Shown here piece after piece: positions 1-43,912 of a stretch of DNA of 43,912 nt; the stretch's first letter is position 1, and each line of letters starts with the position of its first letter. A program made the position numbers and the translations under genes. The stretch spans positions 1 to 43,912 of the forward strand of contig JACNGQ010000243.1 of NCBI GenBank assembly GCA_014384025.1, read 5' to 3'. A model generated the notes under the pieces. The model saw only the letters and a program-made list of their open reading frames with translations, ran no database searches and was not told the origin of the DNA. The DNA is from Planctomycetota bacterium. GTDB taxonomy: Bacteria > Planctomycetota > Phycisphaerae > Sedimentisphaerales > Anaerobacaceae.

Positions 1-106
1 TCAGCATCAAACCGCCCGCCCATAATGTTTCATCGTCAGGGTGTGCTACAATTACAGCACAATTATTGTAAGTCCACATGTGTTTATGTGATTGGGTTTT
101 AGTCAT
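1..106 (-). CDS. PIG-L/LmbE-family deacetylase, N-terminal part (runs off window)
   Basis: The minus-strand reading frame from the ATG at 106-104 runs open to the window edge and gives 35 residues. It contains AVIVAHPDDETLWAGG, the signature N-terminal zinc-binding 'AHPDDE' motif of the PIG-L/LmbE superfamily, which removes acyl groups from N-acetylglucosamine-type amides. The His and the two Asp of this motif are metal ligand and catalytic residues in characterised members. The start lies only 2 bases after the stop of the upstream gene, so the two are very probably co-translated as the last visible genes of the long catabolic operon. The C-terminal part lies outside the window, so the substrate cannot be guessed. 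Confidence 0.8.
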   Translation of the reverse strand, partial: MTKTQSHKHMWTYNNCAVIVAHPDDETLWAGGLML

Positions 107-108
107 GA

Positions 109-1254
109 TTAAAGTCCGGCAAGTAACAGGATTACATCCAGGATGAATAACAGGACGATTGTTGTTTCAAGTAATACCATCCAGAAATTTACCCAATCCT
201 GTTGGAGTAACTGGTAAAGATCACCAAGGGTTTTAAGTTTCTCGCGTATAACCCGGTACCAGTCGGCCAGATGGAAACGATTAGACAGGCTGGTGTATAT
301 TCTTGCCAGATGCCAATCCCCGAAAAATTTCGTTATATTCGATAATTCATCGCTAAACCTGGCAAGATCAACGCGATTCTCACGGAGACTTCGATGTATT
401 TCCCGGCTGACTTTTACCCTGCGCTTTGTTAAGTCACGATAAGCTTTCTCTAACGAACCATCCAAAAGGCGGTCATACGCGGAAAGTTCGACCAACTGAA
501 CGTTGGCTACTTCCATGATATGCAAAATGTCATCAAGGCTGTCTTTTTCGCCAACAACCAAAGCTGCATCCCAGTCTATCACGACCAAATCATGGGAATA
601 ATATGTCAAGTATTGCCCGGTTGATTCTTTTGTTTCCTGTTCGGACAAATCGGCGGTATTGGCCTCTTCGGTTAAAAGGCCGGCAACTTCACGCCGATTT
701 GTTTTTAGCCAGTCTTCAGCCTGAGTTCTTGAACAACCATCGCTATGAGGTAAATCATATAAACAGAAAACGGTATAGTTTTCTATCTGGGTAAGATGGG
801 ATACCGGTTGAATACAATAAGGCTCTAACTCCTGTTTAGCCTGTTCGGCTAACTGCATAACTTCATCTTCGATACTGCTCTGAGCAAATTTAAGCTCGTG
901 ATAACTAACTAAATCGACGATTTTCTCAACATGGAATGGTACGCGAATTTGGATACTAATAGCCCCAACACTGAAGACCTTAATGCTACGTTGAATCCGG
1001 ACGGCTTCGCTGTTGATATGGCGGAGTTCTACAGGAAGCTTTGCCATTTGAGGCTGGTAGAAAAAAAGCTGCCTGGGACTGCGTTTGCTTGGTCCGATGG
1101 AATAATTTTGTAACGATTGCCCAATAAGTTCAGCGACAGGCCGGCGTTTCATATCGTATGCTATATCAAATGCGTAGATATATACGACCTCGCCACAATA
1201 CATAAGGTTCTTCTGATTATCGTCAACAGAATTATATTTTTGTTCGTTTTCCAT
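109..1254 (-). CDS. Putative DUF155/RMND1-like membrane-anchored protein
   Basis: This 381-residue protein is not firmly recognised. It has an N-terminal 'VVYIYAFDIAYDM' strand, a central 'DLVVIDWDAALVVG' segment, a long helical stretch (about 255-345) rich in charged residues, and one strongly hydrophobic C-terminal segment (about 355-380) with an acidic residue in front. That layout resembles DUF155 (RMD1/RMND1/Sif2) proteins, which end in helices plus a C-terminal membrane anchor; the resemblance is judged by eye only. A CorA-like fold was considered, but no GxN motif is present. It lies 41 bases downstream of the GH130 gene and 2 bases upstream of the LmbE start, so it is part of the same transcript. 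Confidence 0.4.
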   Translation of the reverse strand: MENEQKYNSVDDNQKNLMYCGEVVYIYAFDIAYDMKRRPVAELIGQSLQNYSIGPSKRSPRQLFFYQPQMAKLPVELRHINSEAVRIQRSIKVFSVGAISIQIRVPFHVEKIVDLVSYHELKFAQSSIEDEVMQLAEQAKQELEPYCIQPVSHLTQIENYTVFCLYDLPHSDGCSRTQAEDWLKTNRREVAGLLTEEANTADLSEQETKESTGQYLTYYSHDLVVIDWDAALVVGEKDSLDDILHIMEVANVQLVELSAYDRLLDGSLEKAYRDLTKRRVKVSREIHRSLRENRVDLARFSDELSNITKFFGDWHLARIYTSLSNRFHLADWYRVIREKLKTLGDLYQLLQQDWVNFWMVLLETTIVLLFILDVILLLAGL

Positions 1255-1295
1255 AACGACATCTTTTTTCTACTGTATTTTAATGTTAAACATGC

Positions 1296-2273
1296 TCAGC
1301 TTTTCCACCAATCTGAGCAATTACTGTGGTCAGGGCAACTCAGGACAAAATCGACCAATTCATTAAAATCAGCGGTTGCAACGCAAATACGTGAATCGGC
1401 TGCACCATAATAAATAAAAACCGTGTCTTTCTTTTTTATCCATCCGCATGGAAATACAACATCATCGACATCACCTTCACGTTCATAATGAGCTTTGGGA
1501 CCGAAAATCCATTCGTCGGTACGTCGAATGACCTTGGCGGGATTTTCCAGGTCAAGCAGCGCAAGCCCTAATCTGTAGATCGATCCGGAAGCGGTTGTTC
1601 TCACACCGTGATACAGAATAAGCCAGCCCTCTTTGGTCTGCATAGGCGGTGCGCATAAACCAATCTTATTCGCATCCCACCACCCGCCCTCTCTTGCTTG
1701 TATTATTTCATGATGCTCGCCCCAGTGTTTAAGGTTCGGCGAAAAGGATAACCATATATGGGCTCCGAGCATAGCAGACTTAGGGACCGGTCTATGCAGC
1801 ATTGCCCAAAGTCCGTTGAACTTAACAGGGAAAAGAGCGGCATCCTTGTCTTCGGGAGGCATTACCGGCCCCATCCGTTCAAAAGACTTGAAATCACTGG
1901 TCATCGCCAGCGATACAAGAGGACCGCCTTTTGAATAGGCCGTATAACAGATAGCCCACTTATTCAATTCTTCAAGCCGGGTTATCCGCGGGTCTTCTAT
2001 TCCCCAAAGCTCTTCAGGATACTTTTCAGGTTCAGGTTTTAAGAAAGGCATCTTTTCGATTTGCCAGTTATTAATTCCGTCATCACTTCGAGCCACGGTC
2101 AAATGTGACATACCTCTAAAATCTTCAACCCGCGCCAGTAATAATATTTTACCGCCTACCTCTGCAGCGGCTGCATTAAAAACAGAATTTGCCTTGTACG
2201 GCCAGTCTTCGACTGTAAGGATAGGGTTGTCGGGATATCTTCGAAAAAGATCATGTTTTGAGTTCTGATTCAT
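1296..2273 (-). CDS. GH130-family glycoside phosphorylase/hydrolase
   Basis: The protein has 325 residues, normal for the family. Family GH130 consists of five-bladed beta-propellers that phosphorolyse or hydrolyse beta-mannosides. Visible signatures are the early 'NSVFNAAAAEVGGKILLLARVED' region (29-51), 'GIEDPRIT' (91-98) carrying the catalytic Asp of the DPR motif, 'DKDAALFP', 'LYHGV', 'YRLGLALLD', 'DVVFPCG' and the closing 'YYGAADSRICVATAD' blade. No signal peptide is seen, so it acts in the cytoplasm on imported oligosaccharide. An AAAGGAAA ribosome site precedes the ATG. A second, truncated GH130 3' end lies directly upstream at 2312-2434. The mannoside specificity is family knowledge; the exact linkage cannot be told. 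Confidence 0.85.
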   Translation of the reverse strand: MNQNSKHDLFRRYPDNPILTVEDWPYKANSVFNAAAAEVGGKILLLARVEDFRGMSHLTVARSDDGINNWQIEKMPFLKPEPEKYPEELWGIEDPRITRLEELNKWAICYTAYSKGGPLVSLAMTSDFKSFERMGPVMPPEDKDAALFPVKFNGLWAMLHRPVPKSAMLGAHIWLSFSPNLKHWGEHHEIIQAREGGWWDANKIGLCAPPMQTKEGWLILYHGVRTTASGSIYRLGLALLDLENPAKVIRRTDEWIFGPKAHYEREGDVDDVVFPCGWIKKKDTVFIYYGAADSRICVATADFNELVDFVLSCPDHSNCSDWWKS

Positions 2274-2311
2274 CAGTTTCCTTTTTTTATAGTTTTTCCT
2301 TATCTATTGTT

Positions 2312-2434
2312 TTAATAAATCTCACTATTAAAAAGCGGCTGCTTTTCCATAGTCGATGTAACTAATATCCCATTACAATCGGCTGTTATAAGGCAAAGAC
2401 GTGAACTGGGTTCATTATAATACACAAAATAAAT
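2312..2434 (-). pseudogene. Relic of a second GH130 gene (3' end only)
   Basis: The bases directly behind the TAA of the URO-D gene at 2435 read in the same frame for 40 codons to a TAA at 2312. The peptide contains FVYYNEPSSRLCLITADCNG, which matches the last blade of the intact GH130 protein next door (FIYYGAADSRICVATADFNE), and the DNA also aligns without gaps over about 55 bases. There is no start codon or ribosome site of its own. It is best read as the remains of a tandem GH130 copy whose 5' part was removed, or as a partial duplication joined to the URO-D 3' end. Confidence 0.7.
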
Positions 2435-3469
2435 TTATTTGTTCAACCCTACCGCTGACAGAAAAGCCTCAAGATTCTCCGTAGGTACATCCGGAGGCAT
2501 TCCCCCGCCGCAGGACAGGATAATCCGGCTCTTGTCGCTTACCGATTCGAGCTCCGTTTTGATGCTGCTGCACACGTCTTCGGGCGTACCTGCTGCAAGT
2601 ACATCTCGTGTTGGGATGTTTCCGAGCAAGGTAACAGCATTTTTGGTAAGCTCCTTCATCTTGGCGAGGGTGTGCTGGAAGCTGAAATTGAAAAGATTCA
2701 CACCGATTTCGGGAAGATATGGTGCGCAAACAAGTCCGGCGGCGTCGTTGTGGAAGAATTTCACGCTAACATCAAGTGATTGGAAAATACGTCTCAGATA
2801 CGGCAGGGCCGCCTCTTTGAAGTCTTCCTCGCCTAAAAAGCCTACGATGTCATCGAGAATGAATATACCGTCAATGGAAGGGAAGGTCTCGAACTGAAGT
2901 TTGAGCCAGTCGATTATGAAATCTGTTACAATATTGAGCAGCTCGCTTGTTTCGTCAGGATTGGTTCGGATGGCCATAAGGAATTCGGTGCTGCCGGCCA
3001 GGAACGAAGCCACGTTCAACGGTCCGCGTGCAACTGCAAACTTAATGTTATGGCCTGCCTGTTCGATTTGGCTTTGGTAGTGCTTTAGACGATTGAGGAC
3101 GAACGGCAGCAGGCCATCCGTTTTGGGATTCGGTTTGTTGAGTGAGTTTACCTGCAGAATATCGTTGATAATTTTATCCGCATAGGGCAATTCGTTTTCC
3201 TGCCAGGAGCATTTCGCGCCGAAAGCTGACGGCTCCGTGCACATTCCAAACTCGGACCAGAATCCCGGTAAAAACATAATATCCGGAAATTGCTCGATGG
3301 CTTTGAGGTTGGCATCGAACCACATTTGTTCGTTAGAGAAGTAATCGAGAACGGACATGCCCGCCCAGCCCGGAAGCCAGGGACTATCGATAATAAATCC
3401 CACCGGTACCGGCTCGAACAGTTCACCGTTTATAACGGCCAGCAATTGTTCCCACTGTTCAGTTGTCAT
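2435..3469 (-). CDS. URO-D/MtaA-CmuA superfamily protein (copy 1)
   Basis: This 344-residue protein belongs by pattern to the uroporphyrinogen decarboxylase superfamily, which includes HemE and the cobamide methyltransferases MtaA and CmuA. It shows the superfamily closing region 'LLGNIPTRDVLAAGTPEDV' then 'IILSCGGGMPPDVPTENLEAF', and a His in 'FFHNDAAG' where MtaA-type proteins carry the first zinc ligand. The usual HxC is HND here, so zinc binding may be altered. It lacks the N-terminal arginine-rich HemE signature, so it is not heme biosynthesis. The ATG overlaps the TGA of the upstream transporter gene (ATGA), indicating translational coupling. No corrinoid protein is present in the window, so a methyl-transfer role is only inferred. 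Confidence 0.7.
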   Translation of the reverse strand: MTTEQWEQLLAVINGELFEPVPVGFIIDSPWLPGWAGMSVLDYFSNEQMWFDANLKAIEQFPDIMFLPGFWSEFGMCTEPSAFGAKCSWQENELPYADKIINDILQVNSLNKPNPKTDGLLPFVLNRLKHYQSQIEQAGHNIKFAVARGPLNVASFLAGSTEFLMAIRTNPDETSELLNIVTDFIIDWLKLQFETFPSIDGIFILDDIVGFLGEEDFKEAALPYLRRIFQSLDVSVKFFHNDAAGLVCAPYLPEIGVNLFNFSFQHTLAKMKELTKNAVTLLGNIPTRDVLAAGTPEDVCSSIKTELESVSDKSRIILSCGGGMPPDVPTENLEAFLSAVGLNK

Positions 3470-5220
3470 GCTGTTTTGGGCTTTTTACGGACGAAATGCA
3501 CTATGATGCAAAGAACGATAAAGCCGACGAGTATCCCAATTCCTTTCCACTGCAATTTCGACCAGAGGCTCCAGACACTTCCGAATGCGGCCGCACCGGA
3601 TGCCAGCGCCATAAGGACATTCCAGAGTATGCGTTTGGCCCCGATAGGCATATTCTCGCCGAGGAAACTCTTCTGGTTCATCAGGAGGAAGAAAGCGAAG
3701 TATGCTATTGGCAGCAAAACCATTGCAAAGACCGACGTTGGTACCGCCAGATATGGTGCGGCGTCTTTCCAGAAAAACGGTCCGAGCGCTCCAACCGATA
3801 CCATCAGGCTTCCCAATCTCTGAGTCCAGCCTCTTGGCGGCCTTCCCAAAAGCTCGCAGAGGCAAAGGCCATTGATAGTCATAAGCATTGTCGCCGCACT
3901 CATCGCCATTCCAATAACACCTAAGCCGAATACATACTGGGCTATAACAGGTCCTGTAAGCGGAGTAAGCGTGTCGGCCAGATTGGAGGCGTCGCGATTG
4001 ACAAGAATAGCCGCCATTCTCTTATCGGCCCAGGGCAGGGCCTGCGATTTGGCCTGCACCTGCTCCGGGGTGAGTTTAGCGAATTCCTCGGCCCCTATTT
4101 CGAAGTTTAGTCTGCTTGCGAGAAGTTGTTGGTAGCGACCGACCAGATTTGGTGCAGGCTCAGCAGTTATCTGACCGCCCGGCTCGTCGGCGACGAAACC
4201 CTCCGCCGGCTGGCCATGAAACTGGCTGCTTGAAGCGATCACGACACATCCTGTTGCGATAATAAACGGTATGAACAGGCCGGTTGAAAGGTCGAAAATC
4301 GCCAAACCGCGGAAATATTTGTCCCAGCCCTTTCGCAGCATTGAATAGGGCAGCAGGAATGTCATGTTAATCCCTACCGCCGTTGCAGCGGCGCTTATCA
4401 TCACGTCACGCTGCTTGCCCACAATCATATCGGTCCAGAAAGACTGGAACTGTTCAGAAACTTTTTCGATATGAGGCATTATGTAATCCGTCGGCTTGAC
4501 GAACAGGCTCAGGTCTGGAACCAGGCCGCTGAGAATTTCGCCCCAGCGAATCTTTCCTTCTATGCTGAGCTTGATGACGACGCCGAGGAAGCACAGCACA
4601 ATCATGCTGACGATTGTCTTAATAAGGATCTCGAATACCTTCGTACCCTTGCCGCCGGCACCATAGGTCAAAGTAAATGTGAGGCAGAAAGTGAGGAAGA
4701 TTGCGCCGGCGATCATTTTACTGGGTATTTCCGCCATTGAAGCCGGCCCAAGCAGGCCGGGCAGGATGTTCTGGCGCAGTGCCGCAGTTCCCAGTGCAAA
4801 CTGAGGAAGTGACCATACGAGATTTGCCATCATCGAAGCAATCAGCCAGCCCCAGCCTAATACCGGGCTGACATGGGTGTTAATCGCATGCAACGGCCGC
4901 TCACCGGCCGAGAGTGTTACATATGCGATGGCGCTCATCATAATAATTCCTAAAATCATCGCCAGCGGCTGGAGCCACATAAAACTGAAGCCGACCAGCA
5001 CACCCAGATACAAACTCGACGACAGCGAGCCTCCGCCTAAGGTTATGCCGCTCTGCAGCCAGCCGGGCCCTGATAATCTCATATAAGCCTTTAAAAGCGC
5101 CCCTTTACCTTTGCGCTGCCCATCCAATATCATTTGGCGGTCCTTTTCGATGCGCGGGTTCATGTGCATTACTTGCTGGGCCTGAGCCTGCGGGCTTTGT
5201 TCAGTTTCGTTTGGCGACAT
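3466..5220 (-). CDS. Nramp-related membrane transporter lacking canonical metal motifs
   Basis: The protein has 584 residues and about eleven hydrophobic segments, with a soluble loop near 330-410. 'SGPGWLQSGITLGGGSLSSS' (about 50-70) occupies the place of the Nramp TM1 motif GPG...DPGN, and 'INMTFLLPYSML' occupies that of the TM6 MPH motif. The Asp, Asn and Met that bind Mn/Fe in true Nramp proteins are therefore absent, so the substrate is probably not a transition metal. A good ribosome site (AGGAGAG) lies 8 bases before the ATG. It sits between two URO-D-family genes and overlaps the next start by 4 bases, so it may import the substrate of those proteins; this is inference. Confidence 0.65.
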   Translation of the reverse strand: MSPNETEQSPQAQAQQVMHMNPRIEKDRQMILDGQRKGKGALLKAYMRLSGPGWLQSGITLGGGSLSSSLYLGVLVGFSFMWLQPLAMILGIIMMSAIAYVTLSAGERPLHAINTHVSPVLGWGWLIASMMANLVWSLPQFALGTAALRQNILPGLLGPASMAEIPSKMIAGAIFLTFCLTFTLTYGAGGKGTKVFEILIKTIVSMIVLCFLGVVIKLSIEGKIRWGEILSGLVPDLSLFVKPTDYIMPHIEKVSEQFQSFWTDMIVGKQRDVMISAAATAVGINMTFLLPYSMLRKGWDKYFRGLAIFDLSTGLFIPFIIATGCVVIASSSQFHGQPAEGFVADEPGGQITAEPAPNLVGRYQQLLASRLNFEIGAEEFAKLTPEQVQAKSQALPWADKRMAAILVNRDASNLADTLTPLTGPVIAQYVFGLGVIGMAMSAATMLMTINGLCLCELLGRPPRGWTQRLGSLMVSVGALGPFFWKDAAPYLAVPTSVFAMVLLPIAYFAFFLLMNQKSFLGENMPIGAKRILWNVLMALASGAAAFGSVWSLWSKLQWKGIGILVGFIVLCIIVHFVRKKPKTA

Positions 5221-5237
5221 ATGTTTACTCTCCTGTA

Positions 5238-6218
5238 TTAAACATTCCTTCCTGTGCTCTTAGACAGAATATATTCTTTTGTTTTTAAGACTGCTTGAGG
5301 GTCTGTTTCAAACGGCAGACATCCCGTCCCAATACAAACTTTCCCTCTATTGTTGGCCAGTTCGAATATTCTGTCAACTTCCTTTTCGACATCTCCGAAA
5401 TTTTTTGAACTCATTGGTCTTGGGTCCATATTGATTCTGACCATCACTTCGGGGTATTCCTGCATTATGTCCATAAACAGTTTTTGGTCTGTTCCGGCCG
5501 GACAACAGACGTACCCGGTTCCGGTTTGTAGAATCGAATCAAGGATAGGAGCTGTGTCACCACCCATAATGCAGGGAACCGGATGGCCGACAACCGCTGC
5601 TGTCTTTTCCATGGTTTCTTTGAGGGCGTCAAACTCAATTTTTTTGAAGTCCTGAGGCGACAATAATGGGGGAGTTGCCGCCGATTCAAAGAATGCGATA
5701 TCCAGACCCTGGCGAACGACTTCTTCACAAAACTCTACCTGCCCGGTCACAAGGTGACTTAGCATACGGGCAACCAGGTCTGGGCCGGTCATAATCTCGC
5801 ACAACAGGTTCTCGAATCCCATTAGATTTGTTGCCAGCGAGAACGGCCCGCTCAATGGAATTCTGACATCCGCCCCGGGACATTCATCAGCAATGCGACG
5901 GGCGGCTTCTATGACCATCGGAATACGACCATCGGTTGTTGGGTTAAACGGCTCCAGATTTATCAGCTCTTTTGAGGTGGAATATGGATGCCTGACAATG
6001 GCGGGAACACCGGTGCCGGCGGGCCTGTCAACTGTTGCGCCGTACGCTTCGGCTTCGAGATTGTAAATATCTATACCTACCACGATAGGGCGATGATTGT
6101 AGAGGCGAAACGTTTCAATATGAGCTTGTGAAAGCAGCCGGCCGTTGCGCGATACTTCCCAGGGGGATTTGCCAATGACTCTGGCGGCGTGTTCATATAC
6201 TGAAGGACAGAATTGCAC
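5238..6218 (-). CDS. URO-D/MtaA-CmuA superfamily protein (copy 2)
   Basis: This 326-residue protein is a second member of the uroporphyrinogen decarboxylase superfamily and differs strongly from copy 1. Visible features are 'RIPLSGPFSLATNLMGFENLL' in the middle, where the superfamily has 'GPFTLA..L.G', then 'IMGGDTAPIL' and a closing 'CIGTGCLPFETDPQAVLKTK'. Two Cys in that last segment could be zinc ligands, as in MtaA-type methyltransferases. The start is a GTG at 6218 with AAAGGAA upstream. It lies 17 bases before the transporter gene and 35 bases after the dehydrogenase gene. A role in one-carbon or methyl-group removal from the imported compound is possible but not shown. Confidence 0.7.
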   Translation of the reverse strand: MQFCPSVYEHAARVIGKSPWEVSRNGRLLSQAHIETFRLYNHRPIVVGIDIYNLEAEAYGATVDRPAGTGVPAIVRHPYSTSKELINLEPFNPTTDGRIPMVIEAARRIADECPGADVRIPLSGPFSLATNLMGFENLLCEIMTGPDLVARMLSHLVTGQVEFCEEVVRQGLDIAFFESAATPPLLSPQDFKKIEFDALKETMEKTAAVVGHPVPCIMGGDTAPILDSILQTGTGYVCCPAGTDQKLFMDIMQEYPEVMVRINMDPRPMSSKNFGDVEKEVDRIFELANNRGKVCIGTGCLPFETDPQAVLKTKEYILSKSTGRNV

Positions 6219-6253
6219 GTTCGTTGATTCCTTTCCTTATAAACATGAAAGTA

Positions 6254-7132
6254 TTAAAGTTTGTTTCTGCGTTCAATTTCCCTAATAACTGCCGAGTTGT
6301 CTAAATCTCCGTCGCCCGCTTCTATTGCCTTTTTCAGGACATCAAAGTGTACTCTCGACAATGGCAGTTCCTGACCGAGCTTTTCAGAGTATTTTAAGAT
6401 AATCGAAACGTCCTTGTGATGCTGGCGAAGTCTTGCCTGTGTGGTGAAATCACCGTCTAACATCTTTTTGCCCTTGACGTCCATTGCGGCTGAGTAAGCA
6501 GGCGTAACTTTTAGCAGCTCAAGAAATGCCTTTGGGTCGAGGCCTAATTTGCCTGCAAAAACAAGCCCTTCGGCTAATGCCAGGCGGTTTAAGCCAAGAA
6601 TCAAATTACTCGCGAGCTTGGCCCGGGAGCCGTTTCCCGAATCGCCTAAGTAAAATACATCTGCGCCGAGCGTTTGAAAAATATCCGTACACTTTTCATA
6701 TGCAATTTTGTCACCACCGACCATAAACGTTATCTCTTTGTCCCTGACCTGTTGACTGGAGCCGGAAAAAGGGGCATCCAGAAAGTAAATATCCTTTTTT
6801 GCGAGTCGTTGTGCCAATGCCGCTGTTTCTTCGGGATCACCGGTGGTCGTATCAATTATATATCTCGGAAGTGTTTTGGCCTCTAAAATACCTTCTGGAC
6901 CTTCGACAACTTTCAATACCACTTCCGTATTCGGGAGCGAAAGTATTACACGGTCGGTTTGTTCGGCCACCTGCGCGGGATTATCGACGGCTTTTCCACC
7001 CAACTGTTCAAGGTGTTCGCACTTTGCAGGCTTGATGTCAAAGCCGATAACATTGAACTGCTCGGCAAGCAGTCGCTCTGCCATCGCAGTGCCGACAAGA
7101 CCAAGACCAACGAGTCCGATTTTAGAAGTCAC
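6254..7132 (-). CDS. 3-hydroxyisobutyrate dehydrogenase-like NAD(P)-dependent oxidoreductase
   Basis: The protein has 292 residues, the usual size for beta-hydroxyacid dehydrogenases. The N-terminal Rossmann motif 'GLVGLGLVGTAMAERLL' is followed by 'DAPFSGSSQQ' (about 119-128; the substrate-binding DAPVSGG equivalent) and 'GSRAKLASNLILGLN', which carries the conserved catalytic Lys. Members oxidise 3-hydroxyacids such as 3-hydroxyisobutyrate, tartronate semialdehyde or related sugar acids to semialdehydes, or reduce the latter. The start is GTG with AAGGA upstream. It lies 17 bases downstream of the symporter gene. Tartronate semialdehyde reduction to glycerate would fit the glycerate kinase at the other end of the window, but the distance makes this speculative. 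Confidence 0.8.
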   Translation of the reverse strand: MTSKIGLVGLGLVGTAMAERLLAEQFNVIGFDIKPAKCEHLEQLGGKAVDNPAQVAEQTDRVILSLPNTEVVLKVVEGPEGILEAKTLPRYIIDTTTGDPEETAALAQRLAKKDIYFLDAPFSGSSQQVRDKEITFMVGGDKIAYEKCTDIFQTLGADVFYLGDSGNGSRAKLASNLILGLNRLALAEGLVFAGKLGLDPKAFLELLKVTPAYSAAMDVKGKKMLDGDFTTQARLRQHHKDVSIILKYSEKLGQELPLSRVHFDVLKKAIEAGDGDLDNSAVIREIERRNKL

Positions 7133-7149
7133 TCTATTGTCCTTTTGTT

Positions 7150-8802
7150 TTATTTAAGTATCACCAGCATCACAAGCACACAGGCCAGACAGATTCCTAA
7201 TGTTACCAAAAGGCCAATCCAGGACTGACGTGATGGCTTAACGATGAAAAGTCCGCTGCCGGGCAGTAAGCGTTTTTGTCGAGGGACGGCCTCATCGAGA
7301 GGCAAAGCCAGTTTATCCTCCTGGCCGATTGGGACATAGATCTTCGTGAAGAATTTTTCGATTGTCTCTCGGCTCGGCGGCTTTGTTACAAGGCTGCCGA
7401 TTACCCCGGCAAGTACGCCAACTAAGATTGGAATGCCAATGGTGACATCCCTGCCGGAGTTTAGAACATAACGGCTAATCAGAAACGTGCCCGAGGCCAG
7501 AATCGTGCTGGAAAACATTCCTGTTGCATTCATGCGAGGCCAGAGAATACCCATTGCCGTGGAGATACCTACCAGGCTGAGGATGTTGAAATAATCGAGT
7601 ATTGCTTTGACGAGGTTGCTCCTCATAAGAATTGCCGCCACAAGTGCCGAAAAAGCGATGAAAACACCAATAATACGGGTCACATGCACCAACTGCTTCT
7701 CTTCGGCGTTTGGATTTATGAAAACGCGATATATGTTTTGAGAGAAAAGCCCCGCGACTGTCACCTGCACCGCATCGCCGCTGGACATAGCAGCAGCCAT
7801 CACACAGGCGAGCATTATACCCTGAAGCCCGGGGCTTAGTAACCCGCGGATTGCATCGCCAAAGGCGGCGTCTTTATTTATCTCCGAACCCGTGTTGAGC
7901 AGATATGCCAGCCAGCACAAGCCAAGCACGCACCAGCCGATTGTGCAAACGCGCTTGAGGATGTTGCCGTATGTAAAGCCTATTCGCCCTTCCCATTCGG
8001 TCTTGCCCGCCGCACATACGCTCATCAGGTGCGGAAATGCCAGTGCCGTCAGCGGAGCATTGATACTCAGCAGAAGCACGGTAAGTAAACTGAATTGTTT
8101 CGGATCGAATAAGCTCAGGTAAGTGTTTTCCTGCGCTGCTAATGTCGCCCGCATACCGACCAGACCGTCCACACGACTGAGTGCAATAGGAATGGCAATG
8201 AATGACAGGGCGATAATCATGAAGCCTTGAATCATATCGGTGCGGATGGCCGCGATTATGCCGCCCCAGTAGCTGTAGATTATGAACACCACCGTGGTGA
8301 CAAATAAGATTCCAAAGAACCACATATCGCTTTCCTGCACCGTGGCTTTGCCCATCACGCCCTGTACGGTGCGGGTTGTCGCAAGCATCACGCCCGCCAA
8401 GAATACAATCATTCCGACCGATGCTACGATAATATACAGCACACTGGCCGATCTGCCGAAGCGCTCCCGGAAAAAGTCGGCCATCGTAAGGCAGCGCATT
8501 CGCCGGATTATCGGCGCGATAATCCAGTAGAAGGGCGTCCCGAACAGCCACATCCACGAGACCCAGATACCGGAGGCCCCGCTTACGACACCCTGGCTCA
8601 TTACCCCAGCCACATTGCCCGGGTGCGTCCCTGCGCCGAATGCGTGCATCACCATCATCGGCCAGCCGAACTGGCGGTTGCCCAGCAGATAGCCTTCCTG
8701 GTTGTGAATACCCTTCTTGCTCCACCAGCCCATCAGGAGCATTCCGGCAAAATATAATACGAGCACAATCCAGATTGCGTAGTGTAAACCAAGAAACTCC
8801 AT
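7150..8802 (-). CDS. Sodium:solute symporter (SSS family)
   Basis: This 550-residue protein has a dozen or more hydrophobic segments and the general layout of the SSS/LeuT-fold family, which couples Na+ entry to uptake of sugars, carboxylates or amino acids. Supporting segments are 'YLLGNRQFGWPMMVMHAFGA' at the second helix, 'SYWGGIIAAIRTDMIQGFMI' (the SSS signature region), and 'ACVMAAAMSSGDAVQVTVAG' near the middle, where SSS proteins carry small and hydroxyl residues for the second Na+ site. A strong ribosome site (AAGGAG) lies 6 bases before the ATG. Its position between the two dehydrogenases suggests that it brings in the monosaccharide or acid they use; the solute cannot be read from sequence. 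Confidence 0.85.
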   Translation of the reverse strand: MEFLGLHYAIWIVLVLYFAGMLLMGWWSKKGIHNQEGYLLGNRQFGWPMMVMHAFGAGTHPGNVAGVMSQGVVSGASGIWVSWMWLFGTPFYWIIAPIIRRMRCLTMADFFRERFGRSASVLYIIVASVGMIVFLAGVMLATTRTVQGVMGKATVQESDMWFFGILFVTTVVFIIYSYWGGIIAAIRTDMIQGFMIIALSFIAIPIALSRVDGLVGMRATLAAQENTYLSLFDPKQFSLLTVLLLSINAPLTALAFPHLMSVCAAGKTEWEGRIGFTYGNILKRVCTIGWCVLGLCWLAYLLNTGSEINKDAAFGDAIRGLLSPGLQGIMLACVMAAAMSSGDAVQVTVAGLFSQNIYRVFINPNAEEKQLVHVTRIIGVFIAFSALVAAILMRSNLVKAILDYFNILSLVGISTAMGILWPRMNATGMFSSTILASGTFLISRYVLNSGRDVTIGIPILVGVLAGVIGSLVTKPPSRETIEKFFTKIYVPIGQEDKLALPLDEAVPRQKRLLPGSGLFIVKPSRQSWIGLLVTLGICLACVLVMLVILK

Positions 8803-8832
8803 AGTGACTCCTTATCCGTGGTTTGCAACTTG

Positions 8833-10014
8833 TTAAAACGTTTGGATGGGAACTTCTGTTCCGGTTTTTTCAGCCGAGATATAGGCGCTATAAATGGTCG
8901 AGATGCAGTCGGCGGCCAAGTTGCTGGTGCTTTCTAAGGTGTCACCGTATGCGATGGTCCTGTAGAAGGCCTCCATTTCCTGTGGATAGCCTGTGAACCA
9001 GTCCTCATCGGGCGACGGATTCGACCAGCCCTGTTTTGTGCCTGTTTTTTCCACTACATAGATATCGGCAAAATTAGAATCCACCGGATTATAAGTTTTC
9101 ATCGCCGTGTTCGGATTGATATTGCAGATTGTCCGGTGGTTGTTCGCCGAGACTTCGAGCCAGTTGTGAATGCCGCCTAAAACGATATCAGAGGCAAAGA
9201 TGTCGGCGATAGTGCCGTCTTCGAAGATAACGTGCATTAAGGAAAAGTCATCGATATCGTGGTAGTCGCATCGGATATGGCCCTTGTCCTCGAATTTTTC
9301 CAGCCGGGTAAGGGCGGCAGTTCGGGCGGAAACCGCTTTCGGACGGATTGGTTTGCCGCTGCGTGCGTTTCCTTCAACGCATTTTAGATAAAGCGCTGCT
9401 GTCAGCGGGTGGCATCCCTTGCCTATCATAACACCGCCACCGGAGAACTTCCAATAGGCATAAGTCGCCGCATGGGAGCCAGAGTGTGCCTCTTCGCCGT
9501 GCATCCAGAGAATCTGCGCACCGGTTTTTTCGATAATCTCCCGCTCCTTTTGAATAGACGGTGCATAAATCCAGTTCTCGGCATAAAGTATCCGGCCTTT
9601 GCTCTTCTTTTCCGCATCGAGCATCCGCTTGATACTCGCAAGGGAATGGTCAAGCGCATCCTGCTTTGGGAAAGTATCGCCGTTGAAGTCTTCCGAGCCG
9701 TCACCGAAGTATCCGGTGAGCGGTTTTTCCACGATGGCGAACTTGTCCTTCTCAAGGGCGGCTACTGCAATAGGTTCATGGGCCACCGGCGGAGTGCAGA
9801 CGTGTATGACATCAACTTTATCGATGAGTTTTTCCATACTGTCATAAGCTGCAATGCCCCGTTTGTCCGCATAGGATTTCGCCTGCTCGGTGTCGGTTGC
9901 GAATACACCTTCGACTTCAACGTTGGTGCCATGGACTTTTTTCAAACATTCGAAATGAAATGTTGCCGCAAAACCGGCGCCGATAATGCCTGTACGAATG
10001 GTTTTCTTTTTCAT
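8833..10014 (-). CDS. Gfo/Idh/MocA-family oxidoreductase
   Basis: The 393-residue protein starts with the dinucleotide-binding fold 'IRTGIIGAGFAATFHFECLK' and contains 'VIHVCTPPVAHEPIAVAAL' and the family hallmark 'IVEKPL' (about 94-99), whose Lys is catalytic. A long C-terminal alpha/beta domain follows with 'WKFSGGGVMIGKGCHPLTAAL', carrying the His often involved in substrate binding. Members are NAD(P)-dependent sugar, inositol or sugar-acid dehydrogenases, and some are glycoside-cleaving. No signal peptide is seen, so it is cytoplasmic. AAAGGAAA precedes the ATG. It lies 36 bases behind the secreted glycosidase gene and 30 bases ahead of the symporter, consistent with oxidation of the sugar released outside and imported. 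Confidence 0.85.
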   Translation of the reverse strand: MKKKTIRTGIIGAGFAATFHFECLKKVHGTNVEVEGVFATDTEQAKSYADKRGIAAYDSMEKLIDKVDVIHVCTPPVAHEPIAVAALEKDKFAIVEKPLTGYFGDGSEDFNGDTFPKQDALDHSLASIKRMLDAEKKSKGRILYAENWIYAPSIQKEREIIEKTGAQILWMHGEEAHSGSHAATYAYWKFSGGGVMIGKGCHPLTAALYLKCVEGNARSGKPIRPKAVSARTAALTRLEKFEDKGHIRCDYHDIDDFSLMHVIFEDGTIADIFASDIVLGGIHNWLEVSANNHRTICNINPNTAMKTYNPVDSNFADIYVVEKTGTKQGWSNPSPDEDWFTGYPQEMEAFYRTIAYGDTLESTSNLAADCISTIYSAYISAEKTGTEVPIQTF

Positions 10015-10050
10015 CTAAGATTTCCTTTCGGGAAAATTCAAAATTCAGAG

Positions 10051-12495
10051 TTAAGGAGCATCCTGTCGCTGGTGTTTGTGAATATCAGTTAATGGCAATG
10101 CACCGCGGGGCCCGATTCTGCTGCCGAAAATTTTTATACCGCCTAATCGGCCTCGGAATTGCCGGTCTTTGCCATGTTGATGGATACTTTCATTGTAGTT
10201 GCCGACTGTAAGTGTGCCGCTTCCTTTGCCTGTAGTGCCGCGGTTATAACTGGTCGTTCTATCAAGCCGGGCTGGTGTATCAACACCACCGAAGTACCAG
10301 CGGACATTATCCTTTTCTCTGGTTTGGTCATATGTAACTGCGAAGAAAGTCCACTTTCCGATATGCAGTTTTTTCGATGAGCTGTCGTTTTTGACACGGT
10401 CGGGCCATTCGTTGACCGCAAGGCGAAGCCGTCCATCCTCAAGGCAAACCATATCTACACCGGAGTGATCATAATTCAGGTTGAACACGATACGATTACC
10501 GCCGCTTCCTGCCTTTAAGCTGGAGGGATTTGCCCAGCCCAAAATAGTAAAAGAACGTAATCCCTCCATTGCCTCGATAGGTTTGTCACCGACGGAAATC
10601 CATTTCCAGGGCTCTCCGTCACCGAAGTCATAAAATCCGTTTTTTGCTCGAACAATTCCGCCATGAAGCTTTGTACGAGGACTATCGTCATTTTTAACTC
10701 CAACCTGCATTATGGGTAAATCGGTTGCTCGGTCCGAAGCGATAGATAAAACGGTACTAGTAGAGAGTCCGTCATCGTCGGTAACAGTCAGTGTTGCTGC
10801 GTATAGACCCGGCTGCTCGTAAACGTGCACAGGGTTTGACTTGGATGAGGATGTTCCATCTCCGAATTCCCAACGAAGCCGATATTTTGTCGGTGTCGAA
10901 AATTTCACTTTAAGGGGAGCGGTACCTTCGGTCGGATTGGCAGATGCTTTTACGTTAGGCCGCATTTTCTCGTCCGATGCGTAAAGGGACAATCGCAGGA
11001 GATAATTGGCTTTGGGCGGGGTAAAGCTGGAACGGCCGGGACCGGCATTGCTTAACGAAGTGACAGTCATGTTCCACGTGTCGATACCGTCAACCTTGTA
11101 TGCCCTTGAGCCCGGAAGGTCTAAGGTTATAGCTGTCGGAGTGCTAAAGTATATGAAATAAAGCTCGCCGGCTTTGGAAAGGAGATAATTGCCGGCGGAA
11201 AGTTCACGAGGTTCCATCTCGGCAAAAGGTGTTGGCTCCATTATCTTTTTCAGGAAGGCAATTCTGGCCGGGCTTTGCCCGTGCAGCACGCCGCCTTTTG
11301 ACCACCATAGCAAGTCTTGAGGGTGCTTGTAAGTTTCGCCATGCCCGACATAACAGCCGCTGATGGTTCCGAGCCAGAATCTGTGAGTTAGTTCCTGGGC
11401 GGTAATTTTACCCCAGCCCTGAGAGATATTCCCTTCGTATTTGCATTCGTCGAACACAATTGGTTTTTTGTATTCATTCCGCCATTCGATACCTCTTGCA
11501 AGGTCCGAGCTTTGGATGCTGGCATGGGTTACCCAGGACTTGTTATGGTCGTAGAAACCGCGACAGTTATGGATACCTCGAAGACGCTGGTATGGATCAT
11601 GCTTTTGAACTATCTGGAAGAAGCGGTCCCAGTCTTCCATTTTTTTTGACTTCATTAAGTCAAACTCGTTTGCAAAGGACCACCACACGTTGCGATAGGC
11701 CGCCGTCCTGGCGACGAAGTAACGAAGATAGTGGTCGTCGGTCTCGGAATTCATATCTTTATAGCCCCAGCGGTCATATGGATGGAAAAGGATAAGGTCG
11801 GTTTCAATTCCCAAATCGCGCAAGTCGCCGATACGCTTCTCGAAGTGCCTGAAGAATTCGGGATTGAAGCGATTGTAATCCCAGTCTTTCAGAGGTTGTC
11901 CTTCGAACGGATAGAATTCGGGCTCGTTCTTGTTGTAAGAATAACTTTTGGGGAAGACGCACATTCGCATTTTATTAAACGGCGCTTCTTTGAGCGTGGC
12001 AAGTGTCTGTTCTTCCATCGCGTTTCCCTGATGTGCCCAGGCATAACAGGTCGTACCGATTTGAAAATAAGGCGTACCGTCCGCGTAGGCAAAATGCCAT
12101 GTCTTGTGCACGCCAACAGGGCCGTGATTATCCGGTGATGGTTTTACACAGGTGAATTGGCCTTTCTTTCCGTTAAGCTCTCTGCGGTTGCTTTTTGTTA
12201 AAAAAGTCCACTTGCCCGGCGAATCCGGCATAAAACGGATGCGATACGTACCGTTGCCGTCATAAAATCCTTCCGGCTCAAAAGCCCGTCCACGCTGCCT
12301 GAACTCTGCACTCAGTTGTACATCGATAAATGGATTTCCTCCTTCAGGCCCCTTTAGCACCAGCTCGAAAATTCCCCAACGTTCGATGATGTTAGAGTTA
12401 GATTTTCCTTCTGCTATGGATGTGGTGACAAGAGCTGCCGAAAATGCCAGAAGCAGTAATTTGACCCACAAAGTGCGGACTCTATTTAGGCGCAT
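10051..12495 (-). CDS. Secreted DUF5060/DUF4038-type glycoside hydrolase with PKD and LamG-like domains
   Basis: The protein has 814 residues. A signal peptide (about 1-29, '[18 protein letters not shown]') is followed by an Ig-like DUF5060-type domain (about 36-118, '[13 protein letters not shown]'). A TIM barrel of the DUF4038 kind covers about 125-430, with 'WWSFANEFD' (Glu277) and '[12 protein letters not shown]' (Glu350) as likely acid/base and nucleophile. A small beta domain (about 430-505) and a PKD domain (about 515-590, '[11 protein letters not shown]') follow, then a LamG/concanavalin-like domain (about 600-800). The PKD and LamG parts probably bind polysaccharide or anchor the enzyme. 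It is the first gene of the operon, with AGGAGG upstream at a rather long 12-base spacing. The substrate is unknown; relatives act on plant or algal polysaccharide side chains. Confidence 0.75.
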
Positions 12496-12572
12496 TTGCC
12501 GTATATTCCTCCTGTTCTTTTAAGGTTTTCAGCAAAATGTATAGAGATAGAGGCGATTCGCAAAACGCCTTA

Positions 12573-14459
12573 CTACCCGGTCGTTAAATCGAACGGCGAA
12601 ACGTAATCTCCGTGTTGTTCGCGCAGGTCATTCAGACGCTCGCGCGTATCTTCCAGGGTGTCATACACAATCTGCGGGCTTCCGGGAACGTTCTCTTTAT
12701 GGTATTTCTCCACGCGGCCGATCTTGGCCAGGTTTTCAGGTACTCTAATGGTAAATTGTTTGATGTAATCTTCTTTTGTGTACTCTTTATCAAGGACCTG
12801 CTTGAACAGCTTTACGAGGTCCTCGTAACAGGGTATCTGCCCGGTTGGACAGGTAATCGCATCTACATCGCTGTGTACGCGAAGCTCCATCCATTTGACC
12901 CAGACATGCTTATCACGAACGCCGTTTACAAACTTGCCTTCCTTGTCCCTCAGGAAATAATTCACGCCGAACACCAAAGGCGGCTTTTTAATATCGTTGA
13001 CAAAGTCCACATTATTCTGAATGTACTTGCCGAGGGGAATCGCCAGAAAGTCCTGAATACTCATAAGGTTGATTTCCATCACGCCTTCTTCACCGATGAT
13101 CGCAAAAGTTGTTTCCGTTTCGAGTGAAGCACCGTACAAGACGATACCATGTGCCCAGTTAAAGCTCTGCTGAACCGGTACGGATGCCTTGGGGTCTCGT
13201 CCTCCGTACATTACACCTCCGAGGACAACGCCTTCGGGATTATCCAGCTCGGGGTCGCAATTGGCCAGCGCCTTCAATGCAACTGCATATCTTGCGTTCT
13301 TATGGGCAGGCGGTATCTCTTTTCCCTTTGCGTCTTTCTTTCCTTTGAACCATTCGCCTGAGAAATTGACACCTTTATCCGGTATATCTTCTCCCATTCC
13401 AAGCCAGTAAGGCTTTTTATCAGAAACCAGAATATTCGAAATAATCACCTCGCCGGGATTATGCAGCACGTCCCAAATATTAGGGTCGTCCTTGGCATTG
13501 ACATTTTGGATAATACCGAAGATTCCAGCTTCGGTGTTTACCGCTCTAAACTCGCCGTCAATGTTCCTGAAATATGCGATATCATCGCCCAATATAGTCT
13601 CACCCGGCAGCATAGCTGTCGAGGTTCTGCCGCATGCACTCGGAAAGGCACCGGCCAGATAGGTCTTTCGTCCTCCCGGGCCGTGAACACCCGATATGAA
13701 CATATGCTCGGCCAGCCAGCCCTCCCGGTCTGCTCTGCGAATCGTAAGCCTCAAGGCCAGCTTCTTAAGCCCCATTGTATTGCCGCCGTACTGCGTATTG
13801 ACACTGTACATCGTGTCTGTTGTGTAATCCATATAGACACGCTTGTTTTCCACATCAACGCTGACCATATCATCGCTCATTTCACCTGCTGAGTGCAGAA
13901 AACAGAAGACGTTGTCATCACTGCCAATCTTGCAGAACTGCTCATAAGCGGTGCGGTATAGCAAATCCTCGCTGTGCGCCACATACCATGAATCTGTAGC
14001 CTGAATGCATGGGCTGCTAAATACCGAATCTCTCGGTCCCAACATTAAAAACCGCAGAATCATTGTCCTGCCCTTCATTGAATCTTTCATAAGACCGCGC
14101 ACCTCGGCAAGGCCTTCTTCCCGTCCTATCTGATTCAGTGCCTTGCTCAGGGTCTCAGTTTTCGGCACCAGATACTTTGTAATCTCTCTGTCCCGGCCCT
14201 GGTCATTAATACCGTCGAAGTGATATGTGTGCCCGGGGGTTTCCAAAGGTGATTCTTCCCCGTTTTTAATAGACATTTCGCGAACATGACTTATATCTTC
14301 GTCAGAATCTGTGCATACAAAAACTGTCTCAGGACTCGTCAGCTCTATAGCATCAGCGACAAATTCGTGTATTTTGGCATTATTAACGGCCATCAGCCTG
14401 TCGTAGTTTTCGGCAGTCAGTTTTTGCTTCAATAATTTATTTACATTAGACATAGACAA
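12573..14459 (-). CDS. pckG: GTP-type phosphoenolpyruvate carboxykinase, divergent
   Basis: The protein has 628 residues and is alignable by eye to GTP-dependent PEPCK, which interconverts oxaloacetate and PEP plus CO2. Conserved parts are 'MGLKKLALR' (metal-binding Lys), 'REGWLAEHM' (metal-binding His252), 'GAFPSACGRTSTAML' (P-loop with the hyper-reactive Cys276) and 'LGDDIAYF' (metal-binding Asp). Two differences stand out. The P-loop Lys is Arg278, and the guanine-pocket segment after 'VNYFLRDKEGKF' lacks the usual WPGFGEN. It has its own promoter (14504-14533). The annotated start is TTG, 7 bases after AAGGAG; an ATG two codons on is the alternative. The function is probably kept, but nucleotide use is uncertain. 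Confidence 0.85.
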   Translation of the reverse strand: MSMSNVNKLLKQKLTAENYDRLMAVNNAKIHEFVADAIELTSPETVFVCTDSDEDISHVREMSIKNGEESPLETPGHTYHFDGINDQGRDREITKYLVPKTETLSKALNQIGREEGLAEVRGLMKDSMKGRTMILRFLMLGPRDSVFSSPCIQATDSWYVAHSEDLLYRTAYEQFCKIGSDDNVFCFLHSAGEMSDDMVSVDVENKRVYMDYTTDTMYSVNTQYGGNTMGLKKLALRLTIRRADREGWLAEHMFISGVHGPGGRKTYLAGAFPSACGRTSTAMLPGETILGDDIAYFRNIDGEFRAVNTEAGIFGIIQNVNAKDDPNIWDVLHNPGEVIISNILVSDKKPYWLGMGEDIPDKGVNFSGEWFKGKKDAKGKEIPPAHKNARYAVALKALANCDPELDNPEGVVLGGVMYGGRDPKASVPVQQSFNWAHGIVLYGASLETETTFAIIGEEGVMEINLMSIQDFLAIPLGKYIQNNVDFVNDIKKPPLVFGVNYFLRDKEGKFVNGVRDKHVWVKWMELRVHSDVDAITCPTGQIPCYEDLVKLFKQVLDKEYTKEDYIKQFTIRVPENLAKIGRVEKYHKENVPGSPQIVYDTLEDTRERLNDLREQHGDYVSPFDLTTG

Positions 14460-14503
14460 TCATTAACTCCTTAATATTTATTAGAATTGAAAAAAGTTAG
14501 GGA

Positions 14504-14533
14504 ATTTTAACCGATAGAGCCAACAGACGTCAA
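14504..14533 (-). promoter_or_regulatory. Sigma70-type promoter of the PEPCK gene
   Basis: On the minus strand TTGACG (14533-14528) is followed after 18 bases by TAAAAT (14509-14504), giving a leader of about 40 bases before the start codon. The match to the -35/-10 consensus is good, and it is the only such pair between this gene and the upstream Cys-rich gene. Confidence 0.6.
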
Positions 14534-14692
14534 CTCCTTTTCGTTCTTGTATTCTCATGTTTTTGAACCTTGACCTGAATGGGACCTTATCGACAGTGAA
14601 TTGATGTACTTTTTCGAGCATGTCTTAGCCTCTGGTTTGAATTCTGTCCTTACTTATCCATTGGTATTATCTAAATCCCAAGCTGCTGTTTT

Positions 14693-15184
14693 TCAAACCG
14701 CTCCCCATAGTTGCATATGTCGGATGACATCTCCTGATTTGATTGTGGTACCATTAGTGCATCCGGTCACATTGCAGAACGAAATTGCGTTATTAAAATC
14801 GAGCATGGGAGTCAAACCGATAACAACCATGTCCGCATCGGATTTGCAGCTGCAGTTAACCAATTTCTTAAACATAACACCACAGTGCGGGCAGTATAAT
14901 TCGTCTTTTACTCCGTTTTCAAGCTTACCAGAGAGGATAATCTTGTCAAAGTCATCCTGAATTGCCGATAGAACAAACTCTCCTTCCATACCCGGTCGCT
15001 TAAATTTAATCCGAAGTCCGGGGGCACTGTTTATTTCATGTTCCTTGTCAATAATATTACAGCCGTTAGGACAGTACACCTCGGTTACAACATATCTTAC
15101 TTTTTTCTCGTCGATATCTTTCGTACCTTTTTTCCGCTTCCCGAGTGGAATAATCAATCTTCCGTCTTTACTGAATCGTTCCAT
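14693..15184 (-). CDS. Cys-rich protein of unknown function (163 aa)
   Basis: This protein is not recognised. The chosen ATG (15184) has AAGGA 8 bases upstream, while the longer frame back to 15280 has no ribosome site. Three Cys groups are visible: 'YCPNGCN' (a CxxxC), 'LYCPHCGVMFKKLVNCSCK' (CxxC plus CxC) and 'SFCNVTGC' (CxxxxC). The Cys spacing suggests one or two structural zinc sites. The N-terminal part reads 'RLIIPLGKRKKGTKDIDEKK' and the C-terminus is short and hydrophobic. There is no signal peptide or membrane segment. It is monocistronic or follows a small ORF at 15225-15323, and its DNA is more AT-rich than its neighbours. A rubredoxin-like or zinc-ribbon role is possible but unproven. 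Confidence 0.65.
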   Translation of the reverse strand: MERFSKDGRLIIPLGKRKKGTKDIDEKKVRYVVTEVYCPNGCNIIDKEHEINSAPGLRIKFKRPGMEGEFVLSAIQDDFDKIILSGKLENGVKDELYCPHCGVMFKKLVNCSCKSDADMVVIGLTPMLDFNNAISFCNVTGCTNGTTIKSGDVIRHMQLWGAV

Positions 15185-15224
15185 GCTCAATTCCTTTTTT
15201 TCCTGACATTTGCATTTAACACTC

Positions 15225-15323
15225 TTAGAAACACTTTTTCGCCTTTGGCCGGCCAAAGTAACAGAGTTCGACAACAACATCTTCCATTTTTGTGAACTCC
15301 ACTCGCTTACTTTGTTTACTCAT
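15225..15323 (-). CDS. Possible 32-aa ORF upstream of the Cys-rich gene
   Basis: An ATG at 15323 follows AGGGA at 8 bases and opens a 32-codon frame ending in TAA at 15225, 40 bases before the Cys-rich gene. The peptide begins MSKQSKRVEFTKMEDVVVEL and ends with two Cys. It could be a small protein or a leader peptide; it could also be chance. Confidence 0.3.
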   Translation of the reverse strand: MSKQSKRVEFTKMEDVVVELCYFGRPKAKKCF

Positions 15324-15339
15324 CAACACTTCCCTGAAT

Positions 15340-16284
15340 CTAACAATTAGCTATACTATGAAGCTGTTCACTTGTTCTCGAGTCCAGAGTATTTCTTTTG
15401 AACAATAAAAGACGATAAGTTTTGAATTTTTTAAAGTTCTCTCCTGTTCTTTGGCCACTCAAATATTTTGTATAACACTTGTCTATTTTATTTTTGTATT
15501 TCCACTTCAGAAATTTCGAAATAAAAGGGTATCTATTGTCCATAAGTTGCTCTAACAAATTCATAACAGGGTGAACAACATCTTTAAATATATGGTCTTC
15601 AATATCTATGTTTGGTGCCGTTTCTTCAGTGATGTCCAAGTCTTTAATGAGTTCAAAAGGATATTCAGAGATAATACTATAGAAACTTGTTAACGGATGT
15701 CCTCCCGATATATGACACTTGCCCTTGACAGTAGTTCTAAAAACATCACAGATTAGCAGGCAACCATCATAATTCAAAAGGCTGAGTGTCTTTTCTATTG
15801 CTTCTTCAGGATTAATATATTGAAAACTTTCGCTAAACAAAATAAGATCATATTGATCCTTTGTCTGCAATTGCTCGTAGTAACATTCGAAAACTTTGCT
15901 TCCGTTCCCCAATAAATCGCGAGCATGTTTGGTAAGAAAGGGGCTCGGAGATACACAATCTACACGATATCCCATATCGAGTAACTTCTTGGCTATTTGA
16001 CCCATACCGCACCCGACATCCAGTATTGTTTCTACATCCTCTGGAATATGTGAAATTAGAAAGTTGGCATAATTTTCCTGGGCTTTACATAGGTTAGGTA
16101 AATCAACCTCAAGGTCCTTAGTCCAATACCCATAATGAAGATGCTCTAACTTTAGGAACTGCTTGCCACAGATCGCGGCAATTTCCAGACCTATCTCACA
16201 GGACACTGTTTTCTTGTCTTTTTTTATAGTTTTCACATCGGATTTGCTGCCCATAACCACAGCTACATTAGGACTTGTCGCCAT
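15340..16284 (-). CDS. Class I SAM-dependent methyltransferase
   Basis: The protein has 314 residues from the chosen ATG at 16284, which follows AAGGAGG at about 9 bases; a TTG three codons earlier is too close to that site. The SAM-binding motif 'ILDVGCGMGQIAKKLL' (motif I) is followed by 'YRVDCVSPSPFLTKHA' and 'YDLILFSESFQYI', the order typical of class I Rossmann methyltransferases acting on small molecules or lipids. There are no membrane segments. The gene overlaps the end of the gamma-carbonic anhydrase gene by 17 bases, so the two are co-transcribed and coupled. The substrate is unknown. The C-terminal 100 residues are Lys-rich and unlike common families. Confidence 0.75.
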   Translation of the reverse strand: MATSPNVAVVMGSKSDVKTIKKDKKTVSCEIGLEIAAICGKQFLKLEHLHYGYWTKDLEVDLPNLCKAQENYANFLISHIPEDVETILDVGCGMGQIAKKLLDMGYRVDCVSPSPFLTKHARDLLGNGSKVFECYYEQLQTKDQYDLILFSESFQYINPEEAIEKTLSLLNYDGCLLICDVFRTTVKGKCHISGGHPLTSFYSIISEYPFELIKDLDITEETAPNIDIEDHIFKDVVHPVMNLLEQLMDNRYPFISKFLKWKYKNKIDKCYTKYLSGQRTGENFKKFKTYRLLLFKRNTLDSRTSEQLHSIANC

Positions 16285-16876
16285 ACGTATCAACCTCCTT
16301 CTTTTTAAGCCCGATGTATCCCTTGGCCAGATTCAAGTTTGCAGCTACAACTTTTTCCATGAATTCACTCTCTGTCAGACTCGTAGTACTTACGAACCTT
16401 ACCATATGCTCTCGACATAAAACTGAAACTGTAGAAGGAACAAGAGATTTCGAGTCCAATTTAACTCCCTGAATAACGGCGCCCGTGCCGACAAATACTC
16501 CATCTCCCAATATGGCATCAAACACCTTTGCACCAAATCCAACAAAACAACCATCGCCCAGCGTGCATGGCCCGTGAATAATACAACCGTGCCCCAACGA
16601 TGTCCGCTGTCCAACCGTAACCTTCGTTCCACCAAGTGCATGGATAATTACGCCATCCTGAACATTACATTCAGGTCCGATCTCAATCGGCGACACATTG
16701 CCATTGTCATCAGTTTCATCTGCCCTGATAACCGCGTTGGGACCGACAAAAACTTTAGCACCAATATCTATCTTGCCAATGATTTGAGCGGTCGGGTCGA
16801 TATAGGCAGTCGAATCAACCTGAGGCCAATCACCATTTGGATTAGGACAGAGAAATATGTTTGATTTACTTCTCAT
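16268..16876 (-). CDS. Gamma-class carbonic anhydrase-like hexapeptide-repeat protein
   Basis: The protein has 202 residues. Left-handed beta-helix hexapeptides run from about 22 to 150 ('AYIDPTAQIIGKIDIGAKVF', 'VTVGQRTSLGHGCIIHGPCT'). His79 ('GVIIH'), His96 and His101 ('GHGCIIH') have the 17 and 5 spacing of the zinc ligands in compact gamma-carbonic anhydrases. A C-terminal helix (about 165-190, 'VVAANLNLAKGYIGL') resembles that of Cam/CcmM-type proteins. The enzyme would hydrate CO2 to bicarbonate in the cytoplasm as a trimer. Only a weak ribosome site (AAGAAG) precedes the ATG. The PEPCK gene nearby also handles CO2, but a functional link is inference. Confidence 0.8.
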   Translation of the reverse strand: MRSKSNIFLCPNPNGDWPQVDSTAYIDPTAQIIGKIDIGAKVFVGPNAVIRADETDDNGNVSPIEIGPECNVQDGVIIHALGGTKVTVGQRTSLGHGCIIHGPCTLGDGCFVGFGAKVFDAILGDGVFVGTGAVIQGVKLDSKSLVPSTVSVLCREHMVRFVSTTSLTESEFMEKVVAANLNLAKGYIGLKKKEVDTYGDKS

Positions 16877-17192
16877 GAATCTTCTTTCTTATCACTTCTT
16901 TAAATTCCAGAAGAATAGTAAGTCCACTGCAGGTCCAGGCTGACTGGATACCAAACGATTGAAAACGCCCCACCTGGCAAATTCATAGTAGAGTATATTG
17001 CTCCTTCAGCTGTCAAATCTTTTCGATAGCCTGACCAATACTTACATCGCTGTTCCTGATTTGCTCTATATCTATTTCAAGTGTTAAGCTTTAATACTTT
17101 ACCTGCCTTTCTTGACTTTTTGAAAACGCATCGGTTTGTTTTTTTCGCTGTCATAACAGGTACTCGCGAAGCCTCTTGGGCCAAAAGTATAA
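16877..17192 (-). other. 316-base stretch without a confident gene
   Basis: No convincing gene or terminator is seen. On the minus strand one frame stays open for 58 codons (17076 to 16900) directly behind a TGA, in the same frame as a 61-codon open stretch upstream (17262-17077). The lower part reads like protein ('YWSGYRKDLTAEGAIYS', 'FSIVWYPVSLDLQWTYY') but has no start codon with a ribosome site. It may be a decayed gene. Confidence 0.35.
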
Positions 17193-17282
17193 TTATTCCT
17201 TCCCCTTTTTGTTCAAGAATCCACCAATAATCATTACAATAACGCTTATGACCATTAAGCAAATAAAAGTGCCGTTATTCAT
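17193..17282 (-). CDS. Small single-TM protein, 29 aa, coupled to the HAD gene
   Basis: The ATG overlaps the TGA of the HAD-phosphatase gene (ATGA), and AGGAG lies 7 bases upstream inside that gene's last codons. The 29 residues consist of a short polar start, one hydrophobic helix (FICLMVISVIVMIIGGFL) and a positively charged end (NKKGKE), the profile of a small inner-membrane protein with its C-terminus in the cytoplasm. It is too short for family assignment. Confidence 0.5.
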   Translation of the reverse strand: MNNGTFICLMVISVIVMIIGGFLNKKGKE

Positions 17283-18196
17283 TCTCCAGCTCCTTGCATG
17301 TTCCTTCCTAATAGAGAGACTCCAGGATCACAGACCGGAATTCCTTTCTCAAGCAAACGTATTAAGACGCAACCTGGCTGTTCCGGCGGGCAGTTGAACT
17401 GCTCTATCCAATCAGAAGGTGCCAATTTACCTGTCAATGCCTCGAATATTCCGACCGGGCGAGGTGCACACTCCAACCAACCGCCAGAGATTTGGAGCAC
17501 CTTTATCCCTGCCTCCCTTAGCACTTCCGCCACATGCTTCGTGTCTTGGGGTGCGTGTCCCAGATCGGCTCTCCACCACAAGTCATGGGCAATCGTCAGA
17601 TCGAGTACAAATTTCATCTCCATCTGCTTGCACTTGTGCCCTCGCATTGAGGATGTATGATGCGACATAATCGTGTCAGCAGCCTCCGTCATCCCAGATA
17701 CTATCTCTGTATCTTCCGGTAGTTCATAACGATGGTTCCAGCCATGACCGGTCAGGACGTAAATTCCCTTTGCTCCGACATTACGTGCGAGTTTGATGTC
17801 GTGTGGGTGATCGCCTACAGTAAAAGACGCATTTAGATTAATGCCATACAGCTTTGCGGTCTTTCTCAAGAAGTAAGGCTTTGGTTTTATGCATTGACAT
17901 TTCTCTGAACGGTCGTGTGGACAAACATAAAGGTCGCAAATTTTGACGCCTGCTTTTGCAAGCGTCGTAATTATGTGAGTGTTGACACAATTCACTTCGC
18001 CTCGAGTTATCACGCCCTTTGCGACTCCGGACTGGTTCGTGACTATAAAAAGCAAGAAATGTTTCTGAAGCTGCTGTAACGCCTCGAAGGTCTCAGGAAA
18101 GAAAACCACTTCAGATGGGTCCCGCAGATGCCCACGGTCCTCGATTATTGTGCCATCCCTGTCAAGAAATATCGCAGTATTCTTATTTCGATACAT
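17279..18196 (-). CDS. GmhB-like HAD-IIIA phosphatase with an unknown C-terminal extension
   Basis: The protein has 305 residues. Residues 1-175 match D,D-heptose 1,7-bisphosphate phosphatase-type HAD enzymes: 'FLDRDGT' (Asp12, Asp14), 'TNQSG' (53-57), the zinc loop 'CPHDRSEKCQC' (Cys92, His94, Cys100, Cys102), Lys104 and 'GDHPHDI' (128-134). Typical GmhB proteins end near 180-190 residues. Here about 115 further residues follow ('FVLDLTIAHDLWWRADLGHA', 'LQISGGWLECAPRP', 'GVSLLGRNMQ') with Trp, Cys and Pro that match nothing recognised. The substrate is probably a sugar bisphosphate used for surface glycans. AAGGAATAACC precedes the ATG. Confidence 0.75.
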   Translation of the reverse strand: MYRNKNTAIFLDRDGTIIEDRGHLRDPSEVVFFPETFEALQQLQKHFLLFIVTNQSGVAKGVITRGEVNCVNTHIITTLAKAGVKICDLYVCPHDRSEKCQCIKPKPYFLRKTAKLYGINLNASFTVGDHPHDIKLARNVGAKGIYVLTGHGWNHRYELPEDTEIVSGMTEAADTIMSHHTSSMRGHKCKQMEMKFVLDLTIAHDLWWRADLGHAPQDTKHVAEVLREAGIKVLQISGGWLECAPRPVGIFEALTGKLAPSDWIEQFNCPPEQPGCVLIRLLEKGIPVCDPGVSLLGRNMQGAGE

Positions 18197-18358
18197 GGTT
18201 ATTCCTTATATAACACACAAAAAATGGAACTTCACTGCCTGCCATCTGGTCGAAGCTAATCTCTATATATAATCTTACCTTTATTATCATAACGACGTAT
18301 AAATCGTTCCTGTCGATTTCGCTATCTTAAACAGCGTCTTATCATTTTTTCTTTTTTT

Positions 18359-18472
18359 TCACGTCATTGACTTTTCATCAGCCTCTTTATTTGAACCGAT
18401 GGATATAAGCTTGCGCAGACAGGTACTGCAGCGTATTTGAGCCTCTGAGCGAGGGGCAGACTCTCCCGCCAT
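18359..18472 (-). CDS. Possible 37-aa CxxC protein coupled to the CBS gene
   Basis: The ATG at 18472-18470 shares one base with the TGA of the CBS gene (TGATG), a typical re-initiation arrangement. The 37 residues read like a soluble mini-protein with a CxxC knuckle (AQIRCSTCLRKLISIG) and charged ends. No homologue is recognised. The DNA then turns A-rich up to the next gene. Confidence 0.4.
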   Translation of the reverse strand: MAGESAPRSEAQIRCSTCLRKLISIGSNKEADEKSMT

Positions 18473-18843
18473 CAGTGCAAAGCATCTCCGCTCGTAAATA
18501 TGGCCACAGGTCGGCGGTGAGCACCTCCCTGCGTAACAATAACCAGTTGATGAATCCTGTGTTCCAACATCAGTTGAACTGCTTCGTGGACCAGGGTATC
18601 CGGTGAAACAGTCAGTATCTCAGAGGTCATAATTTCTTCGGCGTTAATCAGTGCCAAATCCTTGCCGTATGATTTAATCAAATCCGTTTTGGAGATGACT
18701 CCACAGGCGTTCAAACGTTTATCTATAACGACAAGAGCCGAAACATCATTGTCAAGCATTATTCTTGCAACTTCAGCAGCATTTGCATCGACTCCACAGG
18801 TAACCACGCCCCTGTGCATGAAGTTTCTGATAATTCGATCCAT
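18472..18843 (-). CDS. CBS-domain pair protein
   Basis: The protein has 123 residues and consists of two CBS motifs and nothing else. The first (about 5-60) reads 'VDANAAEVARIMLDNDVSAL' and 'GVISKTDLIKSY'; the second (about 65-122) reads 'VSPDTLVHEAVQLMLEHRIH' and ends 'AIFTSGDALH'. Such stand-alone pairs (Bateman modules) bind adenosyl ligands such as AMP, ATP or SAM and regulate a partner. The gene follows a 240-base leader with its own promoter, hairpins and a Rho-independent terminator 50 bases before the ATG, so expression may be controlled by attenuation. A 37-aa ORF overlaps its stop. Confidence 0.8.
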   Translation of the reverse strand: MDRIIRNFMHRGVVTCGVDANAAEVARIMLDNDVSALVVIDKRLNACGVISKTDLIKSYGKDLALINAEEIMTSEILTVSPDTLVHEAVQLMLEHRIHQLVIVTQGGAHRRPVAIFTSGDALH

Positions 18844-19085
18844 AACTTAAATCCCTGTGTCCCAGCAGCACTACCACCATACTTGGCCAACAAAAAAGCC
18901 AGCACACCCAAAACTGGGTTAGCTGGCCTGTATCTTGTCGCGCCTTCCACAAATGGACTGCGAACAACGTACCTCAGCAACTTTCCGAGCAAAAAGAAAA
19001 CCGGCAACAGTTCTCTATATAAAAACTATTTGCCGGCCTATTCTCCAGCAGGTAGCAAAAGCTACCCCCTGTCAATCTGCCTTTT
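18844..19085 (-). ncRNA. Structured leader or small RNA upstream of the CBS gene
   Basis: The 312 bases between the CBS and DUF2294 genes hold, in minus-strand order, a promoter (19127-19099), a small hairpin (GGTAGC-TTTT-GCTACC, about 19050-19065), a long hairpin (CCGGCAA...TTGCCGG, about 19000-19037) followed by TTTTCTTTTT, and a perfect terminator (18927-18892) 50 bases before the CBS start. The layout fits an attenuator or riboswitch, or a free small RNA of about 190 bases. It matches no riboswitch class I can recognise by eye. Confidence 0.45.
18892..18927 (-). terminator. Rho-independent terminator in the CBS leader
   Basis: On the minus strand the stem GCCAGC..ACCCA / TGGGT..GCTGGC closes a short loop and is followed by TTTTTT. 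It stands 50 bases before the CBS start, so it would stop leader transcripts unless an alternative fold forms. Confidence 0.75.
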
Positions 19086-19098
19086 CATATGTTGAAAT

Positions 19099-19127
19099 TT
19101 TATCTTATAAAAGTTTAATGGTGTCAA
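19099..19127 (-). promoter_or_regulatory. Promoter of the CBS leader
   Basis: A perfect -35 TTGACA (19127-19122) is followed by AT-rich DNA with GATAAA at 17 bases or TAAAAT at 19 bases. Transcription would start near 19090. Confidence 0.6.
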
Positions 19128-19155
19128 GAGAAATATTTGTGTAGTTTGACTTTTA

Positions 19156-19530
19156 TTATAAGTCAGCAAACACGATGGGGCTCTCCAGAGTGAATATAAT
19201 AACACGCTCTCCCGTAATTGTGCTAATGTCTGTGTGAAGACTTTTTACCCTTTTTCCGGTGAGGTCTATTAGTATCTGCTCCAGAAGTGGCCGGGCCTTT
19301 TCGAGCAGCTCAGTCCTGACCCGCTTGATAAGTGTCCGCCCGGTGGTCTCGTTACTCGTTCCGGCAAGCTGCTGCTCCGCAGGAGTTAGAACACGTCGTA
19401 GCCTAATTACTACCATATCGTCAATAATATAGGTCTTGGTCTCCTCGGGACCGCGACCCATATATTCCTGTTCGAACTTGATGATTGCTTCACTAATGTC
19501 AGCCTCAATCTGTCCTTTGCTCTTTGCCAT
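19156..19530 (-). CDS. DUF2294-family protein
   Basis: The protein has 124 residues and closely matches the DUF2294 pattern: 'YMGRGPEETKTYIIDDMVVI' (about 23-42), 'LRRVLTPAEQQLA', 'GRTLIKRVRTELLEKARPLL', 'DLTGKRVKSLHTDISTITGE' and a final 'VIIFTLESPI'. The family is widespread in bacteria, short and soluble, and has no firmly established biochemical role. A good promoter (19568-19596) lies just upstream, and the ATG follows a weak AAGAG site. It appears to be transcribed alone. No clear terminator directly follows, but the CBS leader promoter begins 30 bases downstream. Confidence 0.85.
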   Translation of the reverse strand: MAKSKGQIEADISEAIIKFEQEYMGRGPEETKTYIIDDMVVIRLRRVLTPAEQQLAGTSNETTGRTLIKRVRTELLEKARPLLEQILIDLTGKRVKSLHTDISTITGERVIIFTLESPIVFADL

Positions 19531-19567
19531 ATTGAACTCTTATTAATCTATATCAAAAAACCGGAAA

Positions 19568-19596
19568 ATTGTAACTGCTGGGCCGTCTGAGGTCAA
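19568..19596 (-). promoter_or_regulatory. Sigma70-type promoter of the DUF2294 gene
   Basis: TTGACC (19596-19591), a 17-base spacer and TACAAT (19573-19568) on the minus strand form a near-consensus promoter. It is flanked by an inverted repeat, CCGGAAAA...TTTTCCGG, which could be an operator. Confidence 0.65.
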
Positions 19597-19644
19597 TATG
19601 TTTTCCGGAAAGTGCGATCTTTGTATAATCTGGCTTTATAATAG

Positions 19645-19697
19645 TAAAAACGCCCATGAAAGGGCGTATAAGAGAGGCCGGGCCTGAAAGCCCAGCC
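19645..19697 (-). terminator. Double hairpin terminator ending the LRR operon
   Basis: After the last gene of the operon, the minus strand forms GGCTGGGC-TTTCA-GGCCCGGCC (19697-19675) and then ACGCCC-TTTCAT-GGGCGT followed by TTTTTAC (19667-19645). The second hairpin is a textbook Rho-independent terminator. Confidence 0.75.
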
Positions 19698-19764
19698 TTG
19701 ATTGCCATTTTTCGTTGCTGGGCCGCAGTGTACGTGTGACAAGGAAGAGAGTTAAACTACAGAA

Positions 19765-20454
19765 TCAGTTAAGATACCGCATTAGCACTAAAGTTGCTTC
19801 CTGGCGGAAAGTCAGCACCTCACGCAGTTCCTGCTGTGCCTTAGTTAATTGCTTACCGGCTTCTTTTCTAACTTCACGCAGGGCTTCAACTTTCTGTTCT
19901 ATATCTTCTTGTTTTGAACCTTTATCTTCCAGAAGCAAAAGAAGCTCTTCACAGATTCTTTCGCCTTCGGTCAGCTCGCTGGGGGCCTTTTTTTCCCATG
20001 CTTTGGACCATTTCCAGCCTTCTTCAACCTTGGGGATTGATTGTCGATTGTTTGGACCGCCGGAGCCGCGAGACCTTCTAAAAGAGGCCGGTGTTATGCT
20101 TACTCTCGCCTGCTTCGAAAGGCATTCAACCTTGTCAAGTCTCGGCTTGATAATCTCCCATTGCCGTTCAGTTGCCCGCAGCGCCTGCTTCATTGATTCG
20201 TCTGCTTTCTTAGCGGATTCAATTCGCATTTGTTTATCCAGTTGTTCAATTTCCTTTTTGTTCTGCATTTGCAATTGCTGGCTGCGTTTCTGAATTGCCC
20301 TGTGTAACTGTTCCTGGGTCATATTACTCCGCGGGATCCAGTCGGGCATTTCTCTTGTTCTGCCGGATTTTTGTGTCTGGGACAGGGTTTGGCCTGCAAA
20401 CACAGCTATCGAAAGGCATATAAAGAATACGATTATTATTTTTCGCGTTGACAT
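19765..20454 (-). CDS. Secreted coiled-coil protein, paralogue 2
   Basis: This 229-residue protein has a signal peptide ('KIIIVFFICLSIAVFAGQTL', cut near 'SQT') and a Gln/Lys/Glu-rich helical region (about 45-105). A conserved 'RATERQWEIIKPRLDKV' is followed by a Ser/Gly linker, a 'GWKWSKAWEKKAP' element and a C-terminal helix 'LTEGERICEELLLLLEDK...QEATLVLMR'. It is clearly related to the next gene upstream, with the same motifs in the same order. The architecture recalls Spy/CpxP-like periplasmic chaperone helices, but homology is not claimed. AAAGGAG precedes the ATG. It is the last gene of the ECF-led operon, 32 bases behind its paralogue and followed by a double terminator. Confidence 0.6.
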   Translation of the reverse strand: MSTRKIIIVFFICLSIAVFAGQTLSQTQKSGRTREMPDWIPRSNMTQEQLHRAIQKRSQQLQMQNKKEIEQLDKQMRIESAKKADESMKQALRATERQWEIIKPRLDKVECLSKQARVSITPASFRRSRGSGGPNNRQSIPKVEEGWKWSKAWEKKAPSELTEGERICEELLLLLEDKGSKQEDIEQKVEALREVRKEAGKQLTKAQQELREVLTFRQEATLVLMRYLN

Positions 20455-20486
20455 CGTAAACTCCTTTGCTAAGTTGTAATGCGAAT

Positions 20487-21266
20487 TCAGTAAAGTTCTC
20501 GCATCATTATTAACGTGGCTTCCTGGTGGTAAGTCAGCACCTCAAGAAGTTCCTGCCGTGCCATTACCAACTGCTTGCCGGCTTCCCACCTGATTTCCCG
20601 CAAAGTCTCCATTTTCTGTTCGATTTCTTCCGGCCTTGAATTCTTATCTTCTATAAGCTTGAGCAGTTCTTCACATATTCTTTCACCTTTGGTTAACTTA
20701 CCGGGTGCTTTGCGGTCCCAGGGTTTGTACCATTTCCAGCCATATTGACTGGAGTATTTTTCTTTGTTATTTGGTCCTGATGGTGTATTTCTCGCGCTTC
20801 CACCTCCTGCATATGCTCCAGTTCCTCTTTGATTTCTGGTACTGCTTTCGCCTGAGCCGCTGCTGCTGCCGGAAATCAGAAGTGATATGGAAAGATCCGA
20901 CTGCCGCTTAAGATTCTGAACCTTTTCAAGCCTTGGCTTGATGACCTTCCATTGCTCATCAGTTGCGCCGAGGGCCTGTTTTATTGCTTCTTCCTGACGT
21001 TTTTTTGATTCTCTTTGTCTCTGTTCTCGAGTTTGCTCGCGCTCTTTCATGCGCTGCTTGTGCCACTGTTCGGTCTCAATTTGCTGTTGACGTCTTCGTC
21101 GCTCGAATTCTCTTTGCCTCTGTGCCGGGGTCATATTCCGCAAACGCTCATAGTAAGCCGGGTCTCTTTGTGGATTGGATCCGGGTGTCTGGGACAGCGT
21201 TTGACCCACAAACGCCGCTGTTAACAGACATGTTACCGCCCCGAGAATAATTCTTCGTCTTGCCAC
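20487..21266 (-). CDS. Secreted coiled-coil protein, paralogue 1
   Basis: The protein has 259 residues from the GTG at 21266, which has AAAAGGAG 6 bases upstream; the TTG further up lies inside that ribosome site. A signal peptide ('RRRIILGAVTCLLTAAFVGQ') precedes a very Arg/Gln-rich helix (about 50-105, 'FERRRRQQQIETEQW'), then 'GATDEQWKVIKPRLEKVQNL' and a Ser/Gly-rich linker (about 130-170). A 'YGWKWYKPWDRKAPGKLTKG' element and a C-terminal helix shared with the following gene come last. It sits 81 bases downstream of the third LRR gene. The family appears planctomycete-specific and has no known function; a periplasmic or surface scaffold role is a guess. Confidence 0.6.
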   Translation of the reverse strand: MARRRIILGAVTCLLTAAFVGQTLSQTPGSNPQRDPAYYERLRNMTPAQRQREFERRRRQQQIETEQWHKQRMKEREQTREQRQRESKKRQEEAIKQALGATDEQWKVIKPRLEKVQNLKRQSDLSISLLISGSSSGSGESSTRNQRGTGAYAGGGSARNTPSGPNNKEKYSSQYGWKWYKPWDRKAPGKLTKGERICEELLKLIEDKNSRPEEIEQKMETLREIRWEAGKQLVMARQELLEVLTYHQEATLIMMRELY

Positions 21267-21347
21267 AATAATCTCCTTTTCCAAAACAATTAGTTCTGTA
21301 TATGTCTTGTTATTAAATACATCGTTTACACATGGCCCTGACTATCG

Positions 21348-23493
21348 CTACCTGCGCCGCCGGTTCTGTTGCATCTGCTGATTAGCACGAGGTTGGCTAA
21401 CTCGGGTACGTTCCCGCTGTTCTCGTGATTGTTGTGTGGCCGGTTGCATTGGCCGCTGTGGTTTGTCGATGTGAATGTATGTAACAACGGGCAGGACCTG
21501 TTTGAGCCGGGCGATGGTTGCGGGCCAAATCGGTTCATTGGTCTCCACGGTGAGCGACCATAAGGATGGAAAGCCGGTAAGACGGCGCAGGGCGGCATCC
21601 GTGACCCGCCCGCTGAGTGTCATCTCTCCGAATTTCGCCAATCCTCCAACATCGCTCAGACGGTCACCGTCGGTACAGGCTATACCCCTGATAACCAAAT
21701 GCTTCACTATGGGCAGGTTCCTCAGATGCCACAGTCCCTCTTCTGTGAAGTCGCCGCCAAGCACCAGCCATTCGAGATGATGAAGGCCCGCCAAAGACGC
21801 CAGGTCGGCATCCTGTAGGGAACATCCGTCCAGAGTCAGGGTATTTAGTTTCGTCAGCGCCGAAAAGTCCAGCCTTACTCCATCAGCCGGGCCTGTCACA
21901 ACCGGGTGCACTTTGACGTCCAGGGTGTGGAGATTTGTCATACCACTCAATTGTTTTAGTCCGCTCTTGCTTACACTTGCACCGCCAAAAGCCGAAAAGC
22001 CCAATGATTCCAACTGATTCAGCTTGCTGATCGACGCCAGGCTTCGGTCGGTCAAATACCTGCTACTGACATTCAGTTCTTTCAGACGGCCCAATGGTTC
22101 CAGACAGGCCACATCCTCATCAGACAATGAAATGCTGCTAATAATGAGTTCCTCGAGGGAGCCGAGGCCGGCCAGGTGAGATAAGCCTGTGGGGCCATCA
22201 TAGCCCTGACTACTATCTTCCAGCCCGACAAGCAGGCATTTGAGATTGCGGAAGGCCGTCAGTGTTTTCATGCCTTCGGCGGTTATATTATAAACCCCTT
22301 TATATGGACTCCAGGTTGGGCAGGGCGGCTAAGCGGCGTATCATTTGATCGCCGTCATTAGAATTAAACCATGTTTGCGCAAAGTCCACCTTCTTGAGGT
22401 TCTTTAGCTCCTTCAAGTGGGCAATACCAGCAGGGGTGAATCTTGAGCCGGTACGAATAAAGTACAGTTCCTCAAGGTTCTTGAGTTTGGCTATGGAGGC
22501 AAGGCTGGCGTCGGTTAGACGATCGGCGATTCCCCAGAGGGTCAGGCTCTTGAGTTGCGTCAGGCCCTCGATGTATTTGATGTGCCGGTCGGAGATTTGA
22601 CTTGGATTTCGAAAAGAACTACAGAGACATAGACGCTCCAGCCGGGGCAGATTTGCCAGTTCCGCCAGGCCTGGGCCCCTTATTGTTCCTGTCCCTATCT
22701 TCAGCCAGCGTAGATTGAGCAGTTGTCCCACATGCTTGAGGCCTGCATCAGTCACTCCCGGATCGAGGCTTAGGTACTCTAACGCTGGCAGGTCTTGAAG
22801 TACCGCCATACCGGTATTGCCGATCGAGAATTCGTTACCGAGTTCCAGTGCCCTGAGCGCACCCAATGGCTTGAGGTACTTCATCTGCTCGTTGGTTATT
22901 CCGGTCCCATACAGCATTAGAATTTGCAAACCCGTCAGATGAGAGATTGGTTCGAGGACACGTTGGTCTGCATCGGCAGTTCTGACTAATGAAGAGACAT
23001 CGAGCTTGTACAGGTCATTCGGGCCAAGTTCCGACAATCCCGAAAGATCGTCGGGGCCAACATGACATCGGTCGGCGACGCACATCTTGTACTGGGCCGG
23101 TGGCAATGCCGCTATCTTCACGGAATCCTTCTGCCTGAGTCGTAGCATTACTGTGAGTTGGATGTTCCGTCCTGCGGGCACGGCAACATCGCCCCGTGCC
23201 AGGCCCGCGAAATCCCAGTCACCGTCAAGTCTCACACACTTCGGGTCTAATCCCAGGGGCAGGGACAAATCGCGGCCTCCTTCGAGGTATGAACTTCCAA
23301 GGTTCGGGTCCTCGACGGACAATCTCCCCATGAACTGATCCTGTGGAAAGTGCAGGATTCTCGTCGAGGCCGCAGCAGCGCCACTATCCGGCGAAGAGGC
23401 CGCATCAACTTGCAATCCTGTGACAAGTCCCCACGTGACCAGTACTATCGCCCCTGCGCTTACTCGCTTACGTATTATGTTATTGGGGACCAT
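21348..23493 (-). pseudogene. LRR surface protein, copy C, split by a +1 frameshift
   Basis: Two ORFs (23493-22300 and 22271-21348) together equal one LRR protein like copies A and B. The first half has the signal peptide, the N-terminal domain ('DDLSGLSELGPNDLYKLDVS') and the first LRRs, and stops at 'NLESI'. The second half resumes at 'AEGMKTLTAFRNLK', where the intact copies read on through 'NLESITGI...AEGM'. Comparing DNA, copy C has one extra base between GGACTCC and the GGCGG that follow in copies A and B (23 against 22). The ribosome site and ATG (23493) are kept and overlap the copy B stop. This is a pseudogene, a frameshifted gene still making two parts, or a sequencing error. Confidence 0.75.
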
Positions 23494-23495
23494 CA

Positions 23496-25652
23496 TTATC
23501 TCCTTTCACGACGGCGGTTCGCCGGTGACCGCTGATTAGTACGAGGCTGGCTGACCCTCGTGCGTTTTGGTGTACTGACAGGGCGAGTCCTCGCTTTATA
23601 CAGTTCGTATATGTGAATATACTCGATCACGGGGTGACTTTCTGTCAGATCGGCCACCGTCTGCTTCCGGATGGGTTCGTCGGTTTCAACCGTGATCGAC
23701 TCCAGAGGCAAAGGGCCTCTCAGAGACGCCAGGGCCGTATCTGTTATGTCGCCTGCCAAGCGCAGATTCCTGAGTTTCGGCAGGCCGTTTAGATGTGCCA
23801 AATCTATGCCTGTACAATCTGAAAGCTTGCTGACATACAGATGGTTCAGTTCAGGCAGCCCCCTGAGGTGACGAAAGAATGCTCCAGTCAAGGGGGAATT
23901 CGGTTGAATCGCTATATTCTCAACCAAGGGCATGTGTTCCAGAAACGCAAGGTCACTGTCCTGTAATTGAAATCCGGACAGACTTATATCCTTCATCTTT
24001 TTTAGCCCCGACAGGTCCAGCATAAGCTCGTCGGCCGGGTCTGTCTTAGCGGCATTTACACTCCATGTGCTCACATTCAGGTAGTGGAGATTCGTCAAAC
24101 CGTTCAATTGATTCAATCCGCTCTTACTTAAAATTGTACCGCCCACAACCAATAAGCTCAATGACTCCAACTGATCCAGTTTGCCGATTGACGCCAGGCC
24201 TTGGTCAGTCAAATGTCTGCTCCCGACATCCAGCTTTTTCAGACGGCCCAAGGTCTCCAGACTGGCAAGATCCGCTTCGGACAATGAATCATAATTGGAA
24301 ATATGGAGTTCTTCCAGGGAAGTCAGGCCGGCCAGATGGGACACGCCTGTGGGGCCATCGTAGCCCAGAATGTGGTTTTTCAGCCCGACTTGCAGGTATT
24401 TGAGATGCCGGAATCTCGCCAGCGCCTTCATGCCTTCAGCGGTTAGAAAATAAATTCCCGTAATGGACTCCAGGTTGGGCGAATTTGCCGCCAACTGCCG
24501 CACGACTTCATCGCCATTATATTCATCTACATTGCCGCCCCACATTGTTTGCGCAAAATCCACTTTCTTGAGGTTCTTTAGTTCCTTCAAGTGGGCCACG
24601 CCTGTAGGGGTGAATCTCGAGCCGGTACGGATAAAGTACAGTTCCTCAAGATTCTTAAGTTTGGCTATGGAGGCAAGGCTGGCGTCGGTTAGACGATCGG
24701 CGATTCCCCAGAGGGTCAGGCTCTTGAGCTGTGTCAGGCCCTCCAAATATTTGATGTGCCGGTCGGAGATTGGGCTGTTACCCCAGATAGATAGACGCTC
24801 CAGATGGGGTAGATTCGCCAGTTCCGCCAGGCCAGGACCGAATATACTGCCCGTTTGTATCCTCAGCCAGCGTAGATTGGGCAGTTGCCCCACATGCTTG
24901 AGTCCTGCATCGGTCAGGCTGGTATCGAGGTCCAGGTACTCCAACTCCGGCAGGTCCTTTAGGACAGACAGGCCACTGACGCCGATCCTTTCTCCATGGA
25001 GTTCCAAAGCCCGGAGCGAGCGCAGTTCCTTGAGAAACTCCATACCTTTACTGGTTACGCCTGTCTTGTGCAGGCAGAGTATCTGCAAACCCGTCAGATG
25101 AGAGATCGGTTCGAGGACACGTTGGTCTGCATCGGCAGTTCTGACTAATGAAGAGACATGGAGCTTGTACAGGTCATTCGGGCCAAGTTCCGACAATCCC
25201 GAAAGATCATCGGGGTCAACGTGACATCGGTCGGTAACGTACATCTTGTACTGAGCCGGTGGCAATGCCGCTATCTTAGCGGAATCTTTCTGCCTGAGTC
25301 GCAGCATTACGATGAGCTGGACGTTCCGTCCTGCGGGCACAACTGTGTCGCCCCGTGCCAGGCCTGTAAAATCCCAGCCACTGCTCAGGCATACCCTCTT
25401 CGGGTCTAATCCCAGGGGCAGGGACAGATCGCGGCCTGATTCGAGGTATGAACTACCAAGGTTCGGATCCTCGACCGACAATCTCCCCATGCATTGATCC
25501 TGCGGAAAGCGCAGGATTTTGGTCGGGGCCGCAGCAGCGCCACTATCCGGCGAAGAAGCCGCATCAACTTGCAATCCTGTGACCAGTCCCCATGTGACCA
25601 GTACTATCACCCCTGCGCTTACTCGCTTACGTATTATGTTATTGGGGACCAT
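23496..25652 (-). CDS. Secreted leucine-rich-repeat protein, copy B (intact)
   Basis: The protein has 718 residues. A signal peptide ('SAGVIVLVTWGLVTGLQVDA') is followed by a beta-rich N-terminal domain of about 150 residues ('LARGDTVVPAGRNVQL', 'LSGLSELGPNDLYKLHVS'), then some twenty LRRs of 23-26 residues with the pattern L..L..L..L.L..T.(I/L)TD.GL. An Arg-rich tail ('KRTRVSQPRTNQ', 'NRRRERR') closes it. It is presumably exported to the cell surface or periplasm for protein binding. The tail codons ERR carry the ribosome site of the next copy. Copy A ends 2 bases before this ATG, so the copies are translated in series. It is the best reference for the two damaged copies. Confidence 0.85.
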   Translation of the reverse strand: MVPNNIIRKRVSAGVIVLVTWGLVTGLQVDAASSPDSGAAAAPTKILRFPQDQCMGRLSVEDPNLGSSYLESGRDLSLPLGLDPKRVCLSSGWDFTGLARGDTVVPAGRNVQLIVMLRLRQKDSAKIAALPPAQYKMYVTDRCHVDPDDLSGLSELGPNDLYKLHVSSLVRTADADQRVLEPISHLTGLQILCLHKTGVTSKGMEFLKELRSLRALELHGERIGVSGLSVLKDLPELEYLDLDTSLTDAGLKHVGQLPNLRWLRIQTGSIFGPGLAELANLPHLERLSIWGNSPISDRHIKYLEGLTQLKSLTLWGIADRLTDASLASIAKLKNLEELYFIRTGSRFTPTGVAHLKELKNLKKVDFAQTMWGGNVDEYNGDEVVRQLAANSPNLESITGIYFLTAEGMKALARFRHLKYLQVGLKNHILGYDGPTGVSHLAGLTSLEELHISNYDSLSEADLASLETLGRLKKLDVGSRHLTDQGLASIGKLDQLESLSLLVVGGTILSKSGLNQLNGLTNLHYLNVSTWSVNAAKTDPADELMLDLSGLKKMKDISLSGFQLQDSDLAFLEHMPLVENIAIQPNSPLTGAFFRHLRGLPELNHLYVSKLSDCTGIDLAHLNGLPKLRNLRLAGDITDTALASLRGPLPLESITVETDEPIRKQTVADLTESHPVIEYIHIYELYKARTRPVSTPKRTRVSQPRTNQRSPANRRRERR

Positions 25653-25654
25653 CT

Positions 25655-27757
25655 TTATCTCCTTTCACGCCGGCGGTTAGTACGAGGTTGGCTGACCCTG
25701 GTGCGTTTTGGTGTACTGACAGGTCGGGTCCGCGCTTTATACAGTTCGTTTATGTGAATATACTCGATCACAGGGTGACTTTCTGTCAGGTCGGTCACCG
25801 TCTTCTTGCGGATGGGTTCGTCGGTTTCAACCGTGAGGGACGTCAGAGACAAAGGACCCGTCAGAGATTTAAGAGCGGTATCCGCTATATCGCCTTTCAA
25901 TATCAAACTTCTGAGTTTCGGCAGGCCGTTTAGATGTGCCAAATCTATGCCTGTACAATCTGAAAGCTTGCTGACATACAGATGGTTCAGTTCAGGCAGC
26001 TCTCTGAGGTGACGTAAGAACGCTCCAGTCAGGTGGGAATCCGGTTCAGGTTGAATCGACAAATTCTCAATCAAGGACATGTGTTTGACAAACGCAAGGT
26101 CGCTGTCCTGCAATGGTGGCCCGCTCAGATACAGGTCCTTCATCTTTTTTAGTCCCGACAGGTCCAGCATAGGCTCGTCGGCCGGGTCTGTCTTAGCAGC
26201 ATTTCCCCACGTGTTCACTTGCAGGAAGCGGAGATTCGTCAAGCCGTTCAATTGGTTCAGTCCGCTCTTACTTATCTTGCTTACACCTGCACCGCTAAAA
26301 GCCCAAAAGCTCAATGACTCCAATTGTTTCAGCTTGCCGAAAGACGCCATGTTTCGGTCGGTCAAATGCCTGTTCCCAACATGCAGCTTTTTCAGACGGC
26401 CCAATGGCTCCAGGCTGGCAAGGTCTGCATCGGACAATGCATCACCGCTGGAAATTGAAAGATCCTCCAGAGAGCCGAGGCCGGCCAGATGGGACAGGCC
26501 TGTGGGGCCGTAATAGCCCTGCCTGCGATCTTTCAACGCGACGTGCAGACATTTGAGATTCCGGAATCTTGCTAATGTCTTCATGCCTTCGGCGGACACA
26601 TATCTGATCCCCGTAATGGACTCCAGGTTGGGCAGGGCGGCTAAGTGGCGTATCACTTGATCGCCACCGTTAGTACCCTCAGTGCTAAACCATGCTTGCG
26701 CAAAATCCACCTTCTTGAGGTTCTTCAGCTCCTTCAAGTGGGCAGCGCCTGTAGTGGTGAACTTTGGGCTGGTACGGATAAAGTGCAGCCCCTCAAGGTT
26801 CTTGAGCTTGCCTATGGAGGCAAGGCTGACATCGGTGAGACGATCGGCAATTCCCCAGAGGGTCAGGCCCTTGAGCTGCGTCAGGCCCTCCAGGTATTTG
26901 ATGTGCTGGTCGGAGATTGGGCTGGAACCCTGGATGCATAGACGCTCCAGATGTGGCAGCTTCGCCAGTTCGGCCAGGCCCGGGCCCCACATTTTTACAT
27001 CCAATATGCTCAGCCAGCGTAGATTGGACAGTTGGGCCACCTGCTTAAGGCCTGCATCGGTTACTCCCATAAGTTGCAGGTATTCCAGGGCAGGCAAATC
27101 CATTAGGACAGCAAGGCCCCGATTTGAGATAGATGTCTGCATGAGCTCCAGGCCCCTGAGTGAACGCAGCGGCCTGAGGTGCTCAAGACCTTCATCGGTT
27201 ATTCCAGTGGTGAATAGGGTCAGTATCCGGAGACCCGTTAAACGGCTGATCGGCTCGAATATCCGTGGGTCTGCACCAGTCCTTAGGTATATCTCGGAGC
27301 CGACTGAGAGCCAAAACAAGTCATTCGGACCAAGTTCCGACAGCCCGGTCAGATCATCCGGTTCTTTACGGATCCGGTCGGCAATCGTCAGTTGGTGAGT
27401 CTGAGGATTCTGTGCAAGCAGTTTTGCCGACTCCCGCGGACTCGGTGCCAGTCGAACCCACAGTTTTATGTTTCGATCTTCGGGCACATGTACATCGCCC
27501 TGTGCGGGTCTAAGGTACTCACATTTGCCGGACAGACACACGCGCTTAGGGTCCCAATCCGTACCGGATTCGGGCTCAAGGTAAAGATTGCCCATGCATT
27601 GCCCGGATGGAAAGGACAGAACCTTAGTTGCCCCTGGCGGCTGCCTGGGCCTCAACAAGGTAATTTTTTCAGCCCGCAAGCCCGCGACAAGCCCAAAGAG
27701 AACAAGCATGACCGCCCCTGCGTAAATCCGCTTACGTATTATGTTATTGGAAACTAT
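25655..27757 (-). CDS. Secreted leucine-rich-repeat protein, copy A, with ATA at the ancestral start
   Basis: The family start in copies B and C is an ATG (MVPNNIIRKR) behind GGAGATAA. Here the same ribosome site is kept, but the codon is ATA (27757-27755, 'ATAGTTTCC' for 'ATGGTCCCC') and the frame stays open to the stop at 25655. The first in-frame ATG is 27709, which has no ribosome site of its own and gives 684 residues with a shorter signal peptide ('LVLFGLVAGLRA'). The rest has the same N-terminal domain ('LTGLSELGPNDLFWLSVGS'), LRRs and Arg-rich tail as copy B. Whether ATA is used, as in infC-type starts, or expression has dropped is open. It lies 23 bases behind the Gly-rich gene. Confidence 0.75.
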   Translation of the reverse strand: MVSNNIIRKRIYAGAVMLVLFGLVAGLRAEKITLLRPRQPPGATKVLSFPSGQCMGNLYLEPESGTDWDPKRVCLSGKCEYLRPAQGDVHVPEDRNIKLWVRLAPSPRESAKLLAQNPQTHQLTIADRIRKEPDDLTGLSELGPNDLFWLSVGSEIYLRTGADPRIFEPISRLTGLRILTLFTTGITDEGLEHLRPLRSLRGLELMQTSISNRGLAVLMDLPALEYLQLMGVTDAGLKQVAQLSNLRWLSILDVKMWGPGLAELAKLPHLERLCIQGSSPISDQHIKYLEGLTQLKGLTLWGIADRLTDVSLASIGKLKNLEGLHFIRTSPKFTTTGAAHLKELKNLKKVDFAQAWFSTEGTNGGDQVIRHLAALPNLESITGIRYVSAEGMKTLARFRNLKCLHVALKDRRQGYYGPTGLSHLAGLGSLEDLSISSGDALSDADLASLEPLGRLKKLHVGNRHLTDRNMASFGKLKQLESLSFWAFSGAGVSKISKSGLNQLNGLTNLRFLQVNTWGNAAKTDPADEPMLDLSGLKKMKDLYLSGPPLQDSDLAFVKHMSLIENLSIQPEPDSHLTGAFLRHLRELPELNHLYVSKLSDCTGIDLAHLNGLPKLRSLILKGDIADTALKSLTGPLSLTSLTVETDEPIRKKTVTDLTESHPVIEYIHINELYKARTRPVSTPKRTRVSQPRTNRRRERR

Positions 27758-27780
27758 CTTTATCTCCTTTCCTTAGACAA

Positions 27781-29313
27781 TCAGTACGTGAACATTTCTA
27801 CACGCTGCTGGAATTGTTCAAAGTCCAGTTCACCTATGGCGAAGGCATCCACATCCGTCTTTTTTGCACGGATAGTCAGGACCGTGGTTGAGGCAGAGCC
27901 TGTTTCTCCGTATTCCATACCGCCCATCATGCCGCCACCGAAACCCTGGCCTCCCATGCCCCCGCCGGCCATTCCACCCATGCCGCCGCCCATCATCACA
28001 CCGCCGCCGAAAGCCTGGCCTCCCATACCACCGCCTGCCATTCCACCCATACCAGCCATTCCACCCATACCGCCACCCATCATTACGCCGCCGCCGATAC
28101 TACCGCCCATTCCGCCACCCATAGCGGCCCCTCCACCGTAAGGGCTCCTTCCGCCCGAAGAGGATCGTCCCCTCGATCTGGAAGTTCCGGACCCTGGGGC
28201 GGCGCTTCGGTAGTAGTCTTCATACATCCCGCCGGCTTGCCGGCTTTGCCCGATGACCGTGAGGATTATCCATTCATCCGGTTGTAAGTTTCGAATGTTT
28301 GCGGAGTGTTTTAAGGTTCTGATAAGCTCTGTTTTTATCTGGTCAATCTGCTGCGCACTGTATTGTTCTTCTTGAGCAAAATCGCCGCCGCCGAAACCTT
28401 TTGGCGAGAATAATTGCTGTTTTGCACGCTGCCAGTCCGGGTCGATATATTCTTCAGTTTCCTGAGCTTCATGCTCCTGCGGTTCGGGTGGAGGTGAGAA
28501 TGTGAAATTTACTTCCATCAAAAAGAGCACTCCATAGCCCTGTATATAAATAGCTTCCGTTGAACGACTGTCCCGGCCAAAGATATCACCAAAATCGACG
28601 AATACTCCTTGAATCTCCTGCGGCTCCTTAAATCTTTCGTCGAATATATGGGACATAACCTGCAAATCCTCTGTTATTGCAACAAGGCTTTCGACTTCAA
28701 CGTCTGTAGCGGGGATAACGAGAACTTTCCGACCGACATTACGCCCGAATATAGGCGCAGGGCCGATCCTTTTCGGGCTATAGTTCTGATTAATCAGGTC
28801 TTTCATAACTCTACTGTATTGCAGGTCAAGTGGCTCAAAGGCGTAGCCCTCTTTCATAGGCGTAACCCTACCGTCCCAGCCATACTTAACGGCGGCGCGA
28901 TAAGTGCCGTCCCTGCCGGTAACAGGTTTGCCCGGCAGACCTTGCATTTCCACGCCGCTTAAGCCGGTTCTGCCGGAAATAATAAAGGTAATCATTTTCC
29001 ATACATAGTTCTGATTATCCCGATTGTTGGTAATATTTTTGTAGATCATACTGGCTGGTTCAATATTGTAACCTTCTTTTACGGGCCTAACCGTGCCGGT
29101 AAAGCTGTGCTCAACGGTGGCGCTGTAATAGCCCCTTTGGTCGGTAACAACATTGCCCGGCAGTCCTTGCATTTCCACGTCACTTAGGCCAACTGAACCG
29201 GAGATAGTATAAGTCGACAACTTTTCTTTGGGAGCTTTCTCAGCTAAGGCGAAACTTCCCATCACCAAACTAAAAATGACGAGCACAATAATTGTTCTGG
29301 TTAAAGATTTCAT
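27781..29313 (-). CDS. Secreted protein with two carboxypeptidase-regulatory-like repeats and a Gly/Met-rich region
   Basis: The protein has 510 residues. A signal peptide (about 1-24) is followed by two tandem 70-residue repeats (35-104 and 110-179) with 'SG..GLS.VEMQGLPG' at the start and 'G...P.KEGY..EP' later, the pattern of carboxypeptidase-regulatory or PEGA-like beta-sandwich repeats. A unique domain (about 185-375) then holds 'RKVLVIPATDVEVESLVAIT' and 'EDLQVMSHIFDERF'. A Gly/Met-rich low-complexity run (about 388-475, GGGMGG units) precedes a short end. AAAGGAA precedes the ATG. It is the first cargo gene after the sigma/TM pair, 83 bases downstream. The function is unknown; it is probably surface-exposed. 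Confidence 0.65.
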   Translation of the reverse strand: MKSLTRTIIVLVIFSLVMGSFALAEKAPKEKLSTYTISGSVGLSDVEMQGLPGNVVTDQRGYYSATVEHSFTGTVRPVKEGYNIEPASMIYKNITNNRDNQNYVWKMITFIISGRTGLSGVEMQGLPGKPVTGRDGTYRAAVKYGWDGRVTPMKEGYAFEPLDLQYSRVMKDLINQNYSPKRIGPAPIFGRNVGRKVLVIPATDVEVESLVAITEDLQVMSHIFDERFKEPQEIQGVFVDFGDIFGRDSRSTEAIYIQGYGVLFLMEVNFTFSPPPEPQEHEAQETEEYIDPDWQRAKQQLFSPKGFGGGDFAQEEQYSAQQIDQIKTELIRTLKHSANIRNLQPDEWIILTVIGQSRQAGGMYEDYYRSAAPGSGTSRSRGRSSSGGRSPYGGGAAMGGGMGGSIGGGVMMGGGMGGMAGMGGMAGGGMGGQAFGGGVMMGGGMGGMAGGGMGGQGFGGGMMGGMEYGETGSASTTVLTIRAKKTDVDAFAIGELDFEQFQQRVEMFTY

Positions 29314-29396
29314 TTTCTGTTCCTTTCATTAGCTTGTTACATTTTATAAACACATTTTGAACCAAGCCATCAGATACATTGAAGGTGGCGATTTGG

Positions 29397-30038
29397 TTAA
29401 TTCTCCTTAATGTCCAGCAGTTCGTTCTTTCGGGAAGCTATGGCCAGCAGGCTTTTTCCAAGCTGGGTTTGGTTGAATTCTATTTGCTTGAAGGCTGTTT
29501 CTATCCTTTCGCGGTCCTTTATTCGTGCAGCCTCGATTAACCGGGCGAGCTCTATTAGACGCTGGTTCGTCATAGTGCCGGATGCGGCTAAAGTCTGTGT
29601 GGCGAACTCCATAAGGTCGCGTCGAACCTGTTGCTGAAGCTCGTCTTTGAGCTGAGCGCAATTAGTCGCAAAAGCCGACTGCCAGCGCTCATTCATCTCC
29701 TCGGTCAGGTCCCTACGAAGAGCCGGTTCCAGAGACGTTCTCAGTGAGCTTTCCAGAGCGGCCCGAAGTTCTTCGACATCCAGCGGTTGCCCGGCGGAAA
29801 GCCTACCGCCGATGTATCCGAAACCAATCATCAATACCGCAGCGGCGGCGAACTTTATTATTGGATTCCTGAATATATTTCGCCATATTGTCGTGCCAGT
29901 ATATTGATGTACATTTGCTTTGTTTAACAGGGCGTCCCGGGTCCGCTGCACTGCACGGCCGGTGGACTCCGAACTCGGTTCAATCTGTGAGAGGATTTTG
30001 AGCCGATCGTGGATTTGGTTGTTATTGATTGATGACAT
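29397..30038 (-). CDS. One-TM protein partnered with ECF sigma (cassette 4), putative anti-sigma
   Basis: The protein has 213 residues. A cytoplasmic N-terminal part (1-50) leads into 'IWRNIFRNPIIKFAAAAVLM', which is both the entry and the membrane helix (about 60-78). An extracytoplasmic coiled coil of about 135 residues follows ('EELRAALESSLRTSLEPALR', 'QTQLGKSLLAIASRKNELLD'). The TM segment is very like those of the three other sigma-linked proteins in the window. No HxxxCxxC zinc anti-sigma motif is present. The gene overlaps the sigma gene by 17 bases. Membrane tethering of the sigma factor by its N-terminal part is inferred from this arrangement only. Confidence 0.6.
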   Translation of the reverse strand: MSSINNNQIHDRLKILSQIEPSSESTGRAVQRTRDALLNKANVHQYTGTTIWRNIFRNPIIKFAAAAVLMIGFGYIGGRLSAGQPLDVEELRAALESSLRTSLEPALRRDLTEEMNERWQSAFATNCAQLKDELQQQVRRDLMEFATQTLAASGTMTNQRLIELARLIEAARIKDRERIETAFKQIEFNQTQLGKSLLAIASRKNELLDIKEN

Positions 30039-30564
30039 TATGTGTTTCCTTTACAAAAGATTGTGACCGGTTGTGTTCAAGTATATGTCGAAGACGATTC
30101 GAGGCCCTTGAGCACAGGGCCCGGATGTGATGGGGGGTCTTACCCAATTGTTCGGCGATATAGTCGTAAGGTTCCTGTTGGATATATCGCATTACGAAGG
30201 CCTCGCGGGGCACTTTATTCAATTTAGCAACAGCGTTTAATATTTCATCCAGCTCTTCCGTTCGGATAAGTTTATTCAATGGCGAGCTGCCATTGGAAGC
30301 CGGTTCGGATATCTGGTCCAATCCCACACGATTCAGCTTACGGTTGCGTCGCCACTCGAAGGCCAGATTAATAGCTGTTTTGCGGGCATAAGCGTAACGG
30401 TTCCTGACCTTATCGAACCGGCTTGTATTATTGAGTTTTATAAATAATTCCTGCATTAATTCCTCGGCAACATCTTCGCGCAGTGTCAGCCTGGTCAAAA
30501 GCGCATATAGATTCGCTCCGGACTTGTCCAACAGCTCTAAAAGTTCTTTCTGTCGGTCTCGCAA
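30022..30564 (-). CDS. ECF-type RNA polymerase sigma factor (cassette 4)
   Basis: The protein has 180 residues, normal for ECF sigma factors, with region 2 (about 20-85, 'REDVAEELMQELFIKLNNTS', 'YAYARKTAINLAFEWRR') and region 4 (about 115-170, 'LNKVPREAFVMRYIQQEPYD', 'IAEQLGKTPHHIRALCSRAS'). There is no sigma regions 1 or 3. The start is TTG with AGGAGG immediately upstream; no ATG fits better. It heads the operon running to 19765 and is coupled to a TM protein by a 17-base overlap. It presumably directs transcription of this operon or related secreted-protein genes, but its promoter motif could not be identified. Confidence 0.85.
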   Translation of the reverse strand: MRDRQKELLELLDKSGANLYALLTRLTLREDVAEELMQELFIKLNNTSRFDKVRNRYAYARKTAINLAFEWRRNRKLNRVGLDQISEPASNGSSPLNKLIRTEELDEILNAVAKLNKVPREAFVMRYIQQEPYDYIAEQLGKTPHHIRALCSRASNRLRHILEHNRSQSFVKETHNVINQ

Positions 30565-30675
30565 AAAACCTCCTGATGTTTGCCTTTCAAGACTTCACTA
30601 TTATAGACGGTAAAGGGTGTCTGTGCGCAACCTCTTTTATGAATAAATTTTTCGTTTTTTATTATCTATGCGCAT

Positions 30676-30704
30676 AAAAAAGGCCGGGCTTTCAAGCCCG
30701 GCCT
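30676..30704 (-). terminator. Terminator of sigma cassette 1
   Basis: On the minus strand GGCCGGGCTT-GA-AAGCCCGGCC is followed by TTTTTT, 27 bases behind the secreted-protein stop. It is a strong Rho-independent terminator and one of a set of near-identical hairpins in this window. Confidence 0.8.
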
Positions 30705-30731
30705 GTTGTTGCCGATGATATATGTAAAGCA

Positions 30732-31922
30732 CTATTTGACTTTAAATTCGTATTGGTAGGTTTCGTTCTTATCCAAATCTTTGCCCCGGCAGCGAAGAAT
30801 AAAACCGTCTGCGGTTTTCTCGTACCTGAAATCTTTTCCGCTGAATAAATCTTTCGGTAGACCTTCCGGAAGAGTTTCAGGCAATTGGCCGGTTTTGGCT
30901 TTTTGTATATATATCTCGATTGCCGCCCGTACGGCGTTGTTTAATGTTTTGTCCCTTGTCTCAACACTTATAATTCTATTAAAATCCGGTGAAATAATTG
31001 ATGTTAGATAAGCATCGGTGTTGTTTTCGGCAAGGTCCTTATGCGGCTGTTTGTTAAGCTTGTTAAGCTCGGTATAGACCTTCTCATAGTTCATCGGCGT
31101 ACTTAGAATCGTTTGAAGTGTATCCATATGCTTAATATAGTAAGCCCTGTTTTTATCAATAACGGTCTGGTCCACATTGCGAAGCTGTTCGGCTTCTTTG
31201 CTGCCAGGTTTAACAGGTTCACCGAGAACTATTTCTATGAGCTTCTTTAGTTTATCGAGCTGCATATGTTCGAGAGACAGCTCCCTTTCATATTTTGTTG
31301 TAGGTCTTGATGAAAGTGGCTTGCTTTCTATAATAGCAAGCTGGCTTTTCAACCACGTCAATGTCTTCAGGTCCTGCGGCGTCTCGGCCAGAAGATACTG
31401 GATGTGGTTATCCGCCACCTTGCTAAGTGACATAGCTACCAACATTGAAATTATTGTCTCGTCGCCCATATGCTTGCTCATCTTGTGAAGAGTCAGGCAG
31501 CGGTCAAGCGCCTTCTGGTAGTCGCCGTCGGCTGCGAGAATTCGGGTCTCGGCGCCTATAATGAAGGCCAGCTTTCTCGTCTGAGCAAGGTGAGACAACA
31601 ACATCTCAAATCCGTCGGAATATTTCAGACCCCAGTTGCAATTCGGAACCTCGGCCGCGGCAACGGCAAGATTAATCGCGCCTCGGCAGTTTTCGATGTA
31701 TTTTCTGATTCTTTCATTCGGTTCGATTTTGTCTCTTGATAAATCACTCACCATCTCCTGCATGGTATCGTCCGATTTTTCATAGGCAATGTATGCCTGA
31801 TAGTAAAGTAAAGCTGCATTATCAGGGTCTGGCGGATAAGCAAAAACAGGAGAAGTTAGTATAAGCAGCATCAAAGTAATGCACGTAGTTGTTGTTAATT
31901 TGTTGTTAGTAATCGTTTTCAT
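30732..31922 (-). CDS. Secreted 'YPPD' family protein, cassette 1
   Basis: The protein has 396 residues from the ATG at 31922 (AAAGGAAA upstream); a longer frame to 32033 runs back into the TM gene and has no ribosome site. A signal peptide ('CITLMLLILTSPVFA') is followed directly by 'YPPDPDNAALLYYQAYIAYE', the family hallmark. An all-helical body with 'NCNWGLKYSDG' comes next, and the C-terminal block 'LPKDLFSGKDFRYEKTADGF' and 'LRCRGKDLD' ends in 'YEFKVK'. It is about as similar to cassette 2 as to cassette 3 products. No known domain is recognised. It is the presumed cargo of the sigma/TM pair, starting 19 bases after the TM gene. Confidence 0.65.
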   Translation of the reverse strand: MKTITNNKLTTTTCITLMLLILTSPVFAYPPDPDNAALLYYQAYIAYEKSDDTMQEMVSDLSRDKIEPNERIRKYIENCRGAINLAVAAAEVPNCNWGLKYSDGFEMLLSHLAQTRKLAFIIGAETRILAADGDYQKALDRCLTLHKMSKHMGDETIISMLVAMSLSKVADNHIQYLLAETPQDLKTLTWLKSQLAIIESKPLSSRPTTKYERELSLEHMQLDKLKKLIEIVLGEPVKPGSKEAEQLRNVDQTVIDKNRAYYIKHMDTLQTILSTPMNYEKVYTELNKLNKQPHKDLAENNTDAYLTSIISPDFNRIISVETRDKTLNNAVRAAIEIYIQKAKTGQLPETLPEGLPKDLFSGKDFRYEKTADGFILRCRGKDLDKNETYQYEFKVK

Positions 31923-31941
31923 GGTTTTTTCCTTTCTGTAT

Positions 31942-32388
31942 TTAGCTTTGGGAACCGTTAAATAAATCTCCCAGTGATAAACTGGCCGGCTGCGGTCCCA
32001 GAATCTTAAGGGCCTTTTCACACTGATTTTCAATTCCTTCTATGCCGCCCCTGCGATAAGCGATTGTCAGCGACTTCATCGTCATTATCTCAGCCGGGGA
32101 CTCGACAGCTTCATAAACCATAGCAGTATCTTTTTGCTCACCCGGGCCCTGGTGAACATAGAAGCTGATACCTGCTATTATCACAGCCGCTGCGGCGGTA
32201 AGCTTAATCATTCTGCTTAGGGTAATTATCCGGGCCGTGCTCGGCTTGTGGTCCGCCGATTTAGCCCGCATAGTTTGCTCCATAGCTGCTAATGAATCAT
32301 CCAGGGTGCGCTTGTCCATTTCGCGGCTGGTTGTTACATCCGGCTTTCTGACTTTTACGAATTCTTCTATATTTTCTTTCGGTCTCAT
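31942..32388 (-). CDS. One-TM protein partnered with ECF sigma (cassette 1), putative anti-sigma
   Basis: The protein has 148 residues: a charged cytoplasmic N-terminal part (1-58), a membrane helix at about 61-78 ('IKLTAAAAVIIAGISFYV') and an extracytoplasmic tail. The tail carries a motif shared by cassettes 1-3: 'SPAEIMTMKSLTIAYRRGGI' then 'E.QC..A.K..G' and 'LFNGS' (about 96-146). The ATG overlaps the sigma stop (ATGA). No zinc anti-sigma motif is seen, so the anti-sigma role rests on gene order and topology. The conserved Cys near residue 123 could form a disulfide or bind a ligand outside the membrane. Confidence 0.6.
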   Translation of the reverse strand: MRPKENIEEFVKVRKPDVTTSREMDKRTLDDSLAAMEQTMRAKSADHKPSTARIITLSRMIKLTAAAAVIIAGISFYVHQGPGEQKDTAMVYEAVESPAEIMTMKSLTIAYRRGGIEGIENQCEKALKILGPQPASLSLGDLFNGSQS

Positions 32389-32960
32389 TTTGTCACCACA
32401 CTATTCAATATTGAACGAAGCTTGTCCAAACCGTATCTGTATCGGCTCTGGACAGTATTAATCGAAATATCAAGGGCCTTGGCTATTTCCCGAAATCGCA
32501 TCTCGTGATGCAGGTGCAGCACGATAATCTCACGCTGCTCGTATGGAAGCCGGGCCAGTAAATTCTGCAGCTCGCCGGATTCCTCGATGCCGATCGCGTT
32601 TTCAATCGGCCCGTCCGAATCGCAGCAGGCTGTTTCAACAACGTCCGGCCCTGCGAGCCGCGGCGACCTTAGGCGGTTCCTGTCACGGGCACTGTTGGCA
32701 ACACAGGTTGAAAGATAGCCTTTCAGGGTCCCGCTGAGATGGAAAGAACCCACAGTTCCCGAAAACGAAACAAATACGTCGTGCACAACGTCTTCGGCAA
32801 GGCTTCTGTCTCTTAACAGGGTGATAGCCAATCCCAGCAGGTCATCTTTGAACTTTTCATAGATCCGCCGCAGAGCATCTTTGCTTCCGCGATTAAATTT
32901 CCAAACAAGTATGTTGTCTTCAACCATCAAATTCACTTGTCCAATCAAAGAAACGGCCAT
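32385..32960 (-). CDS. ECF-type RNA polymerase sigma factor (cassette 1)
   Basis: The protein has 191 residues from the ATG at 32960; the paralogue in cassette 2 suggests the true start may be the ATG at 32927 (MVEDN against MLDDK). Region 2 has 'DRSLAEDVVHDVFVSFSGTV' and 'GYLSTCVANSARDRNR'; region 4 has 'LPYEQREIIVLHLHHEMRFR' and 'ALDISINTVQSRYRYGLDKL'. It is strongly related to cassette 2 sigma and less so to cassettes 3 and 4. A 68-base element repeated upstream of the 33101 gene lies directly before it. The sequence of the TM gene begins inside its stop codon. Confidence 0.85.
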   Translation of the reverse strand: MAVSLIGQVNLMVEDNILVWKFNRGSKDALRRIYEKFKDDLLGLAITLLRDRSLAEDVVHDVFVSFSGTVGSFHLSGTLKGYLSTCVANSARDRNRLRSPRLAGPDVVETACCDSDGPIENAIGIEESGELQNLLARLPYEQREIIVLHLHHEMRFREIAKALDISINTVQSRYRYGLDKLRSILNSVVTK

Positions 32961-33028
32961 TTCTTACCGGTATAACGAATAACCCATCCATTTTAGTCTA
33001 ATTTCCCAGAAATTTTGCAAAAAAAGCG
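32961..33028 (-). repeat. Shared 68-base upstream element, copy 1
   Basis: The 68 bases before the cassette 1 sigma gene match those at 33898-33965 at about 57 positions. On the minus strand both contain 'TTAGACTAAAAT', then 'GGGTTATTCGTT' and an ACCGGT palindrome. TAAAAT could be a -10 box with TTGCAA 19 bases upstream. It is probably a duplicated promoter or operator. Confidence 0.6.
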
Positions 33029-33031
33029 TAT

Positions 33032-33060
33032 AAAAAAAGCCGAGCTAAACATGCCCGGCC
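33032..33060 (-). terminator. Terminator downstream of the 33101 gene
   Basis: On the minus strand GCCGGGC-ATGTTTA-GCTCGGC (one G-T pair) is followed by a run of seven T, 40 bases behind the stop of the gene at 33101. Confidence 0.75.
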
Positions 33061-33100
33061 TGATTTCTGAGTGTTTTGTTATTTAATTCATTACTTCAAA

Positions 33101-33832
33101 TTACTTTGCCGCGTTTCTCATTTCGTCCATTTCTTTTTCAAGGTCGGATAAACGCCCCTTGACTGTCTGTACTTTGGAATGGTCTCCGAGTTGTGTATAT
33201 ACTCCGACCAATTCATTCAAAGCGTCCTTTTCAAATGAAATCCCAACCACACGCGTGATGTACATGCCATCTTTATTGTTAGTAAATTCTCTGCCTACTT
33301 CCCATGCGTATAAAAGACACGCCTCTGCTCTCGCATAATCTTTTTTGGTGATGCAGGACTGGGCTTCGGCAATCACATCCTTTACGAAACTGCGAGTCTT
33401 TTTAGCAATATCGACAACCTCGGCCATTGCTTTCTCCTGGTCCTCCGGTGACAATTGAAAATATTCACTCTCAGTTATTGTTTTCATGTACGGGCGATTG
33501 AAAATATCAAGACTTAAGCGTTTCTCTTGAAGGTTTTTATCCAGTAGCCCTAATTCTTTTTCCCAGAAGTCGATAATAAACTCTTCCATCATTTCATCCT
33601 GTTGCTCCTGAGATAGTTGCTTGAATTCATCTTTTGTGATGGAGGAATCGTCGGAGACGTTAGGTTCTAAAGCTCCGTCGTATTTTATCACCTGCTTGTC
33701 TGGTAAAACCTCCGCTTTCGATGGATCCGATTCTATAGCCGAGCTGTTCTTGTCCGCGGAATCGTTGAACAGAAGGAAAAGCCCCAAAGCCAATACTACA
33801 ATGCTTATCAATACTCCTGTTATCTTTTTCAT
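33101..33832 (-). CDS. Membrane-anchored helical protein of unknown function
   Basis: The protein has 243 residues from the ATG at 33832 (AGAGAGAA upstream); the longer frame to a GTG at 33904 lies inside the repeated upstream element and is less likely. 'MKKITGVLISIVVLALGLFL' forms a signal anchor. The rest is an acidic, helical extracytoplasmic domain with a Ser/Asp-rich linker ('FNDSADKNSSAIESD'), 'LSQEQQDEMMEEFIIDFWEK' and a TPR-like C-terminal part ('YARAEACLLYAWEVGREF'). It is not a sigma/TM/cargo gene itself, but shares the upstream element of cassette 1 sigma, which suggests common regulation. It has its own terminator. The family is not recognised. Confidence 0.6.
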   Translation of the reverse strand: MKKITGVLISIVVLALGLFLLFNDSADKNSSAIESDPSKAEVLPDKQVIKYDGALEPNVSDDSSITKDEFKQLSQEQQDEMMEEFIIDFWEKELGLLDKNLQEKRLSLDIFNRPYMKTITESEYFQLSPEDQEKAMAEVVDIAKKTRSFVKDVIAEAQSCITKKDYARAEACLLYAWEVGREFTNNKDGMYITRVVGISFEKDALNELVGVYTQLGDHSKVQTVKGRLSDLEKEMDEMRNAAK

Positions 33833-33897
33833 ATTTCTCTCTCTTGATTTCCGAATTGCATTGTCAATTTCCGGCCCAACGACAAAGTGTTGGCACT

Positions 33898-33965
33898 TTC
33901 TCACCGGTACAACGAATAACCCGTCAATTTTAGTCTAATTTTTCTGAAAAGTTACAAAAAAAGCC
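33898..33965 (-). repeat. Shared 68-base upstream element, copy 2
   Basis: This is the partner of the element at 32961-33028, with eleven differences. It lies upstream of the 33101 gene, overlaps the terminator of cassette 2 at its far end, and keeps the TAAAAT and ACCGGT boxes. Confidence 0.6.
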
Positions 33966-33987
33966 GGGCTTTCAAACCCGGCTTTTT
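33956..33987 (-). terminator. Terminator of sigma cassette 2
   Basis: AGCCGGG-TTTGAAA-GCCCGGCT is flanked by T runs on both strands, so it can stop transcription either way. It lies 20 bases behind the cassette 2 cargo gene. Confidence 0.8.
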
Positions 33988-34007
33988 CCACTGATGATAT
34001 TTTAAAG

Positions 34008-35207
34008 TTACTTTTTGACCTTGAATTCGAGCATCCGCCTCATACGTCCTTTTTGGAATTCCTCGCCCTGGCAGCGGAGGGCAAAGCCGTCGGCAGTTTT
34101 CTCGTACTTAAAATCCTTGCCGCTGAATAAATCTCCCGGCAGACCGTCAGGCAAGGTATCAGGCAGCTTGCCGCTCTTAGCCTTTATCATATAAATCTCA
34201 ACTGCTGTCCTGATGGAGTTGGAAATTGTTTTCGTCCTTATCTCAATACTATAAATTCTACCGAACGCAGGTGTCAGAAGAGAGGTCAGTGTTGCAGCAG
34301 GATTCTCGGTGATCTCTTTCCCCGGCCTTTCATTCAATTGCTCCAGCCGACTATAAACCTCGGCATAAGGTATCGAACTTTCCAGAACCTCATCGAGAGA
34401 ATTCATATGCTTTATATAATAATCCCTGTTTTTGGCGAAAAACACTTCATCACCTTCAGTAACTCGCTTAATGGCCATTTTCTCAAGGTCCCCAACTTCT
34501 TCTGGCCCGGAACACAAAGCAAGTAGTTTATCACGTCTATCAACTTGCATTTCTGAAGAAAAGCATTCTTTCTCAGAGCGCATCGCGAACCTCAGTGACG
34601 GTGTTTTGAACGGTACCTCTGCTAATTTCGCCTTGAGACATGTTAAGGTTTCCAGGTCCGGTTGCATGTCGGCAAGGATATCCTGAATGCGACTGGCAAC
34701 CATCTTGTCTATTGACATCGATACCAAAAAGGAAATGGGTGTATCATCGCCAACATGTTTGCCTATCTTATGAACTGTTAAACAGCGGTTAATAGCTTTC
34801 TGGTAATCGCCTTCGGCTGCCAGAATCCTAGCCTCTGCAGTAATAAGAAAGACCAGCTTTCTCGTCTGAGCAACATGGGCCAGGTTGATCGATACTCCAT
34901 CGGAATATTTCAAACCCCAATTACAATTTGGAATCTCGGTTGCGGCCGCTGCAAGGTCAATTGCTGCCCGGCAGCTTTCGATATATTTTTTGATTCTTTC
35001 ATTTGGTTCGATGTTGCCCCTTGATAAATCGGCAACCATATCCTCCATAGTGTCGTCAGCTTTTTCATAGGAAATGTAAGCCTGATAATACAGCAGGGCT
35101 GCATTATCAGGGTCCGGTGGATAGGCGAAGACCGGAGAACTTAGTATAAGTAGTGTCAGAATAAAGCTCGTAAACTTTGTTAATTTGTTGGTTGTAACTG
35201 TTTTCAT
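34008..35207 (-). CDS. Secreted 'YPPD' family protein, cassette 2
   Basis: The protein has 399 residues. A signal peptide ('FTSFILTLLILSSPVFA') precedes 'YPPDPDNAALLYYQAYISYE'. The helical body keeps 'NIEPNERIKKYIESCRAAID' and 'PNCNWGLKYSDG', and the C-terminal block 'LPGDLFSGKDFKYEKTADGF' and 'LRCQGEEFQKG' ends in 'LEFKVKK'. It is the closest relative of the cassette 1 product, especially in the first 200 residues. AAAGGACA precedes the ATG, 17 bases behind the TM gene. The body contains a helix-rich region with 'ARILAAEGDYQKAINRCLTV', which resembles a TPR. No enzyme motif is visible. Confidence 0.65.
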   Translation of the reverse strand: MKTVTTNKLTKFTSFILTLLILSSPVFAYPPDPDNAALLYYQAYISYEKADDTMEDMVADLSRGNIEPNERIKKYIESCRAAIDLAAAATEIPNCNWGLKYSDGVSINLAHVAQTRKLVFLITAEARILAAEGDYQKAINRCLTVHKIGKHVGDDTPISFLVSMSIDKMVASRIQDILADMQPDLETLTCLKAKLAEVPFKTPSLRFAMRSEKECFSSEMQVDRRDKLLALCSGPEEVGDLEKMAIKRVTEGDEVFFAKNRDYYIKHMNSLDEVLESSIPYAEVYSRLEQLNERPGKEITENPAATLTSLLTPAFGRIYSIEIRTKTISNSIRTAVEIYMIKAKSGKLPDTLPDGLPGDLFSGKDFKYEKTADGFALRCQGEEFQKGRMRRMLEFKVKK

Positions 35208-35224
35208 GATTTTGTCCTTTCAAT

Positions 35225-35665
35225 TTATGAACCATTAAATTCGCTAAGTAATTCCTGAGATGACAAGCCGTCAGTCCGTGTTCCTAACAATTTCAAAGCT
35301 TGCTCACATTGATTCTCTACGGCTTCTATTCCTCCTCTCCGAAATGCGCGTTCGAGTGATATCGACGTCATCATTTCAACCGGCGATTTTGTAACTTCTA
35401 CTATGTTGGGTTGCTCCTGTTTGCTCGGCTCCTGGTGAGTTATAAAAAAGCTTACCGCTAAGATTATCACGGCTGCTGCGGCAATATTGGGGAGCGGGCT
35501 TTTTAGAATTATTCTCCATATATTCGGACCAGTCGGAGCAAATTCTTTCGCTTTTGATTTCTCAAATGCCTGCAAAATATTGCTGAATACCTTTTTGTTG
35601 CGTTCCGAATCGATGACAATATCAACATTTTTGATACGCTTCTCTATGTCTTCTGTTGAGCTCAC
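35225..35665 (-). CDS. One-TM protein partnered with ECF sigma (cassette 2), putative anti-sigma
   Basis: The protein has 146 residues from a GTG at 35665 that overlaps the sigma TGA (GTGA) and has GAGGTG 7 bases upstream; the longer frame to 35713 lies inside the sigma gene. The cytoplasmic part (1-47) is followed by 'NIWRIILKSPLPNIAAAAVI', with the membrane helix at about 60-76. The extracytoplasmic motif reads 'SPVEMMTSISLERAFRRGGI', then 'EAVENQCEQALKLLG' and 'LLSEFNGS'. It is nearly identical in this motif to cassette 3. There are no zinc ligands of the classic anti-sigma fold. Confidence 0.6.
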   Translation of the reverse strand: MSSTEDIEKRIKNVDIVIDSERNKKVFSNILQAFEKSKAKEFAPTGPNIWRIILKSPLPNIAAAAVIILAVSFFITHQEPSKQEQPNIVEVTKSPVEMMTSISLERAFRRGGIEAVENQCEQALKLLGTRTDGLSSQELLSEFNGS

Positions 35666-36207
35666 TTTTGCACCTCGCTGTTCAGTAATAAACGCAGTCT
35701 GTCTAATCCGCATCGGTACCGACTTTGGGCAGTCTTGATTGATACCTCTTGCAGCACACCTATTTCTCTGAATTTCATCCTGCCATATAAATGTAAGGTT
35801 ATTGCTTCCCGCTGTTCATATGGTAGTTTAGATATTGCATCACTCATTTTTCTTAGCTCTTCACCGTTCATTAACCATTGGTCTGGTGTTTCTAAATTTG
35901 ATGTCACAGGCGCGTTCCCATTCCACCGGTTGGTCCGCCGCCGGTGTGTAGCTATGTTTCTGTTTCGTGCACGATTGGCTACGCAGGTTGCCAGGTACCC
36001 CTTAAGACTTCCGGTAAGCTGAAACTGTCCGGCGGATTGCGCGAAGTTAAAGAAAACGTCCTGCACAATGTCCTCTGCATCACCGATGTCATTTAAAAGA
36101 GCGGCCGCCAGCCTCAGCAAATCATCGCGGTACTTTTCGTAAATGCGTGACAAGGCATTTACACTTCCACGATTGAATTTCCATACTAATAATTTGTCAT
36201 CCAACAT
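35662..36207 (-). CDS. ECF-type RNA polymerase sigma factor (cassette 2)
   Basis: The protein has 181 residues from the ATG at 36207 (MLDDKLLVWKFNRGS, matching cassette 1); a TTG at 36231 would add 8 residues and is less likely. Region 2 has 'DIGDAEDIVQDVFFNFAQSA' and 'GYLATCVANRARNRN'; region 4 has 'LPYEQREAITLHLYGRMKFR' and 'EVSIKTAQSRYRCGLDRL'. The region between the domains is short and polar. It heads cassette 2; upstream lies about 100 bases of AT-rich DNA with no promoter I can name, then the terminator of cassette 3. Confidence 0.85.
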   Translation of the reverse strand: MLDDKLLVWKFNRGSVNALSRIYEKYRDDLLRLAAALLNDIGDAEDIVQDVFFNFAQSAGQFQLTGSLKGYLATCVANRARNRNIATHRRRTNRWNGNAPVTSNLETPDQWLMNGEELRKMSDAISKLPYEQREAITLHLYGRMKFREIGVLQEVSIKTAQSRYRCGLDRLRLLLNSEVQK

Positions 36208-36333
36208 CAGCCGGCCGCCTGCTAAAGACAAGACAATCGATTGTCATCTATACAACAATCGAGGTATGCATTTTACTCAAAGGAAAAACAGAATTTTGTA
36301 TAATTTTAGTAGCTTTGCAGCCTAAAGGGTATG

Positions 36334-36364
36334 AAAAAGGCCGGATTTTTAAGCCCGGCCTTTT
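36334..36364 (-). terminator. Terminator of sigma cassette 3
   Basis: On the minus strand GGCCGGG-CTTAAAAA-TCCGGCC is flanked by T runs on both strands, 25 bases behind the cassette 3 cargo gene. Confidence 0.75.
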
Positions 36365-36388
36365 GTTGCTGATTATATATGTAAACCA

Positions 36389-37558
36389 CTATTTGACTTT
36401 AAATTCGTAACTATATGTTTCATCCTTGTCTAAGTCTTTGCCATGGCAGCGAAGAGTAAAACCGTCTTTAGTTTTCTCGTACTTAAAATCCTTGCCGCTG
36501 AATAAATCTCCCGGCAGACCGGCAGGCAAAGCATTAGGCAGTTTGCCGGTCCTGGCCTTTATCATATAAATCTCAATAGCTGCCTTAAGGGCGTTAGAGT
36601 GAGTATTCAATCTTATTGATAAGCTGTAAATTCTCTGCCATGTGGGTCCAAAAACAGCAGTCAAGGTCGCATCGGTATTTTTATTGAATTCTTTAGTCAG
36701 TTCTTCGTCTAACTTCTTAAGCTTTGCATATCCTTGTGGATACGGCAGGTCGAAAGCCGCTTCAATGCCGTCCATATAGTTGTTCCAATAAGTGATGTTT
36801 TTAGCAAAGAATTGCTGGTTGGCCGTGCGAATCCTTTCAAGGATTTTCTTTTTGGTGGGACCATCGTCAAGGCCGGACTGTACTACATCGTTGATTTTTT
36901 CCGGGGACATAGATATTATCCCCGCTTCGCGTTTCCAGCGAAGCACCGGTTCTATGGAGAATGGTTGCTTGTCGAGTTCTGTGAGTTCACCTCTCAACCA
37001 GGTCAAAATCTCTGCCTCTTGTGGCATCTCCGATAGAAAGTGAGTGATACATTGATTATTTGCGCCATTTATAGCGATACCTACAAGGTAGCTTATGATT
37101 GGACGCTCGTTGAGATGTCGTGCCATCCTGTATATACTTATGCAGCGACCCAGGGCTTTTTTGTAATCGCCCCTGTCGGCCTGCGTTCTTGCTTCAGCAG
37201 CAAGCAGCGCGAATATATCTCTGGCCTTGTGATGAGGTGGCAGCAGTACTTCTGTGCCCTGGGAATAGTCCAATCCCCAGTCACAATGGTCTATCCGGGA
37301 GGCATCGAGAACCATATCTATGATTCTGCGATTCTTTTTCAGGCATTCCTCTATTTTCTCGTTTGATTTAATTTTACCCTTCCAGTAGTCCCACAGCATG
37401 TTACCAATGTTGTCCGGGGATTCATACAGCGTGAAAGCCTTGTAATAAAGCACTGCCGCATTGTCGGGCGGGTATGCACAGGCTGACGTTGCTGATACGA
37501 GTAGTACCAAAACAGCAAATGTCACCGTTCTTGTTTTTATGCTTTTGTTTGTTTTCAT
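36389..37558 (-). CDS. Secreted 'YPPD' family protein, cassette 3
   Basis: The protein has 389 residues. Its ATG overlaps the TM-gene TGA (ATGA). A signal peptide ('VTFAVLVLLVSATSACA') precedes 'YPPDNAAVLYYKAFTLYESP', a slightly shortened hallmark. The body diverges from cassettes 1 and 2 in the middle, but keeps 'HCDWGLDYSQGTEV' and 'ARTQADRGDYKKALGRCISI' (TPR-like). The C-terminal block 'LPGDLFSGKDFKYEKTKDGF' and 'LRCHGKDLDKDETY' ends in 'YEFKVK'. The strong conservation of both ends against a variable middle suggests a conserved export or anchoring function and a variable recognition part; this is inference. Confidence 0.65.
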   Translation of the reverse strand: MKTNKSIKTRTVTFAVLVLLVSATSACAYPPDNAAVLYYKAFTLYESPDNIGNMLWDYWKGKIKSNEKIEECLKKNRRIIDMVLDASRIDHCDWGLDYSQGTEVLLPPHHKARDIFALLAAEARTQADRGDYKKALGRCISIYRMARHLNERPIISYLVGIAINGANNQCITHFLSEMPQEAEILTWLRGELTELDKQPFSIEPVLRWKREAGIISMSPEKINDVVQSGLDDGPTKKKILERIRTANQQFFAKNITYWNNYMDGIEAAFDLPYPQGYAKLKKLDEELTKEFNKNTDATLTAVFGPTWQRIYSLSIRLNTHSNALKAAIEIYMIKARTGKLPNALPAGLPGDLFSGKDFKYEKTKDGFTLRCHGKDLDKDETYSYEFKVK

Positions 37559-38043
37559 GGTTTCGTCCTTTCTGAACTTCTACCATTACCGTTAAATTCT
37601 GCGAGTATCCACTCGATTGGTAAGCTTCCAGGCCGCGGTCCAATTGGCTTATAAGCCTGTTTGCATTGTTCTTCTACTGCTTCTATTCCTCCTCGCCGAA
37701 ATGCGCGTTCGAGCGATATCGCCGTCATCATTTCAACCGGACTTTTTGTAACTTCAGCAATCTTAGGCTGTTCCTGTTCGCCCGGCTCCTGGTGAGTAAT
37801 AAAAATGCTTACACCTAAGATTATCACAGCCGCTGCGGCAATTTTGGTTAGCGGGCTTTTTAGGATTACTTTCAATATTTTTGGCTGCTTGACCGAATCC
37901 CCTTTAGCTGCACGAGAAAGGAGTACTTGGTATTCTTCGGGGTATTTTTGCTTCCATTTCTCGGCGTCGAACTGTGGCTTTGCCGTGTTGATGGTGCGGG
38001 ATATTAGTTCATCTATCCGTTTTTCATTTCTTTGCTCGTTCAT
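37555..38043 (-). CDS. One-TM protein partnered with ECF sigma (cassette 3), putative anti-sigma
   Basis: The protein has 162 residues from the ATG at 38043 (GAGG 8 bases upstream, 2 bases after the sigma stop); a TTG two codons earlier is less likely. The cytoplasmic part (1-60) has 'FDAEKWKQKYPEEYQVLLSR'. The membrane helix is about 66-83 ('LTKIAAAAVIILGVSIFI'). The outside motif reads 'SPVEMMTAISLERAFRRGGI', then 'EAVEEQCKQAYKPIG' and 'ILAEFNG'. A 10-residue tail that contains no motif extends past the ends of its paralogues. Confidence 0.6.
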   Translation of the reverse strand: MNEQRNEKRIDELISRTINTAKPQFDAEKWKQKYPEEYQVLLSRAAKGDSVKQPKILKVILKSPLTKIAAAAVIILGVSIFITHQEPGEQEQPKIAEVTKSPVEMMTAISLERAFRRGGIEAVEEQCKQAYKPIGPRPGSLPIEWILAEFNGNGRSSERTKP

Positions 38044-38045
38044 AA

Positions 38046-38606
38046 TCAAACCTCACCAAAACCATTTCGCCCTAAGTAACCGGCCAATTTTTTCTTTACT
38101 CTTCGCAGCCTTCCGTTTATGGCCTGTTCAGAGATACCCAAAACCGCCGATATCTGCTCGTAAGACATACCGTCATAGAACCGCAGAAAAATCAGCTCTC
38201 TTGCAGAAGCCGGAAGTTTGCTTATGGCTTGCCTTACGACCTCAGTAGTCTCATCGTCCCTCGGTTCAGTTGCTGCTATCGAAAGTTCATCGGCACTTTG
38301 AAGGTTCTCTGTCCTTCGGGCAATATCTTTTGCGATGTTCCTGCAAATTACGGCAAGCCAGCCGGCAAATCGATTCTCTTTTTTTAACTGTGGCAGCTTC
38401 ACCGCGGCCTTTGCGAATGCCTGCTGAGCTGCGTCTTCAGCTAAGTGCCTGTCGCCAAGTACCGAATGTGCAATTGCAACCATAGCCGGATAATAACGAT
38501 GGCACAATTCCGTAAAGCCCTCTGCATCACCGTCGATAGCTGACCTGACTAATGTTGTATCCGGTTTTTGAGTCACTGACCTTTCTTTCTCCGGAGTCCC
38601 GGGCAT
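38046..38606 (-). CDS. ECF-type RNA polymerase sigma factor (cassette 3)
   Basis: The protein has 186 residues. It is a different ECF type from cassettes 1 and 2, closer to SigW/SigE-like factors: region 2 has 'GDRHLAEDAAQQAFAKAAVK' and 'RFAGWLAVICRNIAKDIARR'; region 4 has 'LPASARELIFLRFYDGMSYE' and 'AVLGISEQAINGRLRRVKKK'. That a different sigma heads the same TM/cargo pair implies that the sigma gene was exchanged or that the downstream pair was recruited. The ribosome site is weak. The upstream 120 bases, up to the terminator at 38726, hold no clear promoter. Confidence 0.85.
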   Translation of the reverse strand: MPGTPEKERSVTQKPDTTLVRSAIDGDAEGFTELCHRYYPAMVAIAHSVLGDRHLAEDAAQQAFAKAAVKLPQLKKENRFAGWLAVICRNIAKDIARRTENLQSADELSIAATEPRDDETTEVVRQAISKLPASARELIFLRFYDGMSYEQISAVLGISEQAINGRLRRVKKKLAGYLGRNGFGEV

Positions 38607-38725
38607 TATTTACTTTCGCTGACTCAGCTTCTATTAATTCAGACTCATTGTTGCACTCAAAATGGGCGCTGAAAATACTGCTTTAAAGTTTTTTTATTAT
38701 ATTGATTTTGAAGTGGTTGGCGCAT

Positions 38726-38756
38726 AAAAAAGGCCGGCTCTAATGAGTCGGCCTTT
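38726..38756 (-). terminator. Terminator downstream of the Cys-rich gene
   Basis: On the minus strand GGCCGACTC-ATTA-GAGCCGGCC is followed by TTTTTT, about 80 bases behind the stop at 38839. T runs on both sides allow bidirectional use. Confidence 0.75.
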
Positions 38757-38838
38757 TCCTAAAATAAATCTTCAGCCCTGTAACGGGCAACAATTACGTT
38801 TTACGGATAATCTGTTTTCGCATTGTAATAACAGGTAC

Positions 38839-39243
38839 TTACTCAGTTGTGGTGCTTGCCACTGGGCAGCAACCCGTCTTGGCAGCAGTTGCATCGGATT
38901 TTGGGCAACAACCCGGTGCAGCCTCTCCAGCGCAACAAGGCTTGGTGCAATCTGCCGGGCAGTCCTTTGAACCTTCTTGAGCACAGCAAGGCTTGGTTGG
39001 ATCGAGCGGACAAGTCTTTTCGGCAGACCCACACTCGGCCTTTCGAGTACATTCTCCTTCAGCGCTGCTTGCAAAAACAGCCTGCGAAGCCGTACATGTC
39101 GCATTTTTTGTTGCCTGGCAGGTTTTGGGCTGCGAGCCGGTCGATAAAATATTCGTGTAATTACCCAGCAAAACCGTCCCTGCCAATACAGCGACTAAAA
39201 CAGCAGCGATAACAAGCAAATTTTTAGTGTTTTTCAGACTCAT
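38839..39243 (-). CDS. Membrane-anchored Cys-rich protein
   Basis: The protein has 134 residues from the ATG at 39243 (GAGGG upstream); the longer frame adds 5 residues without a site. The N-terminal signal or anchor segment 'LLVIAAVLVAVLAGTVLLGN' is followed by a low-complexity domain with 15 Cys, largely as 'KPCCA', 'GCCP', 'KDC' and 'CTKPCC' units spaced by Ala/Pro/Lys/Asp. That composition suggests metal binding or a heavily disulfide-bonded surface protein. No classical family is recognised. It is monocistronic with its own terminator. Confidence 0.6.
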   Translation of the reverse strand: MSLKNTKNLLVIAAVLVAVLAGTVLLGNYTNILSTGSQPKTCQATKNATCTASQAVFASSAEGECTRKAECGSAEKTCPLDPTKPCCAQEGSKDCPADCTKPCCAGEAAPGCCPKSDATAAKTGCCPVASTTTE

Positions 39244-39454
39244 TGGAACTACCCTCATTAAAAAATTAGCATTCAGTTTTCAAACTTTCTCGAAAACACA
39301 CATTCTCCAAGTGTTTATTATACCAGTTTTATAGAAGTAGTGTTCGGAAAAAAAAAGATGATTTTCATAAAAACCTTTGTGTCCCATAAAGTTTCAAATA
39401 TTGCTGAAATTGGCCATTCAACCGAATGCATTTTGTAAAACTCCCGTTATTGCA

Positions 39455-41818
39455 TTATTTATTTGGAGAATTATCGAGCTGTTTGTAGATTTCGAGCCTT
39501 TTTGTAAATTCCTGTTCGAGCTTTTGGTATCCTGCTGCGCGGGCGAGTTTAAGGGCCTTTTCTTCGGACACGACCGCTTCGCGGAACCGGCGGGCTTCAG
39601 CGTAGCTTGTTGCAAAATAGTGGTGCAGCAGAGGCGATGTATCAACTTCCGGCTTAAGAGAGACAGCTTTGGAGTAATGCCTAAGGGCCTGGTCGGTCTG
39701 TTTCTGTTGGGCTAATGCCAATGCAAGTTTGTAGTGTGCCTGGGCGTCATCAGGTTTAAGCTGGACGGCCTGCGACAAATGCCTGATTGCCGCATCAAGT
39801 TGCCCCTGCCGATACATTACCTGGCCCATATTGTAGTGTGCGTCGGCATAGTTCGGGTCAAGACGTATCGCCTCTGACAAATGAACAGTAGCCTCTTTAA
39901 GCATCCCTCCGGCGAGCAGAAGAGACCCGAGGTAGCCATGTGCTTCAGCATGGTCCGGCTGAAACCGTAAAACCGCCGAGAAATGCCTGATTGCCTCATT
40001 AAACTTTCCCTTACGGGCCATTGCCTGACCAAGACTGTAATGTGCATCGATGTAGCCCGGTTCAAGCTTTATCGCCTCTGAGAAATACCCGATTGCCTCA
40101 TCAACCTTTCCCTGCCGGGCCAGTGCCACGCCGAGGGTACAATTCGCCTCCGCATTTTTAGGATTCAGCTCCAGCGATTTTCTGCATTGACGCTCTGCGC
40201 CGGCAAAATCATCGGCTTTGAGGTATTCATCCGCAGCCCTAAGATAAGATGTGTCATCAACAAATTTATCACGGATTGTTTTAATAGCGGCCGGTTTGAT
40301 ATTGACAAATTCCGGTATATTGGCGGCTCTGTCTTGGGCGGTAAATTGCGACAGCAACACGGCGGGACTGCTCCGTCCCTCCTCATCGATATGGGTGAGG
40401 AAAAGCTGGGTATAAGCTGAATTTGCTTTTGAAGAAAACACCAGCCATCTGCTGTTCGGTGAGAAGCTGTGCCAGGAGTTCATCCGGTTTGTGTTGGCGC
40501 GCAATTTACTGGCCTTGCCCCCCTTGGCCGGGATGATATACAGTTCGCTGTCTGGCTGAAGAAGCATATAGCTTTTCGCTTTACAGAACACAATCCATTT
40601 GCCGTCGGGTGAGTATTTCGCGAAATAGTTACTCATACCGTTTTTGGATGCCCCTTCGATTGGCTCTGGTTTGCCGCCTTTTCCGTCGTTAAATGGAATC
40701 CTGTACAAATCGAACAAAAATTGTTTTCCATCTTTAAGGAATTCCTCGCATTGTTCCGGACTAAGAAGCACCTTTCGCGGGCCGCTGACGTTCTTGAGCT
40801 TGTAGGCTTCCGTTCTGGCAAAAACAATATATTTACCGTCCGGGCTCCAGACCGGATTACTTTGTACATATTGTGGGTCATCCGCTCCGGGCAGTGCCGT
40901 GAACTCGCCCGTTTGCCTGTTATAAATAACCAGGATGCCTTTGATAGGGAAAAACAATTGCGAAAAGGCCAGTTCCGGTTTCGGAACAAAAACAGATTCA
41001 TCTTTGACCGTGCTAACTACAAACCTGCCGTCCGGGGATATCTGCGAAAGAAGGCCGAAGGTCTGCTGGCCGTCTTCCTCCATGTAGTCACTCCACGTTA
41101 TGATGTCACTGGGAGCAAGAAGCATTTGTTCGGCGACTTCTGTTATAACGTATGACCCCTTGTTGTTGGCATAATCCACATCCATTGCGAGGGTCTCACC
41201 GTTTGCGGAAAACGAGTGACAGTTACCACAGACCGGCAGTTTCTCCAGAATAATCGGAGGCTGCTGCGGCGAAGAGATGTCACCGAAGCGCCAACGAATG
41301 TTTGTAGGGTCCTTGACGGCATCGATAAAGGGCAGGTTCACTTCCCGGTAGAACAACGGTGCCCCGACGGAATCTTCGGATGTTTTGATTGAGATTTTGC
41401 CTGCCGAAAGGATTTTCCACCGGCCCCAGCGATTAACGCCCAGAATAGTAACGACTGCCTGCTTTTCCAGGGAGCGCTTCTTGATAAGCTCCCACTGGTC
41501 CGATTCAGGCGTCCACTGAGGTTCATTGAGGAGGATATTGATACGCTCCTCGTTATCCTGGAAATTGATTGTCAAAAGCCATCTGTCGGATTTGGAGCTG
41601 TCGTCTTCCCATTGAAATGTCGGGGGCACGATTTCCGGTGGAAAAAGTGTCTCGTTAAACGGATAGCGAATCACCAGACTTTTGTATTCGGCATCATCCC
41701 GGTAAAGTGCTAATATATCCTCTATCCGAGGCCCGGGCACATAGAGAGCAATTAGTAAGACTACGACAACAGCCACTATACTGATACCAATAATAAGATA
41801 TACGGCCGGCTTGCGCAT
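39455..41818 (-). CDS. PD40 beta-propeller and TPR protein with a CxxCH motif
   Basis: The protein has 787 residues. One N-terminal membrane helix (about 6-26) anchors an extracytoplasmic part. A beta-sandwich-like region (about 45-180) is followed by 'LPVCGNCHSFSANGETLAMD' (CxxCH at 197-201, a possible c-type heme site). TolB/WD40-like PD40 blades (about 205-490) show 'SPDGRFVV', 'SPDGKYIVFA', 'SPDGKWIVFC' and 'SPNSRWLVF'. At least six TPRs (about 530-730; 'GYIDAHYSLGQAMARKGKFN') follow. The combination is typical of planctomycete surface proteins of unknown role. It is flanked by 140-210-base spacers, so it is probably transcribed alone. Confidence 0.8.
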   Translation of the reverse strand: MRKPAVYLIIGISIVAVVVVLLIALYVPGPRIEDILALYRDDAEYKSLVIRYPFNETLFPPEIVPPTFQWEDDSSKSDRWLLTINFQDNEERINILLNEPQWTPESDQWELIKKRSLEKQAVVTILGVNRWGRWKILSAGKISIKTSEDSVGAPLFYREVNLPFIDAVKDPTNIRWRFGDISSPQQPPIILEKLPVCGNCHSFSANGETLAMDVDYANNKGSYVITEVAEQMLLAPSDIITWSDYMEEDGQQTFGLLSQISPDGRFVVSTVKDESVFVPKPELAFSQLFFPIKGILVIYNRQTGEFTALPGADDPQYVQSNPVWSPDGKYIVFARTEAYKLKNVSGPRKVLLSPEQCEEFLKDGKQFLFDLYRIPFNDGKGGKPEPIEGASKNGMSNYFAKYSPDGKWIVFCKAKSYMLLQPDSELYIIPAKGGKASKLRANTNRMNSWHSFSPNSRWLVFSSKANSAYTQLFLTHIDEEGRSSPAVLLSQFTAQDRAANIPEFVNIKPAAIKTIRDKFVDDTSYLRAADEYLKADDFAGAERQCRKSLELNPKNAEANCTLGVALARQGKVDEAIGYFSEAIKLEPGYIDAHYSLGQAMARKGKFNEAIRHFSAVLRFQPDHAEAHGYLGSLLLAGGMLKEATVHLSEAIRLDPNYADAHYNMGQVMYRQGQLDAAIRHLSQAVQLKPDDAQAHYKLALALAQQKQTDQALRHYSKAVSLKPEVDTSPLLHHYFATSYAEARRFREAVVSEEKALKLARAAGYQKLEQEFTKRLEIYKQLDNSPNK

Positions 41819-41960
41819 TATTTTCTCATTTTCACAAGTTATCGATTGGCTCAGCCAAAATCCGGGTTGTTTTGCTTAAGTTGTGCAGATACCATATCTT
41901 AAATTTCGGACATGTAAAAATCAAACTTAATCACATTTCTGCAGGTTCTATCGTACTATT

Positions 41961-43085
41961 TCAGTAGCAATCACACAGGTATTGCTTCGCAAAACGCTGT
42001 GCGGCCGAGCGGAGCAGCTCGCGGTTGTTTTCGAGCGCGTAATCGAGCGACATATTTTCATCTTTACAGGATATGGCAGCGGTTATTCCAATTTTTTCAT
42101 ACTCTTGTTGAGATATATTGACCTGACCTGCGAGTACGGCAAGGCGAGTATGTGACTGTAAGGCTGATTTTAAGATTCCGGAAACAACCTTTCCATAGAG
42201 CGATTGTGAGTCGAAAGAGCCTTCACCCGTAATAACCCAGTCGGCGGATTCAAGCTCGGCGAAGAGGTTGCTATGTGCCATTATCGTTTCTATGCCGGAT
42301 ACGACATCGGCATTCATAAAAGCTATAGCACCTCCGGCAAGTCCCCCGGCTGCGCCCGCTCCGGGGACATTAATGTCACGACCAAGTTGTTTACTCACGA
42401 GTCTGGCTAAGTGAGCAAGGCCTTTTTCCAGTTGCTCTACCATTTTCTCTGTCGCACCTTTTTGAGGGCCGTAAACTTTGGCTGCACCATTCTCACCGCA
42501 GAGTGGATTGTCGCAATCACAGAGGACTTCTACCGGAACAAGATTAAGGTTTTCAGGCTTGACTATTTTTTTAATTTTCTCAAGGGCCGCACCCCCGAGT
42601 GGGATTGGACTGTCCTGGCTATCAAGGATTTCCCACCCTAAAGCCATTGCTGCTCCGAGGCCGCCGTCAACAGTTGCGCTGCCGCCTACCGCCAGTAAGA
42701 TTTTCCGCCCGCCGTATTCAAGAGCGGCTTTAATAAGCTCACCTGTCCCGTAGGTGGTTGTTTTGAGCGGGTTCATCTGCTCAGAAGAAAGCAGTTCGAG
42801 CCCGCTGGCCGAAGCCATTTCGACAAGAGCTGTTTTGTCATCGAACCACGCAAATCCCGCTTCGACCTGCATATCCGGTACCGGACCCATTACCGTTTTC
42901 GGAATCCATCGACCGTTGGCTGCTTTAATCATTGCCACTGCAGTGCCCTCACCGCCATCGGCCATTGGTTTTATGAAAAGCTGAGCATCGGGTGCGATTT
43001 CTGCGATGGCCTTTGCGATGATTTCACATGCCTCGTAAGCTTTGAGGGTCCCTTTGAACGAGTCTGTTGCAATGACGATTTTCAT
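41961..43085 (-). CDS. Glycerate 2-kinase (GlxK/GarK family)
   Basis: The protein has 374 residues, the family length. Visible signatures are 'IATDSFKGTLKAYEA' (N-terminus), 'IKPMADGGEGTAVAM', 'LLAVGGSATVDGGLGAAMAL', 'VPGAGAAGGLAGGAIAF' and 'WVITGEGSFDSQSLYGKVVS', which line the ATP and glycerate pocket. The enzyme phosphorylates D-glycerate (to 2-phosphoglycerate in this class), feeding glycolysis. There is no signal peptide. It lies 33 bases downstream of the GntP-type permease gene, so uptake and phosphorylation of glycerate or a sugar acid breakdown product are probably coupled. The next gene downstream is 142 bases away. Confidence 0.9.
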   Translation of the reverse strand: MKIVIATDSFKGTLKAYEACEIIAKAIAEIAPDAQLFIKPMADGGEGTAVAMIKAANGRWIPKTVMGPVPDMQVEAGFAWFDDKTALVEMASASGLELLSSEQMNPLKTTTYGTGELIKAALEYGGRKILLAVGGSATVDGGLGAAMALGWEILDSQDSPIPLGGAALEKIKKIVKPENLNLVPVEVLCDCDNPLCGENGAAKVYGPQKGATEKMVEQLEKGLAHLARLVSKQLGRDINVPGAGAAGGLAGGAIAFMNADVVSGIETIMAHSNLFAELESADWVITGEGSFDSQSLYGKVVSGILKSALQSHTRLAVLAGQVNISQQEYEKIGITAAISCKDENMSLDYALENNRELLRSAAQRFAKQYLCDCY

Positions 43086-43118
43086 AAAAATAAAATTCCA
43101 TCAAGAGTTATTTGTTCT

Positions 43119-43912
43119 TTAGAGAACGATCAGACTGATAATCCATAACGTAACGGCTGCGCTACCGCCTTCTATGAGTGTCCCGAGTGTTTGCAGTTTA
43201 TAACCCTGCTTGACGCTCATTTTAGACAGACCTGTCACTACCCAGAAATAACTGTCATTTGCATGACTGACCACCATAGAGCCCGCGCCTATCGCCACCA
43301 CAGCAAGCGCTCTCGCTGTCGGACTTTCGAGGCCGAGCGTCCCCAAAAGCGGCGCTACGATACCCGCTGTAGTAATGATGGCTACGGTTGACGAGCCCTG
43401 TGCCGTTTTGAGCGCCGCGGCGATGATGAAAGGCAGCCAGATACTTAAGCCTGCACTTTCGCCAAGATATCCCTTCACGACATCTGCGATTCCTGAGTTC
43501 TGCAGTACCTTTCCGAAGGCGCCGCCGCAGCCGGTTATAATAATGATAGTTGCCGCGGCAACTACCGCCTGGCCGACCCAGCCGGAAGCGGAAAGCATTT
43601 CAGTGGTTATTTTTTTCGGCAGCAGCAGAGCAAAGAAAACGCCTGCGAGAAGCGCCACTACCGGCTGACCTAAAAAGCCGATGACAGCCGCCGCATCCCC
43701 CTGGCCGAATGGATGGCTTGGGAAATCTCCGATTGACCTGGCTACAATCAAAAATATAGGCAGAAAGATTGGAACCACAGACCTGAGAGCTGAAGGTGCT
43801 TCGGTGGTAAGTTCCTGAGTCTCCTGCTCCGGCGATTCCGCCTCGGGGCTGATGTATATCCTGTCTGCAAACTTTATTGCGAACAGCCAGCCCGCTGCAA
43901 GGGCGACAATGC
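43119..43912 (-). CDS. GntP-family gluconate/glycerate-type permease, C-terminal part
   Basis: The frame stays open from the stop at 43119 to the window edge (264 codons); an internal GTG at 43778 is not the start. Residues at the edge read 'IVALAAGWLFAIKFADRIYI', followed by a charged cytoplasmic loop of about 25 residues and then several membrane helices with 'GCGGAFGKVLQNSGIADVVK', 'AQGSSTVAIITTAGIVAPLL' and 'GAGSMVVSHANDSYFWVVTG', all conserved GntP-family signatures. Members are proton symporters for gluconate and related acids. The pairing with glycerate kinase suggests glycerate or a hexonate as solute. Confidence 0.85.
   Translation of the reverse strand, partial: IVALAAGWLFAIKFADRIYISPEAESPEQETQELTTEAPSALRSVVPIFLPIFLIVARSIGDFPSHPFGQGDAAAVIGFLGQPVVALLAGVFFALLLPKKITTEMLSASGWVGQAVVAAATIIIITGCGGAFGKVLQNSGIADVVKGYLGESAGLSIWLPFIIAAALKTAQGSSTVAIITTAGIVAPLLGTLGLESPTARALAVVAIGAGSMVVSHANDSYFWVVTGLSKMSVKQGYKLQTLGTLIEGGSAAVTLWIISLIVL

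What the first reader, a model, noticed from the sequence alone, without database searches (positions are those of the whole stretch)
30732..38606. Tandem array of sigma / one-TM protein / secreted 'YPPD' protein cassettes
Three cassettes in 8 kb each hold an ECF sigma gene, a one-TM protein gene and a secreted protein of about 390 aa, with ATGA/GTGA overlaps or short gaps. TM and cargo products are clear paralogues, while the sigma factor of cassette 3 is of another ECF type. The TM proteins lack the classic HxxxCxxC anti-sigma motif. This looks like a duplicated signalling unit in which a membrane partner controls a sigma factor and a secreted cargo; the anti-sigma role is inferred from order and topology.
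Basis: partly seen in the sequence, partly recalled or inferred. Interest (0 to 1): 0.75.

Follow-up and report, generated by a model that had tools for sequence, protein, structure and literature searches.

The report
Sigma switches with swappable outer halves
In a group of uncultured planctomycete bacteria, small self-controlling gene switches (a sigma factor, its probable membrane-bound inhibitor and a secreted protein) have repeatedly exchanged their outer halves at the membrane-crossing part of the inhibitor, so that one kind of outer part is wired to several different switches.

Summary
Three minus-strand cassettes (ECF sigma, one-TM protein, secreted ~390-aa protein) lie at 30732-38606; a fourth, related sigma/TM unit follows at 27781-30564. 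The order recurs across one order of Planctomycetota (Phycisphaerae/Sedimentisphaerales MAGs).

The TM protein is most likely an anti-sigma factor, as proposed, but a two-headed one. Its cytoplasmic half comes in three non-zinc types, each tied to one sigma clade and, in most units, to a clade-specific promoter-like site. Its 53-aa outer half occurs 71 times in 159 genomes of the order: 69 times directly before the secreted gene, twice at contig ends. Outer half and secreted protein are paired with different sigma types; in the closest swap pairs DNA identity drops from 75-100% to about 50% at the TM helix.

Exact promoter patterns occur in this genome only before the cassettes and one extra secreted-protein gene (33101-33904), which suggests autoregulation and very narrow regulons.

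Not shown: sigma/TM binding, TM/cargo binding, the signal, the cargo's function (a helical family without Pfam or PDB relative). Verdict: new variant of a known kind; the exchange departs from a published rule for class I anti-sigma factors.

The parts
38641..38669 (-). type-B promoter-like site GCGCCCAT-N17-GTCT before sigma 3; only exact match in the genome
38046..38606 (-). cassette 3 ECF sigma, type B
   Evidence: Pfam r2/r4; B clade 24/24 at 99 support
37555..38049 (-). cassette 3 one-TM protein (putative anti-sigma): N-type B, TM helix, outer 53-aa motif
   Evidence: AF2 model
36389..37558 (-). cassette 3 secreted YPPD protein (cargo)
   Evidence: AF2 pLDDT 93.4
36232..36278 (-). type-A2 promoter-like site GAGTAAAAT..GTTGTATA followed by inverted repeat GACAATCGATTGTC, before sigma 2
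35662..36231 (-). cassette 2 ECF sigma, type A (subgroup A2)
35225..35665 (-). cassette 2 one-TM protein (putative anti-sigma), GTG start overlapping the sigma stop
34008..35207 (-). cassette 2 secreted YPPD protein
33908..33935 (-). second type-A1 promoter-like site, before ORF 33101-33904
33101..33904 (-). secreted-protein ORF (likely internal ATG, MKKITGVL...), predicted regulon member of sigma 1
   Evidence: homologue in G083 (L109) lies between two A1 sites in the same way
32971..32998 (-). type-A1 promoter-like site GACTAAA-N14-CGTTATA before sigma 1
32385..32960 (-). cassette 1 ECF sigma, type A (subgroup A1)
31942..32388 (-). cassette 1 one-TM protein (putative anti-sigma)
30732..31922 (-). 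cassette 1 secreted YPPD protein
30602..30629 (-). type-C promoter-like site TGCGC-N16-GTCTATA before the fourth sigma; only exact match in the genome
30022..30564 (-). fourth unit: ECF sigma, type C
   Evidence: Sigma70_r2 over cut-off; C clade 13/13 at 99 support
29397..30038 (-). fourth unit: one-TM protein, N-type C, longer outer half without the 53-aa motif
27781..29313 (-). fourth unit: secreted Gly-rich protein, not related to the YPPD cargo

Best explanation
Each cassette is a self-contained, autoregulated ECF sigma / membrane anti-sigma switch whose main output is its own operon, including one secreted helical protein. The TM protein is a two-headed anti-sigma factor: its cytoplasmic N-terminus holds the sigma (inferred), and its short outer domain reports on, or is controlled by, the secreted protein (inferred), in the manner of RpoE-RseA-RseB. 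The left unit (promoter, sigma, anti-sigma domain) and the right unit (outer domain, secreted protein) have been exchanged repeatedly at the TM-helix coding sequence (shown from sequence; recombination as the process is inferred), which is the main stretch of DNA that TM genes of different types still share. Release of sigma would switch on sigma, its inhibitor and the secreted protein together; the signal and the release mechanism are unknown.
For: Sigma clade predicts the N-type: B 24/24 and C 13/13 each one side of a branch at 99 support; 8 changes for all labels against 40.3 shuffled. On the cargo tree the same labels need 13 changes against 15.6 shuffled. Mantel r: N-sigma 0.66, outer half-cargo 0.46, sigma-cargo 0.035, the two halves of one gene 0.17; the same on 37 thinned cassettes. 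26 pairs with like sigma and unlike cargo, 9 the other way; in the closest pairs DNA identity is 75-100% up to the helix and about 50% after it; in the window TM2/TM3 go from 25-42% to 80-90% at that point. 74 of 102 shared exact words among own-genome TM genes centre on the TM code in both genes. Outer motif: 71 hits, 69 directly before cargo, 2 at contig ends. Clade-specific promoter-like sites, found in the own genome only at the cassettes. NF052375 anti-sigma hits in 6/51 cassette TMs and 4/12 long paralogues, two of which carry zf-HC2. Four N-terminal helices, TM, outer helices in the AF2 model.
Against: No binding data. Anti-sigma HMM hits on cassette TMs are weak (best 1.9e-4, far below cut-offs) and absent in the three window TMs. 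Neighbouring genes co-inherit anyway; within type A or B alone sigma and cargo do correlate (about 0.51), and in type B the outer half follows sigma (0.58) more than cargo (0.41). In the window TM2's outer half resembles TM3's while cargo 2 resembles cargo 1, so pairing is not strict. A cargo homologue in G084 stands alone behind a B-type site, and divergent cargo relatives without sigma exist, so the cargo can exist without the TM protein.
Confidence: 0.64

Rival explanations
1. The secreted protein is only an output (effector or envelope protein) of an anti-sigma-controlled sigma. It does not touch the TM protein, the outer domain senses something else, and outer domain and cargo occur together through linkage.
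For: Stand-alone cargo with a B-type site 7 nt before its ATG in G084; predicted regulons hardly larger than the cassette; divergent cargo relatives without sigma; within one sigma type the outer-half/cargo correlation does not stand out.
Against: Linkage alone does not explain why the break falls inside the TM gene at the helix rather than between the TM and cargo genes; the outer motif was never seen away from cargo where the contig allows the test.
Confidence: 0.4
2. The TM protein is not an anti-sigma factor but another membrane partner (adaptor or activator) translated together with the sigma.
For: Only weak anti-sigma HMM hits on cassette TMs, none on the three in the window; no Pfam family; model of low pTM.
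Against: N-type follows sigma clade; same TM stretch and position as zf-HC2 anti-sigma paralogues in the same genome; helix order as published for class I domains (PMC7406223); no other anti-sigma candidate next to these sigmas.
Confidence: 0.12
3. The apparent swaps are assembly artefacts: the TM-coding stretch is a repeat within each genome and assemblers of metagenomes joined different cassettes there.
For: All genomes are metagenome assemblies; TM genes of one genome share exact words of 12-34 bp at the TM code.
Against: Swapped combinations recur in several genera; some loci lie in single-contig chromosomes (G031, G032); the shared words (median 16 bp) are short for a misjoin.
Confidence: 0.08

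Closest known systems
RpoE-RseA-RseB of E. coli
   Same: Operon of ECF sigma, one-TM anti-sigma and a periplasmic protein; autoregulated promoter; the third protein binds the outer part of the anti-sigma (PMC8103513)
   Different: Third protein is a helical family with a small C-terminal beta part and no sequence relationship to RseB; exchange of halves is a new feature; binding here is only inferred and release proteases were not sought
Class I anti-sigma factors and their ASDI groups (PMC7406223)
   Same: N-terminal helical domain, TM, outer domain; co-inheritance with the cognate ECF sigma; zinc and non-zinc forms
   Different: Published: domains fused to ASDIs are well conserved within a group and differ between groups. 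Here one outer domain with its partner is shared by three N-types, and one N-type carries several kinds of outer domain
Other sigma/TM arrays of the same genome (contigs C204, C86, C205, C246)
   Same: Same sigma types, same TM stretch, tandem arrangement
   Different: Outer halves are mostly long and varied, without the 53-aa motif and without the YPPD protein

Membership tests
ECF sigma factors | sigma-70 regions 2 and 4 only, about 180-190 aa | tested here: met
   Pfam r2 and r4 above cut-off, 186-191 aa, TIGR02937 sigma70-ECF above cut-off
ECF sigma factors | autoregulated, clade-specific promoter in front of the sigma gene (common, not universal) | tested here: inconclusive
   conserved fixed-spacing sites upstream of the sigma genes; sequence evidence only, no transcription data
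Class I anti-sigma factors (ASDI) | N-terminal four-helix anti-sigma domain recognised by family models | tested here: inconclusive
   four N-terminal helices in a model of mean pLDDT 72, pTM 0.25; NF052375 hits below cut-off in 6/51 members; none in the window TMs
Class I anti-sigma factors (ASDI) | co-inheritance of the domain with the adjacent sigma | tested here: met
   tree labels and distance matrices
Class I anti-sigma factors (ASDI) | binds and inhibits its sigma | not testable with these tools
   needs two-hybrid or a reporter assay
RseB / MucB periplasmic regulators | sequence relationship of the third gene to MucB/RseB | tested here: not met
   no such Pfam match among 62 cargo homologues, none in the PDB profile search; predicted mostly helical
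RseB / MucB periplasmic regulators | binds the outer domain of the anti-sigma factor | not testable with these tools
   only co-occurrence was measured: 69 of 71, the other two at contig ends

The most novel reading that the evidence does not exclude
A natural plug-and-socket signalling system: the TM helix of a family of anti-sigma factors is a standing recombination joint, so that outer partner modules and promoter-sigma-inhibitor modules are recombined in tandem arrays, each combination giving a private autoregulated circuit for a secreted protein that itself gates the switch.
Probability: 0.4. Interest if true: 0.8.

Novelty: new variant of a known kind. Interest (0 to 1): 0.63.

Why it matters
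Planctomycetes carry very many ECF sigma factors (73 region-2 hits in this genome), and how such sets diversify is poorly known. These cassettes show a route: exchange at the membrane helix lets a sigma/inhibitor pair acquire a new outer partner in one step. They depart from the published pattern that each anti-sigma group keeps its own outer domain (PMC7406223), offer matched sigma/promoter/inhibitor sets whose specificity can be tested at once in E. coli, and define a secreted protein family with a confident predicted fold and no known relative.

Tried and rejected
Relatives of the cargo in Pfam, NCBIfam and by PDB profile: nothing beyond chance. Foldseek and VIA-align with the cargo model: best rows are designed helical repeats with Z under 10, within what helical models give by chance, so no fold is assigned. 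Structure search with the TM model: one meaningless row. Fused sigma-TM or TM-cargo proteins as evidence of contact: none by HMM; long apparent ORFs are upstream read-through. PDB profile search for the outer half of long TM paralogues: no match; its LolA/RseB-like nature rests on my own reading and one weak DUF2092 hit and is not claimed. Two planctomycete ECF papers (PMC7286433, PMC3497475) are not held, so their ECF groups could not be compared. One A2 pattern with a wrong spacer found nothing; the exact site was then located.
Full report
Where it is. The window is contig C426 of a 6.69-Mb genome in 448 contigs. Relatives of the secreted protein in named genomes are Planctomycetota MAGs, many labelled Phycisphaerae or Sedimentisphaerales, apart from one weak Acidobacteriaceae hit.

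What is there. Three cassettes on the minus strand, each sigma, one-TM protein, secreted protein, at 30732-38606, plus a fourth sigma/TM/secreted unit at 27781-30564 whose TM outer half and secreted protein are different. The sigmas are ECF. Sigmas 1 and 2 are 55% identical, sigma 3 is 24% identical to sigma 1; TM proteins are 36-42% identical to the first, secreted proteins 58 and 42%. An extra secreted-protein ORF, 33101-33904, lies between cassettes 2 and 1.

Distribution. The secreted family matched in 89 of 161 genomes of the order. In fetched loci 43 of 60 strong cargo homologues have TM and sigma upstream in order; divergent, longer cargo relatives lack sigma. The 53-aa outer motif of the TM protein (consensus KSPAEMxTxxSLxxAYRRGGxEAVExQ) was searched on its own: 71 hits in 54 of 159 genomes of the order, 69 immediately upstream of a cargo gene; the other two lie 286 and 172 bp from contig ends. 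In a draw of 392 genomes of the phylum only the window's own genome had it, so it is nearly confined to this order.

Two-headed TM protein. Apart from zinc-finger forms, the N-terminal halves fall into types A (MRPxxxIExxxK), B (WLDELISxTINTxKPxFDAEKWKQKYPEEF) and C (MSKIDENQIRxRLKxLSQIEP) (assigned by regular expression, three by eye). On a tree of 86 sigmas, B (24) and C (13) are each one side of a branch at 99 support; A is one clade of 37 plus three outliers caught by a loose expression. On the tree of the 42 cargo proteins of the same cassettes the labels are scattered: 13 changes against 15.6 for shuffled labels, 24 of 200 shuffles as low. Distance matrices agree: N-terminus with sigma 0.66, outer half with cargo 0.46, sigma with cargo 0.035, and the two halves of the same gene only 0.17; thinning to 37 cassettes changes little. 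Within type A or B alone sigma and cargo do correlate (about 0.51), so the scrambling is mainly between types, and in B the outer half is not closer to cargo than to sigma.

The joint. For pairs with like sigma and unlike cargo, DNA identity in the closest pairs stays about 75-100% from the sigma start to the TM-helix code and then falls to about 50% within one or two 60-base steps (for example L067 against L052: 97, 90, 95 ... 92, 90, then 60, 45). In more distant pairs identity is lower throughout and begins to fall within the N-terminal half. In the window TM2 and TM3 are 25-42% identical up to the helix and 80-90% after it; the cargo falls back to about 50% and its 3' end rises to 87-92%, while cargo 2 is closer to cargo 1 (75-83% in its first half), a mosaic of exchanges among neighbours. 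Among 21 TM genes of the own genome, 102 pairs share an exact word of 12 bases or more, and in 74 it is centred on the TM code of both genes (38 of 53 for pairs of different type), a stretch that makes up about 13% of the gene. L053 holds the clearest case: C-type site, sigma and N-terminus joined to an outer motif and cargo of the cassette-3 kind.

Promoters. Each type has its own site before the sigma gene: B, GCGCCCA-N18-GTCT with fixed spacing, in 18 of 24 units; C, TGCGC-N16-GTCTA, in 10 of 13; A1, GACTAAA-like with CGTT at fixed spacing, in 11 of 12, the remaining one being cut by its contig end; A2, a variant with GAGTAAAA and GTTATA. Exact patterns in the whole own genome: B one match, C one, A1 two, all in this window: three before sigmas 3, 4 and 1, the fourth before ORF 33101-33904. 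A homologue of that ORF lies between two A1 sites in G083, and G067 has the same pair of sites about 930 bases apart. Across 89 family genomes 24 of 61 B matches lie 864-915 bases before the outer motif, that is, before the sigma; the reversed control pattern gave about 34 matches by my count, so most of the remaining matches are chance. One further B match stands 7 nt before the ATG of a stand-alone cargo gene in G084. These are sequence predictions; no transcript was seen.

Anti-sigma role. The three window TMs match no curated family, but 6 of 51 cassette TMs and 4 of 12 longer TM paralogues match NF052375 anti-sigma, weakly in the cassette TMs; two of the long ones carry zf-HC2, with the same TM stretch in the same position. 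The model of TM3 has helices 3-22, 29-35, 37-50, 57-63, a TM helix 66-86, then outer helices (mean pLDDT 72, pTM 0.25), in line with the published four-helix layout of class I domains, about 44% of which lack the zinc motif (PMC7406223).

The secreted protein. It is predicted with confidence (pLDDT 93.4, pTM 0.87) as a stack of helices with a small C-terminal beta part. No Pfam family, no PDB relative by profile, no convincing structural match. One homologue (L072, same as L126) is fused to a domain that resembles the outer part of long TM paralogues (by eye).

Relation to the known. In order and topology it works like RpoE-RseA-RseB (PMC8103513), but the third protein is unrelated to RseB by sequence. 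PMC7406223 reports that domains fused to class I anti-sigma domains are well conserved within a group and differ between groups; these cassettes depart from that. I found no description of such exchange in the papers searched, which are open-licence papers only.

Shown: anatomy, recurrence, co-inheritance of halves, place of the joint, promoter-like sites. Inferred: sigma inhibition, autoregulation, secretion, contact of outer domain and cargo, recombination as the process. Unknown: signal, release mechanism, function of the secreted protein.

Noticed in passing
window 36232-36278; window 32950-32998 and other A-type units: Just downstream of the -10-like element of A-type sigma promoters lies a short inverted repeat whose sequence varies but keeps pairing (GACAATCGATTGTC, AAGAAACGGCCGTTTCTT, AAAATGGTCATTTT); stems of 5 or more with a 4-base loop in 5 of 29 against 0.4 expected. 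Either a 5'-end RNA hairpin or an operator.
   Followed up: partly
L040, L041, L042, L043 (own-genome contigs C204, C86, C205, C246): Further tandem arrays of 3-5 sigma/one-TM units with long, varied outer domains, some with zf-HC2 in place of the A/B/C N-terminus.
   Followed up: partly
L072:4306-6021 (same as L126:4001-5713): A cargo homologue fused at its C-terminus to a domain resembling the outer domain of long TM anti-sigma paralogues, with no sigma gene directly next to it.
   Followed up: no
L046:4629-6008, L085:4378-7504, L081:4052-6948: Divergent cargo relatives (about 430-460 aa), tandem in two genomes, in what looks like a shared neighbourhood without sigma genes; may show the older role of the family.
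   Followed up: no
L172 (G067:C205:201-228): An A1 promoter-like site before a 468-aa secreted or membrane-anchored protein with a coiled-coil-like start, a possible unlinked regulon member.
   Followed up: partly
window 38839-39258, minus strand: Small secreted Cys-rich protein (139 aa, several CC motifs) just upstream of the array.
   Followed up: no
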